A DNA stretch of 64,000 nt from Streptomyces hygroscopicus subsp. hygroscopicus (lineage in GTDB: Bacteria > Actinomycetota > Actinomycetes > Streptomycetales > Streptomycetaceae), in assembly GCF_001553455.1 (NCBI RefSeq), contig NZ_BBOX01000009.1, positions 1 to 64,000 on the forward strand. The letters are read 5' to 3'. Below the pieces are notes generated by a model. That model was not told where the DNA came from. It worked only from the letters and a program-made list of their open reading frames with translations, and searched no databases. Of this stretch, positions 1 to 64,000 are shown piece after piece. Numbering within the stretch: position 1 is the stretch's first letter; each line of letters opens with the position of its first letter. Position numbers and translations under genes: made by a program.

Positions 1-292
1 CCTGGCGGCGCATCCGGTCCTGCAACTGGTCGGCGACCTCCCGGCCGGTGGCTTCCCGCGCGTGGACCACCACGACGGCTCCGCCCACCCGGAGGTTGGC
101 CGTGGCCGACCAGGGGCGTTCGACGTGGGGGGCCGCCGCCTTGACGATCCTCACCTCGCCGGTGACCACGGGCAGCCCCGCCCGGGCCAGGACCGCGTCG
201 ACCTTGGCCCGCGCGTAGCCGAGCGTCTCCTCATCGACCCCGTGCTCGGCGCGCACTGTCACGGCCGTCTTACCGGTGGTCCTGAACGTCAT
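1..292 (-). CDS. HPF/RaiA-type ribosome hibernation factor, C-terminus beyond window
   Basis: The frame opens at an ATG at 292 behind an AAGGAG ribosome site and stays open to the window edge, so only about the first 97 residues are visible. The N-terminus (MTFRTTGKTAVTVRAEHGV) followed by alternating strands and a helix resembles the S30AE/sigma-54-modulation fold, which binds the 30S decoding region and silences ribosomes in stationary or hypoxic cells. It lies upstream-facing away from two universal stress proteins on the same strand, a usual setting in actinomycete dormancy islands. Family assignment is from sequence resemblance only and the C-terminal half cannot be judged. Confidence 0.7.
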   Translation of the reverse strand, partial: MTFRTTGKTAVTVRAEHGVDEETLGYARAKVDAVLARAGLPVVTGEVRIVKAAAPHVERPWSATANLRVGGAVVVVHAREATGREVADQLQDRMRRQ

Positions 293-458
293 GTTTCTCG
301 CTCCTTGGTCGTTGGGTTCCGGATGGCGTTGGGGTCCGGATCTCCCCGGCGGCCCGGCCCCGGGTCAGGGCCGTGCGGCCCCGGTGGGCGGGTGGTCCGC
401 CCGGTCCACCGAGGGCGAAGGCGTGGCCGAGAACCCGGCCGGTGCCGTCGGGCGGCTT

Positions 459-1334
459 TCAGACGTGCGGTACGACGGCCACCGGAACGGTGGAGTGGTG
501 GAGCACCGCGTGCGTGACCGGGCCGATGTGCGCGCCCAGGGCGGACCGGTGTGTCCGGCGGCCGACCACCAGGAGCCCGGCCCCGGCCGTGGCCCGCAGC
601 ACGGCCCCGGCCACGAACGCGAGGTCGATCGTGCGTTCCACCCTGACCTGCGGATACTTCTCCCGCCACGGTTCCAGGGCGTTGTCCAGTTCCCGGCTCA
701 CCTGGCCCTCCAGATCACCGTCCAGGGCGCCGACGGGCCCCGCCGCGAGGCCGTACCCGTAGTCGGACGACGGCAGCTTGCGGACGTGCACGGCCCGCAG
801 CGCCGCCCCGCGTGCGGACGCCGCGGCGAAGGCGAACTCCAGCAGCGGCCCGGGAGCCTCCGTCAGGTGCTGGAGCGCGACGACCACCTCGTTGCCCGCG
901 CGCTCGGTGGCGGACCGCTCGTTCGCCCGCACCATCACCACCGGGCACGTCGTCCGGGCCAGGACCTGCTGGCCGACGGAGCCGAGCAGGAAGCCGGCGA
1001 GGCCACTGAGCCCACGCGAACCGAGCACCAGCATCCTGGCGCCCTCCGCCCGCTCCAGCAGCGCCGTGGCGGCCGCGGTGGGCACCTGCTCGGCGGTGAG
1101 CGGAAGGTCCGGGTAGCGGTCCCTCAGTTCCTTCTCGACGTCGTGCAGGATGCGCCGCGCCCAGTGCCCCACGGTGTCCTCGCCGTCCGGAACGGGCAGA
1201 TCGCCGGTCTGCCGGGGCGAGGCATGCACCAGGCTCAGCGGCAGGGCGCGGCGCCGGGCCTCGCGGGCCGCCCAGTTGGCCGCGGTGAAACTCTCGGGTG
1301 AGCCGTCGAGCCCGACGACGACGGGGCGGGGCAT
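459..1334 (-). CDS. Universal stress protein, tandem UspA domains
   Basis: A 291-aa cytoplasmic protein with two UspA alpha/beta domains. Domain 1 (about residues 1-137) keeps the ATP-binding loop G-2x-G-9x-G-S from Gly105. In domain 2 (about 148-291) the equivalent loop starting at Gly258 has lost its second Gly (GRRTH) and ends in GP, so it probably binds nucleotide poorly. I chose the internal ATG at 1334 over an upstream frame extension because GGAGG lies just before it and the UspA fold begins right there (MPRPVVVGLDGS). UspA proteins are stress-survival factors, in mycobacteria part of the DosR regulon. Its paralogue follows upstream at 1767-2654. Confidence 0.93.
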   Translation of the reverse strand: MPRPVVVGLDGSPESFTAANWAAREARRRALPLSLVHASPRQTGDLPVPDGEDTVGHWARRILHDVEKELRDRYPDLPLTAEQVPTAAATALLERAEGARMLVLGSRGLSGLAGFLLGSVGQQVLARTTCPVVMVRANERSATERAGNEVVVALQHLTEAPGPLLEFAFAAASARGAALRAVHVRKLPSSDYGYGLAAGPVGALDGDLEGQVSRELDNALEPWREKYPQVRVERTIDLAFVAGAVLRATAGAGLLVVGRRTHRSALGAHIGPVTHAVLHHSTVPVAVVPHV

Positions 1335-1358
1335 GACGTGTACCTCCGTGCGTAGCAG

Positions 1359-1388
1359 AGTGGGCAGCGGGTGAGTGGGCAGCGGGTG
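1359..1388. repeat. Tandem 15-bp direct repeat
   Basis: Two exact adjacent copies of AGTGGGCAGCGGGTG lie just upstream of the universal stress protein start at 1334, overlapping the probable leader region. It could be a slippage duplication or a repeated protein-binding site; nothing else in the sequence decides between them. Confidence 0.8.
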
Positions 1389-1405
1389 TTCCGCACCGTT
1401 GAGAT

Positions 1406-1678
1406 TCATCGCTCGACGGTCGTCGTGCGGACGGCGGAGAGGAGCGTGGCGGACGGGCCCGAGCGACGGGAGGGGCCGGTGTACGGCGGGCGCTGACCGG
1501 TGTCCCGGGCGAGCCGCATCCGCGTCCAGGGGCGCCCCACGGCACCGTTCCCGCGGCCCGCCGGCGCCGTGGCCTCCCCGGCCCTCGCCCCGCGCGGTGC
1601 GGAGGCGGCGGTGGGCACGGCCGGGGCCAGTGGCAGCAGGGCGGAGGCGAGGAGGGTGTGCGGCACGGTTCTGAGCAT
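1406..1678 (-). CDS. Small putative secreted protein
   Basis: A 90-aa frame between the two universal stress proteins. It has a strong AAAGGAG site 7 nt before the ATG at 1678. The N-terminus looks like a signal peptide: MLRTV followed by a hydrophobic stretch LLASALLPLAPAV and an Ala-rich possible cleavage site near residue 27. The remainder is basic and low in complexity, with no recognised domain. The ribosome site and signal-like start favour a real gene, while the arginine-rich tail is also what a spurious GC-rich frame looks like. Confidence 0.45.
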   Translation of the reverse strand: MLRTVPHTLLASALLPLAPAVPTAASAPRGARAGEATAPAGRGNGAVGRPWTRMRLARDTGQRPPYTGPSRRSGPSATLLSAVRTTTVER

Positions 1679-1766
1679 GGAGGGTCTCCTTTCGAAGAAC
1701 GGGCGGGAACGGGCCGGGAACGGTCCGGGAACGCTGCTGGCCTCGGGACTGCCTTCCGACGCGGCG

Positions 1767-2654
1767 TCAGCCGTGCGCGATCACCGCCACCGGGGCGGCG
1801 GAGTGGTGCAGCACGGCGTGGGTGACCGGACCGATCCGCGGGCCCGGCCGCGGACCGTGGGTGAAACGGCCGACGACCACCAGCGCGGCACCGGCCGAGG
1901 CGTCCACCAGGTGCCCAGCCGGGCTGCCGACCACGGCCTGCTCGCTCACCTCGACGCCGGGGAACTTCGCCCGCCACGGGCTGAGTACGTCCGCCGGCCC
2001 GCTCGGGACCCGGGCCGACTGCCCGGTGTCGCGGCGGGCCGTGCCGTCAGGGCCGGAGGGCGGGCTCCACCCGTGGACGACGCGCAGTGCCGCCCCCCGG
2101 CGGGCGGCGGCGTCGAACGCGAACTCGAGCACCGGGGCGGCGGGCCGCCGGAGATCGAGTCCCAGGACGACATCGCGGCGTGCGACCACCGGCGAGGCGG
2201 TGGCGGCCGGGCCGGTCCGGTGGCTGTCCTGGTCGCTCCCGCCGGTCCGTACCAGGACGACGGGGAGCTCGGCCCGGGCCACCACCGACAGTGCCACGGA
2301 GCCGACCAGAATCCCGGTGACCCTGCTCAGGCCCCGCGAGCCGAGTACCAGCAACTCGGCGTTCCCGGCGGCCGCCAGCAGCGACGGCACTGGTTCCCTG
2401 GCGACCTGCTCATGAACGATCCGCAGGTCCGGGTGGTCACGCCGCAGCCGCGCCGCGGTGTCGCGCGGCAGGCGCTCGGCCCATCGGGTCAGCGATTCCA
2501 CTCCGGTGAGCGGCGCGTAGGTGAACGAGTGCCAGTCCAGCGCGTGCACGAGGCGCAGCGGCAGCCCGCGGCGCTGGGTCTCGCGGGCCGCCCAGTCCGC
2601 CGCGGCGAGGCTCTCGGATGAACCGTCCAGGCCGACGGTGACGCTACGGGGCAT
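1767..2654 (-). CDS. Universal stress protein, tandem UspA domains
   Basis: A 295-aa paralogue of the product at 459-1334. The first domain has the nucleotide loop GSRGLSRVTGILVGS complete. The second ends in GRFTHGPRPGPRIGP, again lacking the second Gly, so only one site per chain is likely to be competent. The start is the ATG at 2654 behind AAGGAGG; a longer open frame running up to 3248 is low-complexity and not credible. The two usp genes are close relatives and probably arose by tandem duplication, with a small putative secreted protein gene between them. Confidence 0.93.
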   Translation of the reverse strand: MPRSVTVGLDGSSESLAAADWAARETQRRGLPLRLVHALDWHSFTYAPLTGVESLTRWAERLPRDTAARLRRDHPDLRIVHEQVAREPVPSLLAAAGNAELLVLGSRGLSRVTGILVGSVALSVVARAELPVVLVRTGGSDQDSHRTGPAATASPVVARRDVVLGLDLRRPAAPVLEFAFDAAARRGAALRVVHGWSPPSGPDGTARRDTGQSARVPSGPADVLSPWRAKFPGVEVSEQAVVGSPAGHLVDASAGAALVVVGRFTHGPRPGPRIGPVTHAVLHHSAAPVAVIAHG

Positions 2655-2758
2655 GAAAGACGACCTCCTTCCGGGGTGCGCCTCCACCATCTCGGCGGGG
2701 AAGGCGCGCCGGGATGGGCCCCAGGTCCCCTGAGCGTGGCCGTTCGGCCCTCTGCCGG

Positions 2759-2818
2759 GTGCGCGTGGTCGGGACCATGCCGGGAGGCGGCCCCGGGCCG
2801 TGTGCGCGTGGTCGGGAC
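2759..2818. repeat. Spaced 17-bp direct repeat upstream of usp
   Basis: The 17-mer GTGCGCGTGGTCGGGAC occurs at 2759-2775 and 2802-2818, 43 bp apart (about four helical turns), about 105-165 bp upstream of the usp start at 2654. The spacing and position suit paired binding sites for a regulator such as the DosS partner, but no consensus match is claimed. Confidence 0.5.
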
Positions 2819-2983
2819 GATGGCCGCGCGGTGGCGTCGCACCGTGGCCACGGGGCGGGGCGGGGCGACCGCACCAGCCGATGGAGTACGTCGGCGGCGG
2901 CCCCCGACTCCTCCTCGTGCCGGGGGCCGCCGCCGTATCGCGCGCCACGTTCCGAGCCGGACCCCACTGAGGCGTGTGCACAC

Positions 2984-3027
2984 GCGGATTCGCCTCGGGT
3001 ACGGCGCGGATTCGCCTCGGGTACGGC
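2984..3027. repeat. Tandem 22-bp direct repeat
   Basis: Two exact adjacent copies of a 22-bp unit (begins GCGGATTCGCC, ends GGGTACGGC) in the 820-bp gap between usp and the cyclic-nucleotide-binding gene. The rest of 2655-3475 holds no believable gene; around 3140-3210 there is a degenerate pyrimidine-rich repeat of GTCTCCCGTC-like units. Confidence 0.75.
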
Positions 3028-3475
3028 CGGGAAGGTCCGGCCGGTCCCGAGGTGTGCCCGAGCAGGTGTCCGAGGGTGAGTGGCGGAGCCGTCCGCCACG
3101 GCCGAGGCCCGGTGAGGCTTTCGGGCCGCGGCCGTGGCCTCGTTCGCCCGTCTCCCGTCCGCCGCCTCCCGTTTTGCACGTCTCCCGTCTGCCGTCTCTC
3201 GTCTGCCGCCGAGCGCGGCGTGGCACGTCGCGTCCGGGCCGCGGTCATGCCGCGGTCAGGCGGAGGCCATCACCATCCGGATCCGGCAACGGCAGCGACA
3301 GGGAGGGGTGCTGAGGGCCAGGGCCGCGGTGGCGGGGCCGAAACCGCCGAAGCCGCCTCAACCCCCGGGTCGGACCTGGCACGTTCAGGACACTCAGCGG
3401 GGGCCACCAGCCACATGGACCGGGAGACGTCCGGCCAACCCGCACCGATCGTTCGCTTCGGCACCTTCCGCCCGC

Positions 3476-3931
3476 TCAGACGGCGCTGCCGGTGCTGTAC
3501 GGGGCGTAGAGGTCCAGCAGCCGGGTCCTGGCGGAGCGCAGGCGATGGGCGAGCACCTCGCCGGCCCACTGGGTGACGGCCTGGCCGAGAGCCGGGTCGT
3601 CCTGGCACATGGAACGGACGGTGGTGGCGTCGAACTCGTAGGCCCGCACAGGTGTCGTCGCCGTGGCGCCCAGATGCCACACATGCGGCGCGAACAGCCA
3701 GGACCAGCCGACGAGTTCGTTGGGGCCCAGCGTCTCTATGACGGCGGTGTGCCGACCGGACACGTACGTGTCGAGCTCGACCGAGCCGGTGCGGATGATC
3801 CAGAACCGGTCCGCGCGGGCATTTTCGTCGAAGAGGCGCGCTCCCTGCGGAAAGGACACCTCCCGGGCGAAGTGCATGAGCCGCTGCCGGTGATCGGCGG
3901 GCAGCGCGCGCAGCATGGTGGGGGTGTTCAT
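3476..3931 (-). CDS. Cyclic-nucleotide-binding-fold protein (CRP-like, no HTH)
   Basis: A 151-aa protein made up essentially of one cNMP-binding beta-roll. Visible are the entry segment SFPQGARLFDENARADRFW, the turn TGSVELDT and the GPNELVGWSWLF loop, then a C-terminal helix. There is no room for the DNA-binding wing of CRP/FNR proteins. The phosphate-binding cassette of true cAMP binders (GE...RxAT) is not recognisable, so the ligand is unknown. GGGAGG precedes the ATG. Such single-domain proteins occur in actinomycete stress islands with usp and DosS-like genes. Likely a sensor or binding partner rather than a transcription factor. Confidence 0.85.
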   Translation of the reverse strand: MNTPTMLRALPADHRQRLMHFAREVSFPQGARLFDENARADRFWIIRTGSVELDTYVSGRHTAVIETLGPNELVGWSWLFAPHVWHLGATATTPVRAYEFDATTVRSMCQDDPALGQAVTQWAGEVLAHRLRSARTRLLDLYAPYSTGSAV

Positions 3932-4535
3932 GGCTTGCCTCCCGGACGGACCTACGACCTACCGCCTCCAGCGTGCGGCGGCGGCCGGACTCGGACGAGG
4001 GGCCATCCGGTCCGTACGGCGGGCCACCCGGCCCCGCCGCGGATCGCCCGCCGCTGGGGCTCCGGGGCATGGTGCGGACGCGCCCAGCGGAAAGCGGAAA
4101 GCGGAGTGTGGAGTGGCGTGATGACGCGCCCGCGGCCGACCAGCGACCTCCCCGGCGCACCTTGGCCGCCCTCGCCGGTCCCGGACCGCGCGCCGCCCTG
4201 GCCACCGTCACCTCTGCCCTGGCCATCGTCGTCCCCGCTGGTGGCGGCAACTGGCCGCCTTTGGCTTTGGCCCCGCTGGCGGACCGCCCTGGCCGCTGTC
4301 GCCCTTGCCCTGCCCCGTCGTCCCCGCTGGTGATGTCCTGGTCGCTGTCGTTGCCGCTGGCCGCCGCCCTGCTGCGGAACGGGCCGGACCGGCCTGCCTG
4401 CCGTTGCCTCCGCGGTGTCCGTCGGCGTCGGCGTCCGCGATCGCGGACGTCTCACATCCCGGGGCCGACCGCCCCGTCAAGCGCCGGTGAAACCGCCGCC
4501 GAAACCCATGCGCGGCCACGGCTGGTGACGCCGCG
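3932..4535. other. Gap without a recognisable gene
   Basis: About 600 bp of very GC-rich sequence with low-complexity Gly/Arg/Gln-coding frames on the minus strand (4086-4455) that lack ribosome sites and family resemblance. I see no gene or RNA here. Confidence 0.5.
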
Positions 4536-4979
4536 CTACTCGTGCGAGACCGCCGTCTCCAGCCGGTAGCCGGTCACGAACTCGGCACGGATGCGGACCA
4601 CGTGCTCCATCTCCGTGTCGATCCAGGGCGTGAGCTCGGTGCGGTAGCGGGGGAGCGCCAGCGGATCCGTCACGCGGCTCGCGGTGCCGGTGGCCATGAC
4701 ACACCAGCCGGTGTGCGTGGCCTCGTCGATCTGGTCGGCCTCGTACACCACCACCTCGGAGCCGGACGCGGTGGCCAGCAGCACGGCACCGGCGTGGGTG
4801 CGGATGACGATGTCGCCGTCGTCGTTCACCAGGTGGTTGACCGGCCGGATCACCGGGAGCGCCTGGTGGGTGAAGCCCACCCGTCCCATGGACACGCCCG
4901 TCAGCAGCTCGAGCGATTCCTCCCGGCCCAGCTCGACCATACGGGTGCCGGGAACGGGGGGAAGAGGTGGCACGGTCAT
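4536..4979 (-). CDS. Pyridoxamine 5'-phosphate oxidase-family flavin/F420 protein
   Basis: A 147-aa split-barrel protein of the PPOX superfamily. The segments RVGFTHQALPVIRPVNHLVNDD and IVIRTHAGAVLL match the flavin-binding barrel strands, and EADQIDEATHTGWCVMATG is the usual dimer-strand region. Members bind FMN, FAD or F420 and reduce or oxidise small molecules; several are in dormancy regulons. The ATG at 4979 follows AAAGGACT, and a stable hairpin (4999-5018) sits 20 nt upstream of it. The substrate cannot be told from the sequence. Confidence 0.87.
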   Translation of the reverse strand: MTVPPLPPVPGTRMVELGREESLELLTGVSMGRVGFTHQALPVIRPVNHLVNDDGDIVIRTHAGAVLLATASGSEVVVYEADQIDEATHTGWCVMATGTASRVTDPLALPRYRTELTPWIDTEMEHVVRIRAEFVTGYRLETAVSHE

Positions 4980-4998
4980 CGGAGTCCTTTTGAGGAAG

Positions 4999-5018
4999 CC
5001 CCCGCCTTCGGGCGGGGG
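4999..5018. terminator. Perfect 8-bp hairpin between two minus-strand genes
   Basis: CCCCCGCC-TTCG-GGCGGGGG forms an 8-bp GC stem with a four-base loop. It lies 64 bp past the stop of the 5082-5579 gene and 20 nt before the PPOX-type start. It is probably the terminator of the former, but could also act as a leader hairpin affecting the latter. No T-run follows, which is usual in Streptomyces. Confidence 0.6.
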
Positions 5019-5081
5019 AGGAATCGAACCCCTGCGGAGCAGGACAAGGAAAGCCGGTTCGCCGTCAGGGCGGACCGGCGT

Positions 5082-5579
5082 TCACGACGGTTCCCGGCGA
5101 ACGGCCTCGTGCGCGGCCCCTCGCGGCCAGATCACCTCGACGTCGGCGCCGTGGCTGCGCGCGTAGGCCACCAGATGCGCCGTCACGTCACGGCCGTTGG
5201 ACGGCGAGCCGTCCCAGACCGCGAGCACGCGGGCGCAGTGGCGCAGCAAGCTCTCGTCGGCGCTCACGCACGAGCCGCGGTCGCCCGGGTCGTACTCCAC
5301 CAGCCGTACCTGCTCCGACAGCATCAGCAGTTCACCAGCGGCCGTGCGGTCGTGCCCGGTCAACTGGGCGGGCACGCCGTGCCGCGACGGCAGGACCGTC
5401 ACCAGGGCCAGCCCCGCCTGACGGGCGGCCCTCCCGAACGCTATCGGCAGCCCTCGTCCGGCGCGGACCAGACCGGCTCCGCCAGCCCGGGCGAAGCCGG
5501 TCAGCCGTGCCCGCAGCTCTTCCTCCACCAGCACGAGTGTCGACGCGCTGAGATCGCGATGCCCTACGACGGCGATCAT
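5082..5579 (-). CDS. SLOG/Rossmann-like nucleotide-binding protein
   Basis: A 165-aa protein opening with MIAVVGHRDLSAST, a glycine-containing first strand and loop as in LOG/DprA-type (SLOG) proteins. It closes with AVWDGSPSNGRDVTAHLVAYAR and ADVEVIWPRGA, the late-strand pattern seen when this fold binds a nucleotide or its sugar. A middle segment (DPGDRGSCVSADESLLRHCARVLA) is also typical. An AAAGGAC site precedes the ATG. Related small proteins are often listed as hypothetical in Streptomyces; a role in sensing or cleaving nucleotide-derived signals is an inference. Confidence 0.72.
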   Translation of the reverse strand: MIAVVGHRDLSASTLVLVEEELRARLTGFARAGGAGLVRAGRGLPIAFGRAARQAGLALVTVLPSRHGVPAQLTGHDRTAAGELLMLSEQVRLVEYDPGDRGSCVSADESLLRHCARVLAVWDGSPSNGRDVTAHLVAYARSHGADVEVIWPRGAAHEAVRREPS

Positions 5580-6500
5580 CCCTGACTGTCCTTTCTCCCC
5601 ACCGCCCTCTGGCCTGCTTGATCGTCTCCGGGCTCGGGCAGGGCGTGCCAGAGCCGAGCGGGGCGCGGAAAGGGCCGGTCGGTCCTTGTGCCGGGGAGCC
5701 GACGTTTCCGGAGCGGGGTCCGGCAGTCAACCGGTGCGCCGACTCGCCTGTTCTGGCGGGCCCGGCTCATGCGGCGCGCCGGGTGGGCGACGGGGGAGCC
5801 GAGCCGGTGCGCACCACTGGCGCCGCAGTGGCCGCGCGGCGTCGGCCGCCCGCGCCGAAGACGGCGCGTCCACCGCCCGTCACCCCACCGCGCGCTGGTG
5901 GCCTGCGGCCGGGGCCCCGCCTGCGCGCCGCCGCGCTGGGCGCGCGATCTCGTCGTTCTCCATGGACACGCACGCCAGGCGCCGGCCCGCGCCGGGCCTG
6001 GGCCCGAACGTCCCTGTCCGGGAGACTTTCCGGACCGGCTGCGCCCGCGTCGTTGGGGCCGAGGGCCCGAGTGGCGAGAACCGATGGGCGTATGGAGATA
6101 GCTCCGTACCGGACATGCCGCAGAACGGATGACGTTGGTGGCCACCCTGGGCGCTCGCGTGCAGACGCCGACGAGCCGTTCATCGTGAGCCGCGTCGCGT
6201 TCCTGGTGATGGCCGCCGCGCTCGCGGCCGCCACCGCATGTCGTGCTCACTACCGCACGTCGTGCCACCGCACGTCGTGTTCGCCTCCGGCCGTCGTGTT
6301 CGCCCACGCGGGCGACGTCCCGGGCCGAAGGGACCTGAAGACCGCCCAGTTGTCGCGTCGGCACCGACCGAGTCGGCCGTTCGGCCGGTGCGCTTCGTGG
6401 ACATCGCCCGGCTGCCGCCCAGCGAACGTGCTGCCCGTCGGGGTGCTGTCGTTCCGTGTCGGTGGGTGGGGCATGCTGGTGGGGGTCGGTGTGAGGGGAT
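5580..6500. other. Gap without a recognisable gene
   Basis: About 920 bp upstream of the DosS-like gene. Open frames here are compositional (Arg/Pro/Ala-rich) and match no family. Around 6236-6300 the sequence ACCGCACGTCGTG and close variants recur, which may be short regulatory repeats ahead of the kinase gene. Confidence 0.45.
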
Positions 6501-6506
6501 AGGGGA

Positions 6507-8252
6507 GTGGTTGTGGTGGATGAGTGTGGTCAGGGGCCCCGTGATGCCGGGGTGTCCGCGGCTTTGCCGCAGTTACGTCTGGATGAGTTGTTGGAGGGTT
6601 TGCAGCGGCAGGTGGCGCAGGTGCGGGCGGCGCGTGACCGTGTTCATACGCTGTTGGATGCGGTGCTGGTGATTGGTTCCGATTTGGAGTTGGAGGTGGT
6701 GCTCCAGCGCATTGTGGAGTCGGCTGTCAGTTTGGTGGATGCCAGGTACGGGGCGCTGGGTGTGCTGGGTGAGGAGGGCACGATCAGGCAGTTCCTTACC
6801 GTGGGTGTCGATGAGGAGACTATTGCGGGGATGGGTCATTACCCGCGTGGTGCGGGTATTTTGGGGTTGCTGATCCGTCATCCGGAGCCGTTGCGTCTGG
6901 CGGATCTGGCGCGGCATCCGGCGTCTGTGGGGTTCCCGCCCGGTCATCCGCCGATGACCAGTTTCCTGGGCACTCCGGTCATGGTGCGTGAGCAGGTTTT
7001 CGGGAATCTGTATCTGACGGACAAGCAGGGCGCCGCGCAGTTCGATGCCGATGATGAGGCGGTGTTGCGGACTTTGGCCGCGGCGGCGGGTGTGGCGATC
7101 GACAATGCCCGGCTGTATGAGGATGCCCGCCGTCGGCAGCGGTGGCTGGCAGCCAGCAATGAGCTGACCCGCAGTCTGTTGTCGGGGACCGATCCCGCGG
7201 TGGTGCTGGAGTCCTTCACTTCCACTGTGCGGGAGATGGCGGGGGCGGATCTGGTCACTTTGGCCATTCCGGTCGGTGACGGCAGTGAGCTGGTCATCGA
7301 GGCGGCCTCGGGAACCCATGCCGAGCGGGCGCGGGGTCTGGTGCTGGGGGCTGCGACGCTGGCGGCGAAGGTCTTCGCTTCTGGGGAGACCATCACCAGT
7401 GAGGCGGTCAGCGCCGATCCGCGTGCCGCCGGGGGCAGTGCCGCGATCGTGGAGCTGGGCCCGGCGTTCCTGGTTCCCCTGGGTACGCGTGACCATGTGC
7501 GGGGGGTGCTGCAGGTGGCCAACGCACCTGGCGGCCCGGTCTTCGCCGACACCGTCATCGACATGGTGATCGGATACGGCAACCAGGCGGCGCTGGCCCT
7601 GGACGTCGCCGAACACCGGCAGGACGCCGACCGCATGCTGATCCTCAACGACCGCGACCGGATCGCCCGCGACCTGCACGACCTGGTCATCCAGCGCTTG
7701 TTCGCCTCCGCCCTGACCCTGCAGTCCACCCTCGGCCGCCTGACCGACCAACCACAGACCAGCACACGCGTCCACCAGGTGGTGGACGACCTGGACGACA
7801 CCATCAAAGTCATCCGCTCCACCATCTACTCCCTACGCGAACAGGAACGCACCCGAAGCCAAAGCCTGCGCACCCGCCTGGTGGCGGCCATGGAACGAGC
7901 CACCCAAACCCTCGGCTTCACACCCGCACTACGCATGACCGGACTACTGGACACCACCGTCCCCACCCCACACGCCGAACACCTCCTCGCCGTGGCCGGG
8001 GAGGCCCTGACCAACGTGGCTAGGCACGCCCGGGCCACCGGTGTTGATGTCAGTGTCGAGGTGACCGGTACGCAGCTGCGGCTGGAAGTGGCGGACAACG
8101 GCTGCGGCGTCAGCCCGGCCGTCACCCGCCGAAGCGGGCTGGCCAACCTCCGGCACCGCGCCGAGGAACTGGGCGGTTCCTTCTCCCTGCGCCCGAACGA
8201 GCCGACCGGCACCATCGTGGAATGGACCGTCCCCCTGCCCACCACCCCCTGA
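6507..8252 (+). CDS. DosS/DevS-type two-GAF sensor histidine kinase
   Basis: A 581-aa cytoplasmic kinase with GAF-A (about 50-205), GAF-B (about 225-370), HisKA_3 dimerisation helix with the phospho-acceptor His391 (RDRIARDLHDLVIQRLFAS) and an HATPase_c domain (NVARHARA, DNGCGV, GLANLRHRAEELGG). GAF-A closely resembles Mycobacterium DosS, and His147 in GFPPGHPPM lines up with DosS His149, the proximal haem ligand, so haem binding and O2/NO/CO or redox sensing are likely. AGGGGA at 6501-6506 fits the in-frame GTG at 6513 better than the GTG at 6507. No response regulator gene is adjacent. The first two-thirds uses noticeably more T-ending codons than the last third. Confidence 0.95.
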   Translation: MVVVDECGQGPRDAGVSAALPQLRLDELLEGLQRQVAQVRAARDRVHTLLDAVLVIGSDLELEVVLQRIVESAVSLVDARYGALGVLGEEGTIRQFLTVGVDEETIAGMGHYPRGAGILGLLIRHPEPLRLADLARHPASVGFPPGHPPMTSFLGTPVMVREQVFGNLYLTDKQGAAQFDADDEAVLRTLAAAAGVAIDNARLYEDARRRQRWLAASNELTRSLLSGTDPAVVLESFTSTVREMAGADLVTLAIPVGDGSELVIEAASGTHAERARGLVLGAATLAAKVFASGETITSEAVSADPRAAGGSAAIVELGPAFLVPLGTRDHVRGVLQVANAPGGPVFADTVIDMVIGYGNQAALALDVAEHRQDADRMLILNDRDRIARDLHDLVIQRLFASALTLQSTLGRLTDQPQTSTRVHQVVDDLDDTIKVIRSTIYSLREQERTRSQSLRTRLVAAMERATQTLGFTPALRMTGLLDTTVPTPHAEHLLAVAGEALTNVARHARATGVDVSVEVTGTQLRLEVADNGCGVSPAVTRRSGLANLRHRAEELGGSFSLRPNEPTGTIVEWTVPLPTTP

Positions 8253-8260
8253 CACACCGG

Positions 8261-8289
8261 CACGCCCCCGGCCCCCGACCACGGGCGTG
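8261..8289. terminator. Candidate terminator between convergent genes
   Basis: CACGCCC (8261-8267) pairs with GGGCGTG (8283-8289) across a 15-nt loop in the 54-bp gap between the kinase stop and the stop of the converging hydrolase gene. A moderate hairpin, placed where a bidirectional terminator is expected. Confidence 0.4.
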
Positions 8290-8306
8290 GAGGCCCGAGC
8301 AGGCGC

Positions 8307-9062
8307 TCACCACGTGCTTGTCCGCCAGGTGATCACGGGCCGCAGTTCGTTGCGCAGTGTCTCCAGGAACGTGACGATCTCGGCTGCCACCGAGCGGTGC
8401 TGCAGGTCGTTGAGGACGTCGTGATGGGCGCCGTGGACCACCGCCAGACGGGCCCGGTCCAGTGACTTCGCGGTGCGCGTGAGCGCCTCGTGGTCGGCGA
8501 GCGGATCGGCGTCGCCGATGAGGAACAGGACGGGCACACCGGGGTCGCTGTCGTAGGCGGCCGTGAGCACGGCATCCGGTACCGGGGCGCGGAGTGCGCC
8601 TCGCCGCACCTGGGAGTCCTGGGTGAGTGCGTTTCGGTGGGTGGGGCAGAAGGTGCGGACGTCGAGCTCCTCGTCCCAGGTGTCGACCGCCCCGGTGCCC
8701 TGGCCCGGGAGGCCCGCCAGCACAACGGCATCGGGACGCCGGGCCGCGGGAAGGTCCGTTCGGCCGAGCAGCGCGGCGGTCGCGGCGGCGCCCGAGTCGG
8801 CTCCTATCAGGACGACCGGGTGGACGATGCCGTCGTCGCCCGCTGTCCCGTCGAGGGCGTCGGAGAGACGGTCCGCGAAGTCGGCCGGGTCACCGTCCTC
8901 GACGGCGGGTGCATCGATCACGCGGACGCGGTAGGCGTCGGCGGCGAGTCGCTTGGAGAGCCGGGCGTAGGTCGCCCGTGTCTCGCCCCGGCCGGGCACC
9001 ACGATGACGGTGCCGCGCGTCCGCAGACCTTCGGGGGCGTAGTGGTCGGTGTAGTCGGTCAT
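8307..9062 (-). CDS. Alpha/beta hydrolase
   Basis: About 251 aa. The oxyanion region VIVVPGRGETRATYARLSK opens the fold. The nucleophile elbow is LIGADSGAAAT, where Ser takes the nucleophile place between small residues instead of a strict GxSxG. The acid lies in LIGDADPLADHEAL and the His in VVHGAHHDVLNDLQH. The start is the ATG at 9062 (MTDYTDHYAP); an upstream 30-residue extension is low complexity. It follows the LLM monooxygenase gene on the same strand with about 180 bp between, so joint action on a sulfur or ester compound is possible but unproven. Confidence 0.88.
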   Translation of the reverse strand: MTDYTDHYAPEGLRTRGTVIVVPGRGETRATYARLSKRLAADAYRVRVIDAPAVEDGDPADFADRLSDALDGTAGDDGIVHPVVLIGADSGAAATAALLGRTDLPAARRPDAVVLAGLPGQGTGAVDTWDEELDVRTFCPTHRNALTQDSQVRRGALRAPVPDAVLTAAYDSDPGVPVLFLIGDADPLADHEALTRTAKSLDRARLAVVHGAHHDVLNDLQHRSVAAEIVTFLETLRNELRPVITWRTSTW

Positions 9063-9241
9063 GTCACACTCGCACTTCAGTGGATGGCGGTACGGATGGG
9101 GTGAGGGCTTTCCGGCCCGTGCGGGTGCCGTCGGGCTCACGGTGGGTTCCACGGCACGGATGCGGCGCCGTGGCCGGGGACGGTCCTGCCTCGCTCATTG
9201 CCGTGGCCGGGGATGGTCCTGCCTCGTTCATGACCCGGCCA

Positions 9242-10582
9242 TCAGCCGTTCGCCGACGAGCGCTCGCGGGTCCAGCGGTTGACCGGGACGGGCAGCCCCA
9301 GATTGCCGCGCAGGGTGTCAGCCGGGTACTCGGTGCGGTACAGCCCGCGCTTCTGGAGGATCGGGACGACGCCGTCCACGAACAGATCGAGGTCCTCGTC
9401 GGTGCGGAAGGCGAGATTGATGCCGTCGAACGCGTCGGCGGCGAACCACTGCCCGATGGTGTCGGCGACCGTCTCCGGCGCACCGACGAACGGTGAGCGG
9501 CGGAACTCCGAGAGTGATTCGGCCACCTGCCGCAGGGTCAGGTTCTCGGCCTTGGCGCGGGCGATGAGCTTGGCGGCGCCGGTCCGGCCGCCCTTCTCGG
9601 CGAGGTGTGCCACGTCCGGGAACGGCGCGTCCAGGTCGTGCACGCTGAAGTCGTAGGCGCCGAAGGAACGGCCGAGGAGCGCGAGGTTGCGGTCGAAGTC
9701 GTGGTCCTCCTCGAAGATCTCCCGCTCGCGGCGCCGGGCCGCTTCGTCGGTCGTGGCGACGACCGGGCCGCCATGGATGAAGATCTTGATGTGTTCGGGG
9801 TCGCGCCCGTAGGCGGCGGTGCGGCGCTTGATGTCGGCGTAGTACTCCCGCGCCTGCTCCAGCGGGCCGCCCGGCGCGTAAATGCCTTCGGCGACCCGCG
9901 CGGCGAGGTCGCGGCCCTCTTCGGAGACGCCGGCCTGGAAGATCACCGGCTGTCCTTGTGGCGAGCGCGAGATGTTGAGCGGCCCCGCCACCTTGAAATG
10001 CTCGCCCTCATGGTCGAGCCGGTGCAGTCTGGACGGGTCCAGGAACAGGTTGTGTTCCACATCGGCGGGGAAGGCGTCGTCCTCGTAGGAGTCCCACAGG
10101 CCGCGGGCGACCTGCACGAACTCCAGGGCACGGCGGTAGCGGGTGGTGTAGTCCAGGTGTTCTTCGAGCCCGAAGTTCCGGGAGGTTCCCGTGTCGAAGC
10201 TGGTCACCACGTTCCAGCCGGCGCGGCCACCGCTGATGTGGTCCAGGGAGGCGAACCGCCGGGCCAGGTTGAAGGGCGAGTTGTAGGTCGAACTGGCCGT
10301 GCCGACCAGCCCGACGTGCCGGGTGTGGGTGGCCACCGCCGACAGCAGGGTCAGCGGCTCCAGCCGGTTGAGGTAGTGCGCCGGATAGGTGGCGTTGATG
10401 AACTGGCTGTCGACGATGAACAGGGCGTCGAACAGGGCGTGTTCGGCCGCCTGGGCCTGCCGGATGTAGTAGGTGATGTCGATGCTCGCGTTCTTCGCGA
10501 CGCGCGGGTCCTTCCACAGTCCGTGCTGGCCCGGGCCGCCGACGCCGTACGGGTGCAGCGCGAGGTGGAGCGTGCGGGACAT
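9242..10582 (-). CDS. LLM-class flavin-dependent monooxygenase (NtaA/SnaA/DszA type)
   Basis: A 446-aa TIM-barrel monooxygenase of the luciferase-like class. Diagnostic parts are LALHPYGVGGPGQHGLWK, FDALFIVDS, NSPFNLARRFASLDHIS, GRAGWNVVTSFD and PVIFQAGVSEEGRDLAA, as in NtaA/SnaA/DszA enzymes, which use FMNH2 from a separate reductase to attack C-S or C-N bonds. The ATG at 10582 follows GGGAGG. A Cys-containing leader peptide and a sulfur-type promoter lie upstream (10884-11017), and a scrap of an ABC transporter ATPase is left between, so this gene probably belonged to an organosulfur uptake and desulfonation operon. No reductase gene is nearby. Confidence 0.93.
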   Translation of the reverse strand: MSRTLHLALHPYGVGGPGQHGLWKDPRVAKNASIDITYYIRQAQAAEHALFDALFIVDSQFINATYPAHYLNRLEPLTLLSAVATHTRHVGLVGTASSTYNSPFNLARRFASLDHISGGRAGWNVVTSFDTGTSRNFGLEEHLDYTTRYRRALEFVQVARGLWDSYEDDAFPADVEHNLFLDPSRLHRLDHEGEHFKVAGPLNISRSPQGQPVIFQAGVSEEGRDLAARVAEGIYAPGGPLEQAREYYADIKRRTAAYGRDPEHIKIFIHGGPVVATTDEAARRREREIFEEDHDFDRNLALLGRSFGAYDFSVHDLDAPFPDVAHLAEKGGRTGAAKLIARAKAENLTLRQVAESLSEFRRSPFVGAPETVADTIGQWFAADAFDGINLAFRTDEDLDLFVDGVVPILQKRGLYRTEYPADTLRGNLGLPVPVNRWTRERSSANG

Positions 10583-10605
10583 GAGAGTTCCTCCCTGTGG
10601 TTGGT

Positions 10606-10720
10606 TCAGGCGCGCAGCAGCGCGCGGAGCGCCTCGCGTTCGGCCCGGTCGGCGGGCGCGGCGCGCAGCGTGGGGGCGGAGCTGACGAGTAGCCGGGTGT
10701 AGTCGCCGGGCGCGGGGCAC
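10606..10720 (-). pseudogene. 3' remnant of a peptide/sulfonate-type ABC transporter ATPase gene
   Basis: The frame reading GDYTRLLVSSAPTLRAAP and ending EREALRALLRA-stop at 10606 is the usual C-terminal tail of Opp/Dpp-type ABC ATPases (TRxLLxxxPxL followed by an acidic/basic helix). No Walker or signature motifs precede it; the sequence before it is low complexity. The stop lies 21 bp before the LLM monooxygenase start. I infer an operon in which the transporter genes were deleted. The fragment is short, so the family call is moderate. Confidence 0.5.
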
Positions 10721-10883
10721 CAGCCGTTCGGCGGATACGCGGGGGGAGGGCCGGGACTCCAAAGGGAGGACAGACGGTGAAGCCGCGGAGGAAGGGGCGC
10801 ACGGGAGGTACCAGGCGCGGCGGTACGGGACGGCCGGTTCCGGCGGAGCGGAGCGGGACCGGTGGGCCGTGGGCGGCGGGTGG

Positions 10884-10958
10884 TCAGCGACAGAGAGCGC
10901 TGGAGGTGCGCCGCAGATCCACGTAGCGGCACATCACACCGGGGTGCGTCGTGAGCAT
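10884..10958 (-). CDS. Actinobacterial sulfur-gene leader peptide (24 aa)
   Basis: ATG at 10958 to TGA at 10884 encodes a 24-residue peptide, MLTTHPGVMC followed by RYVDLRRTSSALCR. The ending xVDLxRxxSALCR is the hallmark of short leader peptides found ahead of sulfur-metabolism genes in Streptomyces and relatives. Related Cys-rich uORFs in mycobacteria attenuate downstream genes according to cysteine supply. The -10 element lies only 6 bp before the ATG, so the transcript is probably leaderless. Cys residues are at 10 and 23. It precedes the ABC remnant and the LLM monooxygenase, implying sulfur-responsive control. Confidence 0.83.
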   Translation of the reverse strand: MLTTHPGVMCRYVDLRRTSSALCR

Positions 10959-10964
10959 GTCGCA

Positions 10965-11017
10965 ATCCTGGGGGCAGGTGTCACCGACTGTCAATGGACA
11001 CCTATTGGTGTCTCATT
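10965..11017 (-). promoter_or_regulatory. Promoter with adjacent palindromic operator for the leader peptide/LLM operon
   Basis: On the minus strand TTGACA (10994-10989) and CAGGAT (10970-10965) are spaced by 18 bp and end just before the leader-peptide ATG. Directly upstream is a palindrome: CAATG-GACACC-TATT-GGTGTC-T-CATTG (10992-11017), with perfect 6-bp inner arms and 5-bp outer arms offset by one base. Its outer arm overlaps the -35 box, so a bound protein could repress or activate. The cognate regulator is not identified. Confidence 0.6.
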
Positions 11018-11690
11018 GCGCGGGACGCTTCGGACACGCGAAGGCGGCCCCCCGCGTCATGGCGGCGATCAGCCGCGATGAACCCGCGCAACGGCGTCTC
11101 ATCAGGAGTGTCCGCTGTGCCGCGGCCCGTGGCCCGCGTACCGTGGACCGCGGCCCGCGGCCGTGCTCGTTGCTCCGGCACGCCCCGGAGCAGGCCGCCC
11201 GCAGTGCCACCGGCCCGCAGCGCCACCGGCCGGGCCGCGGGCGGCAGCGGCGGCCGGTGGAACCCGGGGCTCCGGAGGCGCGAACGGGTGGCCGTGGTCT
11301 GCCGCGGCCGTGGTCTGCAGAGCGGGCAGGGGCTGCACCGCACCGGGCAACTACGCGTGTGCACCTCTCCGACACCGACACCCCGAACGCGCCGGCCCTG
11401 GTTGCCCCCCGCGCGGGAGGCCAGGAGCGCGGTGCCGGACCGGAGCGGCCGAACCAGGCGGCGCATCGGCCGCGCGGCGGGAGGGACAGGGAGCCCGGGG
11501 GACGTGGCCGGCGGCGTGGTCGGCGTCCGGGTGGACATCGAGGCCGAGCAGGCGGGTTGCTGCCGGGCCAGCCGTCGAACAGCGGGATAAGGTGATCGTC
11601 CGCGAAGCCCACGGCGTTCTCCGAGGTCTCGGGAGCCGGCCGTGTGCTCCCGCTCCCGGACTCGCCCACGATGATCCACGGATGTGCGGA
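11018..11690. other. Gap without a recognisable gene
   Basis: About 670 bp between the divergent leader-peptide promoter and the small ORF at 11698. Frames on both strands are Arg/Pro/Gly-rich, without ribosome sites or family resemblance. No RNA gene seen. Confidence 0.45.
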
Positions 11691-11697
11691 GGAGGCC

Positions 11698-11889
11698 ATG
11701 CCGGAAAACGCGAGGAGCGGGACGAAGGCGTGGCTGTACGACGCGTCCGCGGCCAGTGGCAAGGTACCGGCCGGCGGAAAGCGCGTGGAGCTGCCGGACC
11801 TGCCGGATCTGCCGGACCAGGGCGAGCGCGCCGCCGACGCGCTCGCCACGGCGGCCGGGCTGCCCGCCGACGCCGGGGACCTGATGTGA
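11698..11889 (+). CDS. Small protein translationally coupled to cysteine desulfurase
   Basis: A 63-aa acidic frame (MPENARSGTKAWLYDASAAS, then VELPDLPDLPDQGERAADAL). The ATG at 11698 follows GGAGGAGG, and its ATG-TGA end overlaps the GTG start of the desulfurase gene (11886), a classical coupling arrangement. The repeated LPD unit is a small internal duplication. I recognise no family. Coupling suggests a helper of the desulfurase or part of the same regulated unit. An upstream in-frame ATG at 11674 is possible. Confidence 0.5.
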   Translation: MPENARSGTKAWLYDASAASGKVPAGGKRVELPDLPDLPDQGERAADALATAAGLPADAGDLM

Positions 11890-13067
11890 CCGGCCCGGAT
11901 GACGACCTCCCACCGTGCCCGGGGCCGGCCGGCGGGCCGGTCTACCTCGACTACAACGCCACCACCCCGGTCGACCCGCGCGTGGCCGAGGCGATGGCAC
12001 CGCACCTGACCGACTTCTTCGGCAACCCCTCCAGCAGCCACCCCTACGCCGACCCTCCCCGGCGGGCGCTGGCCGAGGCCCGCGCCCAGGTGGCCGGCCT
12101 GGTCGGCGCGAGTGCGGACGAGATCGTGTTCACCGCCTCCGGCTCCGAAGCAAACCTCCTCGCGCTGCGCGGTGCGGTCCTCGCGGCCGGCCGCACACGC
12201 CCGCATGTGATCACGCAGGCCACCGAGCATCCGGCCGTCCTGGAGACCTGCCGCGCCCTGGAGCGCCTGCACGGCGCGCGGGTGACGGTCCTGCCCGTCG
12301 ACGGGGACGGACTCGTCGATCCGGCCGCGCTGGCCGCCGCCTTCACCGAGGACACCGTGGTGGTGTCGGTGATGGCCGCCAACAACGAGACCGGCGCCCT
12401 CCAGCCGGTCGCCGAACTCGCCGCGCTCACCCACGAGCACCGGGCGCTCTTCCACTGCGACGCGGCCCAAGCGGTGGGGAAGATCTTCCTCGACACCCGG
12501 GCGCTGGGCGTCGACCTGCTCACGATCGTGGGGCACAAGATGTACGCGCCGAAGGGCGCCGCCGCGCTGTACGTCCGTGACGGCGTACGGCTGGAACCGG
12601 TCGTCTACGGCGGCGGCCAGGAGCGCGGCCTTCGCGGTGGCACCGAGAACGTCGCTCTGGCCGTCGCGCTGGGCACTGCCGCCCGGCTCGCGGCGGCCGA
12701 ACTCGCCGACGGCGCCCCGGCACGTCTCGCGGCGCTGCGCGACGACCTCCACCAGCGGCTCACCGACGGGCTGCCCGGCCGTGTGCACCTCAACGGTCCG
12801 GAGAAGAACCGCTTGCCGAACACCCTCAACGTCAGCGTCGACGGCGTCCTGGGCCACGGACTTCTCGCCGCCGCCGACCAGATCGCGGCCTCCACCGGAT
12901 CGGCCTGCCACAGCGGCACTCACACCCCCTCACCCGTCCTGAGCGCCATGGGCCTCGATCCGGCCCGCGCGCTCGGGGCGCTGCGGCTGTCACTCGGCCG
13001 CTGGACCACACCGGGGGATATCAAGACCGCGGCGGCAGCCCTCACCCGGGCTGCCGCCGCGCGGTGA
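11886..13067 (+). CDS. Cysteine desulfurase (NifS/IscS-type class V aminotransferase)
   Basis: A 393-aa PLP enzyme releasing sulfur from cysteine as a protein persulfide. Landmarks are YLDYNATTPVD near the N-terminus, FTASGSEANLL, the TEHPAV segment, the PLP Lys218 in TIVGHKMYAPKG, GGGQERGLRGGTEN, and the persulfide Cys341 in STGSACHSGT. The GTG at 11886 is preferred because the upstream frame is low complexity. The same fold can deliver selenium from selenocysteine, relevant to the in-frame TGA at 29486. Divergent from the sulfur-regulated LLM operon, so it may take part in sulfur supply. A second, distinct homologue lies at 37770-38933. Confidence 0.93.
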   Translation: MTGPDDDLPPCPGPAGGPVYLDYNATTPVDPRVAEAMAPHLTDFFGNPSSSHPYADPPRRALAEARAQVAGLVGASADEIVFTASGSEANLLALRGAVLAAGRTRPHVITQATEHPAVLETCRALERLHGARVTVLPVDGDGLVDPAALAAAFTEDTVVVSVMAANNETGALQPVAELAALTHEHRALFHCDAAQAVGKIFLDTRALGVDLLTIVGHKMYAPKGAAALYVRDGVRLEPVVYGGGQERGLRGGTENVALAVALGTAARLAAAELADGAPARLAALRDDLHQRLTDGLPGRVHLNGPEKNRLPNTLNVSVDGVLGHGLLAAADQIAASTGSACHSGTHTPSPVLSAMGLDPARALGALRLSLGRWTTPGDIKTAAAALTRAAAAR

Positions 13068-13112
13068 CCGGAGCGCCTCGCCCGGCGTGCGGGAACCGAC
13101 GACGAGCGGAAC

Positions 13113-13180
13113 AGGCCCAGAAGGCCCAGAAGGCCCAGAGGCACAGAAGGCCCAGAGGCGCAGAGGCTCAGAGGCTCAGA
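13113..13180. repeat. Degenerate tandem repeat of CAGAAGGCC units
   Basis: About seven tandem units of 8-9 bp (CAGAAGGCC, CAGAGGCAC, CAGAGGCTC) lie between the desulfurase stop and the GNAT gene. The purine-rich tract looks like a slippage product; no gene is supported in 13068-13355. Confidence 0.7.
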
Positions 13181-13355
13181 TGCACAACGGACACGACCGG
13201 GCGCGGAGGGCCCACCCGCGGCGGGACGCACGTCCGCGAACGCCGGAACCGCGGGGAGCCGTCCGGCCCGCTCGCGGGGCCGGACACCGGGCGCGTGTGG
13301 TGCCGAGTGCCCCGCGCCGCCTCACTTCCGCGTACGACATGGGAGGGACAATGCG

Positions 13356-14114
13356 ATGATGAACCACGACGATCAGGTACTGGACGACCCGGTGGGTCGA
13401 TCACTGCGCGGCCGGCACGCACGGTTCGCCCGTCGTCTCGGCCGGGCCGCCGCCTACCTCCCGGAAGCGGCGACCTTCTCCGCGGTATCCGCCGACCCGG
13501 ACGCGGCGGAATGGGCCGACCTGGCTGGGCTGATCGGTCCGGGCGAACTCGCCGACATGTTCAGCTGTCCGGCCACTCCGCCGCCGGACTGGCAGCCGGT
13601 CTTCTCCCTCGAGGGCCGCCAGATGATCTGGCCCGGCACCGCTCGGTCCGATGGCTCCCCTGCCGAAACCGAGACCGAAACCGAGACCGAAACCGAGACC
13701 GGAACGGAGATCGGAACGGAGACCGGTGCCGGGGTGGTCGAACTGGGCGCGGAGAGCGTGGCCGAGATGCTCGACCTCGTCGCGCGGACCCGGCCGGGGC
13801 CGTTCTGGCCGCGCACCCACGAACTCGGCACCTACCTCGGCATCCGTGACAACGGCAGGTTGGTGGCGATGGCGGGGGAGCGGTTGCGGCCTCCGGGCTG
13901 GACCGAGATCAGCGCCGTGTGTACCGCTTCCGAGGCACGCGGCCGGGGCCACGCGGCACGCCTGGTCGGTGCGCTCGTCGCGCGGATCGTGGCCCGTGGC
14001 GAACGTCCCTTCCTGCATGTGGCGGAGGCGAACACCGGCGCGATCGCGCTGTACGAGCGGCTCGGCTTCACCACCCGCAAGCAGGTGACCTTTCGAGGGT
14101 TCCGCATACCCTGA
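13356..14114 (+). CDS. GNAT-family N-acetyltransferase with Glu-Thr repeat linker
   Basis: A 252-aa protein whose GNAT domain occupies the C-terminal half. ISAVCTASEARGRGHAARL is the acetyl-CoA-binding loop (motif A, R/Q-x-x-G-x-G/A) and NTGAIALYERLGFTTRK is the motif B/FR47-like end. An N-terminal domain (about 1-100, ending in SLEGRQMIWPG) is joined by a linker of alternating Glu-Thr (residues about 106-124). GGGAGG lies 9 nt before the ATG at 13356; an ATG at 13359 is equally possible. Substrate unknown. The ET tract is coded by repeated ACCGAGACCGAA units and probably varies in length between strains. Confidence 0.88.
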   Translation: MMNHDDQVLDDPVGRSLRGRHARFARRLGRAAAYLPEAATFSAVSADPDAAEWADLAGLIGPGELADMFSCPATPPPDWQPVFSLEGRQMIWPGTARSDGSPAETETETETETETGTEIGTETGAGVVELGAESVAEMLDLVARTRPGPFWPRTHELGTYLGIRDNGRLVAMAGERLRPPGWTEISAVCTASEARGRGHAARLVGALVARIVARGERPFLHVAEANTGAIALYERLGFTTRKQVTFRGFRIP

Positions 14115-14136
14115 CTGTCCCCAGCGGCGCCCCGGA

Positions 14137-14164
14137 GCTCCGCCGGACGCCGCGCCGGCGGAGC
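14137..14164. terminator. Strong hairpin terminator between convergent genes
   Basis: GCTCCGCCGG (14137-14146) and CCGGCGGAGC (14155-14164) form a perfect 10-bp stem with an 8-nt loop, placed 23 bp after the GNAT stop and facing the converging CoA-transferase gene. A convincing bidirectional terminator. Confidence 0.75.
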
Positions 14165-14289
14165 CCGTGTCACCGGGTGTCACCTGGGTCTGCCGTCGGG
14201 CGGGTGGAGTGCGCGCCGGCGGGTGCGCCGAGGCCGTACGTCGGCAACTCTCCGAGGGCGGGGCCGTGGCGGGCCCTCGTGCCAGACGC

Positions 14290-14937
14290 TCACCCCATTG
14301 CCGCGGCGGGCAGCTCCAGTGGGGCACCGGTCTTCGCCCGCACCTCTTCCACGGTGACCCCCGGAGCGAGTGTCACCAGCCGCAGGCCATCGGCGGTCAC
14401 GTCGATGGTGGCGAGATCGGTGATGATCCGGTCGACGACACCGGCGCCGGTCAGCGGCAGAGTGCAGTCGTCGACGATCTTCGGGCTGCCGTCCTTGGCG
14501 ACGTGGTCGGTGAGCACCACGATCCGGCGGGCGCCGACGACGAGGTCCATCGCGCCGCCCATGCCCTTCACGAGTGCTCCGGGAATGGTCCAGTTCGCCA
14601 GGTCGCCCTTCGCGGTCACCTGGAGGGCGCCCAGAATGGCGATGTCGATGTGGCCGCCCCGGATCATGCCGAAGGACGTCGCCGAGTCGAAGTAGCTCGC
14701 ACCGGGGATGACCGTGACCGTCTGCTTGCCCGCGTTGATGACGTCGGCGTCCTCCTCGCCCTCCCAGGGAAACGGGCCGAGGCCGAGGATGCCGTTCTCA
14801 CTCTGGAGGGTTACCCGCACGCCGTCGGGGATGTGGTTGGCCACGAGGGTCGGGATACCGATCCCCAGGTTGACGTAGTCGCCGTCGTTGAGTTCGGCGG
14901 CCGCGATGGCCGCCATCTCGTCACGTGTCCGGGGCAC
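14290..14937 (-). CDS. scoB: 3-oxoacid CoA-transferase, subunit B
   Basis: A 215-aa beta subunit of the succinyl-CoA:3-ketoacid (or 3-oxoadipate) CoA-transferase family. It has [19 protein letters not shown] and the catalytic Glu47 in [10 protein letters not shown], which carries the covalent CoA thioester. [15 protein letters not shown] is also conserved. GGAG precedes the GTG at 14937. It pairs with the A subunit gene just upstream (95-bp gap). The enzyme moves CoA between succinyl-CoA and a 3-oxoacid; whether the substrate is acetoacetate or 3-oxoadipate cannot be settled, but the IclR neighbour suits aromatic catabolism as well as ketone-body use. Confidence 0.93.
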
Positions 14938-15032
14938 GGGTTTCTCCGTAAGTTGTCGGGGGCCCGGGAGGGCCGGATGTGGCTGACGGTTCTTGCCTTC
15001 AGTGGCTTCCTGGGAGTGGCCGTCCGGCTCTC

Positions 15033-15752
15033 CTAGGCTCCGACGGTCACGCGGGGGCGGACCGTGCGCTTCTCGATTTCCTTGATCCGCTCGCGGGCGA
15101 CCGCCAGACGGTCGACGTAGACGCCGGGCGTGGCAACTGATTCGGGGTCGATGAAGTCCTCGGCGAGGTGCTCGGTCTCGGCCACGGTCACCCGGCCGCA
15201 GGTGGCGACGAGCGGGTTGAAGTTACGCGCGGCGGCACGGTAGGACAGATTGCCCGCCCGGTCGGCGGTGTGCGCGTGCACGAGCGCGAGGTCGGCCACG
15301 ATGGCGCGCTCCTGGACGTGGGGAACCCCGTCGAACTCGGCGTGCGGCTTGCCCTCGGCGACGGGTGTGCCCACCCCGGTCCTCGTGTAGAAGGCCGCGA
15401 TACCGGCCCCGCCGGCCCGCATGCGCTCGGCGAGCGTGCCCTGCGGCGAGAACTCCACGTCGAGCACCTTGTCCAGGTACTGCTGGGCGAACAGCTTGTT
15501 CTCGCCCACGTAGGAAGCGATCACCTTGGTCACCTGGCGGTTCTCCAGCAGCAGGCCGAGGCCCTTGCCGTCGACCCCCATGTTGTTGGACACGATCGTC
15601 AGCCCGGTGACGCCGCTGTCGCGTACCACCTCGATGAGATCGTTCGGAACGCCGCAGAGGCCGAACCCGCCGACGGCGATCGTCATCCCGTCGGTCAGCA
15701 CACCGGCCAGAGCCGCTTCCGCGTTCGCGCACAGCTTGGACAACCCGTCCAC
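15033..15752 (-). CDS. scoA: 3-oxoacid CoA-transferase, subunit A
   Basis: A 239-aa alpha subunit. [19 protein letters not shown] is the glycine-rich CoA-binding start, followed by [35 protein letters not shown] and [18 protein letters not shown], all family hallmarks. I prefer the GTG at 15752 behind GAGGCGAGG. The frame also runs to a TTG at 15815 with no ribosome site, and that part overlaps the region where promoter elements for the divergent IclR gene are expected. It forms an operon with the B subunit downstream. Confidence 0.92.
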
Positions 15753-15901
15753 CCCTCGCCTCGGTCGTTCATTGTCCGAGCGCACAGATTCGACTCGCGG
15801 CATCGCGTTGCGCAAGAGACTGGGGCACCTGGCGGGAAAACCGGTCGGCCCGTGGTCGCCGGCTCGTCATGGCGTCCGCACAGTGAACGTATGCTGGGGC
15901 A

Positions 15902-16672
15902 ATGGACAGGACCCCGGCAGCCCGCACCGTCGGCAGAGTCGGTGCGGTGCTGCGTGCGCTGTCGACGGTCAACGAGGCCGGTGCGGGCACCACCGAGCTG
16001 GCGAGGGCGGCGGGCCTGCCGAGACCGACCGTCCACCGGCTGCTCGTCTCGCTGGCTGAGGAAGGCTTCGTGGACCGCGACCGACGCAGCGGCCGCTGGT
16101 TCCTCGGACCCGAGCTGTACCTGCTGGGCGAGGCGGCCGGCAGGCGCTACGACGTCACCCACCACGCGCGTGAGAGCGTGCACCGGCTCGCGGCGGCGAC
16201 GGGGGAGAGCGCCTTCTTCTCCGCGCGGCGGGGTGATGAGACGGTGTGTCTGCTGCGCGAGGACGGGGACTTCCCGATCCGCTCCTTCGTGCTGTACGAG
16301 GGCGCCCGGTTCCCGCTCGGTGTCGTGTCGGCGGGCCTGGTGGTGCTGTCGTTCCTCGACGATGCCGAGATCGACGCGTATCTGGAACGTACGGACCTGG
16401 TCAGCCGGTGGGGCCGGGCGCACGGGCCGGACGCGGTGCGCGATCGGATCGCGCGGACCCGCACCGATGGTTACGCCGTGAACCCCGGACTCATCGTGGA
16501 AGGCAGCTGGGGCATGGCGGCGGCGGTGTTCGACCGCGCCGGGCTGCCCGCGTGGGCGCTGACGCTCACCGGGGTGGAGACCAGGTTCCGCCCCGAGCGC
16601 AGACCCGAACTCGGGGCGCTGCTGCTGCGCGAGGCACACGCTCTCGGCCGCGCCGTCAGCGCGGAGAGCTGA
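15902..16672 (+). CDS. IclR-family transcriptional regulator
   Basis: A 256-aa regulator with an N-terminal winged HTH (about 10-70: TTELARAAGLPRPTVHRLL as recognition region) and an IclR effector domain (about 85-250: SAFFSARRGDETVCL, EGARFPLGVVSAGLVVLSF, GYAVNPGLIVEGSWGMAA). It is divergent from scoAB with 149 bp between starts, so it most likely controls that operon and itself, as PcaR-type proteins do. A TATGCT element ends only a few bases before the ATG, suggesting a very short or absent leader. Confidence 0.92.
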   Translation: MDRTPAARTVGRVGAVLRALSTVNEAGAGTTELARAAGLPRPTVHRLLVSLAEEGFVDRDRRSGRWFLGPELYLLGEAAGRRYDVTHHARESVHRLAAATGESAFFSARRGDETVCLLREDGDFPIRSFVLYEGARFPLGVVSAGLVVLSFLDDAEIDAYLERTDLVSRWGRAHGPDAVRDRIARTRTDGYAVNPGLIVEGSWGMAAAVFDRAGLPAWALTLTGVETRFRPERRPELGALLLREAHALGRAVSAES

Positions 16673-16744
16673 CCGCCGCTGTCGCCTCCGCGGCCGGTGC
16701 GGGGGTCCGGGGCGCGGTCGGGGCGCCGCGCGGCCGGGGCGGTC

Positions 16745-16800
16745 GGGGGGATGCGAACAATGACCGAAAGTTGATTGAACGCTAAACCATCTCGGTGCCA
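16745..16800 (+). promoter_or_regulatory. AT-rich promoter-like patch upstream of the VOC gene
   Basis: Within the 344-bp gap 16673-17016 the stretch ATGACCGAAAGTTGATTGAAC followed by GCTAAACCAT is far more AT-rich than its surroundings. TTGATT with a downstream TAAACC/CATCTC could serve as a promoter for the VOC gene about 220 bp on. No other feature is seen in the gap. Confidence 0.35.
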
Positions 16801-17016
16801 TTCTGGTCTCAGGCCCGGCGACCGCCCGGTTGCCGGGCCCGCGTCTCCCGTCTGCACGGCCAAGGCGAGGGAGCGCTCCCACGCCCTGTGTGACGACGCA
16901 CGCGAGTACGCGCACGCCCCGCGTCGCCCATGGGGCAACGGCACGACGTCCGGCGCACCCCGGCCCAGCCGGCGCCGGCGGTCCCCGTCCCGTCCCACAA
17001 CCGGAGGAAGACCGAG

Positions 17017-17547
17017 ATGACACAGACCCTTCCGCTCCGCCTCCACCACCACGCCTGGATAACCGACGACCAAGAGACCAACCGGGCCTTCTACGAGGAC
17101 GTCCTCGGCCTGCCCCTGGTGGCCACATGGACCGAGAGTGAGGTGCTCTTCGGGGCCCGGCGCGTCTACAGCCACTGCTTCTACGGCCTGGGCGACGGAA
17201 GCAGCCTGGCGTTCTTCCAGTTCGCCCACCAGGAGGACCAGGAGGAGTTCAAGACCGCCATCAACTTCACGCCCTGGCGCCACATCGCCTTCAAGGTGGA
17301 CCAGGAAACCCAGGACGGCATGCGCAGGCGCATCGCCGCGGCCGGCTACTCGGAGGAAGACGCTTATGTGATCGACCACGGGTTTTGCGTCTCGCTGTAC
17401 ATCACGGACCCCAACGGGCTGATGCTCGAATTCGCCGTTGACCACCCCGACATCGAGAAGATCGAAGCGGAGCGGCGGGCGACAGCGCACGCCGACCTCG
17501 CCCGCTGGCTCGGCGGCGACCACACCAGCAACAACCCTTGGCGCTGA
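17017..17547 (+). CDS. VOC-family (glyoxalase/extradiol dioxygenase fold) protein
   Basis: A 176-aa protein of two paired beta-alpha-beta-beta-beta modules. Likely metal ligands are the His pair in LHHHAWITDD, His in WRHIAFKVD and Glu in NGLMLEFAV, the H-H/E pattern of metal-dependent VOC enzymes. FYEDVLGLPLVATW is the usual first-module helix. The ATG at 17017 follows GGAGGAAG; an upstream frame start at 16930 is not needed. Substrate unknown; it stands alone between two gaps. Confidence 0.9.
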   Translation: MTQTLPLRLHHHAWITDDQETNRAFYEDVLGLPLVATWTESEVLFGARRVYSHCFYGLGDGSSLAFFQFAHQEDQEEFKTAINFTPWRHIAFKVDQETQDGMRRRIAAAGYSEEDAYVIDHGFCVSLYITDPNGLMLEFAVDHPDIEKIEAERRATAHADLARWLGGDHTSNNPWR

Positions 17548-17707
17548 CCCCGCCCCGCCCCGCCCCGCCCCGGACCGGACCGGAGCCGAGGACGCGTCCA
17601 CCCATCTGAACCGCACGCCGCCTCCGCACCGCCGCATCTCCGATCAGCCGAGGGCGAGTGGTGCGGAGGAGGCCGTCGATCCAGTTCGCCGGAGACATGA
17701 AGGCGAA

Positions 17708-17752
17708 GGCGGAGGCCGGAACCGTCCCCGAGGGACGATTCCGGCCTCCGCC
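17708..17752. terminator. Long 20-bp inverted repeat, terminator-like
   Basis: The arms 17708-17728 (begins GGCGGAGGCCGG) and 17732-17752 (ends CCGGCCTCCGCC) pair almost perfectly over about 20 bp around a 3-nt loop, with one or two mismatches. It is 160 bp past the VOC stop and 120 bp before the next gene. It is stable enough to act as a terminator for read-through from VOC, but it is unusually long and far from any stop codon. Confidence 0.55.
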
Positions 17753-17872
17753 GAGGGCGGCGCCGGAGCGGCGCCCGGCCACGAGGCGACCGGGGACGGG
17801 AACGGAACCTCAGCGCTGCCGGGCCGCCACCGCTGTCGCCCGGCCCCTCGCCGCCCTGAGATGATCGGGGTT

Positions 17873-18328
17873 ATGAAGCATCCGCATCTGGCCAGCACCG
17901 AGGCTGCTGTCATGGCGATACGTGAGCTCGCGCGGGAGCACACCCTGGAGTTGACCGTCACCGACGACATCGGCGCCGACCAGACGTCCCGCCGCACGTC
18001 AGCCGGGGCGTTCGCGGTCCTCGACCCGGACGGCTCTCTGCCGCACGAGGCGTTCGTCGAATTGGAAGGCTCCCCTGCCGTAACCGTTCGGCTCTTCCCG
18101 GAGGGTGACGCGAAAATCACCGTCGACGGCGTGGACTTCGATGACATACCCCGTGACTCCGTCCCCGCGTTCCTGCGCTCCGTCTACGGCGGTTTGGCCT
18201 ATGTGAAGGGGAAAGTCTTTCCTCCTGGCCAGTGGCTGACGGTCCCCTTGCCCGGTGATGAGACCTACAAAGAACTGATACTGCGCAACACACTCAGCCC
18301 ATGGCTCGCCCGCAACGTCCGTAGCTAG
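17873..18328 (+). CDS. Conserved-looking hypothetical protein
   Basis: A 151-aa acidic soluble protein with no recognised domain. It opens MKHPHLASTEAAVMAIREL, continues with strands such as AGAFAVLDPDGSLPHEAFVE and AVTVRLFPEGDAKITVDG, and ends ELILRNTLSPWLARNVRS. The codon pattern is natural for the organism and less GC-biased than the shadow frames, supporting a real gene. Start uncertain: ATG at 17873 or 17861, neither with a good ribosome site. It converges on the vWA gene across a strong terminator. Confidence 0.7.
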   Translation: MKHPHLASTEAAVMAIRELAREHTLELTVTDDIGADQTSRRTSAGAFAVLDPDGSLPHEAFVELEGSPAVTVRLFPEGDAKITVDGVDFDDIPRDSVPAFLRSVYGGLAYVKGKVFPPGQWLTVPLPGDETYKELILRNTLSPWLARNVRS

Positions 18329-18363
18329 GTGTGCTGCCCGGACAGGTTGGTGACGTGGCCGTG

Positions 18364-18386
18364 CCCCCGGGACTCGGCCCCGGGGG
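18364..18386. terminator. Bidirectional hairpin terminator
   Basis: CCCCCGGG (18364-18371) and CCCGGGGG (18379-18386) form a perfect 8-bp GC stem with a 7-nt loop in the 80-bp space between the convergent stops of the 17873 and 18408 genes. Confidence 0.72.
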
Positions 18387-18407
18387 AGCCTCGCGGGCAC
18401 GGGGGTT

Positions 18408-19448
18408 TCAGAGCATGAGGAGGAGCCGGGTGTGGGGTACGAGTTTCCGGTTCACGCTGGTGCTCTGGACGAAGATCGTGAAGTCGTCGTTGTGGTCCGG
18501 CTTGACGCGCACTTCCATGTCCGGCAGGCCGAGCAGGGCTCGGGCCTCCGGGCCTGTGTACACCCGGTCCGTCTTCTTCTCCAGAACCGCGATCTGCTTC
18601 CGGGCCTGGATCTTCTCCGACTTGCTCAGCTGGTAGAAGGCGCAGCCGGTGCGGAAGGTGTGTCCGCATTCGATGACCCAGTCCCGGATCGCCGCCGCGC
18701 GGGCCACCGGAATCAGCTGGTACTGCGAGGGGTCCACGGGGGTGAGACCGGCTGCCTTGATGGTGTCTTTGTTGACCGTCTCCGCACCTGTGGAGAACAC
18801 CGCCCGTGATCCCCGGATGCCCTGGGCCCGGCCCACCATGAAGTTTTCGGTGGCCTGTTGGATGACCTGTCCTGCCTCTTCCAGACCCTGTGTGCTCGTG
18901 GCGTCCCAAATGGCGATGTTGTCTTTCGGGAAGCCGCACTGCATGGCTTCGTGTTTACCCATCTGGTCGGGTACCAGGACGGCGAGTGTCCAGTTGTCGT
19001 CCTGCGTCGCTATCATGTCGGCCACGGCCTGAATGAGTTGGCGCGGGTTTTTGGCGGGGGTGTCCGGGCTGCGGTGACTGGCGTTTTCCTGGCCGTCGGT
19101 CAGGACGAACGTCAGGAAGCTGTGGTCGCCGTACAGTTGGGCGGTCTGTGCCAGTTCCTGCTGTGATTTCAGGGTGGCTGCCAGCAGAGCCGTCATTCCG
19201 CCGACTTTGTACAGCTGCTTGAGGGACGGCATGCGCAGCACGTCCTTGTCGTAGATGACGCATTCCGCCTTGTCCGCGAAGACGTACACCGTGACCCGGG
19301 TTTCCTGATCCAGTTCCTTCGAGCGGCGGGCCAGATAGGCGATCTGCTGGTCGGCGACCTCGACGACCTTGCGGCTCAAATGTGACATGGATGAACTGGC
19401 ATCCAGCACGAGAGCAACGTGGTTGATGTAGTTCTGGTCTCCGGGCAT
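18408..19448 (-). CDS. von Willebrand factor A domain protein
   Basis: A 346-aa protein with a vWA fold from the N-terminus: HVALVLDASSSMSH supplies the MIDAS D-x-S-x-S at Asp16-Ser18-Ser20, GGMTALLAATLKS the conserved Thr, and TFVLTDGQENASH the MIDAS Asp. The C-terminal part (about 200-346) holds VFSTGAETVNKDT, TGCAFYQLSKSEKIQARKQI and a final VRVKPDHNDDFTIFVQSTS segment of unknown fold. GGGGGAG precedes the ATG at 19448. No AAA+ ATPase partner, usual for MoxR-linked vWA proteins, is adjacent. Codon use is slightly less GC-rich than that of its neighbours. Confidence 0.9.
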   Translation of the reverse strand: MPGDQNYINHVALVLDASSSMSHLSRKVVEVADQQIAYLARRSKELDQETRVTVYVFADKAECVIYDKDVLRMPSLKQLYKVGGMTALLAATLKSQQELAQTAQLYGDHSFLTFVLTDGQENASHRSPDTPAKNPRQLIQAVADMIATQDDNWTLAVLVPDQMGKHEAMQCGFPKDNIAIWDATSTQGLEEAGQVIQQATENFMVGRAQGIRGSRAVFSTGAETVNKDTIKAAGLTPVDPSQYQLIPVARAAAIRDWVIECGHTFRTGCAFYQLSKSEKIQARKQIAVLEKKTDRVYTGPEARALLGLPDMEVRVKPDHNDDFTIFVQSTSVNRKLVPHTRLLLML

Positions 19449-19575
19449 GGGTGTGCTCCCCCCTTTTTCTCTCTCTCGGTGGTTCCACCTTCCCACCCAC
19501 CACTGACAACCGGCCCTGAACTGCGGGTCGGAGGGGAGAGCGCGGACACGGGGGCGGGGGTGGCCGGTGGTTGTC

Positions 19576-20256
19576 TCAGCGGGTGTCCGGGCGGAGGCTC
19601 GCCAGCAGGCTCTGCCGGGCCGCCGCCACGTGTTCCCTGGCCATCCGTTCAACTGCCTGCGGGTCGGCGCCCTGCAGTGACCGGATGATCTGCCGGTGTT
19701 CGCGGACGACGCTGTCGCGGTAGGGGAGGTAGCCGTCACGGACGCGGCGGATTTGGAACAGGTGGACCTGCGACCGCACGGCCTGCCACGCGCGGGTGAG
19801 CCGCTGGTTCGCGGCGATCGTGTAGAGGGTGTCGTGGAAGGCGATGTCGAGGTGGACGAGCGCCGTGGCGTCGCCGCGTCCGGCGGTTTCGGCGGCCATG
19901 CGGTCGACGAGGGCCAGCAGGTGTGACACGTCGCTGGCGCCGATTCTCGACTGGGCGGTACGGGCCGCGAGTCCGTCGAGGGCTTCCCGCAGGGCGTAGA
20001 CCTCTTCGACGTCCTCCGGTTCGATGCCGATGACGGTGGTGGGCCGGTGCCAGCCGGTGCGGATCAGACCTTCCCGGGCCAGCACCGCCAGTCCTTCGCG
20101 GACCGAGCCGCGGCTGACACCGAGCTGCTGGGCGAGTTCGACCTCCCGCAGCGGCGCGCCCGGAGGGAAGCGGCCGTCGAAGATGGCCTCTCGGACCAGG
20201 TCGGCCGCGTCGTCGCCGACGCCACGTCGCTTCACTTGTGCCACGGTTCGCGCCAT
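19576..20256 (-). CDS. GntR-family (FadR/FCD) transcriptional regulator
   Basis: A 226-aa regulator with an N-terminal winged helix (REAIFDGRFPPGAPLREVELAQQLGVSRGSVREGL split over residues about 20-60) and an FCD domain. The FCD ligands are suggested by Asp/His in VHLDIAFHDTLY, REHRQIIRSL and AREHVAAARQ. The ATG at 20256 is chosen; it has no ribosome site and the perfect palindrome 20259-20276 ends 2 bp before it. That suggests autoregulation and control of the divergent SDR gene at 20330. Effector probably a small carboxylate, as in most FCD members. Confidence 0.92.
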   Translation of the reverse strand: MARTVAQVKRRGVGDDAADLVREAIFDGRFPPGAPLREVELAQQLGVSRGSVREGLAVLAREGLIRTGWHRPTTVIGIEPEDVEEVYALREALDGLAARTAQSRIGASDVSHLLALVDRMAAETAGRGDATALVHLDIAFHDTLYTIAANQRLTRAWQAVRSQVHLFQIRRVRDGYLPYRDSVVREHRQIIRSLQGADPQAVERMAREHVAAARQSLLASLRPDTR

Positions 20257-20258
20257 GT

Positions 20259-20276
20259 CCGAATGTTGACATTCGG
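20259..20276. promoter_or_regulatory. Palindromic GntR-type operator
   Basis: CCGAATGT-TG-ACATTCGG, a perfect 8-bp inverted repeat with a 2-bp spacer, sits directly before the GntR start codon and 53 bp before the divergent SDR start. Its length and symmetry suit a FadR/FCD dimer. Confidence 0.65.
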
Positions 20277-20329
20277 TCGTCGGGTGGCACAAGCTGCAGG
20301 CCGGCTATGGGTGCTGGAAGGAGCCGCAG

Positions 20330-21103
20330 GTGTTGGAGACCACCTCTCGCGGAGCGCTCGTCACGGGTGCCTCACGTGGCATCGGACGTGCGACCGCGGT
20401 CGCCCTGGCGGCGGCGGGGCACCGGGTCGCCGTCCACTACGGGCACCATCGCGAGGACGCCGATCAGACGCTCGCCCTGCTGCCCGGCGAGGGGCATCTG
20501 GTCGTGGGCGGGGACCTCGCCGATCCGTCCACGGCGCGTGGCGTGGTGGAGGAGGCGGTGCGAGGGCTGCGGACCGTGGACGTCCTGGTGAACAACGCGG
20601 CGGTGGCCCCGCGGGCGGAGAACCGGCATCGGATCGGCGACGTCGGCTGGGAGACGTGGGTGGCGACGTGGGACTCGATGATCCGCGCCAACCTCCTGGG
20701 AGCGGTCAACGTCACCTGGGCTTTCGCCGACCATCTGATCGGACGCGGTGCGCCCGGCAGTATCGTCAACGTGGGTTCCCGCGGTGCCTACCGCGGTGAG
20801 CCGGACCATCCGGCGTACGGGGCGGGCAAGGCCGCCCTCCACGCGTTCGGCCAGTCGATCGCCGTCGCCCTGGCGCCCCACCGGATCGCGGTCACCTCGG
20901 TGGCGCCGGGTTTTGTCGCCACCGAACGTCAGATGGCGAAGCTGTCCGGTCCCGAGGGAGACGCGGTGCGGGCGCAGAGCCCTTTCGGCCGGGTGGGGTC
21001 CGCGGAGGAGGTGGCCGCCGCCGTCGTCTACCTGGCCTCGCCGGGCGCGGCCTGGTCCTCCGGCGCCGTCCTGGACCTCAACGGAGCCTCCTACCTGCGA
21101 TGA
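20330..21103 (+). CDS. Short-chain dehydrogenase/reductase
   Basis: A 257-aa classical SDR. The TGASRGIG cofactor loop is at about residues 12-19, NNAA is at about 88-91, Ser lies in NVGSRGAYRG, and the catalytic YGAGK follows. The C-terminus (SSGAVLDLNGASYLR) matches the usual GxxxxVDGG-type end in a variant form. AAGGAG precedes the GTG at 20330. Divergent from the GntR gene across a palindrome, so probably its regulatory target. The substrate is not predictable; NADPH use is possible. Confidence 0.92.
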   Translation: MLETTSRGALVTGASRGIGRATAVALAAAGHRVAVHYGHHREDADQTLALLPGEGHLVVGGDLADPSTARGVVEEAVRGLRTVDVLVNNAAVAPRAENRHRIGDVGWETWVATWDSMIRANLLGAVNVTWAFADHLIGRGAPGSIVNVGSRGAYRGEPDHPAYGAGKAALHAFGQSIAVALAPHRIAVTSVAPGFVATERQMAKLSGPEGDAVRAQSPFGRVGSAEEVAAAVVYLASPGAAWSSGAVLDLNGASYLR

Positions 21104-21130
21104 CCCCACCGCCGAAGAGCGGACGCGTTC

Positions 21131-22099
21131 TCAGCGGCTGACCAGCTCCGCGAAGCGCTGGGCGTCGATGTTGCCGCCGGAGGCGATGACGCCGATCCGG
21201 CGCGGGAGGTCTTCGATGTGTCCGGCCATGAGGGCGGCCAGGGGGGTGGCGCCGCTGGGTTCGAGGACGATCTTCAGATGTTCGAAGGCGAAGCGCATGG
21301 CGTTGACGATGTCCTCGTCGCTGACCAGGGCGATCGCGGTGACCAGGCGCTGGTTGATGGGGAAGGTGATCTCCCCGGGAGTGTCCAGGGCCTGGCCGTC
21401 GGCGATGGTGCGGGGCACGGGGATGGTGACGCGCTGGCCGCCGGCCAGGGAGCGCTTGGTGTCGTCGCCGTTCTCGGGTTCGACGCCGATGACTTTGGTG
21501 CCGGGGTGCAGCGCTCGGGCGGTGATGGCGCTGCCCGCGATGAGGCCGCCACCGCCGACGGGCACGACGAGGGCGTCGAGTTCGCCGGTCTCCTCGAAGA
21601 GTTCGAGGGCGGCGGTGCCCTGTCCGGCGATGACGTCGGGGTGGTCGTAGGGCGGGATGAGGGTCAGGCCGCGCTCGGTGGCCAGGGCTTCGCCGAGGGC
21701 GGTGCGGTTCTGGGTGTAGCGGTCGTAGGTGACGATCTCCGCGCCGTAGCCGGCGGTGGCCTCCCGCTTGGAGCGGGGGGCGTCCTCGGGCATGAGGATG
21801 ACGGCGGTGGTGCCCAGTTCGCGGGCGGCCAGCGCGGTGGCCTGGGCGTGGTTGCCGGAGGAGTAGGCGGCGATGCCCTTGGCCAGTTGCCCGGCGGACA
21901 GTTGGGCGACGGCGTTGTAGGCGCCGCGGAACTTGAAGGCGCCGACGCGCTGGAAGTTCTCGCACTTGATGAACACCTCCGCGCCGGTCAGGGCGTTGAG
22001 GGTGCGGGAGGTGTGGACAGGGGTGCGGTGGGCGATGCCGTCAAGGCGTGCGGCGGCCTGGCGGACGTCGTCGAACGACACGGAAGGTGTGGCGGTCAT
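21131..22099 (-). CDS. Threonine ammonia-lyase/serine dehydratase-type PLP enzyme
   Basis: A 322-aa fold-type II PLP enzyme. PLP Lys is in VGAFKFRGAYNAV, SSGNHAQATALA is the substrate loop, MPEDAPRSKREATAGYGAE follows, PVGGGGLIAGSA is the phosphate loop and VIASGGNID closes the domain. It lacks the C-terminal ACT regulatory domain of the biosynthetic form, so a catabolic L-threonine/L-serine dehydratase or threo-3-hydroxyaspartate lyase fits. GAGGAA precedes the ATG at 22099. It follows a broken D-threonine aldolase gene and a YheO-type regulator, an arrangement for hydroxy-amino-acid catabolism that has lost one enzyme. Confidence 0.9.
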   Translation of the reverse strand: MTATPSVSFDDVRQAAARLDGIAHRTPVHTSRTLNALTGAEVFIKCENFQRVGAFKFRGAYNAVAQLSAGQLAKGIAAYSSGNHAQATALAARELGTTAVILMPEDAPRSKREATAGYGAEIVTYDRYTQNRTALGEALATERGLTLIPPYDHPDVIAGQGTAALELFEETGELDALVVPVGGGGLIAGSAITARALHPGTKVIGVEPENGDDTKRSLAGGQRVTIPVPRTIADGQALDTPGEITFPINQRLVTAIALVSDEDIVNAMRFAFEHLKIVLEPSGATPLAALMAGHIEDLPRRIGVIASGGNIDAQRFAELVSR

Positions 22100-22161
22100 G
22101 GTGGGTTCCTCGCGGTGGTGGGACGTCGGACCGGGGGTCTGGCGGGGCGCTCGGGCGGCGG

Positions 22162-22678
22162 TCACCAGCCGGTGACGCGTGGCCAGAATGCCTCGATGGC
22201 GGGCGCGGGGCCGGCGCCGCTCCGGGCGCTGTCGATGATGTGGTAGCCGTGGTGCTGGGCGGCGGTGGCACAGGCGTGGTTGGGCAGGATGCGCAGGCGG
22301 GTGCCGATGGGCAGGTCGGGCGGTGTGGTGCCGTCGCGGGTGGTGAGGGTGCCGTGTTCCTGGCTCGCGGCCGATCACGCGGGGGAGTTTGTGCGGGTCG
22401 ATGCCGACGGCGTAGGTGATGTCGGTGTAGGCGCCGTCGGCGAACGCCTCGGCCTCGGCGAGGGTGGAGACGGTGACGGGGCAGCGGGCGCCGCCGTGCA
22501 TGAGGGCCGCGAGGTCAAGGCTCTTGGCCGTCTTGACGTGGGGGCGCAGGGTGACGCCGAGCCGGTCGGCCCTGGTCGCGAGACGTTTGATGTTGCGCAG
22601 CGTCCTGTGCACGTCGACGACCGCGAACGGGGTGTCGGGGTCGGCGAGCGTCCGAGCGGTGGCGGGGGCGGTGTTCAC
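22162..22678 (-). pseudogene. D-threonine aldolase/D-serine deaminase-like gene with internal deletion
   Basis: From the GTG at 22678 the frame gives a good N-terminal alanine-racemase-type domain (DPDTPFAVVDVHRTLRNIKR, LGVTLRPHVKTAKSLDLAAL, TVSTLAEAEAFADGAYTDI) up to GIDPHKLPRVI. It then joins, in another frame near 22370, the C-terminal end (SQEHGTLTTRDGTTPPDLPIGT, RLRILPNHACATAAQHHGYH, AFWPRVTGW-stop). The C-terminal metal ligands His and Cys (PNHAC) are thus present, but about 200 central residues are missing and the frame is broken. The intact family is about 370 aa. The call rests on both ends matching the same family in the right order. Confidence 0.82.
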
Positions 22679-22906
22679 AGGGCGATGTCCAGTTTCGTGA
22701 GCGTGGCCGGCCCGGGGCGGAGGGCTTGCGGGATCCGGTTCCGGAACCGTCGGAAGGCCGTGGTGGCGCCGTCGTCGCGGCATCCGGGTGGGTGGCCGAG
22801 GAGGGCCTGGCCGAGCGGGGTGAGGACCGCTTCGGCGGGGACGTGCCGACTCTGGCCCCTGCGGCGGGTCCGCGCGGGCGGATCGCACCGGGGGACATCG
22901 ACGGCC
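22675..22906 (-). other. Open frame without a start: unassigned 3' gene fragment
   Basis: Between the regulator stop and the D-threonine aldolase remnant one frame stays open for 77 codons without any start codon, and reads SRHVPAEAVLTPLGQALLG then FRRFRNRIPQALRPGPATL and KLDIAL-stop. The stop overlaps the GTG of the next gene, as in a coupled operon. It looks like the tail of a deleted gene; family unknown. Confidence 0.3.
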
Positions 22907-22908
22907 TT

Positions 22909-23595
22909 TCACTTGGTGTAGTTGTAGACCGTCGCCCGGGACACCCCCAGCAGGTCGGCGATGGTCTGTGCGGCGTCGCGGGAGCCGAAGTAGCCGTCCC
23001 GGTGCAACTGCCGCACCAGCTCCTTCTTGTCCTCGCGGCTCAGTGAGCGGGGGGTGCCGGCGCGTTCCGCGGCCAGGGCCTCGACGGTGCGGCGCAACTC
23101 GCGCGCATTGCGGTCATGCAGGCTCTCCAGGGGCCGGTCGCGGTGCTCGGTGCCGGTGGCGACCAGGTTGGCCAGGGCGAGGGTGACCGGGGAGAGCACG
23201 GAGACGTCGAGGTTCAGGCACAGGGCCGCGATGTACTCACCGGCGGCGTTCTTGATGCCGATGGAGGTGCTCTTGGCCGGGCGGCCGTCGGGGAACCGGT
23301 TCGGGTAGTTCTGGATGACGCTCGGGTACTGCGGGTCGGCGATCCGGGCCAGCCCCAGCTCGGTCGCCGGATCCCCGACCCGGCGGCCGGAGAGGTTGTT
23401 CTCGATGGCGCGGATCGCGTGCCGCGGGTCGCGCAGGTCGTGCAGGACCACCTCGCACAGCCCGGGGAACATCCGGCCCAGCGCGACGGCGATCTTCTCG
23501 GCCTCCCGGATGAGGTGCTCGTCCGGCGTGTCCGGTCCGGGCCCGGTGATTCCGGCGCCCCGGCCTGTTTCCGCGGTGGTGGCGGGCTGATCCAT
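22909..23595 (-). CDS. YheO/DauR-type transcriptional regulator (PAS-like plus HTH)
   Basis: A 228-aa regulator with a YheO PAS-like domain (about 40-150: FPGLCEVVLHDLRDPRHAI, IENNLSGRRVGDPAT, STSIGIKNAAGEYIAALCLN) and a C-terminal HTH (about 180-228: LHRDGYFGSRDAAQTIADLL then GVSRATVYNYTK). Relatives such as DauR control D-arginine or other amino-acid catabolism. The ATG at 23595 follows AAAGAGG and is better than the upstream frame start at 23652. Placed ahead of the D-threonine aldolase remnant and threonine dehydratase genes, it probably controlled them in response to an amino acid. Confidence 0.9.
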   Translation of the reverse strand: MDQPATTAETGRGAGITGPGPDTPDEHLIREAEKIAVALGRMFPGLCEVVLHDLRDPRHAIRAIENNLSGRRVGDPATELGLARIADPQYPSVIQNYPNRFPDGRPAKSTSIGIKNAAGEYIAALCLNLDVSVLSPVTLALANLVATGTEHRDRPLESLHDRNARELRRTVEALAAERAGTPRSLSREDKKELVRQLHRDGYFGSRDAAQTIADLLGVSRATVYNYTK

Positions 23596-23792
23596 GAATC
23601 CTCTTTCGCCGGTGGTGATGCGGTGTGCGCCACGGACCCACGGACGCCGCACAGGCCCCTGGGAGGGAAGCCGCTTCGGTGGGCGGCGGCCCCTGGCCGG
23701 TGCCGGGTCCGTCCGTGCCCGGAACTCCGGCAGTCCGGGCGATACGGGTGGCCAGGCGGAGCGCCTCCTGGAGGCACAGTACCCACGCCTGG

Positions 23793-23828
23793 CTTAATCG
23801 TCTAGATCTGTAATAGTGGTCTAAGGGG
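23793..23828 (-). promoter_or_regulatory. AT-rich promoter/operator patch upstream of the YheO-type regulator
   Basis: TTAATCGTCTAGATCTGTAATAG followed by TGGTCTAAGG is strikingly AT-rich for this genome and has two TCTAG/TCTAA half-sites. On the minus strand it provides TATTAC and CAGATC-like elements about 200 bp before the regulator start. Probably a promoter with an operator; the exact elements are uncertain. Confidence 0.35.
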
Positions 23829-23987
23829 CGGGGGTGACGTGGCGGGTGAGGAACCGAGGTGAGCGTCGGGCAACTGTCCGCGGATCGTGAACGGCGTGCC
23901 TGAACTCCGCGCAGCTGCCCGGCAGTTACCTGCCCCTGGAACGAAGCGGGGATCGCGGCGCCGCCTCGGCGCCGGCCGTCCCCGCCG

Positions 23988-24968
23988 TCACCTCTGCAAC
24001 TCGATCAGGGTCTTTCCGGCGCGTCCGGTCGCCGGGTCCTTGAGGTGGCCGGGGAGTTCGCTGAGCCCGACACGCGTCCCCACAGCTGTGCGCAGACCGC
24101 CGCTGCGCAGGAGCGCGAAGACCGGCGCGAACAGCTCGGGCAGATGCCGACCGCCGTCCTCGTGGATCACGTCGCGCAGCCGGAACAGCTCCACCCGGGC
24201 ACCACTGCGGCCGGTGAAGCACTCCGCCGGGAGCGGTGTCCGGGACAGCAGTCCGTAGTGGACGAACACGCCGTCGCGGGCCGTCAGGGTGAACACGTCT
24301 GCGCCCACGCCGCCACCAACGCAGTCGAAGGCCACATCGATACCCCCTGGCCCGACGGCCGCCCGCAGCTCCTCCCGCCACCGGGGACCGTCGGTCTGGA
24401 TCACGGCCCGCCACTGGGACGGATCGGCCACGGTCCGTCCCGGCGTTCCCCGGACCACCCCGACCGGCGTGAGGCCACGACCGGCCAGCAGTTCCGCCAG
24501 ATGCCGGCCGATGGCCGATGTCGCCGCCGTGACCACGACGTTCCGTATGCCCGGCCGGCAGAACCGTTCGACCATCGTCAGGGCCGTCAGGGGGTTGATG
24601 TAGGCGAAGCAGGCGATCTCATCCGGGAGGTCGTCCGGGACGCGAACGCACCAGGAGTAGCCGAGACGCTTGTACTGCTGCCAGTTCCCCGCCGACCCGA
24701 GCGGAAGCACACGCCGGCCCACCGCCGTGGCGGGCACCCCCGGTCCGGCAGCGTCGATCACACCGACGCCCTCGAACCCGGGGACCATGGGGAACGCGGT
24801 CCGTGACCCGTACGCACCTGAGACGGTGACCTCGTCGGAGGGATTGACGGTCGAGGCGAGCATGCGCACCACCACCTCACCCGCGCCGGGAGCCGCGGGC
24901 GCGCCCACGTCGCGGACGGCGAGGACGTCGGCGAGCCGGCCGGGCGAGTCGGCGACGGCAGCCAGCAT
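23988..24968 (-). CDS. MDR-family NAD(P)H-dependent alcohol dehydrogenase/quinone reductase
   Basis: A 326-aa medium-chain reductase. The GroES-like domain has VVRMLASTVNPSDEVTVSG and FPMVPGFEGVGVI; the Rossmann part has VVVTAATSAIGRHLAEL in place of the usual AAxGxVG loop, and IDVAFDCVGG. Structural-zinc Cys residues are absent, so it belongs with quinone oxidoreductase or 2-enoyl reductase types. GGAGG precedes the ATG at 24968. It stands alone between gaps; substrate unknown, perhaps an electrophilic enone. Confidence 0.9.
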   Translation of the reverse strand: MLAAVADSPGRLADVLAVRDVGAPAAPGAGEVVVRMLASTVNPSDEVTVSGAYGSRTAFPMVPGFEGVGVIDAAGPGVPATAVGRRVLPLGSAGNWQQYKRLGYSWCVRVPDDLPDEIACFAYINPLTALTMVERFCRPGIRNVVVTAATSAIGRHLAELLAGRGLTPVGVVRGTPGRTVADPSQWRAVIQTDGPRWREELRAAVGPGGIDVAFDCVGGGVGADVFTLTARDGVFVHYGLLSRTPLPAECFTGRSGARVELFRLRDVIHEDGGRHLPELFAPVFALLRSGGLRTAVGTRVGLSELPGHLKDPATGRAGKTLIELQR

Positions 24969-25259
24969 CGGCAGCCTCCCTCCCCGTGCCCGTGCCAGGA
25001 CTCCTCATTCTACGAACCGTAAGGGGCCGGCAAGCGCGTGGGCAGGCTCACCAACGGACGCCTCGGCAACCCTGAACGGGACATCTCTCCGCCCGGCACC
25101 CTCCTGAACACGCGCGTGGCCGGCCACATCGGGACACGGTGAGCGCCGTCCGCGTGCTGCCGCCGTGCGCGCCCGCGGCGCCGAACACTGCCCGGCAACG
25201 GTCCGCCGGACGGTCCGCTGCTCCTCGCGCCCTCCCGGTTCAGGCACTACGTTGGTCCG

Positions 25260-25892
25260 ATGACCGACTCCCTTCCGCCTGGCGGCGCTGTCCTCGACGC
25301 GGACGAACTGGATGCTCGGTGGCGGGATGCCTGGCGCCCGGAACAGGTCGCGGAGCGGTTGGCCGGGGTCGGTGCGCCCTGGTGCGTCGCGGCGGGGTGG
25401 GCACTGGACTTGTTCCGCGGAGGGCAGTCGCGCCCCCACGGTGATCTGGAGATCGCGGTGCCCGCGGCGGGGTTCCCGGAGATCCGGGACCGCTTTCCCG
25501 CCTACGCGTATGACGCGGTGGGCTCGGGGCGGGTCTGGGCGGGGGCGGGAGCGGACGTGCTCGCGGTCACGCACCAGACGTGGCTGCGGGACCCGGTGAG
25601 CGGCCGATTCCTGTTCGACGTCTTCCGCGAGCCGCACGAGGGCGGGACGTGGATCTGCCGGCGGGACGAGAGCCTGCGGCTGCCGTACGAGGCGATCATC
25701 GAACGGACGGCAGACGGCATCCCGTATCTGGTGCCGGAGCTGGTGCTGTTGTTCAAAGCGAAGGAGGCACGTCCCAAGGACCACGCGGACTTCGACGGGG
25801 TGCTGCCGTTGCTGAGCCGGTCGCGGCGCGACGCTCTCGGCGGCTGGCTGACGCGCGTGCATCCCGGACATTCCTGGCTGGAAAGACTGTGA
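25260..25892 (+). CDS. Nucleotidyltransferase-fold protein (ANT(2'')-like)
   Basis: A 210-aa protein with CVAAGWALDLFRGGQSRPHG then DLEIAV, i.e. the G-W-A-x-D ... R-x-H-x-D-x-E metal-binding layout of polymerase-beta-type nucleotidyltransferases related to aminoglycoside 2''-adenylyltransferases. FLFDVFREPHEGGTWICRR supplies the third acidic strand. The length matches this minimal family, whose members are often misannotated as amino acid transporters. It may transfer a nucleotide to a small molecule; resistance function is only a possibility. Confidence 0.82.
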   Translation: MTDSLPPGGAVLDADELDARWRDAWRPEQVAERLAGVGAPWCVAAGWALDLFRGGQSRPHGDLEIAVPAAGFPEIRDRFPAYAYDAVGSGRVWAGAGADVLAVTHQTWLRDPVSGRFLFDVFREPHEGGTWICRRDESLRLPYEAIIERTADGIPYLVPELVLLFKAKEARPKDHADFDGVLPLLSRSRRDALGGWLTRVHPGHSWLERL

Positions 25893-25899
25893 TAAGGAT

Positions 25900-26290
25900 T
25901 CACCGGCGGACGGTCCGGAGACCGGCCGCCGTTGCCGCCGCGCCGATCGCGGCAGCCGCCGAGATCCGGACCACCCGTGTGCGCGTGGGAGGCTTCGGCG
26001 CGGAGGCGGCGGCGCGTTCCGGGAGCCGGTGCACCGCGTGCCTGCCCTTGTCGCGGGCCGGCTTCATCACCTCGGCCACGTGCAGGGCCTGTCGCCCGGT
26101 GCAGGCGTCCTTGATCTGGGTCTGGAGAAGCCGTCGGCCACCACCAGGAAGTCGTCGCCGGCGTCGCGGACGGCGGGGAGGAGGGCCTGTTCGCCGCAGG
26201 GCATGGAGATCTCGTACGTGCCGGACTCGAAGCCCCAGGACCCGGCGAGGCCACAGCAGCCGCCCCGCAGTGGCCGGTCCGGGCACCGGG
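25900..26290 (-). pseudogene. Remnant of FAD-linked oxidase with C-terminal Fe-S domain
   Basis: Read on the minus strand, RGGCCGLAGSWGFESGTYEI then MPCGEQALLPAVRDAGDDFL and VVADGFS is the cysteine-rich C-terminal domain of GlpC/GlcF-type fusion oxidases. Near 26125 the frame shifts by one and continues TQIKDACTGRQALHVAEVMK to a stop at 25900, again the expected continuation. Everything before GGCCGLAG, that is the FAD domain and ferredoxin clusters (usually more than 850 aa), is missing. A 5'-deleted, frameshifted remnant. Confidence 0.75.
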
Positions 26291-26370
26291 ATCCGGCACA
26301 CCGGGGCACCTCGGCAGACGATCCGCACGTCCCACCGGGTCCACGGCCCGCGGCGGTGCCGGACCTCCTT

Positions 26371-26406
26371 TAGCGACGCTTCTTCCTCTAGCGACGCTTC
26401 TTCCTC
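26371..26406. repeat. Tandem 18-bp duplication at the 3' end of an SDR gene
   Basis: TAGCGACGCTTCTTCCTC occurs twice in direct tandem (26371-26388, 26389-26406). The proximal copy encodes the last residues of the SDR (RKKRR-stop); the other copy lies just past the stop. A recent slippage event, with little effect on the protein. Confidence 0.85.
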
Positions 26407-27440
26407 GCCGCGCCGAGGGAGCCGCGCAGCCCGGCGGCGAGCACCGCGCCCACCGCCCCGCCGGCGGCCGCTCCCAGGGCAAGCGGGCGCCGGTGGCGCG
26501 AGGCCCACAGCTGCGGACTGCGGGAGTGCGCCTCCCGGTCGAAGACCCCGTGGGGACCGTGGTCGGCGCCGTGGGCGTCGTCGACCGGCTTCCACAGGTT
26601 CACTGCCCGGGACGGGTCGACGGGCTCGTCCGTCTGCTGCGAGTCGTAACCGGTCCGGGCCAGGTACCTGTCCAGCAGACCGGCCGCGAACCGCTGCCCC
26701 AGCAGGGTGGCGACCGTGGAGCCGCCGATCCAGTACTCCCGTCGCTCCGGGTGGTCGGCGGCGTACAGGATGCCCTCGGCGGCGACCTCCGGCTGGTAGA
26801 CCGGGGCCACCGGCCGCGGATGCCTCGGCAGGCGCGTCAGCACCCAGCTGAACTGCGGCGTGTTCACCCCGGGCAGATGTGCCATGGTCACCCGCACCCG
26901 GCTGCCGTCGTGCATCAGCTCACAGCGCAGCGAGTCGGTGAAACCCCGGATGGCGGCCTTGGCACCGCAGTAGACCGCCTGCAGGGGCACGCTGCGGTAG
27001 GCCAGGGCCGAGCCGACCTGCACGACGGTGCCCCGGTCGCGCGGCAGCATACGGCGCAGAGCCGCCTGGGTGCCGTGGACGAAGCCGAAGTACGTCACCT
27101 CGGTGGCGCGCCGCAGCTCGTCCGGGCGGATCTCCGTGGCCGGGGCGAAGACCGTGGTGAAGGCGGCGTTCACCCAGACGTCGATCGGGCCGAGCCGGTC
27201 CTCCACCTGCTGCGCGGCCGAGTCCACGGCCTCGGCGTCCGCAACGTCGACGACCAGGGGCAGCGCCCGCCCGCCCGCCGTCCGCACCTCTTGCGCGGCC
27301 TGCTCCAGGCCCCTCTGCCCGCGAGCTAGCAGCGCCACGGCGGCGCCACGTGCGCCGAACGCCCGGGCGGTGGCCCGGCCGACGCCGGCGCTCGCGCCCG
27401 TCACCACCACGACCTGGGGGTCCGGCCGGGTGGCGGTCAT
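26388..27440 (-). CDS. SDR oxidoreductase with C-terminal membrane helix
   Basis: A 350-aa protein. Residues 1-250 form a classical [20 protein letters not shown], Ser in [12 protein letters not shown] and YCGAK. A C-terminal extension has an Arg-rich segment and a Gly/Ala-rich hydrophobic helix ([20 protein letters not shown]) ending in RKKRR, so the enzyme is probably membrane-anchored with the positive end in the cytoplasm. Its ATG overlaps the stop of the TPP-enzyme pseudogene by ATGA, implying an old operon. This domain layout is common in actinomycete dehydrogenases of unknown substrate. Confidence 0.9.
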
Positions 27441-28213
27441 TTCTCCCCCCGGCCCGGGAGGCGCCCGGCGTACTCGGTGATCTTCTGCCGCACGCTCCTG
27501 GCGGTGATGCCGGCCTTCCGCGGGTCGTGCAGCGCCGCCTTGGTGGCCTTCTTGCCCTGTGAGGCCATGATGTGCGGCGGGATCGGCGCGATCCCGTTGT
27601 CGACCTTGAACTCCAGCGCCACCGGTTTATCGGCCGCCAGCGCCTCGTCCCAGGCGTCCCCGACCTTCCGGGGGGCCTGGCAGACGGTGCCCTTCAGGCC
27701 GAGCAGCTGGGTGTAGGCCGCGTACGGCACATCGGGGATCTCCGGGGAGCCCGGGTACTTCGGATCGCCCGCCATGGCGCGCTGCTCCCAGGTGACCTGG
27801 TTGAGGTCCTGGTTGTTGAACACGCAGAAGACGAACGGGGCGGCCGGGTTGGTCAGCCGGTCCAGGTAGCGCTTGACGGTGATCATCTCGTTCATGCCGT
27901 TCACCTCTGCTGACCGACCACGGCGACCACCGGCTGGTGGTCCAGCTCGGCGTCGTACAGCCCGTTCAGCAGGTGCACCGCGCCCGGCCCCGAGGTGGCC
28001 GTGCACCAGCCCACCTCGCCGGTGAACTCGGCATGGCGCACAGGCCATGAACGCGGCCATCTCCTCATGCCGCGTCTGGATGAGTTCCGGCTCGCCCCGG
28101 GCGCGGTCGATGGCACCGAGCAGTCCGTTGATGCCGTCTCCGGGGCAGCCGTACACCCGCTGGACGCCCCATTCGGCCGGGCGTTGCAGCACGTAGTCGG
28201 CGACAAGGGTCAT
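27437..28213 (-). pseudogene. TPP-dependent enzyme (pyruvate oxidase/acetolactate-synthase-like), broken
   Basis: From the ATG at 28213 (AGGAGA ribosome site) come [20 protein letters not shown] then [20 protein letters not shown] and the TPP Glu region [11 protein letters not shown] frameshift near 28035 leads to [20 protein letters not shown] and [20 protein letters not shown], then a stop at about 27901. The next segment, from an ATG at 27895, is the C-terminus (FVFCVFNNQDLNQVTWEQRA, PDVPYAAYTQLLGLKGT). About 300 central residues, including the middle domain and the TPP GDG motif, are gone. The intact family is about 590 aa. The 152-aa C-terminal frame may still be translated, being coupled to the SDR gene. 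Confidence 0.85.
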
Positions 28214-28387
28214 GGGATTCTCCTGAGCCGCGGATGCGAGGGTCACGCCCCGGGGTTGCCGTGGCGGAGCGGGCATAAACCCCGGCACACCGCCGCTCGG
28301 GTGACTCCGGCGCACACGTTTCCACCGCCGCGCGGTCGGCGCCGCCCCGGAAGCCGAGGTTTCGTTTCCGGGGCCGGCGTCTACACA

Positions 28388-29797
28388 ATGACCGTGGCTG
28401 GCAAGTTCCCCCCTCCGCACAGCGGTCCGGCCTGCCGGGTGGAATGGGCGCACAGGGTCGTGGCGGAGCCCTGGCTCGGCGCCGGCCCGGAGGCGGTGGC
28501 CGTCGACTCCGCGGCACGCCGCGCCTATGTGGCCTGTTCCCGTGACAACGCGGTGGTCGCCGTGGATCTCGACCGCTGGGTTCCGGTGTGGCGGGCCGGT
28601 GTGGGCAGGGAACCGATCCCGGTCGTACTGGATCTGCCCCGCAGGCGGCTGTTCACGGCCGACGCCCGCTCCGACACGGTCACCGTCCTCGACGCCGACA
28701 ACGCGGACCGTGTCGCCCAGATCACCGTCGGGCAGGACGCCTACCCGGCCGGGCTCGGACACGATCCGGCACGCCGGCGCGTCTTCTGCGGCAACACCGC
28801 CGCCGGTACGATCACCGCCATCGACGCCGACCGGCTGGAGGTGATCGGCGTCATCCCGGCCGAGATCGGCGCGGGCAGCATCGCGGTGGACGAGGAACGG
28901 GGCCGCGGGTACTGCGCGAACTTCATGGCCGGCTCGCTGACCGTGTTCGACACCGAGACCCTGCGTCCCCTGCGGCGGATCGCCGTCGGTGAGGGACCGT
29001 GCAAGACCGTCGCCAACCCCACGACCGGTCACCTGTACGTGGCCGGGTCCCTGCACAGCACGGTGCTGCGGCTTTCCCTCGCGACCGGACGCCCGCTGGA
29101 CGACATGCGGGTCGAGCGAGCCCCGGTCGGCATGTGCGTCTCCCCGGACGGCGGCCGGCTGTACGTCTGCAACCGGGGAGCCGGGACCGTCAGCGCCCTG
29201 GACGCGTCCAGCGGGGCCGAAACACACCGCATCACCGTCGGTCACGGCCCCGGCGACTGCCACATCGACGCGGCCACCGGGCGGCTGCTGGTCTCCAACG
29301 CCGGAAGCGGCACGCTGACCGTGGTGGACAGGCCCTGGCTGCCGGGACCGGTACGGCCCCAGACCCATCCGGCGGTCGGCCGGAGGATCCCCCACTTCGC
29401 CCTGCCCGACGCCCGGACCGGTCAGGAGCGCACCACACGGGAGTGGGCGGAGAAGAAGTACGTGATCAACTTTTTCGCGAGCTGGTGAGGCCCGTGCAAT
29501 GCGGAGGCGCCGGTCCTCGAGGAACTGCGCCGCCGTACCGCCCGGTCCGGGCTGGACATCATTCTGATCAACGTGTGGGAAACGCGCCGGGCACGCGAGG
29601 AGGCACTCCGCTTCGCCGCCGTGTGGAACGTGGAGGGCCCCCTCCTGCTGGACGAGACCGGCGACTACGCCGCCAGGCTCGGCATCACCGGTGTCCCCAC
29701 GAACGTACTGGTCGACGACAACGGAATCGTGCGGGCGGTCGGTGCCGTGACTCCGGCCGAGCTCGAGCGGGCTGTGGCCGATCTGCTGGGGGACTGA
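28388..29797 (+). CDS. YncE-like beta-propeller/TlpA thioredoxin fusion with in-frame TGA (possible selenoprotein)
   Basis: A 469-codon frame. Residues about 15-325 form a YncE/YVTN-type seven-bladed propeller with repeats such as GTITAIDADRLEVIGVIPAE and GTVSALDASSGAETHRITVG. Residues about 335-469 form a TlpA/ResA-like domain (PHFALPDARTGQERT, YVINFFASW, ITGVPTNVLVDDNGIVRAVG). Codon 367 is TGA (29486-29488) exactly where the nucleophilic Cys of WCGPC belongs: W-TGA-GPCNAEAP. Everything after it stays in frame to a normal stop at 29797. Either selenocysteine is inserted (UxxC motif) or a Cys codon has mutated and a 366-aa propeller alone is made. No clear signal peptide is visible from the ATG at 28388, and the start is uncertain. 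Confidence 0.75.
29504..29518 (+). promoter_or_regulatory. Possible bacterial SECIS-like hairpin after the in-frame TGA
   Basis: GAGG (29504-29507) and CCTC (29515-29518) can form a short stem with the 7-nt loop CGCCGGT; the loop begins 19 nt after the TGA and has G as its second base. Those values fall within the loose bacterial SECIS pattern, but a 4-bp stem is weak and such hairpins are frequent in GC-rich DNA. Confidence 0.25.
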
Positions 29798-30076
29798 CCC
29801 GGCCGTTCCCCGTGCCGCGAGGCCCGGCGGGCCTGCCCGGGGGAGGGCATCCACTTGCCGCTTCGGCCGAAGGTCCACCGGTGCCGTGCCGGGAGTACCC
29901 GGGGTGACGGCCGGCACGCGACCCGCGACCGCGCGGGACGGGGCCGCTGGGCCCGGATCGTGCGTCGCCCGCCCGCCCGGTGCGGGGCGGCACCGGTGGT
30001 TTCGGGCGGGCTGCGTGCGTGAGCGCCGCACGCGAGGGTACCCAGGACCGCTGAGACGGGTGAGGAGGGACAGACC

Positions 30077-30742
30077 ATGGGAACCCTGACCAGACAGGCC
30101 GCGCTGAAGACAGCGGCCAGGCCGTCGCTCGCCGGGGCGGCGACGGCCCGTGCCGCGACCACCGCTTCCGCTCGGTCCCGGCGGGCGATGCGGGCTCTGG
30201 GCGGCGAAAACGTCGTCGACCTGCTCATCCGCCAGCACCGGCAGATCAGGCTCGGTTTCCTGCGGGCCGCCCTGCCCGGCCCGTGGCGCCGCCGGAACTT
30301 CGACCGGCTGATGCGCCTGCTCGCCGTCCACGAGGCCGCCGAAGAGGCACACGTCCATCCCGTCGCGCGCCGCGTCCTGCGGCACGGCCGCGAGCTGGCG
30401 GCCCGCCGCCGCGCGGAGGAGAAGCACGCCAAGGAACTGCTGATCGCACTGTGGCGCACGGGGCCCGACGGGGCCGGATACCTGCGGCGCCTCAACGAGG
30501 CCAGGCGCGCGGTCTCCCGGCATGCCGCGCGGGAGGAGCGTGAGGAGCTCCGGGCCCTGGGCAAGGCCGTCAGCCCGCTCCGGCTCCGCATGCTCGGCGC
30601 CGAGGTCAAGCTCGCCCAGGCATACGCCCCGACCCGGCCGCACCGATGGGTCAACAACGAGGCCACGAACAAGCTGGCCGCACCGGTCCTCGGCCCCCTC
30701 GACCGGGCACTCGACGCCCTTCACCGCCGCGGCGCGTCGTGA
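30077..30742 (+). CDS. Haemerythrin (HHE cation-binding) domain protein
   Basis: A 221-aa mostly helical protein. Candidate di-iron ligands are His54 (LLIRQHRQIR), His85 and Glu89 (VHEAAEEAHVHPVAR, with His92/His94), His117 (EEKHAKELL) and His149 plus Glu (SRHAAREEREEL), the HHE/haemerythrin pattern. GGAGGGA precedes the ATG. A basic N-terminal 40 residues is unstructured. Such proteins bind O2 or NO or serve in iron and redox stress; it lies between the TlpA fusion and an EamA transporter without obvious operon partners. Confidence 0.9.
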   Translation: MGTLTRQAALKTAARPSLAGAATARAATTASARSRRAMRALGGENVVDLLIRQHRQIRLGFLRAALPGPWRRRNFDRLMRLLAVHEAAEEAHVHPVARRVLRHGRELAARRRAEEKHAKELLIALWRTGPDGAGYLRRLNEARRAVSRHAAREEREELRALGKAVSPLRLRMLGAEVKLAQAYAPTRPHRWVNNEATNKLAAPVLGPLDRALDALHRRGAS

Positions 30743-30944
30743 CGCACCGCGCCCGGCCTGCCGGGGCGTTGCGGCCGCGGGGACGGCGAGGTGTCCGCGC
30801 GGTCCCCGCGGAGCGGCCCCGGCCGTGAGCCGCGCCGGCGGCGGCCACGCCATCCCTGGCGGCTCCTGCTCCCTCCCCCCGGTCAGCTCTTGCCGAGGGC
30901 CCGTACGCCGCGCCGGGCCAGTGCCTGGACGCGCCGGGGCGGCT

Positions 30945-31862
30945 TCATGCTTCGCCGCGGGGCCGCGAGCCGGTCGCTTCCTCGCGGCCCGCCCCGCCGC
31001 CGTCTTCCCGTTCGCCGCCTTCGCCACTCAGCAGCGGGGAGCGCGACAGGACCATCACGGCCGCCGCCACGGCCGCGGCGGCCAGGACCGCCAGGAGGAT
31101 GAACAGGCCACCGCGGACCTTCTCGTGGAAGATCAGCACCCCCCACAGGATGGCCACCACCGGGTCGGCCATGGTCAGACCGGGCTGCGTGGCCAGAAGC
31201 CTGCCCGCGTGCATCGCCGACTGCAGAAGGAACATGGCGCCCGCGCCTACGATGATCATCGCCCATAGCTGCCAGCTGGTGAACACGCTGAGCAGGCCGT
31301 GGGAGAAGCTGCTCGTCATGCCCTTCATCAGCGCGGCGGTCAGGCCGAAGGCACAGCCGGTGGTCGTACCCAGGACCGCCGCCCGTCGGGCACCCGACAC
31401 ACGGCGTCCGCACAGCACCCCGGCCGCGATCAGCACCATGTTGGCGCCACAGCCGATCGCCCATTCCCACCAGGCGACGGACGAGGTGCTCCCACCGCTC
31501 GGCCCGAGGGCGAGGAGCAGACCGGCCAGACCCATCGCCATGACCGCCGACGCGCCCCACTCACGCCGGCCCAGCCGGCTGCCGAAGAGGAAACCGGCGA
31601 GGATCAGCGCCGTCGGCAGCTCCAGGGCGAGCAGCGGCTGCACCACGGAGAGCTGGCCGTTGCCCAGGGCGACGGCCTGCAGCAGGAACGCCACGATCAG
31701 CGACGCGACCCCGCAGAACCACACCGGACGGTGCAGGAGGTGCCACACCAGGCGCAGCCTCAGGTTCTCCTCCTCGGGCTCCTCACGGGCAGCCTTGCGC
31801 TGCAGTGCCGAAGCCAGCGCGTTGGCCACGGCTGCCAGCACAGCCAGCAGGGGGCTAAGCAC
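30945..31862 (-). CDS. EamA/DMT-family membrane transporter
   Basis: A 305-aa protein with about nine or ten hydrophobic segments (for example VWFCGVASLIVAFLLQAVAL, ASAVMAMGLAGLLLALG, ILLAVLAAAAVAAAVMVL), two repeated EamA halves and a charged C-terminal tail rich in Glu, Arg and Gly. It opens at a GTG at 31862 with no strong ribosome site. Family members export or import small metabolites or are of unknown substrate. It converges on the haemerythrin gene; the 200-bp space between contains GC-rich sequence with no clear hairpin. Confidence 0.88.
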   Translation of the reverse strand: MLSPLLAVLAAVANALASALQRKAAREEPEEENLRLRLVWHLLHRPVWFCGVASLIVAFLLQAVALGNGQLSVVQPLLALELPTALILAGFLFGSRLGRREWGASAVMAMGLAGLLLALGPSGGSTSSVAWWEWAIGCGANMVLIAAGVLCGRRVSGARRAAVLGTTTGCAFGLTAALMKGMTSSFSHGLLSVFTSWQLWAMIIVGAGAMFLLQSAMHAGRLLATQPGLTMADPVVAILWGVLIFHEKVRGGLFILLAVLAAAAVAAAVMVLSRSPLLSGEGGEREDGGGAGREEATGSRPRGEA

Positions 31863-32041
31863 AGCGCCCGCCAGACGCCGGCCGCCGGGCCGACCGCGTC
31901 GACGAGACAGTGGCCATCACGCCCTGGTAGCCACATTCCGTCGCATGAAACAGCGAAGGTGAAGGAAAGGCGCACTTGTCCACCGGCGGCGGGGGGCGCC
32001 GCAGAGGGCGTCGCCCCGGTGCGCGGGGTATTCAGCGGACC

Positions 32042-33218
32042 GTGACGCAATTTTCCTCATACCAGGACGAACTGTGCGGCCAGGGCAGCGCGGCCATCAG
32101 CCCCCGTACCCGATGACGTTCCAGGAGCTTCGGGAGAGGGCGTCGGCCGCGATGCCGCCGAAGGTCTGGGTGGGGGTATGTGGCCGGTGTTGGCGCCGGT
32201 GACGAGCACACGCAGCGAGCCAATTGCGCGGCGTTCCAGCGCTGGGGTCTGTACCCGCGCATGCTGGTGGCGCCTACCGAGCGGGACATGTCGATCGAGC
32301 TGTTCGGTGTGCGGCTGCCCTCGCCCGTGTTCATGGCGCCGGTCGGGGTGATCGGGGTGTGTGCTCAGGGCGGTCACGGCGACATGGCGGGTGCGCGGGC
32401 CTCCGCGCGGACCGGTGTTCCGTTCCTCGCCGGTAGCCTGTCGGCGGATCCGATGGAAGAAGCGGCGGCGGAACGCGGCGGCACGCCGGGCTCCTTCCAG
32501 CTGTACACGCCGCCGGACCGGGAGATGGCCGCGAGCCTGGTGCACCGCGCCGAGGCCGCCGGCTTCCGGGCCATCGCCGTCACCCTCGACACCTGGGTCA
32601 CCGGCTGGCGGCCCCGCGACCTGGCCGGGCCGAACTATCCGCACGTCCTCAGCGGTTGCCTGAGCCACTACACCAGCGATCCGGCCTTCCGCGAGCGGCT
32701 GCGGCCTGGCGCGGACGCGACCGAGGTGGCGGTGCGTACCTTGCCGATCTTCGGTGGTCCGTTCCGGTGGGAGGACCTGGAAGTGGCTGCGGTCGGAGAC
32801 CGGACTGCCCCTCATGCTGAAGGGCGTCTGCCATCCCGACGACGTTCGCCGGGGCAAGGACTACGGTGTGGCCGCTGTCTACTGATCCCACCACGGCGGG
32901 CGGCAGGCCAACGGAGGGCTGGCCGCGCTGGACTGCCTGCCCGATGTGGTCCAGGCCGCCGACGGGCTGCCGGTCCTGTTCGACTCGGGGGTGCGTACGG
33001 GCGCCGACATCATCAAGGCGCTGGCGCTGGCGCTGGCGCTGGGTGCGGCAGTGGTAGGGGTCGGTCGCCCGTACTGCTACGGACTGGCGCTCGGCGGCGT
33101 CGACGGCGTCGCGCACGTGCTGCGCTCGCTCCTGGCCGAAGCGGACTTGAGCATGGCCGTCGACGGGTATCCCACGCGCAAGGACCTCACGCCCGATGCG
33201 CTGCGCTTCGTGGGGTGA
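32042..33218 (+). pseudogene. Lactate 2-monooxygenase gene with several frameshifts and a stop
   Basis: The product would be an FMN-dependent 2-hydroxyacid oxidase of lactate monooxygenase type. Starting at the GTG at 32042 (MTQFSSYQDEL) the reading must change frame near 32110 and 32168 to continue MTFQELRERASAAMPPKVW and AGDEHTQRANCAAFQRWGL, then runs well through LPSPVFMAPVGVIGVCAQGG and TLDTWVTGWRPRDLAG. Another shift near 32790 leads to LMLKGVCHPDDVRRGKDYGV. A TGA at 32883-32885 precedes [17 protein letters not shown]. Intact homologues read [14 protein letters not shown], so the TGA stands at a Cys codon. At least four lesions make it a dead gene. Confidence 0.88.
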
Positions 33219-34034
33219 GCGCTGCGCGTCCCGGGCCGGAGCGCGCAGTGGCCCGGCACGGCGTTGCGCGGCAGAGATGCCGAGGCAGGCTGATGGCCAT
33301 GCCCGCCCCCCGGCGCAGCCGAGCATCCCTTGCTCGTCCGGCTGGAGCTGCCGCGCCCCAGAACCCGCGGATCCGGCAGCGTCGCCTCGGCCAAGGCGAT
33401 GCTGGGCAGTCCGACGACGTGGTGGGCTGCCCATCGAACCTGGGTGGCCGATGGACTGCCCGGGCGTATCTCCGAGGTCCCGTTCGCATCGCAACCACGA
33501 ATCGAGCACGATGGAGCCGCCGCGCAGGGAGTCTGCTGAGCGATCGAGTCGGCCGGCCGGTCCGCCCGACCGGGGACGAGCCGCCAGTGTGTGTAGTGCG
33601 CCGAGCACAAGCCCCGGAAGGCACCTGCCGGGCGCGCCCCTTCCCGCCCACGAGGCACCGCTTGAGTGCCGTCATGCTCTTCCCGGAGGGTGGGAACGTG
33701 CGAGAAGTCGAAGTCCTGCGCACTCAGCTCGCTCGCCGTGAAGTCCTTCGCGCACGGGCTGCGGCGGCTCACCTTATTGTTGGTGAGCGAGGAACCGGCC
33801 ACGTCGCGAGCCTCCAGGCCCGGGTGCGCGGATCGCCAGAGATCCTCCTGGAACAGAACCAGGTCCGGCCCCCACTCCGCCGGGCGCCATCCCGAGTCCA
33901 GCTCCTGGTCTTAGCCTTGATCGTGTTCTATCGATCCCGAAGCGGTTCATCCGGTACGACGCGCGGTGCGCAGACCGCGCCGCGGCCCCGGGCCGTCGAC
34001 GACCGCGGCCACGACACGGAAGGCGTGAACGATC
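33219..34034. other. Gap with a decayed zinc-binding protein fragment
   Basis: On the minus strand around 33500-33680 the reading FRGLCSAHYTHWR and, further on, PSCSIRGCDANG resemble the repeated CxxxGC...RGLCxxHYxRW metal-binding units of small actinomycete/phage proteins. Frame changes between a preceding TALKRCLVGGK and this part show decay. Otherwise no gene is seen ahead of the epimerase gene, whose promoter should lie near 33900-34020. Confidence 0.35.
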
Positions 34035-34628
34035 ATGCGACCAATGGAAATCGAGGGCGCCTGGATACTGGAACCGAAGGTCTTCCCGGACGAACGCGGC
34101 AGCTTCCACGAGTGGTACCAGGGCAAGGAGTTCAGCGAGAGGACCGGCTACGACTTGACCGTAGCGCAGGCCAACTGCTCGGTCTCCCGCCGGGGGGTCG
34201 TGCGTGGCGTGCACTTCGCCGACGTACCGCCCGGCCAGGCCAAGCAGGTGACTTGTGTGCGCGGGGCGGTCCTGGATGTGATCGTCGACGTCCGTGTCGG
34301 CTCCCCGACGTTCGGGCAGTGGGAGGCGCTGCGGCTCGACGACAACAACCACAGCGCCGTGTTCCTCGCGGAGGGCCTCGGGCACGCGTTCACGGCACTC
34401 ACCGACGACGCCACACTCGTCTACCTCTGCTCGACCGGCTATGCGCCCGAGCGCGAGCACGGTATCGACCCGCTCGACCCGGCTCTGGCCATCCCCTGGC
34501 CCCAGGACATCACGCCGGTCCTGTCCCCCAAGGACACGGTCGCGCCGTCGCTGGCCGAGGCGGAACGGACCGGGCTGCTGCCGTCGTACGCGGAGTGCTG
34601 TGCGCTGTACGCCCAGCAGCGCGGATAG
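34035..34628 (+). CDS. rfbC: dTDP-4-dehydrorhamnose 3,5-epimerase family
   Basis: A 197-aa cupin-fold RmlC. FPDERGSFHEWYQGKEFSER and RGVVRGVHFADVPPGQAKQV carry the substrate-base region with the catalytic His in RGVHF; YLCSTGYAPEREHGIDPLDP contains the catalytic-acid Tyr region. It acts on dTDP-4-keto-6-deoxyglucose to give dTDP-4-keto-L-rhamnose or a 3- or 5-epimer used in antibiotic sugars. The ATG at 34035 is near GGAAGGCG. It converges on rfbD, the other genes of the pathway being on the minus strand. Confidence 0.94.
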   Translation: MRPMEIEGAWILEPKVFPDERGSFHEWYQGKEFSERTGYDLTVAQANCSVSRRGVVRGVHFADVPPGQAKQVTCVRGAVLDVIVDVRVGSPTFGQWEALRLDDNNHSAVFLAEGLGHAFTALTDDATLVYLCSTGYAPEREHGIDPLDPALAIPWPQDITPVLSPKDTVAPSLAEAERTGLLPSYAECCALYAQQRG

Positions 34629-34640
34629 CCCCGCGGGGCT
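34627..34640. terminator. Short hairpin at the rfbC stop
   Basis: AGCCCC-GC-GGGGCT overlaps the last base of the rfbC stop codon. With a CGCG loop it gives a 5-bp stem, between convergent rfbC and rfbD. Weak terminator candidate. Confidence 0.35.
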
Positions 34641-34768
34641 GTCCGCCAGGTTCGAGGACCGATGGAGCGCGCCGTGTGAGTGGGTGCCGGAGGCGCAGGG
34701 GGCCGCCGTTGACGCCGATCACCCGGAGGTTGTGGTAGGGGCCGGCCTTGTGGAGCTCCCACGCGAAC

Positions 34769-35650
34769 TCATGGCGTTTCACACGATGTCGCCTTGCGGA
34801 TGTGGGGCAGTGCTTCGTGCAGGGCGGCCCGCCAGTCGCGCGCCGGGGGAAGACCTATCTCCTGCCACCGGTCGTGCGCGAGGACGCTGTAGGCGGGGCG
34901 CGGCGCGGGCCGGGAGAGGGCGGTGCTGCTGGTGGGGCGCACCCGGTGGGGATCGGCGCCAGCCAGCCAGAACACCTCGCGAGCCAGCTCGTACCAGGTG
35001 GCCTGGCCTGCGTTGGTGGCGTGGAAGACGCCGTGCGCGCCGACCCCGACCAGCGGGCTGAAGTCGGCAATCCGCGCGGCCACGTCGACGCTCCAGGTCG
35101 GCTGGCCGCGCTGGTCGTCGACGACGTCCACGGTGTTACGGCGTGCTTCGAGGTCGAGCATCGTACGGACAAAGTTGCGGCCGTGGGCGCCGTACAGCCA
35201 GGCGGCGCGGACGACGGCGCTGGCGCCGGGGTGTTCGGTGAGGACGGCCCGCTCGCCGGCCAGCTTGGTACGGCCGTAGGCCGTGCGCGGGGCGGTGGGG
35301 TGGTCCTCGGGGTAAGCGGTGCGGGCATCGCCGGAGAAGACGTAGTCGGTGGAGACGTGCACGAGGCGGGTGCCGTACGCGGCACAGGTCTGGGCGAGCA
35401 ACCGGGGGCCGTCGCCGTTGACCGCGAGCGCCTGCCGCTCGTCGGTCTCGGCGGCATCGACGGCAGTGTAGGCGGCGCAGTTGACGACCAGATCGGGCCG
35501 GTGCTCGGCGAAGGCCCGATCGATGGACCCGGGGCTGGTGATGTCCAGGGCGGCACGGTCCAGGGGGATCACATCCTCGCCGCGCCGACGCAGTTCCCCG
35601 ACCATGTCGCGGCCGAGCATGCCGCCGGCGCCGGTGACCAGCCACCTCAT
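34769..35650 (-). CDS. rfbD: dTDP-4-dehydrorhamnose reductase
   Basis: A 293-aa RmlD-type extended SDR. MRWLVTGAGGMLGRDMVGEL is the NADPH loop, VVNCAAYTAVDAAETD and LVHVSTDYVFSG with GTAYGRTKLAGE-like YGRTK (here TAYGRTKLAGE) give the active site. It makes dTDP-L-rhamnose or a related 4-hydroxy sugar from the rfbC product. Its start overlaps the rfbB stop by 4 bp, so the run rfbA-rfbB-rfbD is one translationally coupled operon. Confidence 0.95.
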   Translation of the reverse strand: MRWLVTGAGGMLGRDMVGELRRRGEDVIPLDRAALDITSPGSIDRAFAEHRPDLVVNCAAYTAVDAAETDERQALAVNGDGPRLLAQTCAAYGTRLVHVSTDYVFSGDARTAYPEDHPTAPRTAYGRTKLAGERAVLTEHPGASAVVRAAWLYGAHGRNFVRTMLDLEARRNTVDVVDDQRGQPTWSVDVAARIADFSPLVGVGAHGVFHATNAGQATWYELAREVFWLAGADPHRVRPTSSTALSRPAPRPAYSVLAHDRWQEIGLPPARDWRAALHEALPHIRKATSCETP

Positions 35651-36618
35651 GCGCGTCGCTCACGGACGCGGCGCTTGAGCGGCTCCCACCGGTCACGGTT
35701 GTCGCGATACCAGGCAACGGTGCGGGCGAGCCCGTCGGCGAAGTCATGCCGCGGCCGGTAGCCGAGTTCGTCGCGGGCCTTGCCCCAGTCCACCGAGTAG
35801 CGCAGGTCGTGACCCTTGCGGTCCTCGACGTACTCCACCATTTCCCAACCGGCCCCGCATGCCTCCAGCAGCAGACCGGTCAGCTCCTTGTTGCTCAGTT
35901 CGGTGCCGCCTCCGATGTTGTAGACCTCGCCGGGGCGGCCCCGGGTCCGCACCAGCTCGATGCCCCGGCAGTGGTCTGCGACGTGCAGCCAGTCGCGGAC
36001 GTTGCTTCCCTCCCCGTACAGCGGGACCTTGTGGCCGTCGAGGAGGTTGGTGATGAACAGCGGGATGATCTTCTCCGGGAACTGGCTCGGCCCGTAGTTG
36101 TTGGAGCAGCGAGTGATCCGGACGTCCAGGCCGTGGGTGCGGTGGTAGGCCAGAGCGAGCAGATCGGAGGAGGCCTTGGAGGCGGAGTACGGCGAGTTGG
36201 GGCTCAGCGGATGGTCCTCGAGCCAGGAACCGGAGGTGATGGAGCCGTAGACCTCGTCGGTGGAGACGTGCAGGAACGGGCCGACACCGTGCCGCAGGGC
36301 CGCGTCCAACAGGGTCTGGGTGCCCAGCACGTTGGTGCGGACGAAGTCGGCCGCACCGGTGATGGAGCGGTCGACGTGGGACTCCGCCGCGAAGTGCACC
36401 ACCTGGTCGGCGTCGGCCATGAGGGTGTCGACCAGGCCGGAGTCGCAGATGTCCCCGTGGACGAACTCCAGGCGCGCCAGGACCGGTTCGAGGTTGGCAA
36501 GGGTACCGGCGTAGGTGAGTCCGTCGAGGACGGTGACGCGGGCCGTGTCACCGGCGAGCAGCGTGCGGACGTAGTGGGAGCCGATGAAGCCGGCTGCGCC
36601 GGTGACGAGCACGTTCAT
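35647..36618 (-). CDS. rfbB: dTDP-glucose 4,6-dehydratase
   Basis: A 323-aa extended SDR. MNVLVTGAAGFIGSHYVRTL binds NAD; AAESHVDRSI, LHVSTDEVYGSI (catalytic Thr-Asp-Glu) and YSASKASSD (Tyr, Lys) are the dehydratase active site, and ITRCSNNYGPSQFPEKIIPL is diagnostic. It converts dTDP-glucose to dTDP-4-keto-6-deoxyglucose, the branch point for deoxysugars. Both ends overlap the neighbours by 4 bp (rfbA upstream, rfbD downstream). Confidence 0.96.
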   Translation of the reverse strand: MNVLVTGAAGFIGSHYVRTLLAGDTARVTVLDGLTYAGTLANLEPVLARLEFVHGDICDSGLVDTLMADADQVVHFAAESHVDRSITGAADFVRTNVLGTQTLLDAALRHGVGPFLHVSTDEVYGSITSGSWLEDHPLSPNSPYSASKASSDLLALAYHRTHGLDVRITRCSNNYGPSQFPEKIIPLFITNLLDGHKVPLYGEGSNVRDWLHVADHCRGIELVRTRGRPGEVYNIGGGTELSNKELTGLLLEACGAGWEMVEYVEDRKGHDLRYSVDWGKARDELGYRPRHDFADGLARTVAWYRDNRDRWEPLKRRVRERRA

Positions 36619-37682
36619 GAACGGATCTGCACCTTACTGTGGTCTCCTAGAATGAGTCGGTGCGCGCTGGGGACGCAGGGCGCCGGGGTGACCTCGACGT
36701 GCCGGCCGATCAGCGAGGATTCGATCCGGCCCACCCCCTGGATCGAGGAGTCCCGCAGCACGATGGAGAACTCCAGTTCACTGTCGGTGATACGGCAGTT
36801 CTCTGCCACGGACGTGAACGGGCCGACGTAGGAGTCGCTGACGACGGTGCCGGAGCCGATGACGACGGGCCCGACGATCCGCGAGTTCACGATCCTCGCG
36901 CCCTCCGCCACCACCACCCGCCCTATGGCCTGCGACGCCTCGTCGACCTCGCCGTCGATACGGCGCACCATGCCCTCCAGGACGGTCCGGTTGACCTCGA
37001 GCATGTCGGTGACGTTCCCCGTGTCCTTCCAGTAGCCCTGGACGACGGTGGAGCGGACCTCGGCGCGGGTGTCGATGAGGTACTGGATGGCGTGGGTGAT
37101 CTCCAGCTCGCCGCGCCAGGAGGGCCGGATGGCGCGCACCGCCTCGTGGATCGCCGGCGTGAAGAAGTACACTCCGACGAGCGCGAGGTCGCTCTTGGGA
37201 CGCTCCGGCTTCTCTTCCAGACCGACCACCTGGCCGTTCGCGTCGAGTTCGGCGACACCGAAGGCGCGGGGGTCGGAAACGCGGGTCAGCAGGATCTGCG
37301 CGTCCGGACGGCACCGGCGGAACTCGTCGACAAGGTCGGTGATGCCGCCCACGACGAAGTTGTCGCCGAGGTACATCACAAAGTCGTCGTCGCCGAGCCA
37401 GTCCCGCGCGATCATCACGGCGTGGGCCAGGCCGAGGGGCTTCTCCTGGAGGATATAGGTCACGTCCAGGCCGAACTTCGACCCGTCGCCGACCGCGTCC
37501 TCGATCTCGGCCGCGGTGTCGCCGACCACTACGCCGACTTCGGTGATCCCCGCGGCGGCGATGGATTCCAGGCCGTAGTGGAGCACGGCCTTGTTGGCCA
37601 CGGGCACGAGTTGCTTGGCCGAGGTGTGAGTGATCGGCCGAAGCCGCGTGCCGAGGCCACCGGACAGCACGAGAGCCTTCAT
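36615..37682 (-). CDS. rfbA: Glucose-1-phosphate thymidylyltransferase, long form
   Basis: A 355-aa enzyme with LSGGLGTRLRPITHTSAKQL as the nucleotide loop, EKPLGLAHAV and MYLGDNFVVGG for substrate and metal, and GVYFFTPAI. The C-terminal third (about 245-355) is a left-handed beta-helix-like tail (VVVAEGARIVNSRIVGPVVI), typical of the longer StrD-type enzymes linked to antibiotic deoxysugars, as opposed to the about 290-aa RmlA of cell-wall rhamnose. GAGG precedes the ATG at 37682. It makes dTDP-glucose for rfbB. Confidence 0.95.
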   Translation of the reverse strand: MKALVLSGGLGTRLRPITHTSAKQLVPVANKAVLHYGLESIAAAGITEVGVVVGDTAAEIEDAVGDGSKFGLDVTYILQEKPLGLAHAVMIARDWLGDDDFVMYLGDNFVVGGITDLVDEFRRCRPDAQILLTRVSDPRAFGVAELDANGQVVGLEEKPERPKSDLALVGVYFFTPAIHEAVRAIRPSWRGELEITHAIQYLIDTRAEVRSTVVQGYWKDTGNVTDMLEVNRTVLEGMVRRIDGEVDEASQAIGRVVVAEGARIVNSRIVGPVVIGSGTVVSDSYVGPFTSVAENCRITDSELEFSIVLRDSSIQGVGRIESSLIGRHVEVTPAPCVPSAHRLILGDHSKVQIRS

Positions 37683-37769
37683 CTGCTATACCTCAATGGA
37701 CGAGGAGCGAGGCCGCCCTGGCGGGTTCTGGAGGAGCGTTCCGCAAGGGCGACAGGGGGTCGGGACGGG

Positions 37770-38933
37770 TCAGGCCGTGTTGGCCGGCACCGCTGCCAGG
37801 GTGTGTGCGGTTCGGGTGATGCATTCGGCGGCCCGGTCGACATCGGTGGCTGTGGTGGTGCGGCCGAGACTGAGCCGGAGGGTTGCGCGAGCCTGCTCGC
37901 GGGTGAGGCCGATCGCGGTGAGGACGTGGGAGGGTTCACCGCTTCCGGTATTGCAGGCCGAGCCGGTGGAGGCGGCGATACCGGGGAGGCGGTCGAGGAG
38001 GTCGGTGGCTTCGACGCCGGGAAGGGTGAGACTGAGGTTTCCCGGCAGTCGCTGGTAGGGATGACCGTTGACGACGGCGTTGGGGATCGCAGTCAGGAGG
38101 CGGTCCTGGAGCCGGTCGCGCAGCGCCCGGATGCGGGGCGGGGGTGTGACGGCGCCGGTGGAGATGAGGTGAGCGGCAGCGCCGAAGCCGACGATCGCGG
38201 GGACGTTGGGGGTGCCGGCTCGTAGTCCGCGTTCTTGTCCGCCGCCGGTCTGCTGGGCGGTGATGCGGATGCCGCCGCGGATGTAGAGGGCGCCGATGCC
38301 CTTGGGCCCGTAGAGTTTGTGCGCCGACAAGGAGGCTAGATCGACGCCGAGTTCGGTGACGTCCATCAGACCGCAGCCGGCGCTCTGGGCGGCATCGGTG
38401 TGCAGCACGATGCCGCGCGGGGCGGTGATCTCGTTGATCGCCGTGAGCCGCTGAAGGGTGCCGATCTCATTGTTGGCATGCATCACCGAGACCAGCACGG
38501 TGTGCGGGGTGAGCGCCGCGGCGATGTCGGCGGGGAGTACGCGGCCGTGCCGGTCGACGCCGACGCGGGTGAGCGTGTAGCCGTGGTGGTTGACGAGCCG
38601 TTGGCAGGCGGCGAGGACTGCCTTGTGCTCGATCGCGGTGGTGACAAGGTGCCCGCCGTGCGGGCGGGCGGCCAGGGCTGCGCCGACGATCGCGAGGTGG
38701 TCGGCCTCGGTAGCGCCGGAGGTGAAGACGATCTCACGCTCGTTCTTGGCGCCGACCAGGTCGGCCACGCGGCGGCGGGCGGTGCGGACAGCGCGGGCGG
38801 CCACCTCCCCGTAGGTGTGCGGGCTGGAGGGGTTCCCGTACTCGCTGGTGAGGAACGGCAGCATCTCCTGGAGAACACGCTCGTCCAGCGGTGTGGTGGC
38901 CTGGTGGTCGAGATAGATCGACTCGGTGATCAT
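37770..38933 (-). CDS. Cysteine desulfurase (IscS/NifS/DndA-type)
   Basis: A 387-aa PLP enzyme: YLDHQATTPLDERVLQEMLP, FTSGATEADHLAIVGAAL, TDAAQS, PLP Lys206 in SLSAHKLYGPKG, GGGQERGLRAGTPNVP, and persulfide Cys327 in STGSACNTGSGEPSHVL. It is in a minus-strand run: dCTP-deaminase-like, HIT, a 68-aa ORF (4-bp overlap), this gene, then rfbABD 87 bp on. It is distinct from the desulfurase at 11886. Its partners suggest sulfur transfer to a nucleotide, tRNA or natural product in place of general Fe-S assembly; no IscU or Dnd genes are adjacent. Confidence 0.94.
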   Translation of the reverse strand: MITESIYLDHQATTPLDERVLQEMLPFLTSEYGNPSSPHTYGEVAARAVRTARRRVADLVGAKNEREIVFTSGATEADHLAIVGAALAARPHGGHLVTTAIEHKAVLAACQRLVNHHGYTLTRVGVDRHGRVLPADIAAALTPHTVLVSVMHANNEIGTLQRLTAINEITAPRGIVLHTDAAQSAGCGLMDVTELGVDLASLSAHKLYGPKGIGALYIRGGIRITAQQTGGGQERGLRAGTPNVPAIVGFGAAAHLISTGAVTPPPRIRALRDRLQDRLLTAIPNAVVNGHPYQRLPGNLSLTLPGVEATDLLDRLPGIAASTGSACNTGSGEPSHVLTAIGLTREQARATLRLSLGRTTTATDVDRAAECITRTAHTLAAVPANTA

Positions 38934-39136
38934 GCGGCCGGCTCCACGTGGTTGGCGGCGCCTGATGCCGTCGCAGCGCGATGGCTGGGCTTGATGGGGC
39001 AGGTGTTGAGGACGGGCAGTTTCAGCGAGTGCGGCAGTGCCATGGTCTGCCGCTTCGGCCGGCGCCGGGCCTTGGCCGCTGCGGTTGGCTCAGTGGCGGT
39101 GAGTGCGTGAAACGGGCGGGGCGGGGATATCACCAT
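38930..39136 (-). CDS. Small basic hypothetical protein, coupled to cysteine desulfurase
   Basis: A 68-aa frame overlapping the desulfurase start by ATGA and beginning 23 bp after the HIT stop. The sequence (MVISPPRPFHALTATEPTAA then PHSLKLPVLNTCPIKPSHR) is rich in Ala, Pro, Thr and Arg, with one Cys. A purine-rich GGAGAGGGGG precedes the ATG at 39136. No family recognised. Its exact packing in the operon supports translation; a role as a sulfur acceptor or regulatory peptide is speculative. Confidence 0.45.
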   Translation of the reverse strand: MVISPPRPFHALTATEPTAAAKARRRPKRQTMALPHSLKLPVLNTCPIKPSHRAATASGAANHVEPAA

Positions 39137-39159
39137 CGCACCGATCCCCCTCTCCTTCG

Positions 39160-39780
39160 TCAGGCGGGATCCGGGACGCGCAGGTCGGCGGAGAGTTCGG
39201 CGAGCGTGCGCTGGAGGTTCGGGGAGAAGGGGTGATCACGCCAGTCGAAGGAGTCACCGATGCCGAGCTCGTCGGCGCAGACGCGGCGGACGAACTGGCG
39301 GGCGAAGCCAGCCGAGGGCCAGTAGTAGTGCTCACCGGGCCGCGGCGAGAGATAGAGGTAGGAGCCGTCCGCAGCGGCCGGGAGCTCCGACATCGAGGTG
39401 AGCCGACGGCCGGGGCCGCCGGTCTTCGCATAGGCCGCGGTGACGGCGTCCGGGTCGGGCACGGGGATCAGGTGCAGGTGGCAGTGGCTGCAACAGGAGG
39501 CCCCCAGCTCGCAGTCGCGCGGGCCGTGTTCGGCCATGATGACCGGCCCGTAGCGGGCCTGAATCAGCGTGCGCATCTCCTCCGTCTCCGCGGCGACCCG
39601 TTCCAGATCGGCCGGGGTGACGTCGGCGGCGGCGTCCAAGTGCTCCAGCGGCATGAACAGGCAGTAACCGGGGGTGAAGGCGCCAACGGTCGGCAGCAGC
39701 ACCCAGCCGCCGGCGGTCTCGGTGATGATGCGGGACTCGCTCTCGAATCCGGCGAATTCGGTGCAGAACTGGCAGTCCAT
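39160..39780 (-). CDS. HIT-superfamily nucleotide hydrolase/transferase
   Basis: A 206-aa protein. An N-terminal CxxC (MDCQFCTEF) suggests a zinc site. The histidine triad is SHCHLHLIPVP (His99, His101, His103), preceded by a Cys-rich CELGASCC, where other HIT proteins have Q-S-V. The C-terminal part (about 125-206, YLYLSPRPGEHYYWPSAGFA) is longer than in minimal HINT proteins. It probably cleaves a nucleoside phosphoramidate, polyphosphate or sugar-nucleotide. AGAGG lies within the end of the upstream dCTP-deaminase-like gene (9-bp gap). Confidence 0.88.
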   Translation of the reverse strand: MDCQFCTEFAGFESESRIITETAGGWVLLPTVGAFTPGYCLFMPLEHLDAAADVTPADLERVAAETEEMRTLIQARYGPVIMAEHGPRDCELGASCCSHCHLHLIPVPDPDAVTAAYAKTGGPGRRLTSMSELPAAADGSYLYLSPRPGEHYYWPSAGFARQFVRRVCADELGIGDSFDWRDHPFSPNLQRTLAELSADLRVPDPA

Positions 39781-39789
39781 CAGAAAGAA

Positions 39790-40344
39790 TTACCTCTGGG
39801 TTGCGTCGATGGGGAACTTGTCGGCGTATCGGCTCTTCAGGGCGTCACGGTCGTAGAAGGGCTGGGACACGACCTCATCGCTGAGGAACCCCTCCAAGGC
39901 GAAGACAAGCAGGCGGGCCAGCGGCATGCCATGGTGCAGCCGCAGTGCGGCGGGGCCGGTGTTCACGAGCTCCAGCGTCAGGTACCCGTTCCAGCCGGGC
40001 AGGACGAACGGGCTGGTGACATGGACGGCCAAGCCGACGCGAGCCAGGTGGCTCAGCCCGCCGATCATCCCCATCAGCCCGGCCCCGAGCCGAAGCGGTT
40101 CATCGACCGCCGCCAGCAGCGTCTCGCCGGGCAGCAGCTCGTACGTCTTCCACGCGGTCACCGGCTCGCCGTAGAGGTCATCGATGCTGGACTGGTCGGC
40201 GAGGTCGATCACCTCCGTGCTGGGAACCACGAGTGGCTGTAGCGGCGAGCCGAGCGTCAACAGAAGGGAGTCGCGTCGGAGCTGGCCGGCCCACCCCAGA
40301 TCGCCCTTATTGATCAGCTGCGTGATCGACTCGGCTGAGAGCAT
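39790..40344 (-). CDS. dCTP deaminase/dUTPase-fold protein, divergent
   Basis: A 184-aa protein with the dUTPase/dCTP-deaminase beta-fold: LGSPLQPLVVPSTEVIDL, ELLPGETLLAAVDEPLRL, VHVTSPFVLPGWNGYLTLEL then VNTGPAALRLHHGMPLARLL. The segment where bacterial Dcd has R-S-S-x-x-R/G (catalytic and structural residues) reads GGLSHLARVG, so deaminase chemistry is uncertain, though the strand Glu in LTLEL is kept. GGGGGTGA precedes the ATG at 40344. First clear gene of the HIT/desulfurase operon. Confidence 0.82.
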   Translation of the reverse strand: MLSAESITQLINKGDLGWAGQLRRDSLLLTLGSPLQPLVVPSTEVIDLADQSSIDDLYGEPVTAWKTYELLPGETLLAAVDEPLRLGAGLMGMIGGLSHLARVGLAVHVTSPFVLPGWNGYLTLELVNTGPAALRLHHGMPLARLLVFALEGFLSDEVVSQPFYDRDALKSRYADKFPIDATQR

Positions 40345-40347
40345 GGC

Positions 40348-40590
40348 TCACCCCCGGGGGAAAGTAGACAGCACAATGGGTATCGCCTTTCGGATCGAAG
40401 GCGGCTGCAGGAATCCTGCCTCGGAATGCTCCGAGAGAACAAGATATTTATGGGTTTTCTCAGGGTGAAATGCGGAGAGGTTCAGTTCTACTGGCCGTGC
40501 GGACAGTGCAAGGGCGCGGCCGTCCACGATCACGAGCACGGCCGCCTGGCTCGCATACGCAGCCGCCACCGAGCCTGCCGGGGAAACTCG
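40348..40590 (-). other. Upstream region of the dCTP-deaminase-like operon; possible small ORF and promoter
   Basis: A minus-strand frame ending FLQPPSIRKAIPIVLSTFPRG-stop finishes 3 nt before the dCTP-deaminase-like ATG and could be a small coupled gene, but its upstream part runs into the transposase remnant. The strip around 40425-40475 (CCATAAATATCTTGTTCTC on the minus strand) is the most AT-rich in the area and is the likely operon promoter. Confidence 0.3.
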
Positions 40591-41018
40591 AATCACCGTC
40601 CGCCGCGAGCACCCACATCCCGGCGCCCAGCTGTCCCTGTTCGATCTCGACGAAGGCATGTACCATCAGGTCTTCCTCACCGACACCCTTTACGGCGAAG
40701 GCTCCTTGCAACACAAGACAGGACAGTCGGCTTCGGCTGATTCCCTTCCCGGCACTTCCACGTCAACCAAGCGTGGCTGGAGCTGTCCCTGACTGCCCTC
40801 GGCCTGCTCGCCTGGACACGTACGTGGTCCTGCCGCTCGAGGGCGAACCAGCCGCCGCCGAGCCAAAGAAGCTTCGCCACCGACTGCCGTACGCAGCAGC
40901 CCGCATCACCCGCGGCGGCCGCCGCACGTACCTTCGGATTGGTGCGACCTGGCCCTGGCGAAACAAGCTGACCAGCGCGTTCGTCTGCCTAGCAGCACTG
41001 CCGCGGCCGGCTAGCTGA
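40585..41018 (+). mobile_element. Decayed 3' remnant of an IS1380-like transposase
   Basis: Scattered over three frames are pieces in the right order for the C-terminal part of IS1380/IS4-like transposases of Streptomyces: GAQLSLFDLDEGMYHQVFLT, then FHVNQAWLELSLTALGLLAW, then EPKKLRHRLPYAAARITRGG and WPWRNKLTSAFVCLAALPRP with a stop at 41018. The N-terminal half and inverted repeats were not found. It marks the right border of the desulfurase/HIT block and indicates past insertion. Confidence 0.72.
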
Positions 41019-41289
41019 ACCACGGCACCGTCCCTGAACACCCACGACCGAGGGACCCTTCGGGCCTCGATCTGCCCACGTGGCAGTCAACGACCAGAAC
41101 CCCACCGCACGGCCATCACACCAGCTCAGCCACCAGAAGCGAAACGGGGAGGCTGCGGCGGATACGCTTTCGAACTCGCGTCCTCACAGGTCAGCGAAGT
41201 TTCTCTGCTATCGGTGTGTCAGGTAGGCCGATTCCGCTGAATATCCGCAGTCACCCTTACGCCAGCACCAGCACAAGGGAAGAAGGACG

Positions 41290-41862
41290 ATGGGCAATAT
41301 CGGCATCATCGGGCGCGCACGTTCCGGTAAGGACACGGCGGGGAAGTACTTCGTCGAGCAGCACGGGTATCGGCGCGTGGCCCTCGCCGACCCGATAAAG
41401 GAGGCGGCACTCCGGACCAATCCCATCGTCAAGGTGGATCACGCCGCGGAGTACTACCGGCTCGCGGAGGATATCGCTGAGTTCGGCTGGGAGCGTGCGA
41501 AGGACGACACTGCGGAAGTCCGCCGCATCCTTCAGGAACTCAGCGCCGCCATCCGCGCCCTGGACGAGGACTTCTGGCTCCGCCTGGCTCTCAAGGCGAC
41601 GGAAGAGGCCAACGACGCCGGCGCCCCTGTCATCATCACCGACATCAGGTACCCCAACGAAGCGGCCTCCCTCGCCCGCGCCGGCTTCCATCTGCTCCAC
41701 ATCAACCGTCCCGGCATTCCGCAGATGGACCACGTGTCGGAGAAGACGCTCAGGCCGGAGGACGCGCGATACCTGATCCGCAATGACGGCACCCTCGACG
41801 ACTTCCACGCGCAGCTCGCACGCGTCTGGGACGCGATCTACGCCGTTGAGCAGGTCGTCTAA
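41290..41862 (+). CDS. Deoxynucleoside monophosphate kinase-like P-loop protein
   Basis: A 190-aa protein with a P-loop at residues 8-16 (GRARSGKDT), RVALADPIKEAALRTNPIV as the nucleotide-binding helix region, and PVIITDIRYPNEAASLARAG containing the substrate/lid Arg, as in T4 gp1-type dNMP kinases. GAAGGA precedes the ATG at 41290. Such genes are typical of phages and mobile regions. With the neighbouring dCTP-deaminase-like, HIT and MazG-like genes it forms a group of nucleotide enzymes. Confidence 0.87.
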   Translation: MGNIGIIGRARSGKDTAGKYFVEQHGYRRVALADPIKEAALRTNPIVKVDHAAEYYRLAEDIAEFGWERAKDDTAEVRRILQELSAAIRALDEDFWLRLALKATEEANDAGAPVIITDIRYPNEAASLARAGFHLLHINRPGIPQMDHVSEKTLRPEDARYLIRNDGTLDDFHAQLARVWDAIYAVEQVV

Positions 41863-42398
41863 GGCCGTGTCCTATGGGGTGAGGAGCGTGCGATGCGCAT
41901 GGTCGCCGAGGTCCGCGGCGACAACGCCCGACCGAGGACGCCACGACCAACGCCGTCGTCACGAAGTTGGGCATCGGCACGCGCGAGACGCCGCGCAAGT
42001 GTGTGCGCCAGGACCAGACCGACACCGGGCAGCGACCGGAGGTACAAGAAAGAAGAACGAGCCACTCAAGGCGGTATCACTGCACGCGATCGATCAACGC
42101 AACGGAGCCGTCAGCCCGTCGGCTGATGTGTCGAAGCTGAGGATCTCGCGAATGTATTCAGTTTCAACGCGAGCAGGTAGGCGCCGCTGTAGCGGCGAGG
42201 GGCGGACCGAGTCCCTCGTCGCGAGAGACGCCGCGCGGAGTGCCCCTGTCTTGCCCAACGCCCGCTGAAACGGGCCGCCCTCGGCGGCATGGGCCCTGAG
42301 TGGATGGGACTGGCGGTTCGTACGGCCAGTCGTAAGGCGACTTCTCTAGGATACGGAGGCATGAGGGGCGGCGCCCGGCGACCGCCTCACGGAGAAAG
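41863..42398. other. Gap without a recognisable gene
   Basis: About 535 bp; frames on both strands are short and match nothing. The end holds the ribosome site (CACGGAGAAAG) of the MazG-like gene. Confidence 0.4.
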
Positions 42399-42740
42399 AT
42401 GCGGAGAACACGAGTGGATTCCTCCAGTGGGCACGGCAAGTTGGTGCGGGACCGGATTCCGCAGATCATCCGTGAGGACGGGGCTGAGCCGGTCACCTAC
42501 ACCGCGGGTCGGGAAGAATACCGCAGCCGGCTGCGGGACAAGCTTGGCGAGGAAGTCGCCGAGTTCCTTGAGGCGGATGAGAAGTCGGCGCCGGAGGAAC
42601 TCGCGGACGTGCTGGAGGTGGTGCGCGCGCTCGCTGCGGACCTCGGGGTCACCGCGGATCAGCTGGAGAAGATCCGTGAGACCAAGGCAGGTGAGCGGGG
42701 CGGCTTCGCCGATCGGATCGTCTGGACGGGCAACCGCTGA
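42399..42740 (+). CDS. MazG/PRA-PH-like nucleoside triphosphate pyrophosphohydrolase
   Basis: A 113-aa all-helical protein. GKLVRDRIPQIIREDGAEPV is the signature start of this subfamily; LRDKLGEEVAEFLEADEKS then APEELADVLEVVRAL supplies the ExxE...ExxD metal-binding motif of the MazG fold. GGAG lies a few bases before the ATG at 42399. Family members hydrolyse non-canonical or excess NTPs to NMP and PPi (house-cleaning). Fits the local theme of nucleotide enzymes. Confidence 0.88.
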   Translation: MRRTRVDSSSGHGKLVRDRIPQIIREDGAEPVTYTAGREEYRSRLRDKLGEEVAEFLEADEKSAPEELADVLEVVRALAADLGVTADQLEKIRETKAGERGGFADRIVWTGNR

Positions 42741-43327
42741 TCGGAGACCCTCTCAGCGATCGGTTGGTACATGGCCTTGTGCTGGACCGGGCACGCGGTT
42801 GGGGGCGTTCACGGGCACCCCTCTCACGTCTCGGGATTGGTCAGGACGGCAGGGCAGACCCCGGTCAGCGGCGGCACGAGGGCGCGGCCAGCCCCGCGGG
42901 CGAGTGCACTGATCCAGCCTGGCTCGAGGCCGCGCTGGAAGTCCTCGTTTCGGGTGGACCGGAAGCAGATCCGACCCCTTCATCAGCTGCCGCGGCGTCT
43001 GCCGTTCGGCCTCGATGGTGAAGGCGCTGGTGTCCTCGCCGGACAGGCCATCGTCGGGGCGGGTGCAACCCCCGCAGGTCAGCAGTGGGCGATCGTCCTC
43101 GGCGGCGGCCGTCCGGGGCCTGCCCGGTCGGCTGGGCGGCCAGGAGGCGGGCGGGGCGAGGTTTCGCTGGGCCAAGCGGCCAGATGTCCGTCACGGCTGG
43201 CGAAGGTGAGGCCGGCCGAGTGCGAGCGGTATCCAGCCGGCGGTTCGAACGGCTCGTGGGCGGCGGGGTCTGAGCGGGCGCCGGGCCACTTGTTGAGGTT
43301 GACCGAGGCCAGCAGCACGAGAGGTCC
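42741..43327. other. Gap, possibly holding a decayed gene
   Basis: On the minus strand pieces such as AHEPFEPPAGYRSHSAGLTF and LSGEDTSAFTIEAERQTPRQ look like genuine protein sequence but lie in different frames without joining. No family recognised and no intact gene supported. Confidence 0.35.
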
Positions 43328-44362
43328 CTAAGGTCCCACGGGAAGGGGCCTGCCGGAGGCGGCCTCGTCACGGAAGGCGTCCCACAGAATGTTCAGGGGA
43401 TGGGAGGCGTCATAGGTCTCACGTTCGCCCTTGCGGGCGAAGACACCGGAGACCAGCTGGAGCATGGGGTCGAAGTCGCCGGCGAAGTCGATGAGTCGGA
43501 AGTCCTCGCTGGTGGGCAGGTGTCCGGCGACGGCGGCTTCGCCGATGGAGCGGGCACACAGCATGCACCCGTAGGCCATGCGGGACCGCAGCAGGGCGAG
43601 TCCGAAATAGATGTCGTCGATCTCGGCGGTGATCTGCAACTGCGAGCGAAAGCCAGGACCATACCAGCGCTCGACGAAGTCGGTGATCACCCCGCGGGAG
43701 GGGATGACCAGCGGCAGGCTCCGCAGCCGGTCGACGCCGACGCTCTTGGCGGCGAGCTCGCGCACCGGCAGGTTCGTCAGCAGAGCCAGGCCCTCGCGGT
43801 GCCATTCGAGGAAGTCGTAGTCGGGAGCCACCCGCTCGGCGGCCGCCTCGGCCGCGAGATCGCCGCACAGTAGGTCGACCTGGTTGGAGTCCAGTCGTTT
43901 CCAGAAGTCGCGGCTCCGCACATGCACGACCTTCAGCTCGACCTCCCGCTCGAGCAAATGCGGAGCCACCCTCTCCAACACCCGGCCCAGGAAGCCGAGG
44001 GTGGACTCGGCCGTCCCCACCGTCAGCGTCGAGCCGAGCCGGCGGCGGGAGTCGGCAATGTCCCGCAGCCAGTCGGCAAAGGTTGCCCGAGCCCGCTCGG
44101 CGACCTCCAGCCCGGTCCGGGTGAACAGGAAGTCCTTGCCCCGGCCCTGCTTGACCACCAACAGCTCACCCGTGAGGGCCTGGAAGTTGCGGTTGAGGAC
44201 GTCGAGCTGCTTTTGGACACTGGACTGCTCCCGCCCGAGCACCTTCGCCGCGGCCAGCGCGCTCCCCGTTTCACGGACGATGATCAGCGTCCTCATCTGG
44301 TCCCAGGTCAGGTCCAGCAAGTCCGGGGAACACGACAGGAGATCGGCACGGAGCCCCTCCAT
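43328..44362 (-). CDS. LysR-type transcriptional regulator
   Basis: About 344 aa. The N-terminal winged HTH has WDQMRTLIIVRETGSALAAA then KVLGREQSSVQKQLDVLN, with the typical second Gln/Ser helix. TLTVGTAESTLGFLGRVLER begins the substrate-binding domain and VDLLCGDLAAEAAAERV follows. The ATG at 44362 (MEGLRADLL) is the best start; a frame extension to 44536 is possible and no ribosome site is strong. It lies just past the ABC permease gene on the same strand, at the end of the biosynthetic operon, and is a candidate pathway regulator. Confidence 0.85.
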   Translation of the reverse strand: MEGLRADLLSCSPDLLDLTWDQMRTLIIVRETGSALAAAKVLGREQSSVQKQLDVLNRNFQALTGELLVVKQGRGKDFLFTRTGLEVAERARATFADWLRDIADSRRRLGSTLTVGTAESTLGFLGRVLERVAPHLLEREVELKVVHVRSRDFWKRLDSNQVDLLCGDLAAEAAAERVAPDYDFLEWHREGLALLTNLPVRELAAKSVGVDRLRSLPLVIPSRGVITDFVERWYGPGFRSQLQITAEIDDIYFGLALLRSRMAYGCMLCARSIGEAAVAGHLPTSEDFRLIDFAGDFDPMLQLVSGVFARKGERETYDASHPLNILWDAFRDEAASGRPLPVGP

Positions 44363-44554
44363 GCCCGACACTTTCAACGGCCCGGATGGCAACAACGGCG
44401 CCAACACGTCCTCTCTCTCTGAAGGACCTCGATCACCTTCGGAATTCACCCGGACCAGTCCAGGATCCGGGCACGCATCGCACCTTGGCCTTGCCCCTGA
44501 AGGGACCAACATCATCCGGATAACGCCGAGGTTCAAAGCAAGGTGGATAGCTTC

Positions 44555-45313
44555 TCAAACCAAGCGCAGGCGTCGTTCCGCGAGAAAGAAGAGAACGGCG
44601 CCCAGGACGGTAAGAACGGCGAGGTCGACCGCGAGCCGTCCAGTCACAGGGCCGAGAAGGACTTGACGCAAGGCAGAGGCGGCATAGTTCGCCGGGTTGA
44701 TCCACCGGAGTACGGAAAGCGCCTTCGGTAGATTACTTGATGGCACAAGCACACCACCGAGCATCACCGTCGACATTGTCAGGGCCGTGCTGATCGCATG
44801 CCCTTGCTGATAGTTCTTGGCGTATGTACCGATGAAAGCGCCAACGCATCCCATGGGGATGATGGCCGCTGGCACCACGACGATCAGCAGCAGTTGCGGC
44901 CGAAGTGAGATGTCCAGAACGGCCGCACCGGAGAAGGTTGTCAGCAGCAGAGCCGGGAGTGACAGCAGAAAGAACGCGGCGCTGGTCGCTGCGACGAGCG
45001 CGGCGGGAGAGACCGGTAGGGTGGCGAAGTACCCCAGTGCTCCGGTTTCCCGCTGCATTGAGAAGTGCGAGGCCATCTTGTTTTGGTTCTCGAAACACAT
45101 CGCCAGCACGATGGCTCCCACGAGGAGTTGCCCGGCGGCGTTGCCTCGCTCCGCCAGACTGCCGAATCCGATGACCGTGATCAGCGGTGCGATCATTCCG
45201 GTAACGGTGGTGGCGATCCACGACCACCGCCAGTTGCGGAGCTGGATGACGGTGAGATCAATGAACTGGATGTGCGCACGGTGGCGGCTGCGGGGCTGCT
45301 CAACAGGGCTCAT
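44555..45313 (-). CDS. ABC-2-type transporter permease
   Basis: A 252-aa protein with six hydrophobic segments (SWIATTVTGMIAPLITVIGF, LLVGAIVLAMCF, ALVAATSAAFFLLSLPALLL, LLLIVVVPAAIIPMGCVGAF, ALTMSTVMLGGVLV, LAVLTVLGAVLFFLAE), the DrrB/ABC-2 layout for drug or glycolipid export. The ATG at 45313 lies inside the ATPase gene (14-bp overlap), so the two are coupled. Presumably exports the product of the adjoining biosynthetic genes or gives self-resistance. Confidence 0.92.
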   Translation of the reverse strand: MSPVEQPRSRHRAHIQFIDLTVIQLRNWRWSWIATTVTGMIAPLITVIGFGSLAERGNAAGQLLVGAIVLAMCFENQNKMASHFSMQRETGALGYFATLPVSPAALVAATSAAFFLLSLPALLLTTFSGAAVLDISLRPQLLLIVVVPAAIIPMGCVGAFIGTYAKNYQQGHAISTALTMSTVMLGGVLVPSSNLPKALSVLRWINPANYAASALRQVLLGPVTGRLAVDLAVLTVLGAVLFFLAERRLRLV

Positions 45314-46247
45314 GAGCGCTCTCCCGCCGAGCCGACGTGGTATCGCGGGCAAAGGCAAGGAACATGTCCTCCAAGTTCATCGCTGCGAGGCGCATGGTGC
45401 TGAGTTGCCTGCCGCTCAGCTGTGCGACGGCGTGCGAGGCCGACGAGGATTCGAGCCACAGCAGCCAACGGCCGTCAGTGCCCTGTTGCCATTCGCCGAA
45501 GCCCAGGAGAGGATCGGGCGGGCCCTCGGAGCCACTGACCTCCAGGCGTAGTAAGTCGCCCATACGGCGACGCAGGTCCGCCAACTCGGCCACGTCGATC
45601 AGCCGGCCGTCGCGCATGATGCCGACGCGGTCCACGACGCGCTCGACCTCGATCACGTCGTGGGTGATGATGACGATCGTCGTCTCCCCCGCTCGTCGCA
45701 GGTCGGCGCAGATGTCCCAGACCCGGCGTCGGTGCTCCGGGTCGAGGTCGTTGGTGGGTTCGTCCAGCACCAGGATCGGGGGAGTACCAACGAGCGCGAG
45801 TGTGAACTGCAGCATTCGCTTCTGGCCGCCGGACAGCTGGCGTGCCGTTTGTCGAGCGCAGCTCTCCAGACGGAAGGTGGCGATCAGTTCGTCCCGGGTA
45901 CGCCGGGCCGCCGCTCGCGACAGGCCACGCAGATGTCCCGCATAGTAGATCGCTTCGGCTACGGTCAGGTGGTTCAGTGCGAAGGTCGCCTGGGGCATGT
46001 AGCCGATGAGGGTGGTCAGTTCGCCTTGCCTCGTGCGCATGTCGTGTCCGAAGAGGCTGAGGGTGCCGCTGTCGGGCACGGCAAGTCCTGCCAGCTGACG
46101 CACGAGTGTCGACTTGCCGGACCCGTTGGCGCCCAGCAGGCAAAACGTTTCGCCAGCGTCGATCGTCAGGTCGATGTTGTCGTTCGCCAGGGTGGCACGG
46201 CCCGGATAGGTCTTGGTGAGACCGCGCATCTCGTACGCGACAGTCAT
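45300..46247 (-). CDS. ABC transporter ATP-binding protein (DrrA-like)
   Basis: A 315-aa ATPase: Walker A GANGSGKST (39-47), signature QLSGGQKRM (LSGGQ at 138-142), Walker B ILVLDEPTNDLDP (Asp162-Glu163), H-loop His196 in IITHDVIEVE. The C-terminal 80 residues (EWQQGTDGRWLLWLESSSAS) form the accessory domain typical of DrrA-type exporters. Its ATG overlaps the condensation-domain stop by 4 bp, placing export in the same operon as synthesis. Confidence 0.95.
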   Translation of the reverse strand: MTVAYEMRGLTKTYPGRATLANDNIDLTIDAGETFCLLGANGSGKSTLVRQLAGLAVPDSGTLSLFGHDMRTRQGELTTLIGYMPQATFALNHLTVAEAIYYAGHLRGLSRAAARRTRDELIATFRLESCARQTARQLSGGQKRMLQFTLALVGTPPILVLDEPTNDLDPEHRRRVWDICADLRRAGETTIVIITHDVIEVERVVDRVGIMRDGRLIDVAELADLRRRMGDLLRLEVSGSEGPPDPLLGFGEWQQGTDGRWLLWLESSSASHAVAQLSGRQLSTMRLAAMNLEDMFLAFARDTTSARRESAHEPC

Positions 46248-47584
46248 ACGGCCTTCCCGCCCAGTGTGCGGTGCAGGAGTTCCGCCGTGTCGTCGGCCAC
46301 CTGCTCGAGACGAAGCCTCTCCGCCGCGGCAATCCGCGAGCGCCACCGGAAGTCCAGATCCGCAGACATGGATACCTGAACGCGAAGGGTGTGAGTGCCT
46401 GTTCTCCTCACGGGGGGTGAGCCTTGGGCGGGCTGGCGGCCAGCCAGCGCGAACGGCGCGCGGACAAGCTTGCGCCACGAGGTGTCGCCAGTGAAGTTGA
46501 CGAACGTACCTGGGCTTTCGGCCATCTGCTCTGGCAATGATGGACGGACGCAGTCCCAGTGTCTGCTGTGCGCCTTGGCTTCCTCGATCTGCGTGGCAAT
46601 CTTCTCGAGGAGGGGGCCTGGGTCGTCCATTCCGGAGTCGGGCACTTCGAGGAGATACGGCGTGACCGTCGCCATCCAGCCTGCCAGGCGACGCACATCG
46701 TGCCCGTGGTGGTCCTGATATCTCCCGTGGCCACAGACGTCGAGACGTACCGTCGCCCTTCCCTCCTGCCGGGCGACGGCTGCCGCGATGGTCGAGAGCA
46801 CGATGTGCTCGGGGGTGATGCCGTCCGCCGCAAGGGCACTGGTCGCCGCTTTCCAGCGGTCACCGTCCACTGTGCGGTGGGTCTCCAGGTCGGGATGGTT
46901 GCTGGCGGTGTCACCGAAGGCGCTGCGGAGCGTGATGTCCTGCCACGGCCTTGAACGCCACCACGGCAATTCGGCGGGCAGCACCGGGCACGGTCGCGCC
47001 ATGGTGTGGGCGTGCAGTTGCAGCAGACGGGACGGTGTGCGTGATTGTCGCCACGATGACGCGTCGGCGGCGTGGTAGAACGACTGGAATTCACGCAGCA
47101 GGAGGACCATCGAGGCGTTGTCGACGAACAGGTGGCTGACAAGGAAAAGCAGATAGTCATCCGTGGAGGAGCTGACCTGGATGACCCGCCAGGTGGGCCC
47201 ATTGCGGACCGACAGCTCATTGACCGCGCTGCTGCACAGCTTCGCTATCTCGTCCTCGACAGCACTGCCGGCGGCTAGCGGAATGTGCACGACGTCGACC
47301 GGCGGCGCCTCGCGGCCGGCCGCGATGACGACCTGACGGATGTCGTGCTCGGGGCCGACGAGCCGACTCCGCAGCGCGTCGTGTCGTTCCTGCAACGCGT
47401 GCGCTGCGGCACGTACCCGCTCTTGCGGCAGGCGTCCGGTAGCCCGTAGCAGGAAGGTGACGGCGTACGGATCGATGCTGGCGGATCCGCCGCACTCGCG
47501 GATCGCTCTGGCCTGCGACGAAAGCAGCGCGAAGGGTTCGGAAAGGCCGTGGGCCGTCCCGGAATCGGGTTTAACGGTTGGCAT
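46244..47584 (-). CDS. Stand-alone NRPS condensation-domain protein
   Basis: A 446-aa free-standing C domain, about the normal length. The first half has FALLSSQARAIRE and HALQERHDALRSRLVG (motifs C1-C2). The catalytic motif HHxxxDG reads SHLFVDN (His151, Asp155): the general-base His is kept but the flanking His and Gly are changed. The second half has the usual floor and latch region (ITPEHIVLSTIAAAVARQEG, GTFVNFTGDTSW). No adenylation or carrier domain is fused, so it probably joins an ACP-bound acyl group to a soluble amine or alcohol, or releases the product. The ATG at 47584 has no clear ribosome site. Confidence 0.88.
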   Translation of the reverse strand: MPTVKPDSGTAHGLSEPFALLSSQARAIRECGGSASIDPYAVTFLLRATGRLPQERVRAAAHALQERHDALRSRLVGPEHDIRQVVIAAGREAPPVDVVHIPLAAGSAVEDEIAKLCSSAVNELSVRNGPTWRVIQVSSSTDDYLLFLVSHLFVDNASMVLLLREFQSFYHAADASSWRQSRTPSRLLQLHAHTMARPCPVLPAELPWWRSRPWQDITLRSAFGDTASNHPDLETHRTVDGDRWKAATSALAADGITPEHIVLSTIAAAVARQEGRATVRLDVCGHGRYQDHHGHDVRRLAGWMATVTPYLLEVPDSGMDDPGPLLEKIATQIEEAKAHSRHWDCVRPSLPEQMAESPGTFVNFTGDTSWRKLVRAPFALAGRQPAQGSPPVRRTGTHTLRVQVSMSADLDFRWRSRIAAAERLRLEQVADDTAELLHRTLGGKAV

Positions 47585-47792
47585 CACGAGGGAATTGGCT
47601 CCTGGTTGTCATGGCATATGCCCAGCGCCGCGTCGCATGCGGGCAGGGCACCGCTCCCGAGCAGCTTTCGGAGGCTGGGAACGGCACGGTCTCGGCCGAC
47701 GGGTACTCCCGTGGATGACCGTGCCGCCGGTTGGCGAGGGTGTACGACACAGTCGGGGTGCATGACGATCGTCCTCATCGGCTGCGGTGGGC

Positions 47793-49007
47793 TCAAGCGC
47801 GGGTGAAGAGCAAGGCGACGTTCTGCCCGCCGAACCCGTACGACGTCTTCAGCACAACCGGGACTTCCATGCGTCGGGGCTTCCCGGTCACCACGTCCAG
47901 CTCCAGGCCGGACTCGGGGTTGTCCAGATTGAGGGTGGGCGGGATCACCCCGTCGTGAACCGAACGGACCGCGGCGATCGATTCCACGGCACCCGCCGCC
48001 CCGAGGAGGTGACCATGCAGGGATTTGTTGGCCGTCAGCACCGGATGGTCGCCGATGACCCGGCGAACCGCGGCCACCTCGATCATGTCGCCGACCGGCG
48101 TGCCGGTCGCGTGCGCATTCACGTGTGCCACCTCGGCCGGGACTATTCCACCGTCCTTCAACGCCTTCGTCATCGCGTCGGCGATACCCGCACCGTCGGG
48201 GCGCGGCCGGACCAGGTCGTAGCCGTCGGAGGAGACACCGGCACCGGCCAGTCGGGCGTAGACACGCGCGCCTCGGGCGGCGGCGTGGTCGGATTGCTCA
48301 AGTACGAGGACGCCGGCGCCCTCGCCCAGGACGAACCCGTCGCGGTCCTTGTCCCAAGGGCGCGACGCCGCCCGGGGGGCGTCGTTACGTGTGGAGAGCG
48401 CGCGGAGGGCACCGAACCCGGCGAGCGCCAATCTGCTGATCACCGCATCCGCGCCCCCCGCCACGACGACATCGGCGCGGCCGTAGCGGATCAGGTCGGC
48501 ACCCATTGCTATGGCCTCGGAGCCGGTGGCACACGCGCTCGCCACTGAGTGGATGCCGGCGCGGGCGCCCAGCTCAACACCCACGCACGCCGCCGGTCCG
48601 CTGCTCATCGTCCGGGTCACGGTGAACGCCGAGACCCTGTGCCGGCTCTCCAGCAGCCGCTCCTGGCCGAGCACGGTCGTCAGGCCGCCCATGCCCGTAC
48701 CGACACAGACGGCCAGCCTTTCCGGCCGAACGGGGTCGTCGTCGAGTCCGGCGTCGGCCCATGCCTCCCGAGTGGCGACGAGCGCCGCCTTCTCCACACG
48801 GTCGAAGCGGCGGGCCTCCTTGCGGTCGAAATGGGCGTCGGGGTCAGCGGCAAGCTCCGCCGCAATGCGAGTTCTCAGAGACTGCGCCCATTCATACGGC
48901 AGTGTGTCCACGGCGGATCGTCCGTCCAGCAGGGCCTGCCAATGTCCGGGTGCGTCACCTGCCAGCGGCGTCGCCGCGCCGATTCCGGTGACGACAACTT
49001 CTTTCAT
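47793..49007 (-). CDS. Beta-ketoacyl-ACP synthase II-like (FabF family)
   Basis: A 404-aa KAS II/type II PKS-like condensing enzyme with the full triad: Cys159 (SVASACATGSEAI), His299 (HVNAHATGTPVGD), Lys328 and His333 (NKSLHGHLLGAAGAVES). KTSYGFGGQNVALLF closes the fold. AAAAGGAC before the ATG at 49007 lies at the end of the ACP gene, 7 bp away. No chain-length factor, ketoreductase or malonyltransferase is in view, so it probably does one or few elongations on the adjacent ACP, borrowing primary-metabolism enzymes. Confidence 0.95.
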   Translation of the reverse strand: MKEVVVTGIGAATPLAGDAPGHWQALLDGRSAVDTLPYEWAQSLRTRIAAELAADPDAHFDRKEARRFDRVEKAALVATREAWADAGLDDDPVRPERLAVCVGTGMGGLTTVLGQERLLESRHRVSAFTVTRTMSSGPAACVGVELGARAGIHSVASACATGSEAIAMGADLIRYGRADVVVAGGADAVISRLALAGFGALRALSTRNDAPRAASRPWDKDRDGFVLGEGAGVLVLEQSDHAAARGARVYARLAGAGVSSDGYDLVRPRPDGAGIADAMTKALKDGGIVPAEVAHVNAHATGTPVGDMIEVAAVRRVIGDHPVLTANKSLHGHLLGAAGAVESIAAVRSVHDGVIPPTLNLDNPESGLELDVVTGKPRRMEVPVVLKTSYGFGGQNVALLFTRA

Positions 49008-49014
49008 GTGAACG

Positions 49015-49281
49015 CTAGTCCTTTTCTCCGCTGCTGCGTTCATTGAGCGCATCAAGCAGGTCGCGGGGTGTGAAGGACTGGCCCAGCATCCTGTCGCCGA
49101 TCACCTGCTGCAGGCGGTCCTCCAAGCAAGTAATCACCTCGAGCCGAGACATGGAGTCGAGATCGAGGTCAATGAACTTGGAATCGAGTGTGAACCCAGG
49201 GGGCAAGGGTTCCTCGGTGACCTCCTCGAGCGCTGCGGAAAAGGCGGCGACGAAGCTTTCCTCGGTGATTCGATCACTCAT
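49015..49281 (-). CDS. Acyl carrier protein
   Basis: An 88-aa ACP. Ser43 in FIDLDLDSMSRLEVI is the phosphopantetheine site (D-S-M in place of the usual D-S-L). Helices ESFVAAFSAALEEVTEE and CLEDRLQQVIGDRML flank it. The ATG at 49281 overlaps the stop of the dehydrogenase-like gene by 4 bp. It carries the acyl intermediate for the neighbouring ketosynthase, dehydrogenase-like and condensation proteins. Confidence 0.93.
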   Translation of the reverse strand: MSDRITEESFVAAFSAALEEVTEEPLPPGFTLDSKFIDLDLDSMSRLEVITCLEDRLQQVIGDRMLGQSFTPRDLLDALNERSSGEKD

Positions 49282-51131
49282 ATGGCACATTCTTTCTTTG
49301 CAGCGTCCGGTGGTGTGGCCATTCGACCGTTGGCCGACCGGCTCCCGGCAGCGGCCTGCGGCATGGACAAGATGGAGAAGTAGTGGCTGGTTTTCCACTG
49401 CTCCTCCATGCGCGTGAAGAGGTGTTGGATTGTTGCCGGGTCCAGGTCATCGAGGCTGATGCCGGTGGCATCGGAGCGGGCGAGTATCGCCTGGAGCCAA
49501 GCGCCCTGGCCGAAGAAGCGGCCGAGCCGGTCCCGGTTGACAAGCCAGATTCCGAGACACGCCACTTGCATGTGGAGTTCGCAGCAGCGCTCGGCGAGGC
49601 GGACCAGACGAGTGGGGGTGTCCTTGGCGGAGGCCGCCCGATCCTCCGGTGACTTGGCGCCGCGGGAATACCTCTGACGTTCCTGCGTCACTGTGGTGAA
49701 CAGCCCGTCGATTTCGCATCGCAGGGCATGGGCGAGCGTGCGCAACGCGTCGATCCGCTGCGGGTTGCAGCCGTCGTCCGGCTGCATACGGGCGAGTCGT
49801 TTCTGCAAGTAAGGCAAACTAGCGAAGACCGCATCCCGGCCCCGGCCGAACACGGACACTTGCCCAGGCTCCCAGTCAGGCAATGGCGCGCCCAGGTCGT
49901 ACAGAGCGGCCCAGTCGTCGTCGCGTTGTCTGCTGTAGGCCCGGGCCATCGCCGGGAGCTGCACCGCCAGGCCGTCGAGGCACACCGCCTCGCTGCCGTC
50001 GAACATCGAGACGACAGAACCATCTCGCCGCGTCTTCTGGAAGATGCCTTCGTGCTCCAAGTCCCGGATGAAGTGTCGCGCGCCCAAAAGCTTCGAGAGA
50101 GCGTCACCCGCGCCATCCACAAGTCGGCTTACCTGCACCTTGGTGATGCTGGACCAGGTACTGAACTCCGATTCGAAGAGATGCAGGCCACGCATCGCGA
50201 GGATGCCGACGCACTCTGCCGCGAGCAGATTCAGGTACGCGTTGGCCAGCGTCTCGCGCACATGGGGTATGTCCGTGGCCACACCACCGTAGAGGGGCCT
50301 CTCGTTCAGGTATGCCAACGCCACACGCAGAAGCGTGTCACCGACGCCGAGTGAGAGTCCGCTGCACAGCGTACGAGTGAGCATCAATCCCCGCAGCGCC
50401 AGTTCCAGTCCCTTGCCTCGGCCGCCGAGCAGCGCGGACGCGGGAACGTAGGCACGGTCGAACTCGATGCCGCTGATGTCGCAGCCACGCAGACCGAACG
50501 TCGCCGTACGGGGCAGTCCTGTCACTGTGTCCGGCGCCATCGTCTCCTTGTCCAGCAGAAACAAGGACTGGTTATGAAAAGCCCCGGGGCCGCCCGTACG
50601 CGCCAGCAGCAGGACGTGCGTTGACGAGCTGCCCCGGTTGATGGGCCACTTTTTCCCTGATACCAGGTAGCCGGCGTCGCCGGTCTCGACGGCGACGCAC
50701 TCGTTTGCCCCCAGGTCGGCGCCGTGCGCTGATTCGGAGTACGCGAGACACGGAATCACGCCACCGGCGAGCATGGCACCCGCGAAATCGCGGCACTGCT
50801 CATCGTTCCCGGCCAGCCAGACCAGCAGGGACCAGATCTGCGTGCTCTCGCTGACCGCGACGTTCATGTCGCGGCGTGCCAGGACACGGGTGAGCCAAAG
50901 GATGTCCTCACAGGAGGCGAGTTCACCACCCAGGGAACGCGGTACGAGGTACCGCTGCCAGCCCAGTTCGCTCAGGAAGCGTAGTCCCACGACGGGCAGC
51001 GCGTCATTCTCGTCGGCTTGCCACGCACGGGCGAAGGACACTGCATTATCAGGAAGATGAGGATCGCCCAGCGCGCTTTCGAAGCTTTCGACGAGGTCGC
51101 GGCGTGGGAAGCCGATGTCCACTGAGATCAT
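49278..51131 (-). CDS. Long acyl-CoA (acyl-ACP) dehydrogenase-like flavoprotein
   Basis: A 617-aa protein, far longer than ordinary acyl-CoA dehydrogenases (about 380-400 aa). Residues about 50-390 match the ACAD fold: LGWQRYLVPRSLGGELASCE, IPCLAYSESAHGADLGANEC, SGKKWPINRGSSSTHVLLLA, GLRGCDISGIEFDRAYVPAS, and a C-terminal helix set with MFDGSEAVCLDGL. Residues about 430-600 form an extra helical domain. The catalytic Glu place is not securely assigned. It may desaturate or oxidise an acyl chain on the coupled ACP. Overlaps both neighbours by 4 bp. Confidence 0.88.
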   Translation of the reverse strand: MISVDIGFPRRDLVESFESALGDPHLPDNAVSFARAWQADENDALPVVGLRFLSELGWQRYLVPRSLGGELASCEDILWLTRVLARRDMNVAVSESTQIWSLLVWLAGNDEQCRDFAGAMLAGGVIPCLAYSESAHGADLGANECVAVETGDAGYLVSGKKWPINRGSSSTHVLLLARTGGPGAFHNQSLFLLDKETMAPDTVTGLPRTATFGLRGCDISGIEFDRAYVPASALLGGRGKGLELALRGLMLTRTLCSGLSLGVGDTLLRVALAYLNERPLYGGVATDIPHVRETLANAYLNLLAAECVGILAMRGLHLFESEFSTWSSITKVQVSRLVDGAGDALSKLLGARHFIRDLEHEGIFQKTRRDGSVVSMFDGSEAVCLDGLAVQLPAMARAYSRQRDDDWAALYDLGAPLPDWEPGQVSVFGRGRDAVFASLPYLQKRLARMQPDDGCNPQRIDALRTLAHALRCEIDGLFTTVTQERQRYSRGAKSPEDRAASAKDTPTRLVRLAERCCELHMQVACLGIWLVNRDRLGRFFGQGAWLQAILARSDATGISLDDLDPATIQHLFTRMEEQWKTSHYFSILSMPQAAAGSRSANGRMATPPDAAKKECAI

Positions 51132-51355
51132 GACACCGCTATCGCATTCGCGTGGAGGCAGGCGGACGAAGCCGCGGCAGCGGTGGAGCGGTCCATCACC
51201 AAAGTCCTCATCAATTCAGGTTCCATGCCACGCTCTGCCGGGCAGCACGCCGACCGGTATGCCTGGTCCGCCGGCAGGTCGGATACGATGATCCGCCGTT
51301 GCTGTTTGACCACAGCCTTCGATTTCATCAGAACTTCCTTCATCGGTTCGACCAT
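51128..51355 (-). CDS. Small hypothetical protein between WbsX-like and dehydrogenase genes
   Basis: A 75-aa frame, MVEPMKEVLMKSKAVVKQQR then RIIVSDLPADQAYRSACCPA, ending SSACLHANAIAVS. Its TGA overlaps the dehydrogenase ATG by 4 bp, and it begins 14 bp after the WbsX-like stop. An AGGAAGG lies 18 nt upstream, rather far, so the start may differ. It has three Cys and a helical N-terminus. No family recognised. Tight packing in the operon supports expression; it could be a pathway accessory protein or a peptide substrate. Confidence 0.5.
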   Translation of the reverse strand: MVEPMKEVLMKSKAVVKQQRRIIVSDLPADQAYRSACCPAERGMEPELMRTLVMDRSTAAAASSACLHANAIAVS

Positions 51356-51368
51356 CTGTTTCAGCAGG

Positions 51369-52442
51369 TCACCTTCCTCGCGCGACAGATGCGGCCGACT
51401 GGCGGGCTCGCGCAGTGCCTCGCAGATAGGCGTCACCCCAATGCATATCCGGCTCCAGGTAGCAGCTCTCACCCCATTCGTTCCAGGCGTTGACAAAGAC
51501 CAGATTTTCAGTGTCGCTCTCGGGCCTGAACGTGAGCAGAGTCTGCTCGAGCCACTTCGAGTACTTGTCCGGCGTGGCACCATGGATCACCAAACCCCGA
51601 TAGGACTTGCGGGGTGTGCTGTCCCAACCCGGGGTAACGCAAGGATAGGTGAACTTCGATTCTTCAAAAGCCTTCTGCGCTGACTGGATCACCTGGTCGT
51701 AGCCGACGACGCGGACAGTCGACTTGCCGTCCAGACATTCTACGTCGTGTTCCTCATAGGTTTCGGCGCGACTCGGCTGGAAATCGATGATCGCGTCGAC
51801 GCCGAGGGTGGGCTGAACTCTTGGATCCGATCGAACAAGGCCGATGTAGAGCCTATCGCCCAAAATCCTCTCGGCGGCACGTTGTAGACTCTCGACCCGG
51901 GCGGTGATGTCCTCGAACTCGGTCGGACTGAAGATGAGGAAAAGCGGCCGTCCTTTCACCCGTACATAGTTTTCGTGTGTCAGTGCCGGCAGAAGATTGA
52001 TGAGGTGCCGAGCATCATCCGACTCGTCGTACTGTTGTGGTATCAGCATCTCGCCCTGTGTGCCACTGAAAGAAGACCAGGTTCTCTTCCATGGCAGATT
52101 TGCCCAGCAGACAGCAAAAGGAAAATCGTGGGAGTCGACAGTGATGCGGTCACTCATCGGACGTTCCATGACCTGCCGGCCCTGGAACCAGTAGTGGTAG
52201 TACACGAACCCGTCGATTCCGTGGGCAGCCGCCATCTCGGCTTGTGCGAGGCGGGTTTCCGGCGTCCTGAGGTCGTAGAATCCCAGATCAGCGGGCATAC
52301 GAGGCTGGATGTGACCATCGAACAGCGAATGGGCCATCACGGCCGTTCGCCACTCGGTGAATCCGGGCCCGTACCACATGTCGTTCTCTTGAATGGGGTG
52401 GAACTGCGGGAGATAAAAGGCCAGCACGCGATGTTCTGCCAT
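51369..52442 (-). CDS. WbsX-like GT/GH99-like domain protein
   Basis: A 357-aa protein of the WbsX/glycosyl-hydrolase-99-like TIM-barrel family: VLAFYLPQFHPIQENDMWYG, FTEWRTAV, MAAAHGIDGFVYYHYWFQGR, DFPFAVCWANLPWKRTW and VFVNAWNEWGESCYLEPD are its standard blocks. Members occur in O-antigen and natural-product glycosylation loci; they are assumed to cleave or transfer sugars but few have been tested. It is the first gene of the operon, with GGGAGGG before the ATG at 52442 and a 216-bp upstream gap holding the probable promoter. Confidence 0.92.
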   Translation of the reverse strand: MAEHRVLAFYLPQFHPIQENDMWYGPGFTEWRTAVMAHSLFDGHIQPRMPADLGFYDLRTPETRLAQAEMAAAHGIDGFVYYHYWFQGRQVMERPMSDRITVDSHDFPFAVCWANLPWKRTWSSFSGTQGEMLIPQQYDESDDARHLINLLPALTHENYVRVKGRPLFLIFSPTEFEDITARVESLQRAAERILGDRLYIGLVRSDPRVQPTLGVDAIIDFQPSRAETYEEHDVECLDGKSTVRVVGYDQVIQSAQKAFEESKFTYPCVTPGWDSTPRKSYRGLVIHGATPDKYSKWLEQTLLTFRPESDTENLVFVNAWNEWGESCYLEPDMHWGDAYLRGTARARQSAASVARGR

Positions 52443-52680
52443 TGGATACAGACCCTCCCTCGGTTTAGCTAGTGGAATATCGTGCGCAGAGGTTTTCTAC
52501 TGCGGGCGGCCGAGACGGAGGTCCGCCCGTTGCTGACGGTGAAGAGCGAGGTAAGGAGGCTCCTGACAAGGCGGATATGAGGCGCCCGCACTGAGCCCTG
52601 CCGTGGTCGACCTGTCCGCGATGATGGCCGCCCCGAGTACCTCGATGCCGCGCAACGCTTAGTGGGTCGGGGGCTGGCGC

Positions 52681-53255
52681 TTATCCCAGCACCCGTCCGA
52701 GGAAGCCGCGGAGGTAGCCCGCGACGACGTCCAGGTGGCTCTCCAGCAGGAAATGGCCGCTGTTGACCAGGTGCACCTCCGCGTCCTTGGCGTCGCGGGC
52801 GAAGGCCCGTGCGCCGCTGGGCCGTAGATTTCGTCGTTGCGGCCCCGGACGACGAGCACTGGGGTCTCGCTGGTGCGCAGGAATTCGTGCAGCAGCGGGT
52901 AGAGCGGACGGATGTTCTGGTAGTCGCGGGAACGGCGCCAGTTGGACCTCGTCGTTGCCCTCGCGGGAGACGAGTGCGACGTCGTGTTCCCAGGTGTCCG
53001 GCTGACCAGACTCGGGTCGGGCACGCCGCGCACGTACTGCCAGCGGATGGCGTCGATGCTCAGCGCGGCGTGGACGGCGGGTCCGGTGTCGGGGGCCGGG
53101 GTTCGCCCCGTAGGCCCAGACGTCGGTCCAGAACGACTCGACGAAACCGTCTTCGTAACCGTTGCCGTTCTGGGTGACGAGAGCGGAGATCCGTTCGGGG
53201 TGTTTGAGCGCGAGGCGCTATCCGATGGGGCTCTGTAGCCCTGGACGTAAAAGCG
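52681..53255 (-). pseudogene. Alpha/beta hydrolase (epoxide hydrolase-like), truncated and frameshifted
   Basis: The minus strand holds the C-terminal two-thirds of an epoxide-hydrolase-type protein in pieces: KHPERISALVTQNGNGYEDG and FVESFWTDVWAYGANP, then SIDAIRWQYVRGVPDPSLVS, DYQNIRPLYPLLHEFLRTSE and TPVLVVRGRNDEIYGP, and in another frame RAFARDAKDAEVHLVNSGHF with GFLGRVLG-stop at 52681. The N-terminal part with the oxyanion motif is missing, and a TAG and at least three frame changes interrupt it. The acid (RGRNDE) and His (SGHF) remain legible. Confidence 0.82.
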
Positions 53256-53282
53256 TTAGCGGGTGTGCCGGTGGTGAGGCCG

Positions 53283-54068
53283 TCAGCCGTTGGCCTTGTA
53301 CAGGTCGGCCTGGCCGTTGGAGGCGGTCAGGCCGCCGTCCACGGGGATGTGTACGCCATTGAGATAGCTCGCCTCGTCACTCGCGAGGAACGCGACGACG
53401 GCGGCGACCTCGGCCGGCTCGCCCGGGCGGCCCATCGGGACGCGCTCCACTAAACGCCGGTGCCGCGCGGTCCCCTCGGCGAACACGTCCCGCAGGCGCT
53501 GTCTGCTGAGGGTCACACCGGGGTGGACGGCGTTGACGCGGATCTCCCGGCCGTGGTCCAGCGCCATCACATTGGTCAGACTCGCCACCGCGGCCTTGGT
53601 CATGTCGTAGGCGGCCTGGCCCCAGTCGCCGCCGAGCGCGCCCACGGAGCCGATGTTGACGATGCATCCGCGCGTGGACCGCAGATGGGGCAGGGCGGCG
53701 CGCGAGGCGAAGAAGGCACCGTCGATGTTGGTGCTCATCATGGTCCGGTACGCGTCCATGCCGATCCGGTCGACGGTGCCGGGGATCGCCACACCGGCGT
53801 TGTTGACCAGTACGTCCAGGCGGCCTAACCGTTCGGCCACGCCGTTCATGGCCGTGGTGACGGCGTCCTGGTCCGTGACGTCGGCGACCCAGGGGCGCAT
53901 GTCCGCACCGTTCGGGCCCTCCTGGGCGGTCTGTCGCAGTGCCGCCTCGGTACGGCCGACGAGCACCACGATGTGGTCATCGGCGGCGAACCGGTGCGCG
54001 ATCGCGGCCCCGATGCCGCTGCCGGCACCCGTGATGACGGCTACCCGGCGAGGTGTGTTCTGGTTCAC
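53283..54068 (-). CDS. Short-chain dehydrogenase/reductase
   Basis: A 261-aa classical SDR with VITGAGSGIGAAIAHRF (cofactor loop), VNNAGVAIPG, Ser in VNIGSVGALGGDW and Tyr-Lys in AYDMTKAAV, plus the C-terminal GVHIPVDGGLTASNG. Divergent from an AraC-family regulator with 175 bp between starts, so likely under its control. The arrangement is common for stress-induced or solvent-detoxifying reductases. No link to the flanking biosynthetic genes is evident. Confidence 0.93.
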   Translation of the reverse strand: MNQNTPRRVAVITGAGSGIGAAIAHRFAADDHIVVLVGRTEAALRQTAQEGPNGADMRPWVADVTDQDAVTTAMNGVAERLGRLDVLVNNAGVAIPGTVDRIGMDAYRTMMSTNIDGAFFASRAALPHLRSTRGCIVNIGSVGALGGDWGQAAYDMTKAAVASLTNVMALDHGREIRVNAVHPGVTLSRQRLRDVFAEGTARHRRLVERVPMGRPGEPAEVAAVVAFLASDEASYLNGVHIPVDGGLTASNGQADLYKANG

Positions 54069-54243
54069 GGAGTTCTCGTCTTTCCATGCGTCGCGGGCCG
54101 GAACGCCCCGGGCCCTGCGCCACCCCGAAAGCTAGAGGAACGGCCCGGCGCACGCTTGGACCACAGCGACGGGATCATGGGACAGGAACGTCACGCGGTA
54201 GCGTCACACCGACGACACCCGACGCGGAGCGGAAAGACCGACG

Positions 54244-55245
54244 ATGAGCAGTAACGGAGCGCAAGCTGATGGATCGCGTGGAGCGTTCACCGTGGACTCC
54301 ACGGCCCCGGGCGCCGCATCCGGAGCGTTCGACGCCTTCCGGCGCGAGTGGGAGACGCAGATCGGCGACGGTTTTCGGCTGCCCACCTTCAGCCCGGCCA
54401 CGATGGCGGACTTCCGGTCCAGGAGCCGTGCCTTCAGAGTGGGCGACGCGGCCGTCACCGACTTTTACAGCGAGTCGGTCCTCCGGACCGACGGCCCTGT
54501 CGTCCGCGTCGAGGACCAGGTCCGGCTGTATGTGGTACGGCGCGGCGCGTGGCGCCTGGACGGCTCCTCCGACCGGGGCGCACACAGCGTTTCGGCAGGG
54601 CAGTTCCATCTGCGGCACGTCGGGCGGCCGACGCTCTTCGAGACGGCACCGCACACCGTGGCAAAGGTCGTCGTGCTGCCTTCCGCCATGCTCAAACCGC
54701 TGATAGGGAAGCGGACTTTCACCGGGCCGGTGGACTCGGCCGAGGTGCGCCTGCTGACGGCACACACGAACATGCTCCACTCCGTGGTGGGCGACCTGGG
54801 GCCGGCCGGTGTACAGGCCGCCCACAGCATCCTGATCGAGCTGGCCAAGGCGGTGGTCAGGAGCCGTTTCGACGATGTGGAACCGCTGCTCGCGCCGGCT
54901 CTCGCCCAAGCCGCGAAGGACCTCGCCGAGGACCGGCTCACTGATCCGGACCTCTCTCCGGCGATGCTGGCGGGTGCGCTCAACGTCTCCCTGCGCACCC
55001 TGCAGCGGGCGTTCGCCACCGTGGGGGAGTCGGTGGCCTCCTACATCCGCCACCGGCGGCTGGAGGAGGCAAGAGCCGCCCTCGCCGCTCCGGTCGGCCG
55101 CCCGAGTGTCTCCGAACTCGCCGCCCACTGGCAGTTCGCGGACAGCAGCCACTTCATCCGGGCCTTCAAAAAGCACTACGGTCAGACGCCCACGGAGTAC
55201 GTGCGCTCGCTGCGGCCGGACAGCGAGCGCCCCGGAACACCTTGA
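54244..55245 (+). CDS. AraC-family transcriptional regulator
   Basis: A 333-aa regulator with an AraC-binding-like N-terminal domain (about 45-215: VRLYVVRRGAWRLDG, VSAGQFHLRHVGRPTLFE) and a C-terminal double HTH (about 225-325: SPAMLAGALNVSLRTLQRAF and HWQFADSSHFIRAFKKHYGQ then TPTEYVR). GGAAAG precedes the ATG. Its divergent SDR neighbour is the likely target. Confidence 0.93.
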   Translation: MSSNGAQADGSRGAFTVDSTAPGAASGAFDAFRREWETQIGDGFRLPTFSPATMADFRSRSRAFRVGDAAVTDFYSESVLRTDGPVVRVEDQVRLYVVRRGAWRLDGSSDRGAHSVSAGQFHLRHVGRPTLFETAPHTVAKVVVLPSAMLKPLIGKRTFTGPVDSAEVRLLTAHTNMLHSVVGDLGPAGVQAAHSILIELAKAVVRSRFDDVEPLLAPALAQAAKDLAEDRLTDPDLSPAMLAGALNVSLRTLQRAFATVGESVASYIRHRRLEEARAALAAPVGRPSVSELAAHWQFADSSHFIRAFKKHYGQTPTEYVRSLRPDSERPGTP

Positions 55246-55441
55246 CGTGGGCGAGCGGGGCGATCCGGGCGACCGTGGGGGCCGGACCGCGGCGGACCGG
55301 GGCGCTCATGGCGGCCTTCCGCGGAGGCGCCGACCGGATTCCCGAACGGCGCCTGGGGCGCGGGGCGTTGGCGTCCGGCGCCGGGTCCTGCGGCGAGGGC
55401 GGCGGGGGACACCAGGCGCACTCTCAGAATCCGGGCGGATC

Positions 55442-56608
55442 TCAGGGCCGCCGTCGTCGGCGGGCGTAGGCGTCGGCGACGGCCCTGAACGATTCCTTGG
55501 GCTCCCAGTGCCAGGGAGAGTCCGGATCGGCCGGGCGGTCCCGGACCGTTTTCACCAGGCTGTAGGAGGCCATGTCCAGGTCGAGTCGCGGCTCGCCGCG
55601 GTGCGGGGCATCGCGGGTGACGAAGGTGAAGGCCATGGCCGCGTACAGGCTCATCGACTCGAACACGTCGAGCACGTCGGTCAGGTACGCGGCCTGTGCG
55701 CGCTCGTCGCGCACCAGCCCATCCTTCACCCGTGGCGGCGTCCGCGTGTAGTCGACGACGTCCCAGCCCATGCCGCCCAGGCGCGGTGCGCCCTCGAAGG
55801 TGCAGGTGCCGAACTCGGTGATGGCGAGCGGTTTGCCGTGGCGTTGGTACTCGCGCAGTTCGCGGACGTGTCCGCGGTGGTCCGGGTACCAGCCGTAGTA
55901 GTCGATACACACCAGGTCGAACAGGCCCCAGTCCACGTCCTCGTCCTGCGCGGCCCCGTACGACAGGGGACCGTGGAAGACCGACCGGCCCACGGCGGCG
56001 GCCCGTGCGGTGAAGTGGCGCAGCCGCCGGGCGGTCCGCTCCGGGTCGTAGTTGCCCTTGGTCAGGTTCTCGATCCGTTCGAGCGCGGTGGCGCCGGGCA
56101 CGATGCCGGGGACGAACAGCAGGAACTCACAGCCCACGTTCAGATGCACCCGTACCCCCTGCCGACGGAGCCGCTCGGCGAACCGCCCGGTCTCCGCGAG
56201 GTGGTCGAGGATGTCCCCAGCGGGCACATCGCCCAGAGTCGGCTCCAGCCAGACGTGCAGACCGTTCTCGGCCGCCTCGGCCGCGGTGCGGGTGAGCCGT
56301 TCGACACCGTCACCGGTGACCTTCACCGTGTCGGCGTGCAACTCGTGGCGGATCGTCCGCAGATCGGCCCGGGTGCGGGCCGCGCTCCACGCCGTCGCCG
56401 GCGTCTCCCCCTCACCTACTTCGTACACGACTCCGCGATATCGCACCCCGCCCGGCCCGGTGTCCCGCGCCCGCCTCCCGGGGGCCGGGGTGTGCGTCCC
56501 GTCGCGCCCTTCCGCCGCGGCGGCGTGCCCGGCGGGCAGGGTGCTGCCGACCGCGACCGCCCCTGCGAGCCGCAGCAACCGTGCCCTGCTGAACTGGGCT
56601 GTGCCCAT
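55442..56608 (-). CDS. Secreted TIM-barrel (glycosidase-like) protein
   Basis: A 388-aa protein. MGTAQFSRARLLRLAGAVAV, continuing GSTLPAGHAAAAEG, is a signal peptide, likely cleaved near residue 32. The mature part begins YRGVVYEVGEGETPATAWSA and reads as a glycosidase-type barrel: LHADTVKVTGDGVERL, GLHVWLEPTLGDVPAGDILD, FDLVCIDYYGWYPD and PLAITEFGTCTFEGAPRLGG, the last holding a Glu at the place of a retaining-glycosidase nucleophile (TEFG). Homologues in Streptomyces are sometimes labelled abortive-infection proteins without evidence. GGGAG precedes the ATG. Confidence 0.82.
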   Translation of the reverse strand: MGTAQFSRARLLRLAGAVAVGSTLPAGHAAAAEGRDGTHTPAPGRRARDTGPGGVRYRGVVYEVGEGETPATAWSAARTRADLRTIRHELHADTVKVTGDGVERLTRTAAEAAENGLHVWLEPTLGDVPAGDILDHLAETGRFAERLRRQGVRVHLNVGCEFLLFVPGIVPGATALERIENLTKGNYDPERTARRLRHFTARAAAVGRSVFHGPLSYGAAQDEDVDWGLFDLVCIDYYGWYPDHRGHVRELREYQRHGKPLAITEFGTCTFEGAPRLGGMGWDVVDYTRTPPRVKDGLVRDERAQAAYLTDVLDVFESMSLYAAMAFTFVTRDAPHRGEPRLDLDMASYSLVKTVRDRPADPDSPWHWEPKESFRAVADAYARRRRRP

Positions 56609-56999
56609 CTCGTTCGCTCCCGTCTTCCGGATGGAAGCAGCCTGCCGGGGCCACGGGGGCCGGCACCATTCGCCGATGGTCTACAGGAGACAGGACCTAA
56701 GGACCCGCCGCCGTCGCCGAACGAACGACCCGGTACCTGTGCGGTGGAGTCGGCCGGCGTCCCGGACCCGGACCCGCGGTGGCGGTCGGCCACCTGCCTC
56801 GGCAGTGGCCGAGGCGGTCCGGCCGGTGGACCGATGTGCCGCCCTCTGCGGCCCGCGTACCCTCGACCCATGACCGGGACCCTCGCCCTCGCCCTCCCGG
56901 CCGCGGGCCCCCTGGCGCGCACCTTCCCGGAGGCGGCGTGGTCGGCAGGGCGCGGAACGTCCTCGATCCGCCGGCCGAAGCGGCCGAGGACGCCGTCTC
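56609..56999. other. Gap with a possibly truncated plus-strand ORF
   Basis: No intact gene. A plus-strand ATG at 56871 starts MTGTLALALPAAGPLARTFP and runs only to 57010, ending inside the aldehyde dehydrogenase stop region; it could be the 5' end of a gene cut off where the biosynthetic block begins, or chance. Confidence 0.3.
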
Positions 57000-58463
57000 T
57001 CACAGGTTGAGAAGCACGTTCTTTCTCTGCACATAGCCCATGAGCGCCTCCCGGCCTTTGAGGCTCCCGTGGCCACCCCGCCCGAAGCCACCGAACGGCA
57101 CTTCCGCCCCTCCGATGATTGATTGGTTGGACACAATATGTCCGGCCCTTACTCCATGTGCGGCACGTAGCATCCGCCCGAGGTCGCGAGTGAACACGCT
57201 GCACATCAGGCCACTGTGGCCGGCGCTGTTGGCGAGTTCGATCGCGTCACGTTCGTCGCTGAATTTCATGACCGCCATGACCGGCCCGAACACTTCCTCT
57301 TTGGCGACCCGCATATGTGGTTCCACGTCACGGAGCACCGTTGGCTGGAGGAAGGAACCCGCACCCGGAAGCCGCGTACCGCCCGCAACGCACTGTGCCC
57401 CGGCCCGCTTCGCGTCCTCGATGATGTCCAGCACCCGGTCAAGCTGTGCGTGGCTGTCCATCGGCCCCATGTAGGGCTTGAATTCACCGTCTCCGCTCTC
57501 CATTCCGGGGCCGACGGTCAGACTCTCCGCCAAAGCGATTGACCGGTCGATGAGCTCCTGGTAGCGGGACTCATGCACAATGATGCGGTACATGCCGCAG
57601 CAGAACTGTCCGGCATTGAGATACGTTCCCATCCGCGCTTCGGCGACGAAGGCGTCGAGATCCGCGTCTTCATGGACAATGGTCGGGGAAGTCCCTCCCA
57701 CCTCCACGATGCTTGGAATGATGGTCTTGGCAGTGTCGGCAAGGACCGCGGTGGCCGCGCCGGCCTGCCCGATGAACACGAGGTGGTCGATGTCCGGATG
57801 ACGGGCCAGGGCGGCCCCTGCGTCGGCACGCCGTCCGCAGAATATATTGACCGCACCGTCGGGAAACCCGGCCTCCTGCGCGGCACGTGCGAGCCAGGAG
57901 GCGGAAATCGGGGCCAGTTCGGACGTTTTCATCACACATGAATTCCCGGCCGCCAGGGCGACCGCAAGCGTGCGTGATGGTATATATATCGGGTAGTGGC
58001 AAGGCATGAATTGCGCCGAGACGCCGAATGGTTTGTACACCGTAAAATCGAAACGGGTGTTGTCGCAGGGCACGGAGCGCCCTTCCAGCGACTCGGTCAT
58101 GGAACCGAAGTATTCGAAGAGGCGGACCGCCATTCTTACTTCCGCCTCGGCTTCGAACAGCGGCTTCCCCTGCTCCAAGGTGATGGTGCGCTTCACTTCG
58201 TCAATGTGGTCGGCGAGGTACTCGCCCATCGCCCGGACCATGCGGCCGCGTTCCATCGGGTGCAGGTCGGCAAGGGCACCGGATCGATGTGCTCGGTGCG
58301 CCGCGCCGACGGCCCGGTTGACATCGTCCGTATCGGCAAGAGCGTGCTCTGCCAGGGCGCCGCCCGTGCTGGGGTCGCATACCGTGATCTTGCCGGCGCC
58401 GCCGTGGCGGAATTTTCCGTCGATGAAGTTCGGCCAGTACGACTGGATGATGCCGCTGCTCAT
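57000..58463 (-). CDS. Aldehyde dehydrogenase
   Basis: A 487-aa ALDH. Active-site Cys288 is in YLNAGQFCCGM and the general-base Glu254 in SIVEVGGTSP, a variant of the usual ELGGK. FMPCHYPIYIPSRTLAVALA has Cys-His where most have a PWNFP/PWNYP loop. The C-terminal part PFGGFGRGGHGSLKGREAL is typical. AAAGGAC precedes the ATG at 58463. The stretch PIYIP uses ATA-TAT-ATA codons, rare in Streptomyces. Next to an amidinotransferase, it may oxidise an amino- or guanidino-aldehyde to the acid. Confidence 0.93.
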   Translation of the reverse strand: MSSGIIQSYWPNFIDGKFRHGGAGKITVCDPSTGGALAEHALADTDDVNRAVGAAHRAHRSGALADLHPMERGRMVRAMGEYLADHIDEVKRTITLEQGKPLFEAEAEVRMAVRLFEYFGSMTESLEGRSVPCDNTRFDFTVYKPFGVSAQFMPCHYPIYIPSRTLAVALAAGNSCVMKTSELAPISASWLARAAQEAGFPDGAVNIFCGRRADAGAALARHPDIDHLVFIGQAGAATAVLADTAKTIIPSIVEVGGTSPTIVHEDADLDAFVAEARMGTYLNAGQFCCGMYRIIVHESRYQELIDRSIALAESLTVGPGMESGDGEFKPYMGPMDSHAQLDRVLDIIEDAKRAGAQCVAGGTRLPGAGSFLQPTVLRDVEPHMRVAKEEVFGPVMAVMKFSDERDAIELANSAGHSGLMCSVFTRDLGRMLRAAHGVRAGHIVSNQSIIGGAEVPFGGFGRGGHGSLKGREALMGYVQRKNVLLNL

Positions 58464-58566
58464 GATGTCCTTTCATCGTGGCCGCGCCGATGGCGGAGAC
58501 ATGGGCCGCCTTCAGGACCCGTGTCGTGGGGTGCTGAGGTGCCGCGGGGGCTGCCTCCGCAGTCCG

Positions 58567-59682
58567 TTACTCGAAGTAATTCTCCATGGCGCCTTCACGC
58601 CTGGTGTCCAACGTTGTGCAATGAAAGCCGCCTCCGAACATTCGTGCGTGGCGCAGCTTCAGCGGCACAACATCGATGCCATGCTCTTCGAGCACCTTGA
58701 TCAGCGGCAGCTGATCACGATCCACGACGACGAGTTCGGGGCTTATGCTGAACAGGTTCATATCGATCCAGCTGCTTCCGATGGAGCGCGACAAGTAGTC
58801 GCTGTCGAACCGGTCGGAGCCGACCATCGGTGGGCTGTAGACAATCTTCCAGCTATCGAAGATCGGCGGGAGCATCTCCCGCGTCACCCGTTCCGGATTG
58901 CAGAGCAGCAACCCGGGCCGCAGCGCCACCACCGATGTGTCGATATGGCTGCCCTGATAGTCGATCCAGCAGACATGAACCCTGAACTCGTCGCCCAGGA
59001 CGGTCTGGAGCCAGAGCGCACCTAATTCGTTGCCGGTCGAACTGATCAGGTAAAGCAGATCGCGGCCGAGGCGCAGGACATTGGCCGCGTCGAAGACCGG
59101 CTCATGATTTTTCGGGACGGGATGCGCGGGATCGACCTCGAACAAGCTGTCCAGCAGCATGGGTTTCGGAGCGCTGTACCATTTTGCGCCCGCCTTGAGG
59201 TACTCCACGAGAATCCTGCGGTAACTGTAGGATTCCAGCAGACGGCCGCGGATGGTGTTCGGTGTCTCTATGATGTTGTTTCCCGTGACCAGGAAGATGT
59301 CTCGTGGGCAGTAGTTGTAGAAACCCTTGGTGGACCAGAAAGGCGTGGAGACCACCCCGTCATGCGGCCAGGTATCAGGCCGCTTGACGACGATGCCGAG
59401 GCTCTCCAGGCACTGAACCATCGCGGCGAGATCTTCTTCCGCCTCTTCGACAACGTACGGCGGGAACGCGCCCGTCGGTATCTGATCGGAGGGGGAGCCG
59501 GCAAACTCGGCGGTACGCGTACTCTTGTCGGGATGAGGAAACCGTGCGTTGAGTGGATTTCCGACGATGACCTCCTTCAGGGGATCCCACTCATTGCAGC
59601 TCCATACGCCGGAGCCGGTTTCTTCCTCAGGACTCGACGGAGAGGTAGCCCACGGCGCCTCACTGTCAGCTGTGTTCTTCAT
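58567..59682 (-). CDS. Amidinotransferase (AGAT/StrB1 family)
   Basis: A 371-aa enzyme of the guanidino-group-modifying superfamily with a complete triad: Asp198 (EPVFDAANVLRLGRDLL), His246 (YQGSHIDTSVVALRPG) and Cys355 (GGGFHCTTLDTRREG). The N-terminus (GVWSCNEWDPLKEVIVGNPL) matches this group. It moves the amidino group of arginine to an amine, giving a guanidino compound; the acceptor could be glycine, an aminosugar or an amino acid. AGGAG lies 8 nt before the ATG at 59682, better than a GTG 9 nt upstream. It is the strongest clue to the product of this locus. Confidence 0.95.
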   Translation of the reverse strand: MKNTADSEAPWATSPSSPEEETGSGVWSCNEWDPLKEVIVGNPLNARFPHPDKSTRTAEFAGSPSDQIPTGAFPPYVVEEAEEDLAAMVQCLESLGIVVKRPDTWPHDGVVSTPFWSTKGFYNYCPRDIFLVTGNNIIETPNTIRGRLLESYSYRRILVEYLKAGAKWYSAPKPMLLDSLFEVDPAHPVPKNHEPVFDAANVLRLGRDLLYLISSTGNELGALWLQTVLGDEFRVHVCWIDYQGSHIDTSVVALRPGLLLCNPERVTREMLPPIFDSWKIVYSPPMVGSDRFDSDYLSRSIGSSWIDMNLFSISPELVVVDRDQLPLIKVLEEHGIDVVPLKLRHARMFGGGFHCTTLDTRREGAMENYFE

Positions 59683-59757
59683 CGGCCTCACTCCTGTTGG
59701 ACATAGGGCGTGTGCGTACCTGCCGAGTAACTGATCAGGCCCTTGGCGCGGTCCGTG

Positions 59758-61080
59758 TCATGCGCTTCGGACGGGACCGCTCGGCCATGGGCTCCGGTGC
59801 CCGGCTTCAGGCACCAGGGGGATGCCGAGGCAGCGTTCGATGTCCGCCTTGACCGCGGCGCAGGACTCCTCCGCTCGCACCGGATCGGCGTCGACGACGC
59901 GGATCATGCCGAAGCGGTCGAAGTTGCCTCGCATGGCATTGACGCGGCTTCCTGGCTCCAGGCGCACCCACCCGGAGTGCAGCCGGTCGAGGAACGGGTC
60001 GAACCAGCCGGGTGCCAGATCGCCGCGCACGGTCGTGGTCTCGGCGGCGGCGAGGAGGGAGTGCGAGACGGCGGCGTTGAGCCGGAGCGGGGCGAGCGGC
60101 GCGCCCTGGCCGAGGAAGAGGTCGATCAGGATCGCGAACATGTCCTGGTCAGCGACGGCGTTGACCGTCTCGGGCAGGGCGCCGCCGGCCATCCGCGGGT
60201 TGGCCTCGGTCAGCCGGAAACCCCGGGCGGTGCGGATCATCTCGACGTGGAAGATGCCCAGGGTGAGGCCCAGGGTGCGGCACACCTGCGTCGCGTAGGT
60301 ACCGAGCTCGCGTTCGGCGGCGCCGTCGAGCCCGGAGGGGACGGTGCACCCCAGTTCCAGGACGGGATTGTGCAGCCCGGTCTTCTGAATGGTGGAGACG
60401 AGGGGGACGAAGGACCGGCCGTCGGAGGCGACTTCGACGGAGTACAGGTCGCCGATGGCGAGTTCCTCCACGATGAAGCGCTCATCGAAGTGGGCCGACA
60501 TGCCGGCCGGGAGATAGTCCAGGTTCCCGGCCAGACCGGCGAAGTGGGCGCGTACGTGCGCGGGCTCGTGGGCGATGGTGGTCGCCCCCTTCCCGACGCC
60601 CAGGACCGGTTTGACGATGACCGGGTAGCCGATGCGGCCGGCGGCGGCGAGTGCTTCGTCCTCGGAGCCGACCACCGAGAAGGCGAGGCTCGGGAGGCCG
60701 GCCCTGTCGAGGGCGCGCCGGCAGCGTCCCTTGTCGCGAGCGGTGGCGACGCCTTCGGGGGGTGTGCCGCGAACCCCGATCAGGTCGGCGAGCGATGCGG
60801 CCAGGGGGATGCAGAAGGCGAGCGTCGAGAGAACCGCGTCGACCTCGCCGGGCCGGGTTCCCGCCGCCCGCAGCGTGGCCAGCAGGTCCTCGGGTGTACG
60901 CACGTCGTGCATCTCGGCGGTGCGGTCCGCCAGTTTCCGCGCGAGCCGGCGCTGATGCGGCGATGCCGTGAAGTCGTACCGGGGCGAATACAGGTAGGTC
61001 ACGGTGTGACCGGCCTGCTTGGCGTAATCGATCGCGTTGACGCCCGACCCTGAAGTCTCCACGAAGACGAGGTGGCTCAT
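59758..61080 (-). CDS. ATP-grasp ligase
   Basis: A 440-aa ATP-grasp protein. The N-terminal pre-grasp domain opens with HLVFVETSGSGVNAIDYAKQ. ATP binding is seen in RIGYPVIVKPVLGVGKGATT (Lys of VKP) and FIVEELAIGDLYSVEV (EE pair). Metal ligands are in GIFHVEMIRTARGFRLTEAN then PRMAGG (E...E-x-N-P-R). Closest in layout to amino-acid/carboxylate ligases such as L-amino-acid ligases and BacD/RizA types that form an amide through an acyl phosphate. GAGGAA precedes the ATG at 61080. In this operon it could amidate the guanidino acid. Confidence 0.93.
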   Translation of the reverse strand: MSHLVFVETSGSGVNAIDYAKQAGHTVTYLYSPRYDFTASPHQRRLARKLADRTAEMHDVRTPEDLLATLRAAGTRPGEVDAVLSTLAFCIPLAASLADLIGVRGTPPEGVATARDKGRCRRALDRAGLPSLAFSVVGSEDEALAAAGRIGYPVIVKPVLGVGKGATTIAHEPAHVRAHFAGLAGNLDYLPAGMSAHFDERFIVEELAIGDLYSVEVASDGRSFVPLVSTIQKTGLHNPVLELGCTVPSGLDGAAERELGTYATQVCRTLGLTLGIFHVEMIRTARGFRLTEANPRMAGGALPETVNAVADQDMFAILIDLFLGQGAPLAPLRLNAAVSHSLLAAAETTTVRGDLAPGWFDPFLDRLHSGWVRLEPGSRVNAMRGNFDRFGMIRVVDADPVRAEESCAAVKADIERCLGIPLVPEAGHRSPWPSGPVRSA

Positions 61081-61093
61081 GAAATTCCTCGCT

Positions 61094-61945
61094 TCATATG
61101 GTGGTGTTCTCCTGATGTCCCACTTCGCGCCGGGCGGCGTGAAACTCTTCGGCGTGGTAGAAGTCGTATTCGTCGGACGTGGCGTCCGAGGACTTGGCCA
61201 CCCACTCGATGAATTCGGCGGAGAACTCGGGGGTGATGGTCCGCATATGGTCCTTGGGCGAGCGGTCGTGCCACTCGCCCTCCTGGAAGGGCGGCAGGCC
61301 GGCGGTCTTCACGCCGAACGCCGGATCCATCCGCGGGTGCCGGCGCAGGTCGCGCTGGAGGTCGGTGTCGACGATTCCGGGGTGGGCGCGGACGACGGTG
61401 ACGTAGGGTGCCGTGAGCTCGAACTCGCGGCTCTGGATGAGGGCCATCCTGCTCAGCGCGGCTTTGGTCATGCTGTACAGCCCCAGGCAGGCGAAGGACA
61501 GCTCCGGCACCGGACGCGCCAGGGACGAGGTGACGTAGACCACGCGTGCGCCGTCCGCCGCGAAGCGCCCGGCCCTCAGCAGCGACGTCGTGATGGCGAG
61601 CGGTGCGTAGACGTTCACCCGGAATGCCTGGTCGACCTCGGCGGGGGAGACCTCGTGGAGCCAACCCAGGGGCGACACCGCCGCGTTGTGGATGAGCGTC
61701 GTGACCCGGTGGCCCGGGTGCGCATCGAACCACGCCCCCAGGCATGGCTCGATGCGTGCCACGTCCGCCAGGTCCACGCTCAGGTTGTGGAGCTCGTGCG
61801 GCTCACGCCGAGCAGCGCTCCCGGTGTCCTGGGCAGGCGTTCTCGACACGTTGAGCACGTCCGTGTACGCGAGGAACGCCTGCACCAGGCAGCGGCCGAT
61901 ACCGCGGCTTCCTCCGGTGATGAGAGCGAGCGGCTTGTGTTCCAT
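61094..61945 (-). CDS. Short-chain dehydrogenase/reductase
   Basis: A 283-aa SDR: LITGGSRGIGRCLVQAFL, IHNAAVSPLGWLHE, Ser in VVYVTSSLARPVPE, and a YSMTKAALSRM catalytic Tyr-Lys. A C-terminal extension of about 50 residues (EFSAEFIEWVAKSSDATSDE then EFHAARREV) is unusual for the family. It starts 17 bp after the SIS-protein stop without a clear ribosome site, so coupled translation is likely. Probably a sugar or polyol ketoreductase in this pathway. Confidence 0.92.
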   Translation of the reverse strand: MEHKPLALITGGSRGIGRCLVQAFLAYTDVLNVSRTPAQDTGSAARREPHELHNLSVDLADVARIEPCLGAWFDAHPGHRVTTLIHNAAVSPLGWLHEVSPAEVDQAFRVNVYAPLAITTSLLRAGRFAADGARVVYVTSSLARPVPELSFACLGLYSMTKAALSRMALIQSREFELTAPYVTVVRAHPGIVDTDLQRDLRRHPRMDPAFGVKTAGLPPFQEGEWHDRSPKDHMRTITPEFSAEFIEWVAKSSDATSDEYDFYHAEEFHAARREVGHQENTTI

Positions 61946-61961
61946 GGAGGGATGCGACCCG

Positions 61962-63125
61962 TCAGCCGACGGAGGCGGCGGACGTCGGTTCCAGGCTCGA
62001 CGGGATGTCGACGCACTTGGGGAACAGTTCGATCGAGCGCTGGCTCCACCAGGGGTTGCCGGCCGCGATCGAGATGAGGTCCCGCCCGGTCACGTCGGCG
62101 TGGAGGCCGAGGTAGTAGGCGATGTAGACCGTGAAGAAGTGGCCGAAGAAGAACTTCTTGAAAAAGTTCTCCTGGTCGAGGTCGATGGTGACGAACTCGA
62201 TGTTCCGGTTCTGGGGGACGCTCTTGTCCCCGAACAGCCTTTCCAGCGTTTGGATCTTGTTCCGCGTGTAGTCGTCCGCGTTGGCGTCGCGAAACACGAC
62301 CATGGCCTGCTTGGCGGACGGATCGGAGTACGCGGCGACCTCGGTGTGGCTGAACTCGTGGAGCAGGTTGCGGTGGGTCGGGACCATCGCGATCTCGTTG
62401 AAGAACATGGTCGTCTGCTTGAGCAGGGTCACATACCAGTCGGCGGTGCCCAGCAGGACGATCCTGCTGTCCCTCAGCTTCTCGGCGATGGCCTCCGCCC
62501 GCTTGAGCGTGCCCGCGCTGAACTCGTTCTTGAGGAACGTGACCGACTCCTCCAGCTCCTCCTTGTAGGAGCGCTGCGTGATGCCCAGCTGGTGGAAGAG
62601 GTCGAGGAATATCGCGAAGAACTGCTGCACGTGGTAGAGGGGGTACTCCCGGTCCGCGTGCCGCAGCTTGTACTGGATCAGCGAGCTGCCGTGCTCCCGG
62701 CACAGCCCGGCGATCTTGCCACCGCCCGTGAGGACGATCAGGTTCTGATTGCCGGTCATCTCACGCATGGTGTCGTAGAACAGACACGGTTCGACCGACC
62801 AGCCGCTGTAGCAGACGATGATCGTCAGCGTGGAGGGGTCCTTCATGACCTCTCGGTCGACGAACCATTCCAGGTCGTAGTCGTTGATGACCTGGACCTG
62901 AACGGGAATGCGTTCGGACAGGAAGAAGCCCTTCACAATGTCCGACACAACCGAGGAGCAGCCCATCCCGTAGAAGACGATCCGCTTGAACTGCCCTGAT
63001 GCGATACGCTCCCGCAGACTTTCGTCCAGACCGCTGAGATCGTACTCATGTCCCCAGAGAAGGCTCTCGAAAAGGGGGTTCCCCAACATTGGCTCGAGTC
63101 GCTCTAAGCGCGGTTGCACTTGCAT
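61962..63125 (-). CDS. SIS-domain protein (phosphosugar isomerase-like)
   Basis: A 387-aa protein with two SIS repeats: FKRIVFYGMGCSSVVSDIVK and TIIVCYSGWSVEPCLFYDTM in the first, DSRIVLLGTADWYVTLLKQT in the second, resembling bifunctional phosphoglucose/phosphomannose isomerases and glucosamine-6-phosphate-type enzymes. The second-half loop NEIAMVPTHRNLLHEFSHTE supplies the His/Glu seen in this class. AAGGAG precedes the ATG at 63125. As first gene of the operon it could make or recognise an (amino)sugar phosphate used by the SDR and ligases. Confidence 0.9.
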   Translation of the reverse strand: MQVQPRLERLEPMLGNPLFESLLWGHEYDLSGLDESLRERIASGQFKRIVFYGMGCSSVVSDIVKGFFLSERIPVQVQVINDYDLEWFVDREVMKDPSTLTIIVCYSGWSVEPCLFYDTMREMTGNQNLIVLTGGGKIAGLCREHGSSLIQYKLRHADREYPLYHVQQFFAIFLDLFHQLGITQRSYKEELEESVTFLKNEFSAGTLKRAEAIAEKLRDSRIVLLGTADWYVTLLKQTTMFFNEIAMVPTHRNLLHEFSHTEVAAYSDPSAKQAMVVFRDANADDYTRNKIQTLERLFGDKSVPQNRNIEFVTIDLDQENFFKKFFFGHFFTVYIAYYLGLHADVTGRDLISIAAGNPWWSQRSIELFPKCVDIPSSLEPTSAASVG

Positions 63126-63640
63126 GGCTCCTTCCGAGAAGGGGTTTCCGGGGGAAACTAGTGGGAGGCGTGAGAAAGTGTCAAGAGAGCGTTGGACGGA
63201 AAATCCAGCCCGGGAAGGCCAATAAGCGCGGATTCACTGAGGGGATGTTCGTGTGGGTTTGTTCCGCCGTGCGGCTTTCGTGACCGATCATCTTTACCAC
63301 TCTTTGAGTGGTATGCGAATTTATCCACCTGCGACTAATGGCCATTGGGTCTGTACTCGGAGCGTCCTCGCCGACCTCCCCGGGCGACGTCAGCAGATCC
63401 TTGATCAGAAACGTCGTCCGGGAAATCTGCCCCCCGGGCTGGTGGAAGGCGGGCCTTCTGCCGCCCCGGCGACCGTGCGATATCCGTCCGCCGCCGGCAT
63501 CGCGAGTACCGTTCCGGCGCGTTGATGCGTGACCGCTTCCCGGAGATGTCTTCGGTTCCAGGAGGGGTTGCCGACGGATGTCACCCGCCCGATAATGCCA
63601 CAGGCCCTGTCTCGAAACTCCGAACCCGAGGAATTCAACG
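63126..63640. promoter_or_regulatory. Divergent promoter region with a perfect 8-bp palindrome
   Basis: This 515-bp region separates the divergent SIS and PurD-like genes. At 63295-63313, TACCACTC-TTT-GAGTGGTA is a perfect inverted repeat in an AT-rich strip (with GCGAATTTATCC just after), the most likely operator for both units. Further AT-rich sequence lies at 63130-63240. No gene is supported within it. Confidence 0.6.
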
Positions 63641-64000
63641 ATGCCCAGGTTTATGCTGTTCGGGGAAGGCAACGCGAAGGAACAGGCGTTCTGCGAGCAA
63701 AGCTGGCGGGTTGGAGCTCGCGCCGATGACTTGCTGTGCTGCATGTACGGTCGGAACCACTACCTTGAGCGAAACTCGCGGACGGTACGCGTCAGTGGCG
63801 TCGATGAAGCGATTTCGGTCGGCAGGGCGCGCGGTGTGGACACGATTGTCATGCTGGCGATCGAGCAATTCGAGGCCGGTCATGTCGAGATCTTCCAGAG
63901 CGCCGGTTTCCGGGTGTTCGGCGTGTCCGCCTCGGCAACCTTCCTGGAGAACAGCAAAGTCCAGGCGAAAGCGTTCATGAAGCGACACGGGGTAGCGTCC
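63641..64000 (+). CDS. PurD-like ATP-grasp ligase, N-terminal part only
   Basis: The frame starts at ATG 63641 (GAGGAA ribosome site) and is open at the window end. MPRFMLFGEGNAKEQAFCEQ resembles the PurD pre-grasp start (VLxxGxGxREHA-type), IVMLAIEQFEAGHVEIFQSA the next unit, and FGVSASATFLENSKVQAKAF then MKRHGV the PurD segment before the ATP-grasp core (FGPSxxAAxLExSKxFAKxFM). It is clearly diverged from housekeeping PurD, so probably a pathway ligase forming an amide or glycyl-amine bond. Divergent from the SIS operon. The catalytic half is outside the window. Confidence 0.82.
   Translation, partial: MPRFMLFGEGNAKEQAFCEQSWRVGARADDLLCCMYGRNHYLERNSRTVRVSGVDEAISVGRARGVDTIVMLAIEQFEAGHVEIFQSAGFRVFGVSASATFLENSKVQAKAFMKRHGVAS

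Follow-up and report, generated by a model that had tools for sequence, protein, structure and literature searches.

The gene at positions 28388–29797 (forward strand) of the window, the 64,000-nucleotide stretch of Streptomyces hygroscopicus subsp. hygroscopicus DNA analysed here, very probably encodes a selenoprotein (probability about 0.9). Selenocysteine (Sec) would be inserted at the in-frame UGA at 29486 in a SelB-dependent manner, positioned by an mRNA hairpin, to yield a propeller joined to a TlpA/ResA-like domain with the motif W-Sec-G-P-C. The confidence rests on two observations: every relative found has the TGA at the reactive site, and almost all genomes in which these relatives occur also encode the Sec machinery.

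Read-through translation of positions 28391–29799 gave a 468-residue chain with a single internal TGA, in the context VINFFASW-U-GPCNAEAPVLEELRRRT, and the final TGA at 29795–29797. Candidate start codons are ATG 28388, GTG 28394 or a GTG further upstream; when ATG 28388 is presumed, the full product comprises 469 aa and the UGA-terminated product 366 aa. The internal TGA (29486–29488, +) corresponds to Sec366 (numbering from 28391), the first position of UGPC, and sits where the nucleophilic cysteine is expected (FFASW-U-GPCNAEAP); Cys369, which is expected to be the resolving residue of the motif, is encoded at 29495–29497 (+). The preliminary description had placed the TGA on the first cysteine of a WCxxC motif (FASW-TGA-GPCNAEAP), followed by 102 open codons up to a normal stop, had given products of 469 and 366 aa, and had seen no frameshift or deletion in this gene; translation confirmed each of these points. 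The open run of 102 codons is itself unremarkable (chance openness P = 0.51 at this base composition), so that conservation is needed to decide. What goes beyond chance is the TGA at the same codon, together with a conserved domain downstream, in all 23 distinct orthologues found.

The N-terminal part of the product, about residues 20–315 (28448–29335, +), was assigned as a seven-bladed YVTN/YncE-like propeller on the basis of Pfam, NCBIfam, AlphaFold2 and Foldseek (PF21783 YNCE, 55.6 bits against a cut-off of 27.1; TIGR02276 YVTN repeat, 95.5 against 27.85). It is followed by a thioredoxin-fold domain of the TlpA/ResA/Redoxin type (residues 329–457; 29375–29761, +), identified by Pfam, profile matches and the structural model, which exceeded the curated cut-offs of PF08534 (70.7 bits against 26.6) and PF00578 (AhpC-TSA; 58.3 against 26). 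Among the NCBIfam models, only the YVTN repeat scored above its cut-off, with ResA, DsbE and others below theirs. An AlphaFold2 model based on 16 orthologues (pLDDT 87.7, pTM 0.86; residues 1–16 with pLDDT under 50) comprised 28 strands arranged as seven blades of four, and then a thioredoxin-type order of strands and helices. The top Foldseek matches were a YVTN surface-layer propeller (1l0q), Lp49, YncE and hydrazine synthase; in a profile search of PDB sequences, the propeller matched 1l0q and YncE, and the C-terminal domain matched DsbE and ResA. Cys49 and Cys204 of the propeller, Sec and Cys369 were invariant in 23/23 sequences; judging from propeller topology, Cys49 and Cys204 should face the same side. 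Four propeller cysteines had appeared invariant in an alignment of 16 sequences, of which only these two remained when 23 were compared. No signal peptide or membrane segment was evident by eye in the translations, and the protein therefore probably works in the cytosol.

Orthologues were collected in several searches. Among 392 genomes of the same genus (host included, E<=1e-20), matches were obtained in 19. Seven of these, from the host and six other genomes (67–83% identical), were full-length and contained one internal TGA each, and the other 12 genomes contributed 13 places that align to the propeller only, ending at query residues 285–314. A scan of species genomes contributed 13 loci, which lie in Streptomyces, Microtetraspora (2), Actinoallomurus (2) and Planosporangium; Streptomyces sp. 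NRRL S-340, S. triticisoli and S. kebangsaanensis are among the carriers. Seven more genomes came from profile searches, which were run on 396 genomes of the phylum, 249 from the class of genome G703 and 394 from the host's own class (overlapping samples that include the host). Six of these seven belong to a single genus in a different class and the seventh to the host's own class. After removal of four repeats, the orthologue set comprised 23 distinct proteins from Streptomyces, Microtetraspora, Actinoallomurus, Planosporangium and other actinobacteria, which belong to two classes, with six proteins from the class other than that of the host. TGA was present at the Sec codon in 23/23 of these proteins and a cysteine three residues downstream in 23/23; none carried TGC or TGT, and the TGA was thus not restricted to one strain. 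In the genomes searched, which for the profile were all Actinomycetota, no full-length relative with cysteine was found above thresholds of 1e-20 to 1e-45, and plasmid records contained no relatives at E<=1e-20. Cysteine at the Sec position is known for the C-terminal domain alone, from CxxC proteins of the ResA/DsbE type (profile match).

The host genome (9.46 Mb in 679 contigs, with the window on contig C9) contains selA, selB, selD and tRNASec(UCA) in one cluster on contig C106, near a formate dehydrogenase (FDH) gene with an in-frame TGA of its own. SelA (E=1.4e-94) and SelD (E=6.2e-112) were clear matches. The SelB gene lies directly after selA, and its product contains an EF-Tu GTPase and a SelB-wing_3 domain above the Pfam cut-offs, with a score of 215.6 that is below the NCBIfam selB cut-off of 242.25. 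The tRNASec (77.3 bits against a cut-off of 47; called tRNA-SeC, anticodon tca, by ARAGORN) lies on the opposite strand between selB and selD. In the FDH gene, the TGA is found within ARI-U-HSS and is followed by the hairpin GUUCCC-GGUCU-GGGAAC, which, with its loop GGUCU, fits the published bacterial SECIS model. At locus L021, the tRNASec (9903–9996, -) is antisense to selB and overlaps the 3' end of its called ORF (8096–9961), so that the end of selB or the overlap is questionable, and according to the ORF list a hemerythrin-like ORF adjoins selA. In Streptomyces incarnatus, a selABCD cluster is located near a Sec-containing formate dehydrogenase (PMC4498112), as in the present host. The part of that report considered here names FDH-O as the only selenoprotein, whereas the present host would have a second client.

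SelA was detected in 21/22 orthologue genomes tested (7/7 of the same genus and 14/15 further ones, with G1069 outside the test). Across the 392 same-genus genomes, SelA matches numbered 81 at E<=0.001 and 79 above the cut-off; full-length SelA (E<=3.1e-71) was present in 67, including all seven carriers of the fusion. For 7/7 carriers against this background of 67/392, P=3.3e-6 on the assumption of independent genomes, which ignores kinship, and the genomes are not independent. tRNASec was found above the cut-off in 21/23 orthologue genomes as compared to 0/20 SelA-negative Streptomyces, the controls being the 20 listed among 311 genomes without a SelA match and the tRNASec search being run with stricter filters. 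In G957 (78% complete), SelA was present and tRNASec was not found. In G993 (S. mexicanus Marseille-Q0842), searches for SelA and tRNASec gave no match despite an intact orthologue (L077) with the TGA; either the sel genes may have been lost in assembly or the selenoprotein gene may be stranded there, and the genome counts against a strict link of gene and Sec machinery. Relaxed selection in this SelA-less genome was considered, as L077 shows three odd substitutions, yet other rows of the alignment equal or exceed this number (up to eight), and relaxed selection is therefore not supported. In the single genome of Microtetraspora malaysiensis (G992:C13, G992:C5, G992:C29), SelA (full-length) and tRNASec (above the cut-off) each occur twice. 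The candidate selenoprotein put forward in the preliminary description is thus upheld by the sel genes of the host and by a TGA that is shared by 23/23 orthologues rather than unique to one strain.

Selection on the coding sequence was assessed by pairwise comparison (Nei-Gojobori; 16/23 sequences, 120 pairs). The median dN/dS was 0.25 for the 120 codons that precede the UGA and 0.31 for the 100 that follow it, with a maximum of 0.58 in the latter stretch, and purifying selection acts downstream of the UGA as judged from these coding sequences. Across the 23 sequences, 106 positions were invariant, among them F361–N370 around Sec.

It is improbable that the UGA acts as a true stop under selection, with the 366-aa propeller as the working product and the downstream frame separate or rarely read through. 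The propeller is complete ahead of the UGA, and a certain amount of termination would occur at a Sec UGA anyway. Against such a stop, however, the UGA falls within the thioredoxin fold, after the first strand and before the resolving cysteine, invariant residues flank it on both sides, and the family co-occurs with the Sec machinery; a restart downstream of the UGA would, moreover, give a product without the active site. Even less probable is a read-through in which another residue, for instance tryptophan or cysteine delivered by a near-cognate tRNA, takes the place of Sec. G993, with the gene and no SelA or tRNASec found, is compatible with this explanation, but the codon occupies the Cys/Sec position of WxGPC, the sel genes co-occur with the family, and the host has a TGA at the place of Sec in an FDH.

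A pseudogene, in which a cysteine codon was mutated to a stop in a decaying neighbourhood and the downstream frame is dead, has a very small residual probability. A single-base change would suffice, the downstream open run is likely by chance, and the preliminary description had pointed to four decayed genes nearby, of which at least two do look decayed in the ORF list: a gene for a TPP-dependent oxidase-like protein (27437–28206, -), apparently reduced to N- and C-terminal pieces and thus pseudogene-like, and one for an FMN-dependent alpha-hydroxy-acid/lactate-oxidase-like protein (32180–33218, +), apparently split across frames. Opposed to this stand the TGA in 23/23 distinct orthologues, the conserved residues and low dN/dS downstream of it, and a frame that is otherwise without defect; a strain-specific event is refuted by the orthologues. 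A sequencing or assembly error in the window, conceivable for an assembly of 679 contigs, has a negligible probability and is refuted by the orthologues, which have the identical TGA in 22 further genomes.

For the selenoprotein favoured here, a SECIS element would be expected close to the UGA. The strongest synonymous-codon constraint of the gene was located at 29501–29545 (+), corresponding to alignment columns +5 to +20 after the UGA, where the identical-codon excess reached 0.348 (mean 0.056, SD 0.066), the highest among the 16-column windows of the gene. Synonymous constraint after the UGA is a prediction of the SECIS, since the bacterial SECIS occupies that stretch. Consensus folding and pair counts in the 23 orthologues revealed a shared mRNA hairpin at 29501–29536 (+) as a SECIS candidate. 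Its lower stem (29501–29503/29534–29536) has all three pairs in 23/23 sequences; the five pairs of the upper stem (29506–29510/29527–29531) are intact in 17/23, with six sequences breaking a pair, and the three pairs of the apical stem (29514–29516/29521–29523), which encloses a 4-nt loop (29517–29520), are likewise present in 17/23. In total, 85.3% of the cells were paired, as compared to 31–53% when the partners were shifted by 1–3 columns. In three of the pairs both sides change among orthologues, and the apical stem of L073 has G-C in place of the majority C-G. Covariation was weak: of 500 shuffles, 183, 18, 177, 16 and 49 reached the five observed values (percentage paired 183/500, covariation score 49/500, two counting measures 18 and 16). 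The folding energy of the window gene was ordinary, with 372/1000 synonymous recodings at least as stable. The energy ranked 41/1000 or lower in 4/23 orthologues, and the mean z of -0.79 for the hairpin stretch was the second lowest among 66 stretches along the gene. A search of 29400–29700 against Rfam returned no match at the gathering score; the two weak matches there were far below theirs.

The bSECIS model of PMC13188914 specifies a loop of 3–9 nt, an upper stem of 4–16 bp, a spacing of 16–37 nt, an MFE <= -7.5 and a G in the first two places of the loop. The shared hairpin lies within the limits for spacing (28 nt), loop (4 nt) and energy; the loop G is found in 9/23 orthologues and is absent from the window, and the hairpin thus agrees with the published model of the bacterial SECIS in part only. 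From the comparative sequence data, the stretch is read as a candidate SECIS of unsettled exact form. The preliminary description had suggested a different hairpin, GAGG/CCTC, as the SECIS. This hairpin is present in the window, but it was rejected as the SECIS because it is exact in only 6/23 orthologues and retains all four pairs (G-U allowed) in 8/23, whereas the hairpin at 29501–29536 is shared.

The gene tree splits the Streptomyces sequences into three distinct clades, with Microtetraspora, Actinoallomurus and Planosporangium alongside them. Horizontal transfer of the propeller-TlpA gene is possible, and only that, because the Streptomyces clades are separate but the forks joining the clades are without resolution. 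No gene was common to the surroundings of all loci compared (13 orthologue loci and the window), and no function was therefore taken from neighbours; an EamA-like transporter (below the Pfam cut-off), an MFS transporter and a hemerythrin-domain protein recurred near some loci. In the window, a hemerythrin-domain gene (PF01814; 30077–30742, +) follows the selenoprotein gene, and a hemerythrin-related group of ORFs was seen near orthologues L075, L077, L083 and L084, with one confirmed hemerythrin (L083). In both Actinoallomurus genomes, a gene for the hydrogenase-maturation protein HypD lies upstream of the orthologue (L078:2330–3454, -; L079:774–1898, -), assigned by PF01924 in L078 and by similarity in L079.

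The comparative data support the decoding step at the UGA well, and from them we infer Sec insertion itself; the redox chemistry is proposed by analogy with the ResA/TlpA family. According to the mechanism envisaged, a complex of SelB, GTP and Sec-tRNASec, positioned by the hairpin at 29501–29536, would insert Sec at UGA 29486 in competition with the release factor, and read-through would carry translation into the thioredoxin-fold half of the protein. Sec366 would then act as the attacking selenolate and Cys369 as the resolving thiol in thiol-disulfide exchange, with the reduction of peroxides or mixed disulfides as possible reactions. The propeller may dock a partner or substrate, perhaps with participation of the invariant Cys49 and Cys204. 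A rather unlikely extension of this scheme is that the proteins form a Sec-only actinobacterial family in which the UGA serves as a selenium switch, such that a propeller-selenothioredoxin would be made when selenium is available and the propeller alone, with a different role, when it is not. With selenium, the propeller-selenothioredoxin might then exchange electrons with a docked partner or with the invariant cysteines of its own propeller, and the gene would report the selenium supply.

Related proteins are known for each half of the product. ResA, TlpA and DsbE are CxxC proteins that act in cytochrome c maturation and are either secreted or anchored in the membrane. By profile, the C-terminal domain is the same as theirs (PDB 4nmu, 1st9, 3gl3, 1jfu), whereas the present protein has Sec for the first cysteine, an N-terminally fused propeller and no evident signal segment. 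Solved YVTN/YncE propellers (PDB 1l0q, 3vgz) share the seven-bladed fold and the repeat but match the propeller part only, while here a thioredoxin-fold domain with Sec is attached. A thioredoxin-like domain joined to an NHL propeller is found in NHLRC2-type proteins, in which, however, the thioredoxin comes first and is not known to contain Sec, as opposed to the propeller-first order with Sec seen here. The NCBIfam model NF041054 (ResA-like WAxxUGC selenoprotein) likewise describes a ResA-like domain with Sec; it gave a weak match to the C-terminal domain (49.1 bits, far below its cut-off of 300 bits), its motif differs from the WUGPC found here, and its name shows no propeller.

UxxC thioredoxin-fold selenoproteins are a known kind. 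The UxxC entries in Table 1 of Zhang et al. 2026 (PMC13188914) include Sec-thioredoxin (PF00085), the Redoxin family (PF08534), a thiol-disulfide isomerase-like UxxC protein (cd02966) and a UGC-containing TlpA family. They resemble the present protein in having Sec first in a thioredoxin-type motif, and PF08534 gave the best Pfam match in the present case. A propeller is not mentioned for any of these entries, which are set apart by description only, and HEU0032618.1, for example, could be a relative. In its available part, the main text of PMC13188914 contains no mention of propeller, YncE, NHL, Actinobacteri, Actinomycet or Streptomyces; the same holds for Streptomyces, propeller and TlpA in the available part of the deep-Sep paper (PMC12013277), and for propeller, TlpA and thioredoxin in that of Peng et al. 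2016 (PMC5029168). Within the literature searched and the accessible portion of the 2026 catalogue (PMC13188914), no description of a family combining a propeller with a UGPC domain of the TlpA type was found, in agreement with the preliminary description, which had suggested that the architecture would be new. The fusion with a propeller, apparently Sec-only, would therefore represent a new build, with an earlier mention under a generic name possible, for instance among the catalogue entries of PMC13188914 that were compared by description.

For Streptomyces, a thiol-redox protein would thus become a second client of the Sec machinery, next to the FDH that PMC4498112, in the part considered, names alone. 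Ordinary gene calling would probably end this gene at the UGA. According to the authors of deep-Sep (PMC12013277; tested on 20 genomes), selenoproteins without cysteine homologues may be misidentified; as the present family appears to belong to this class, with no cysteine counterpart found, further members may lie concealed among genes that look truncated or broken.
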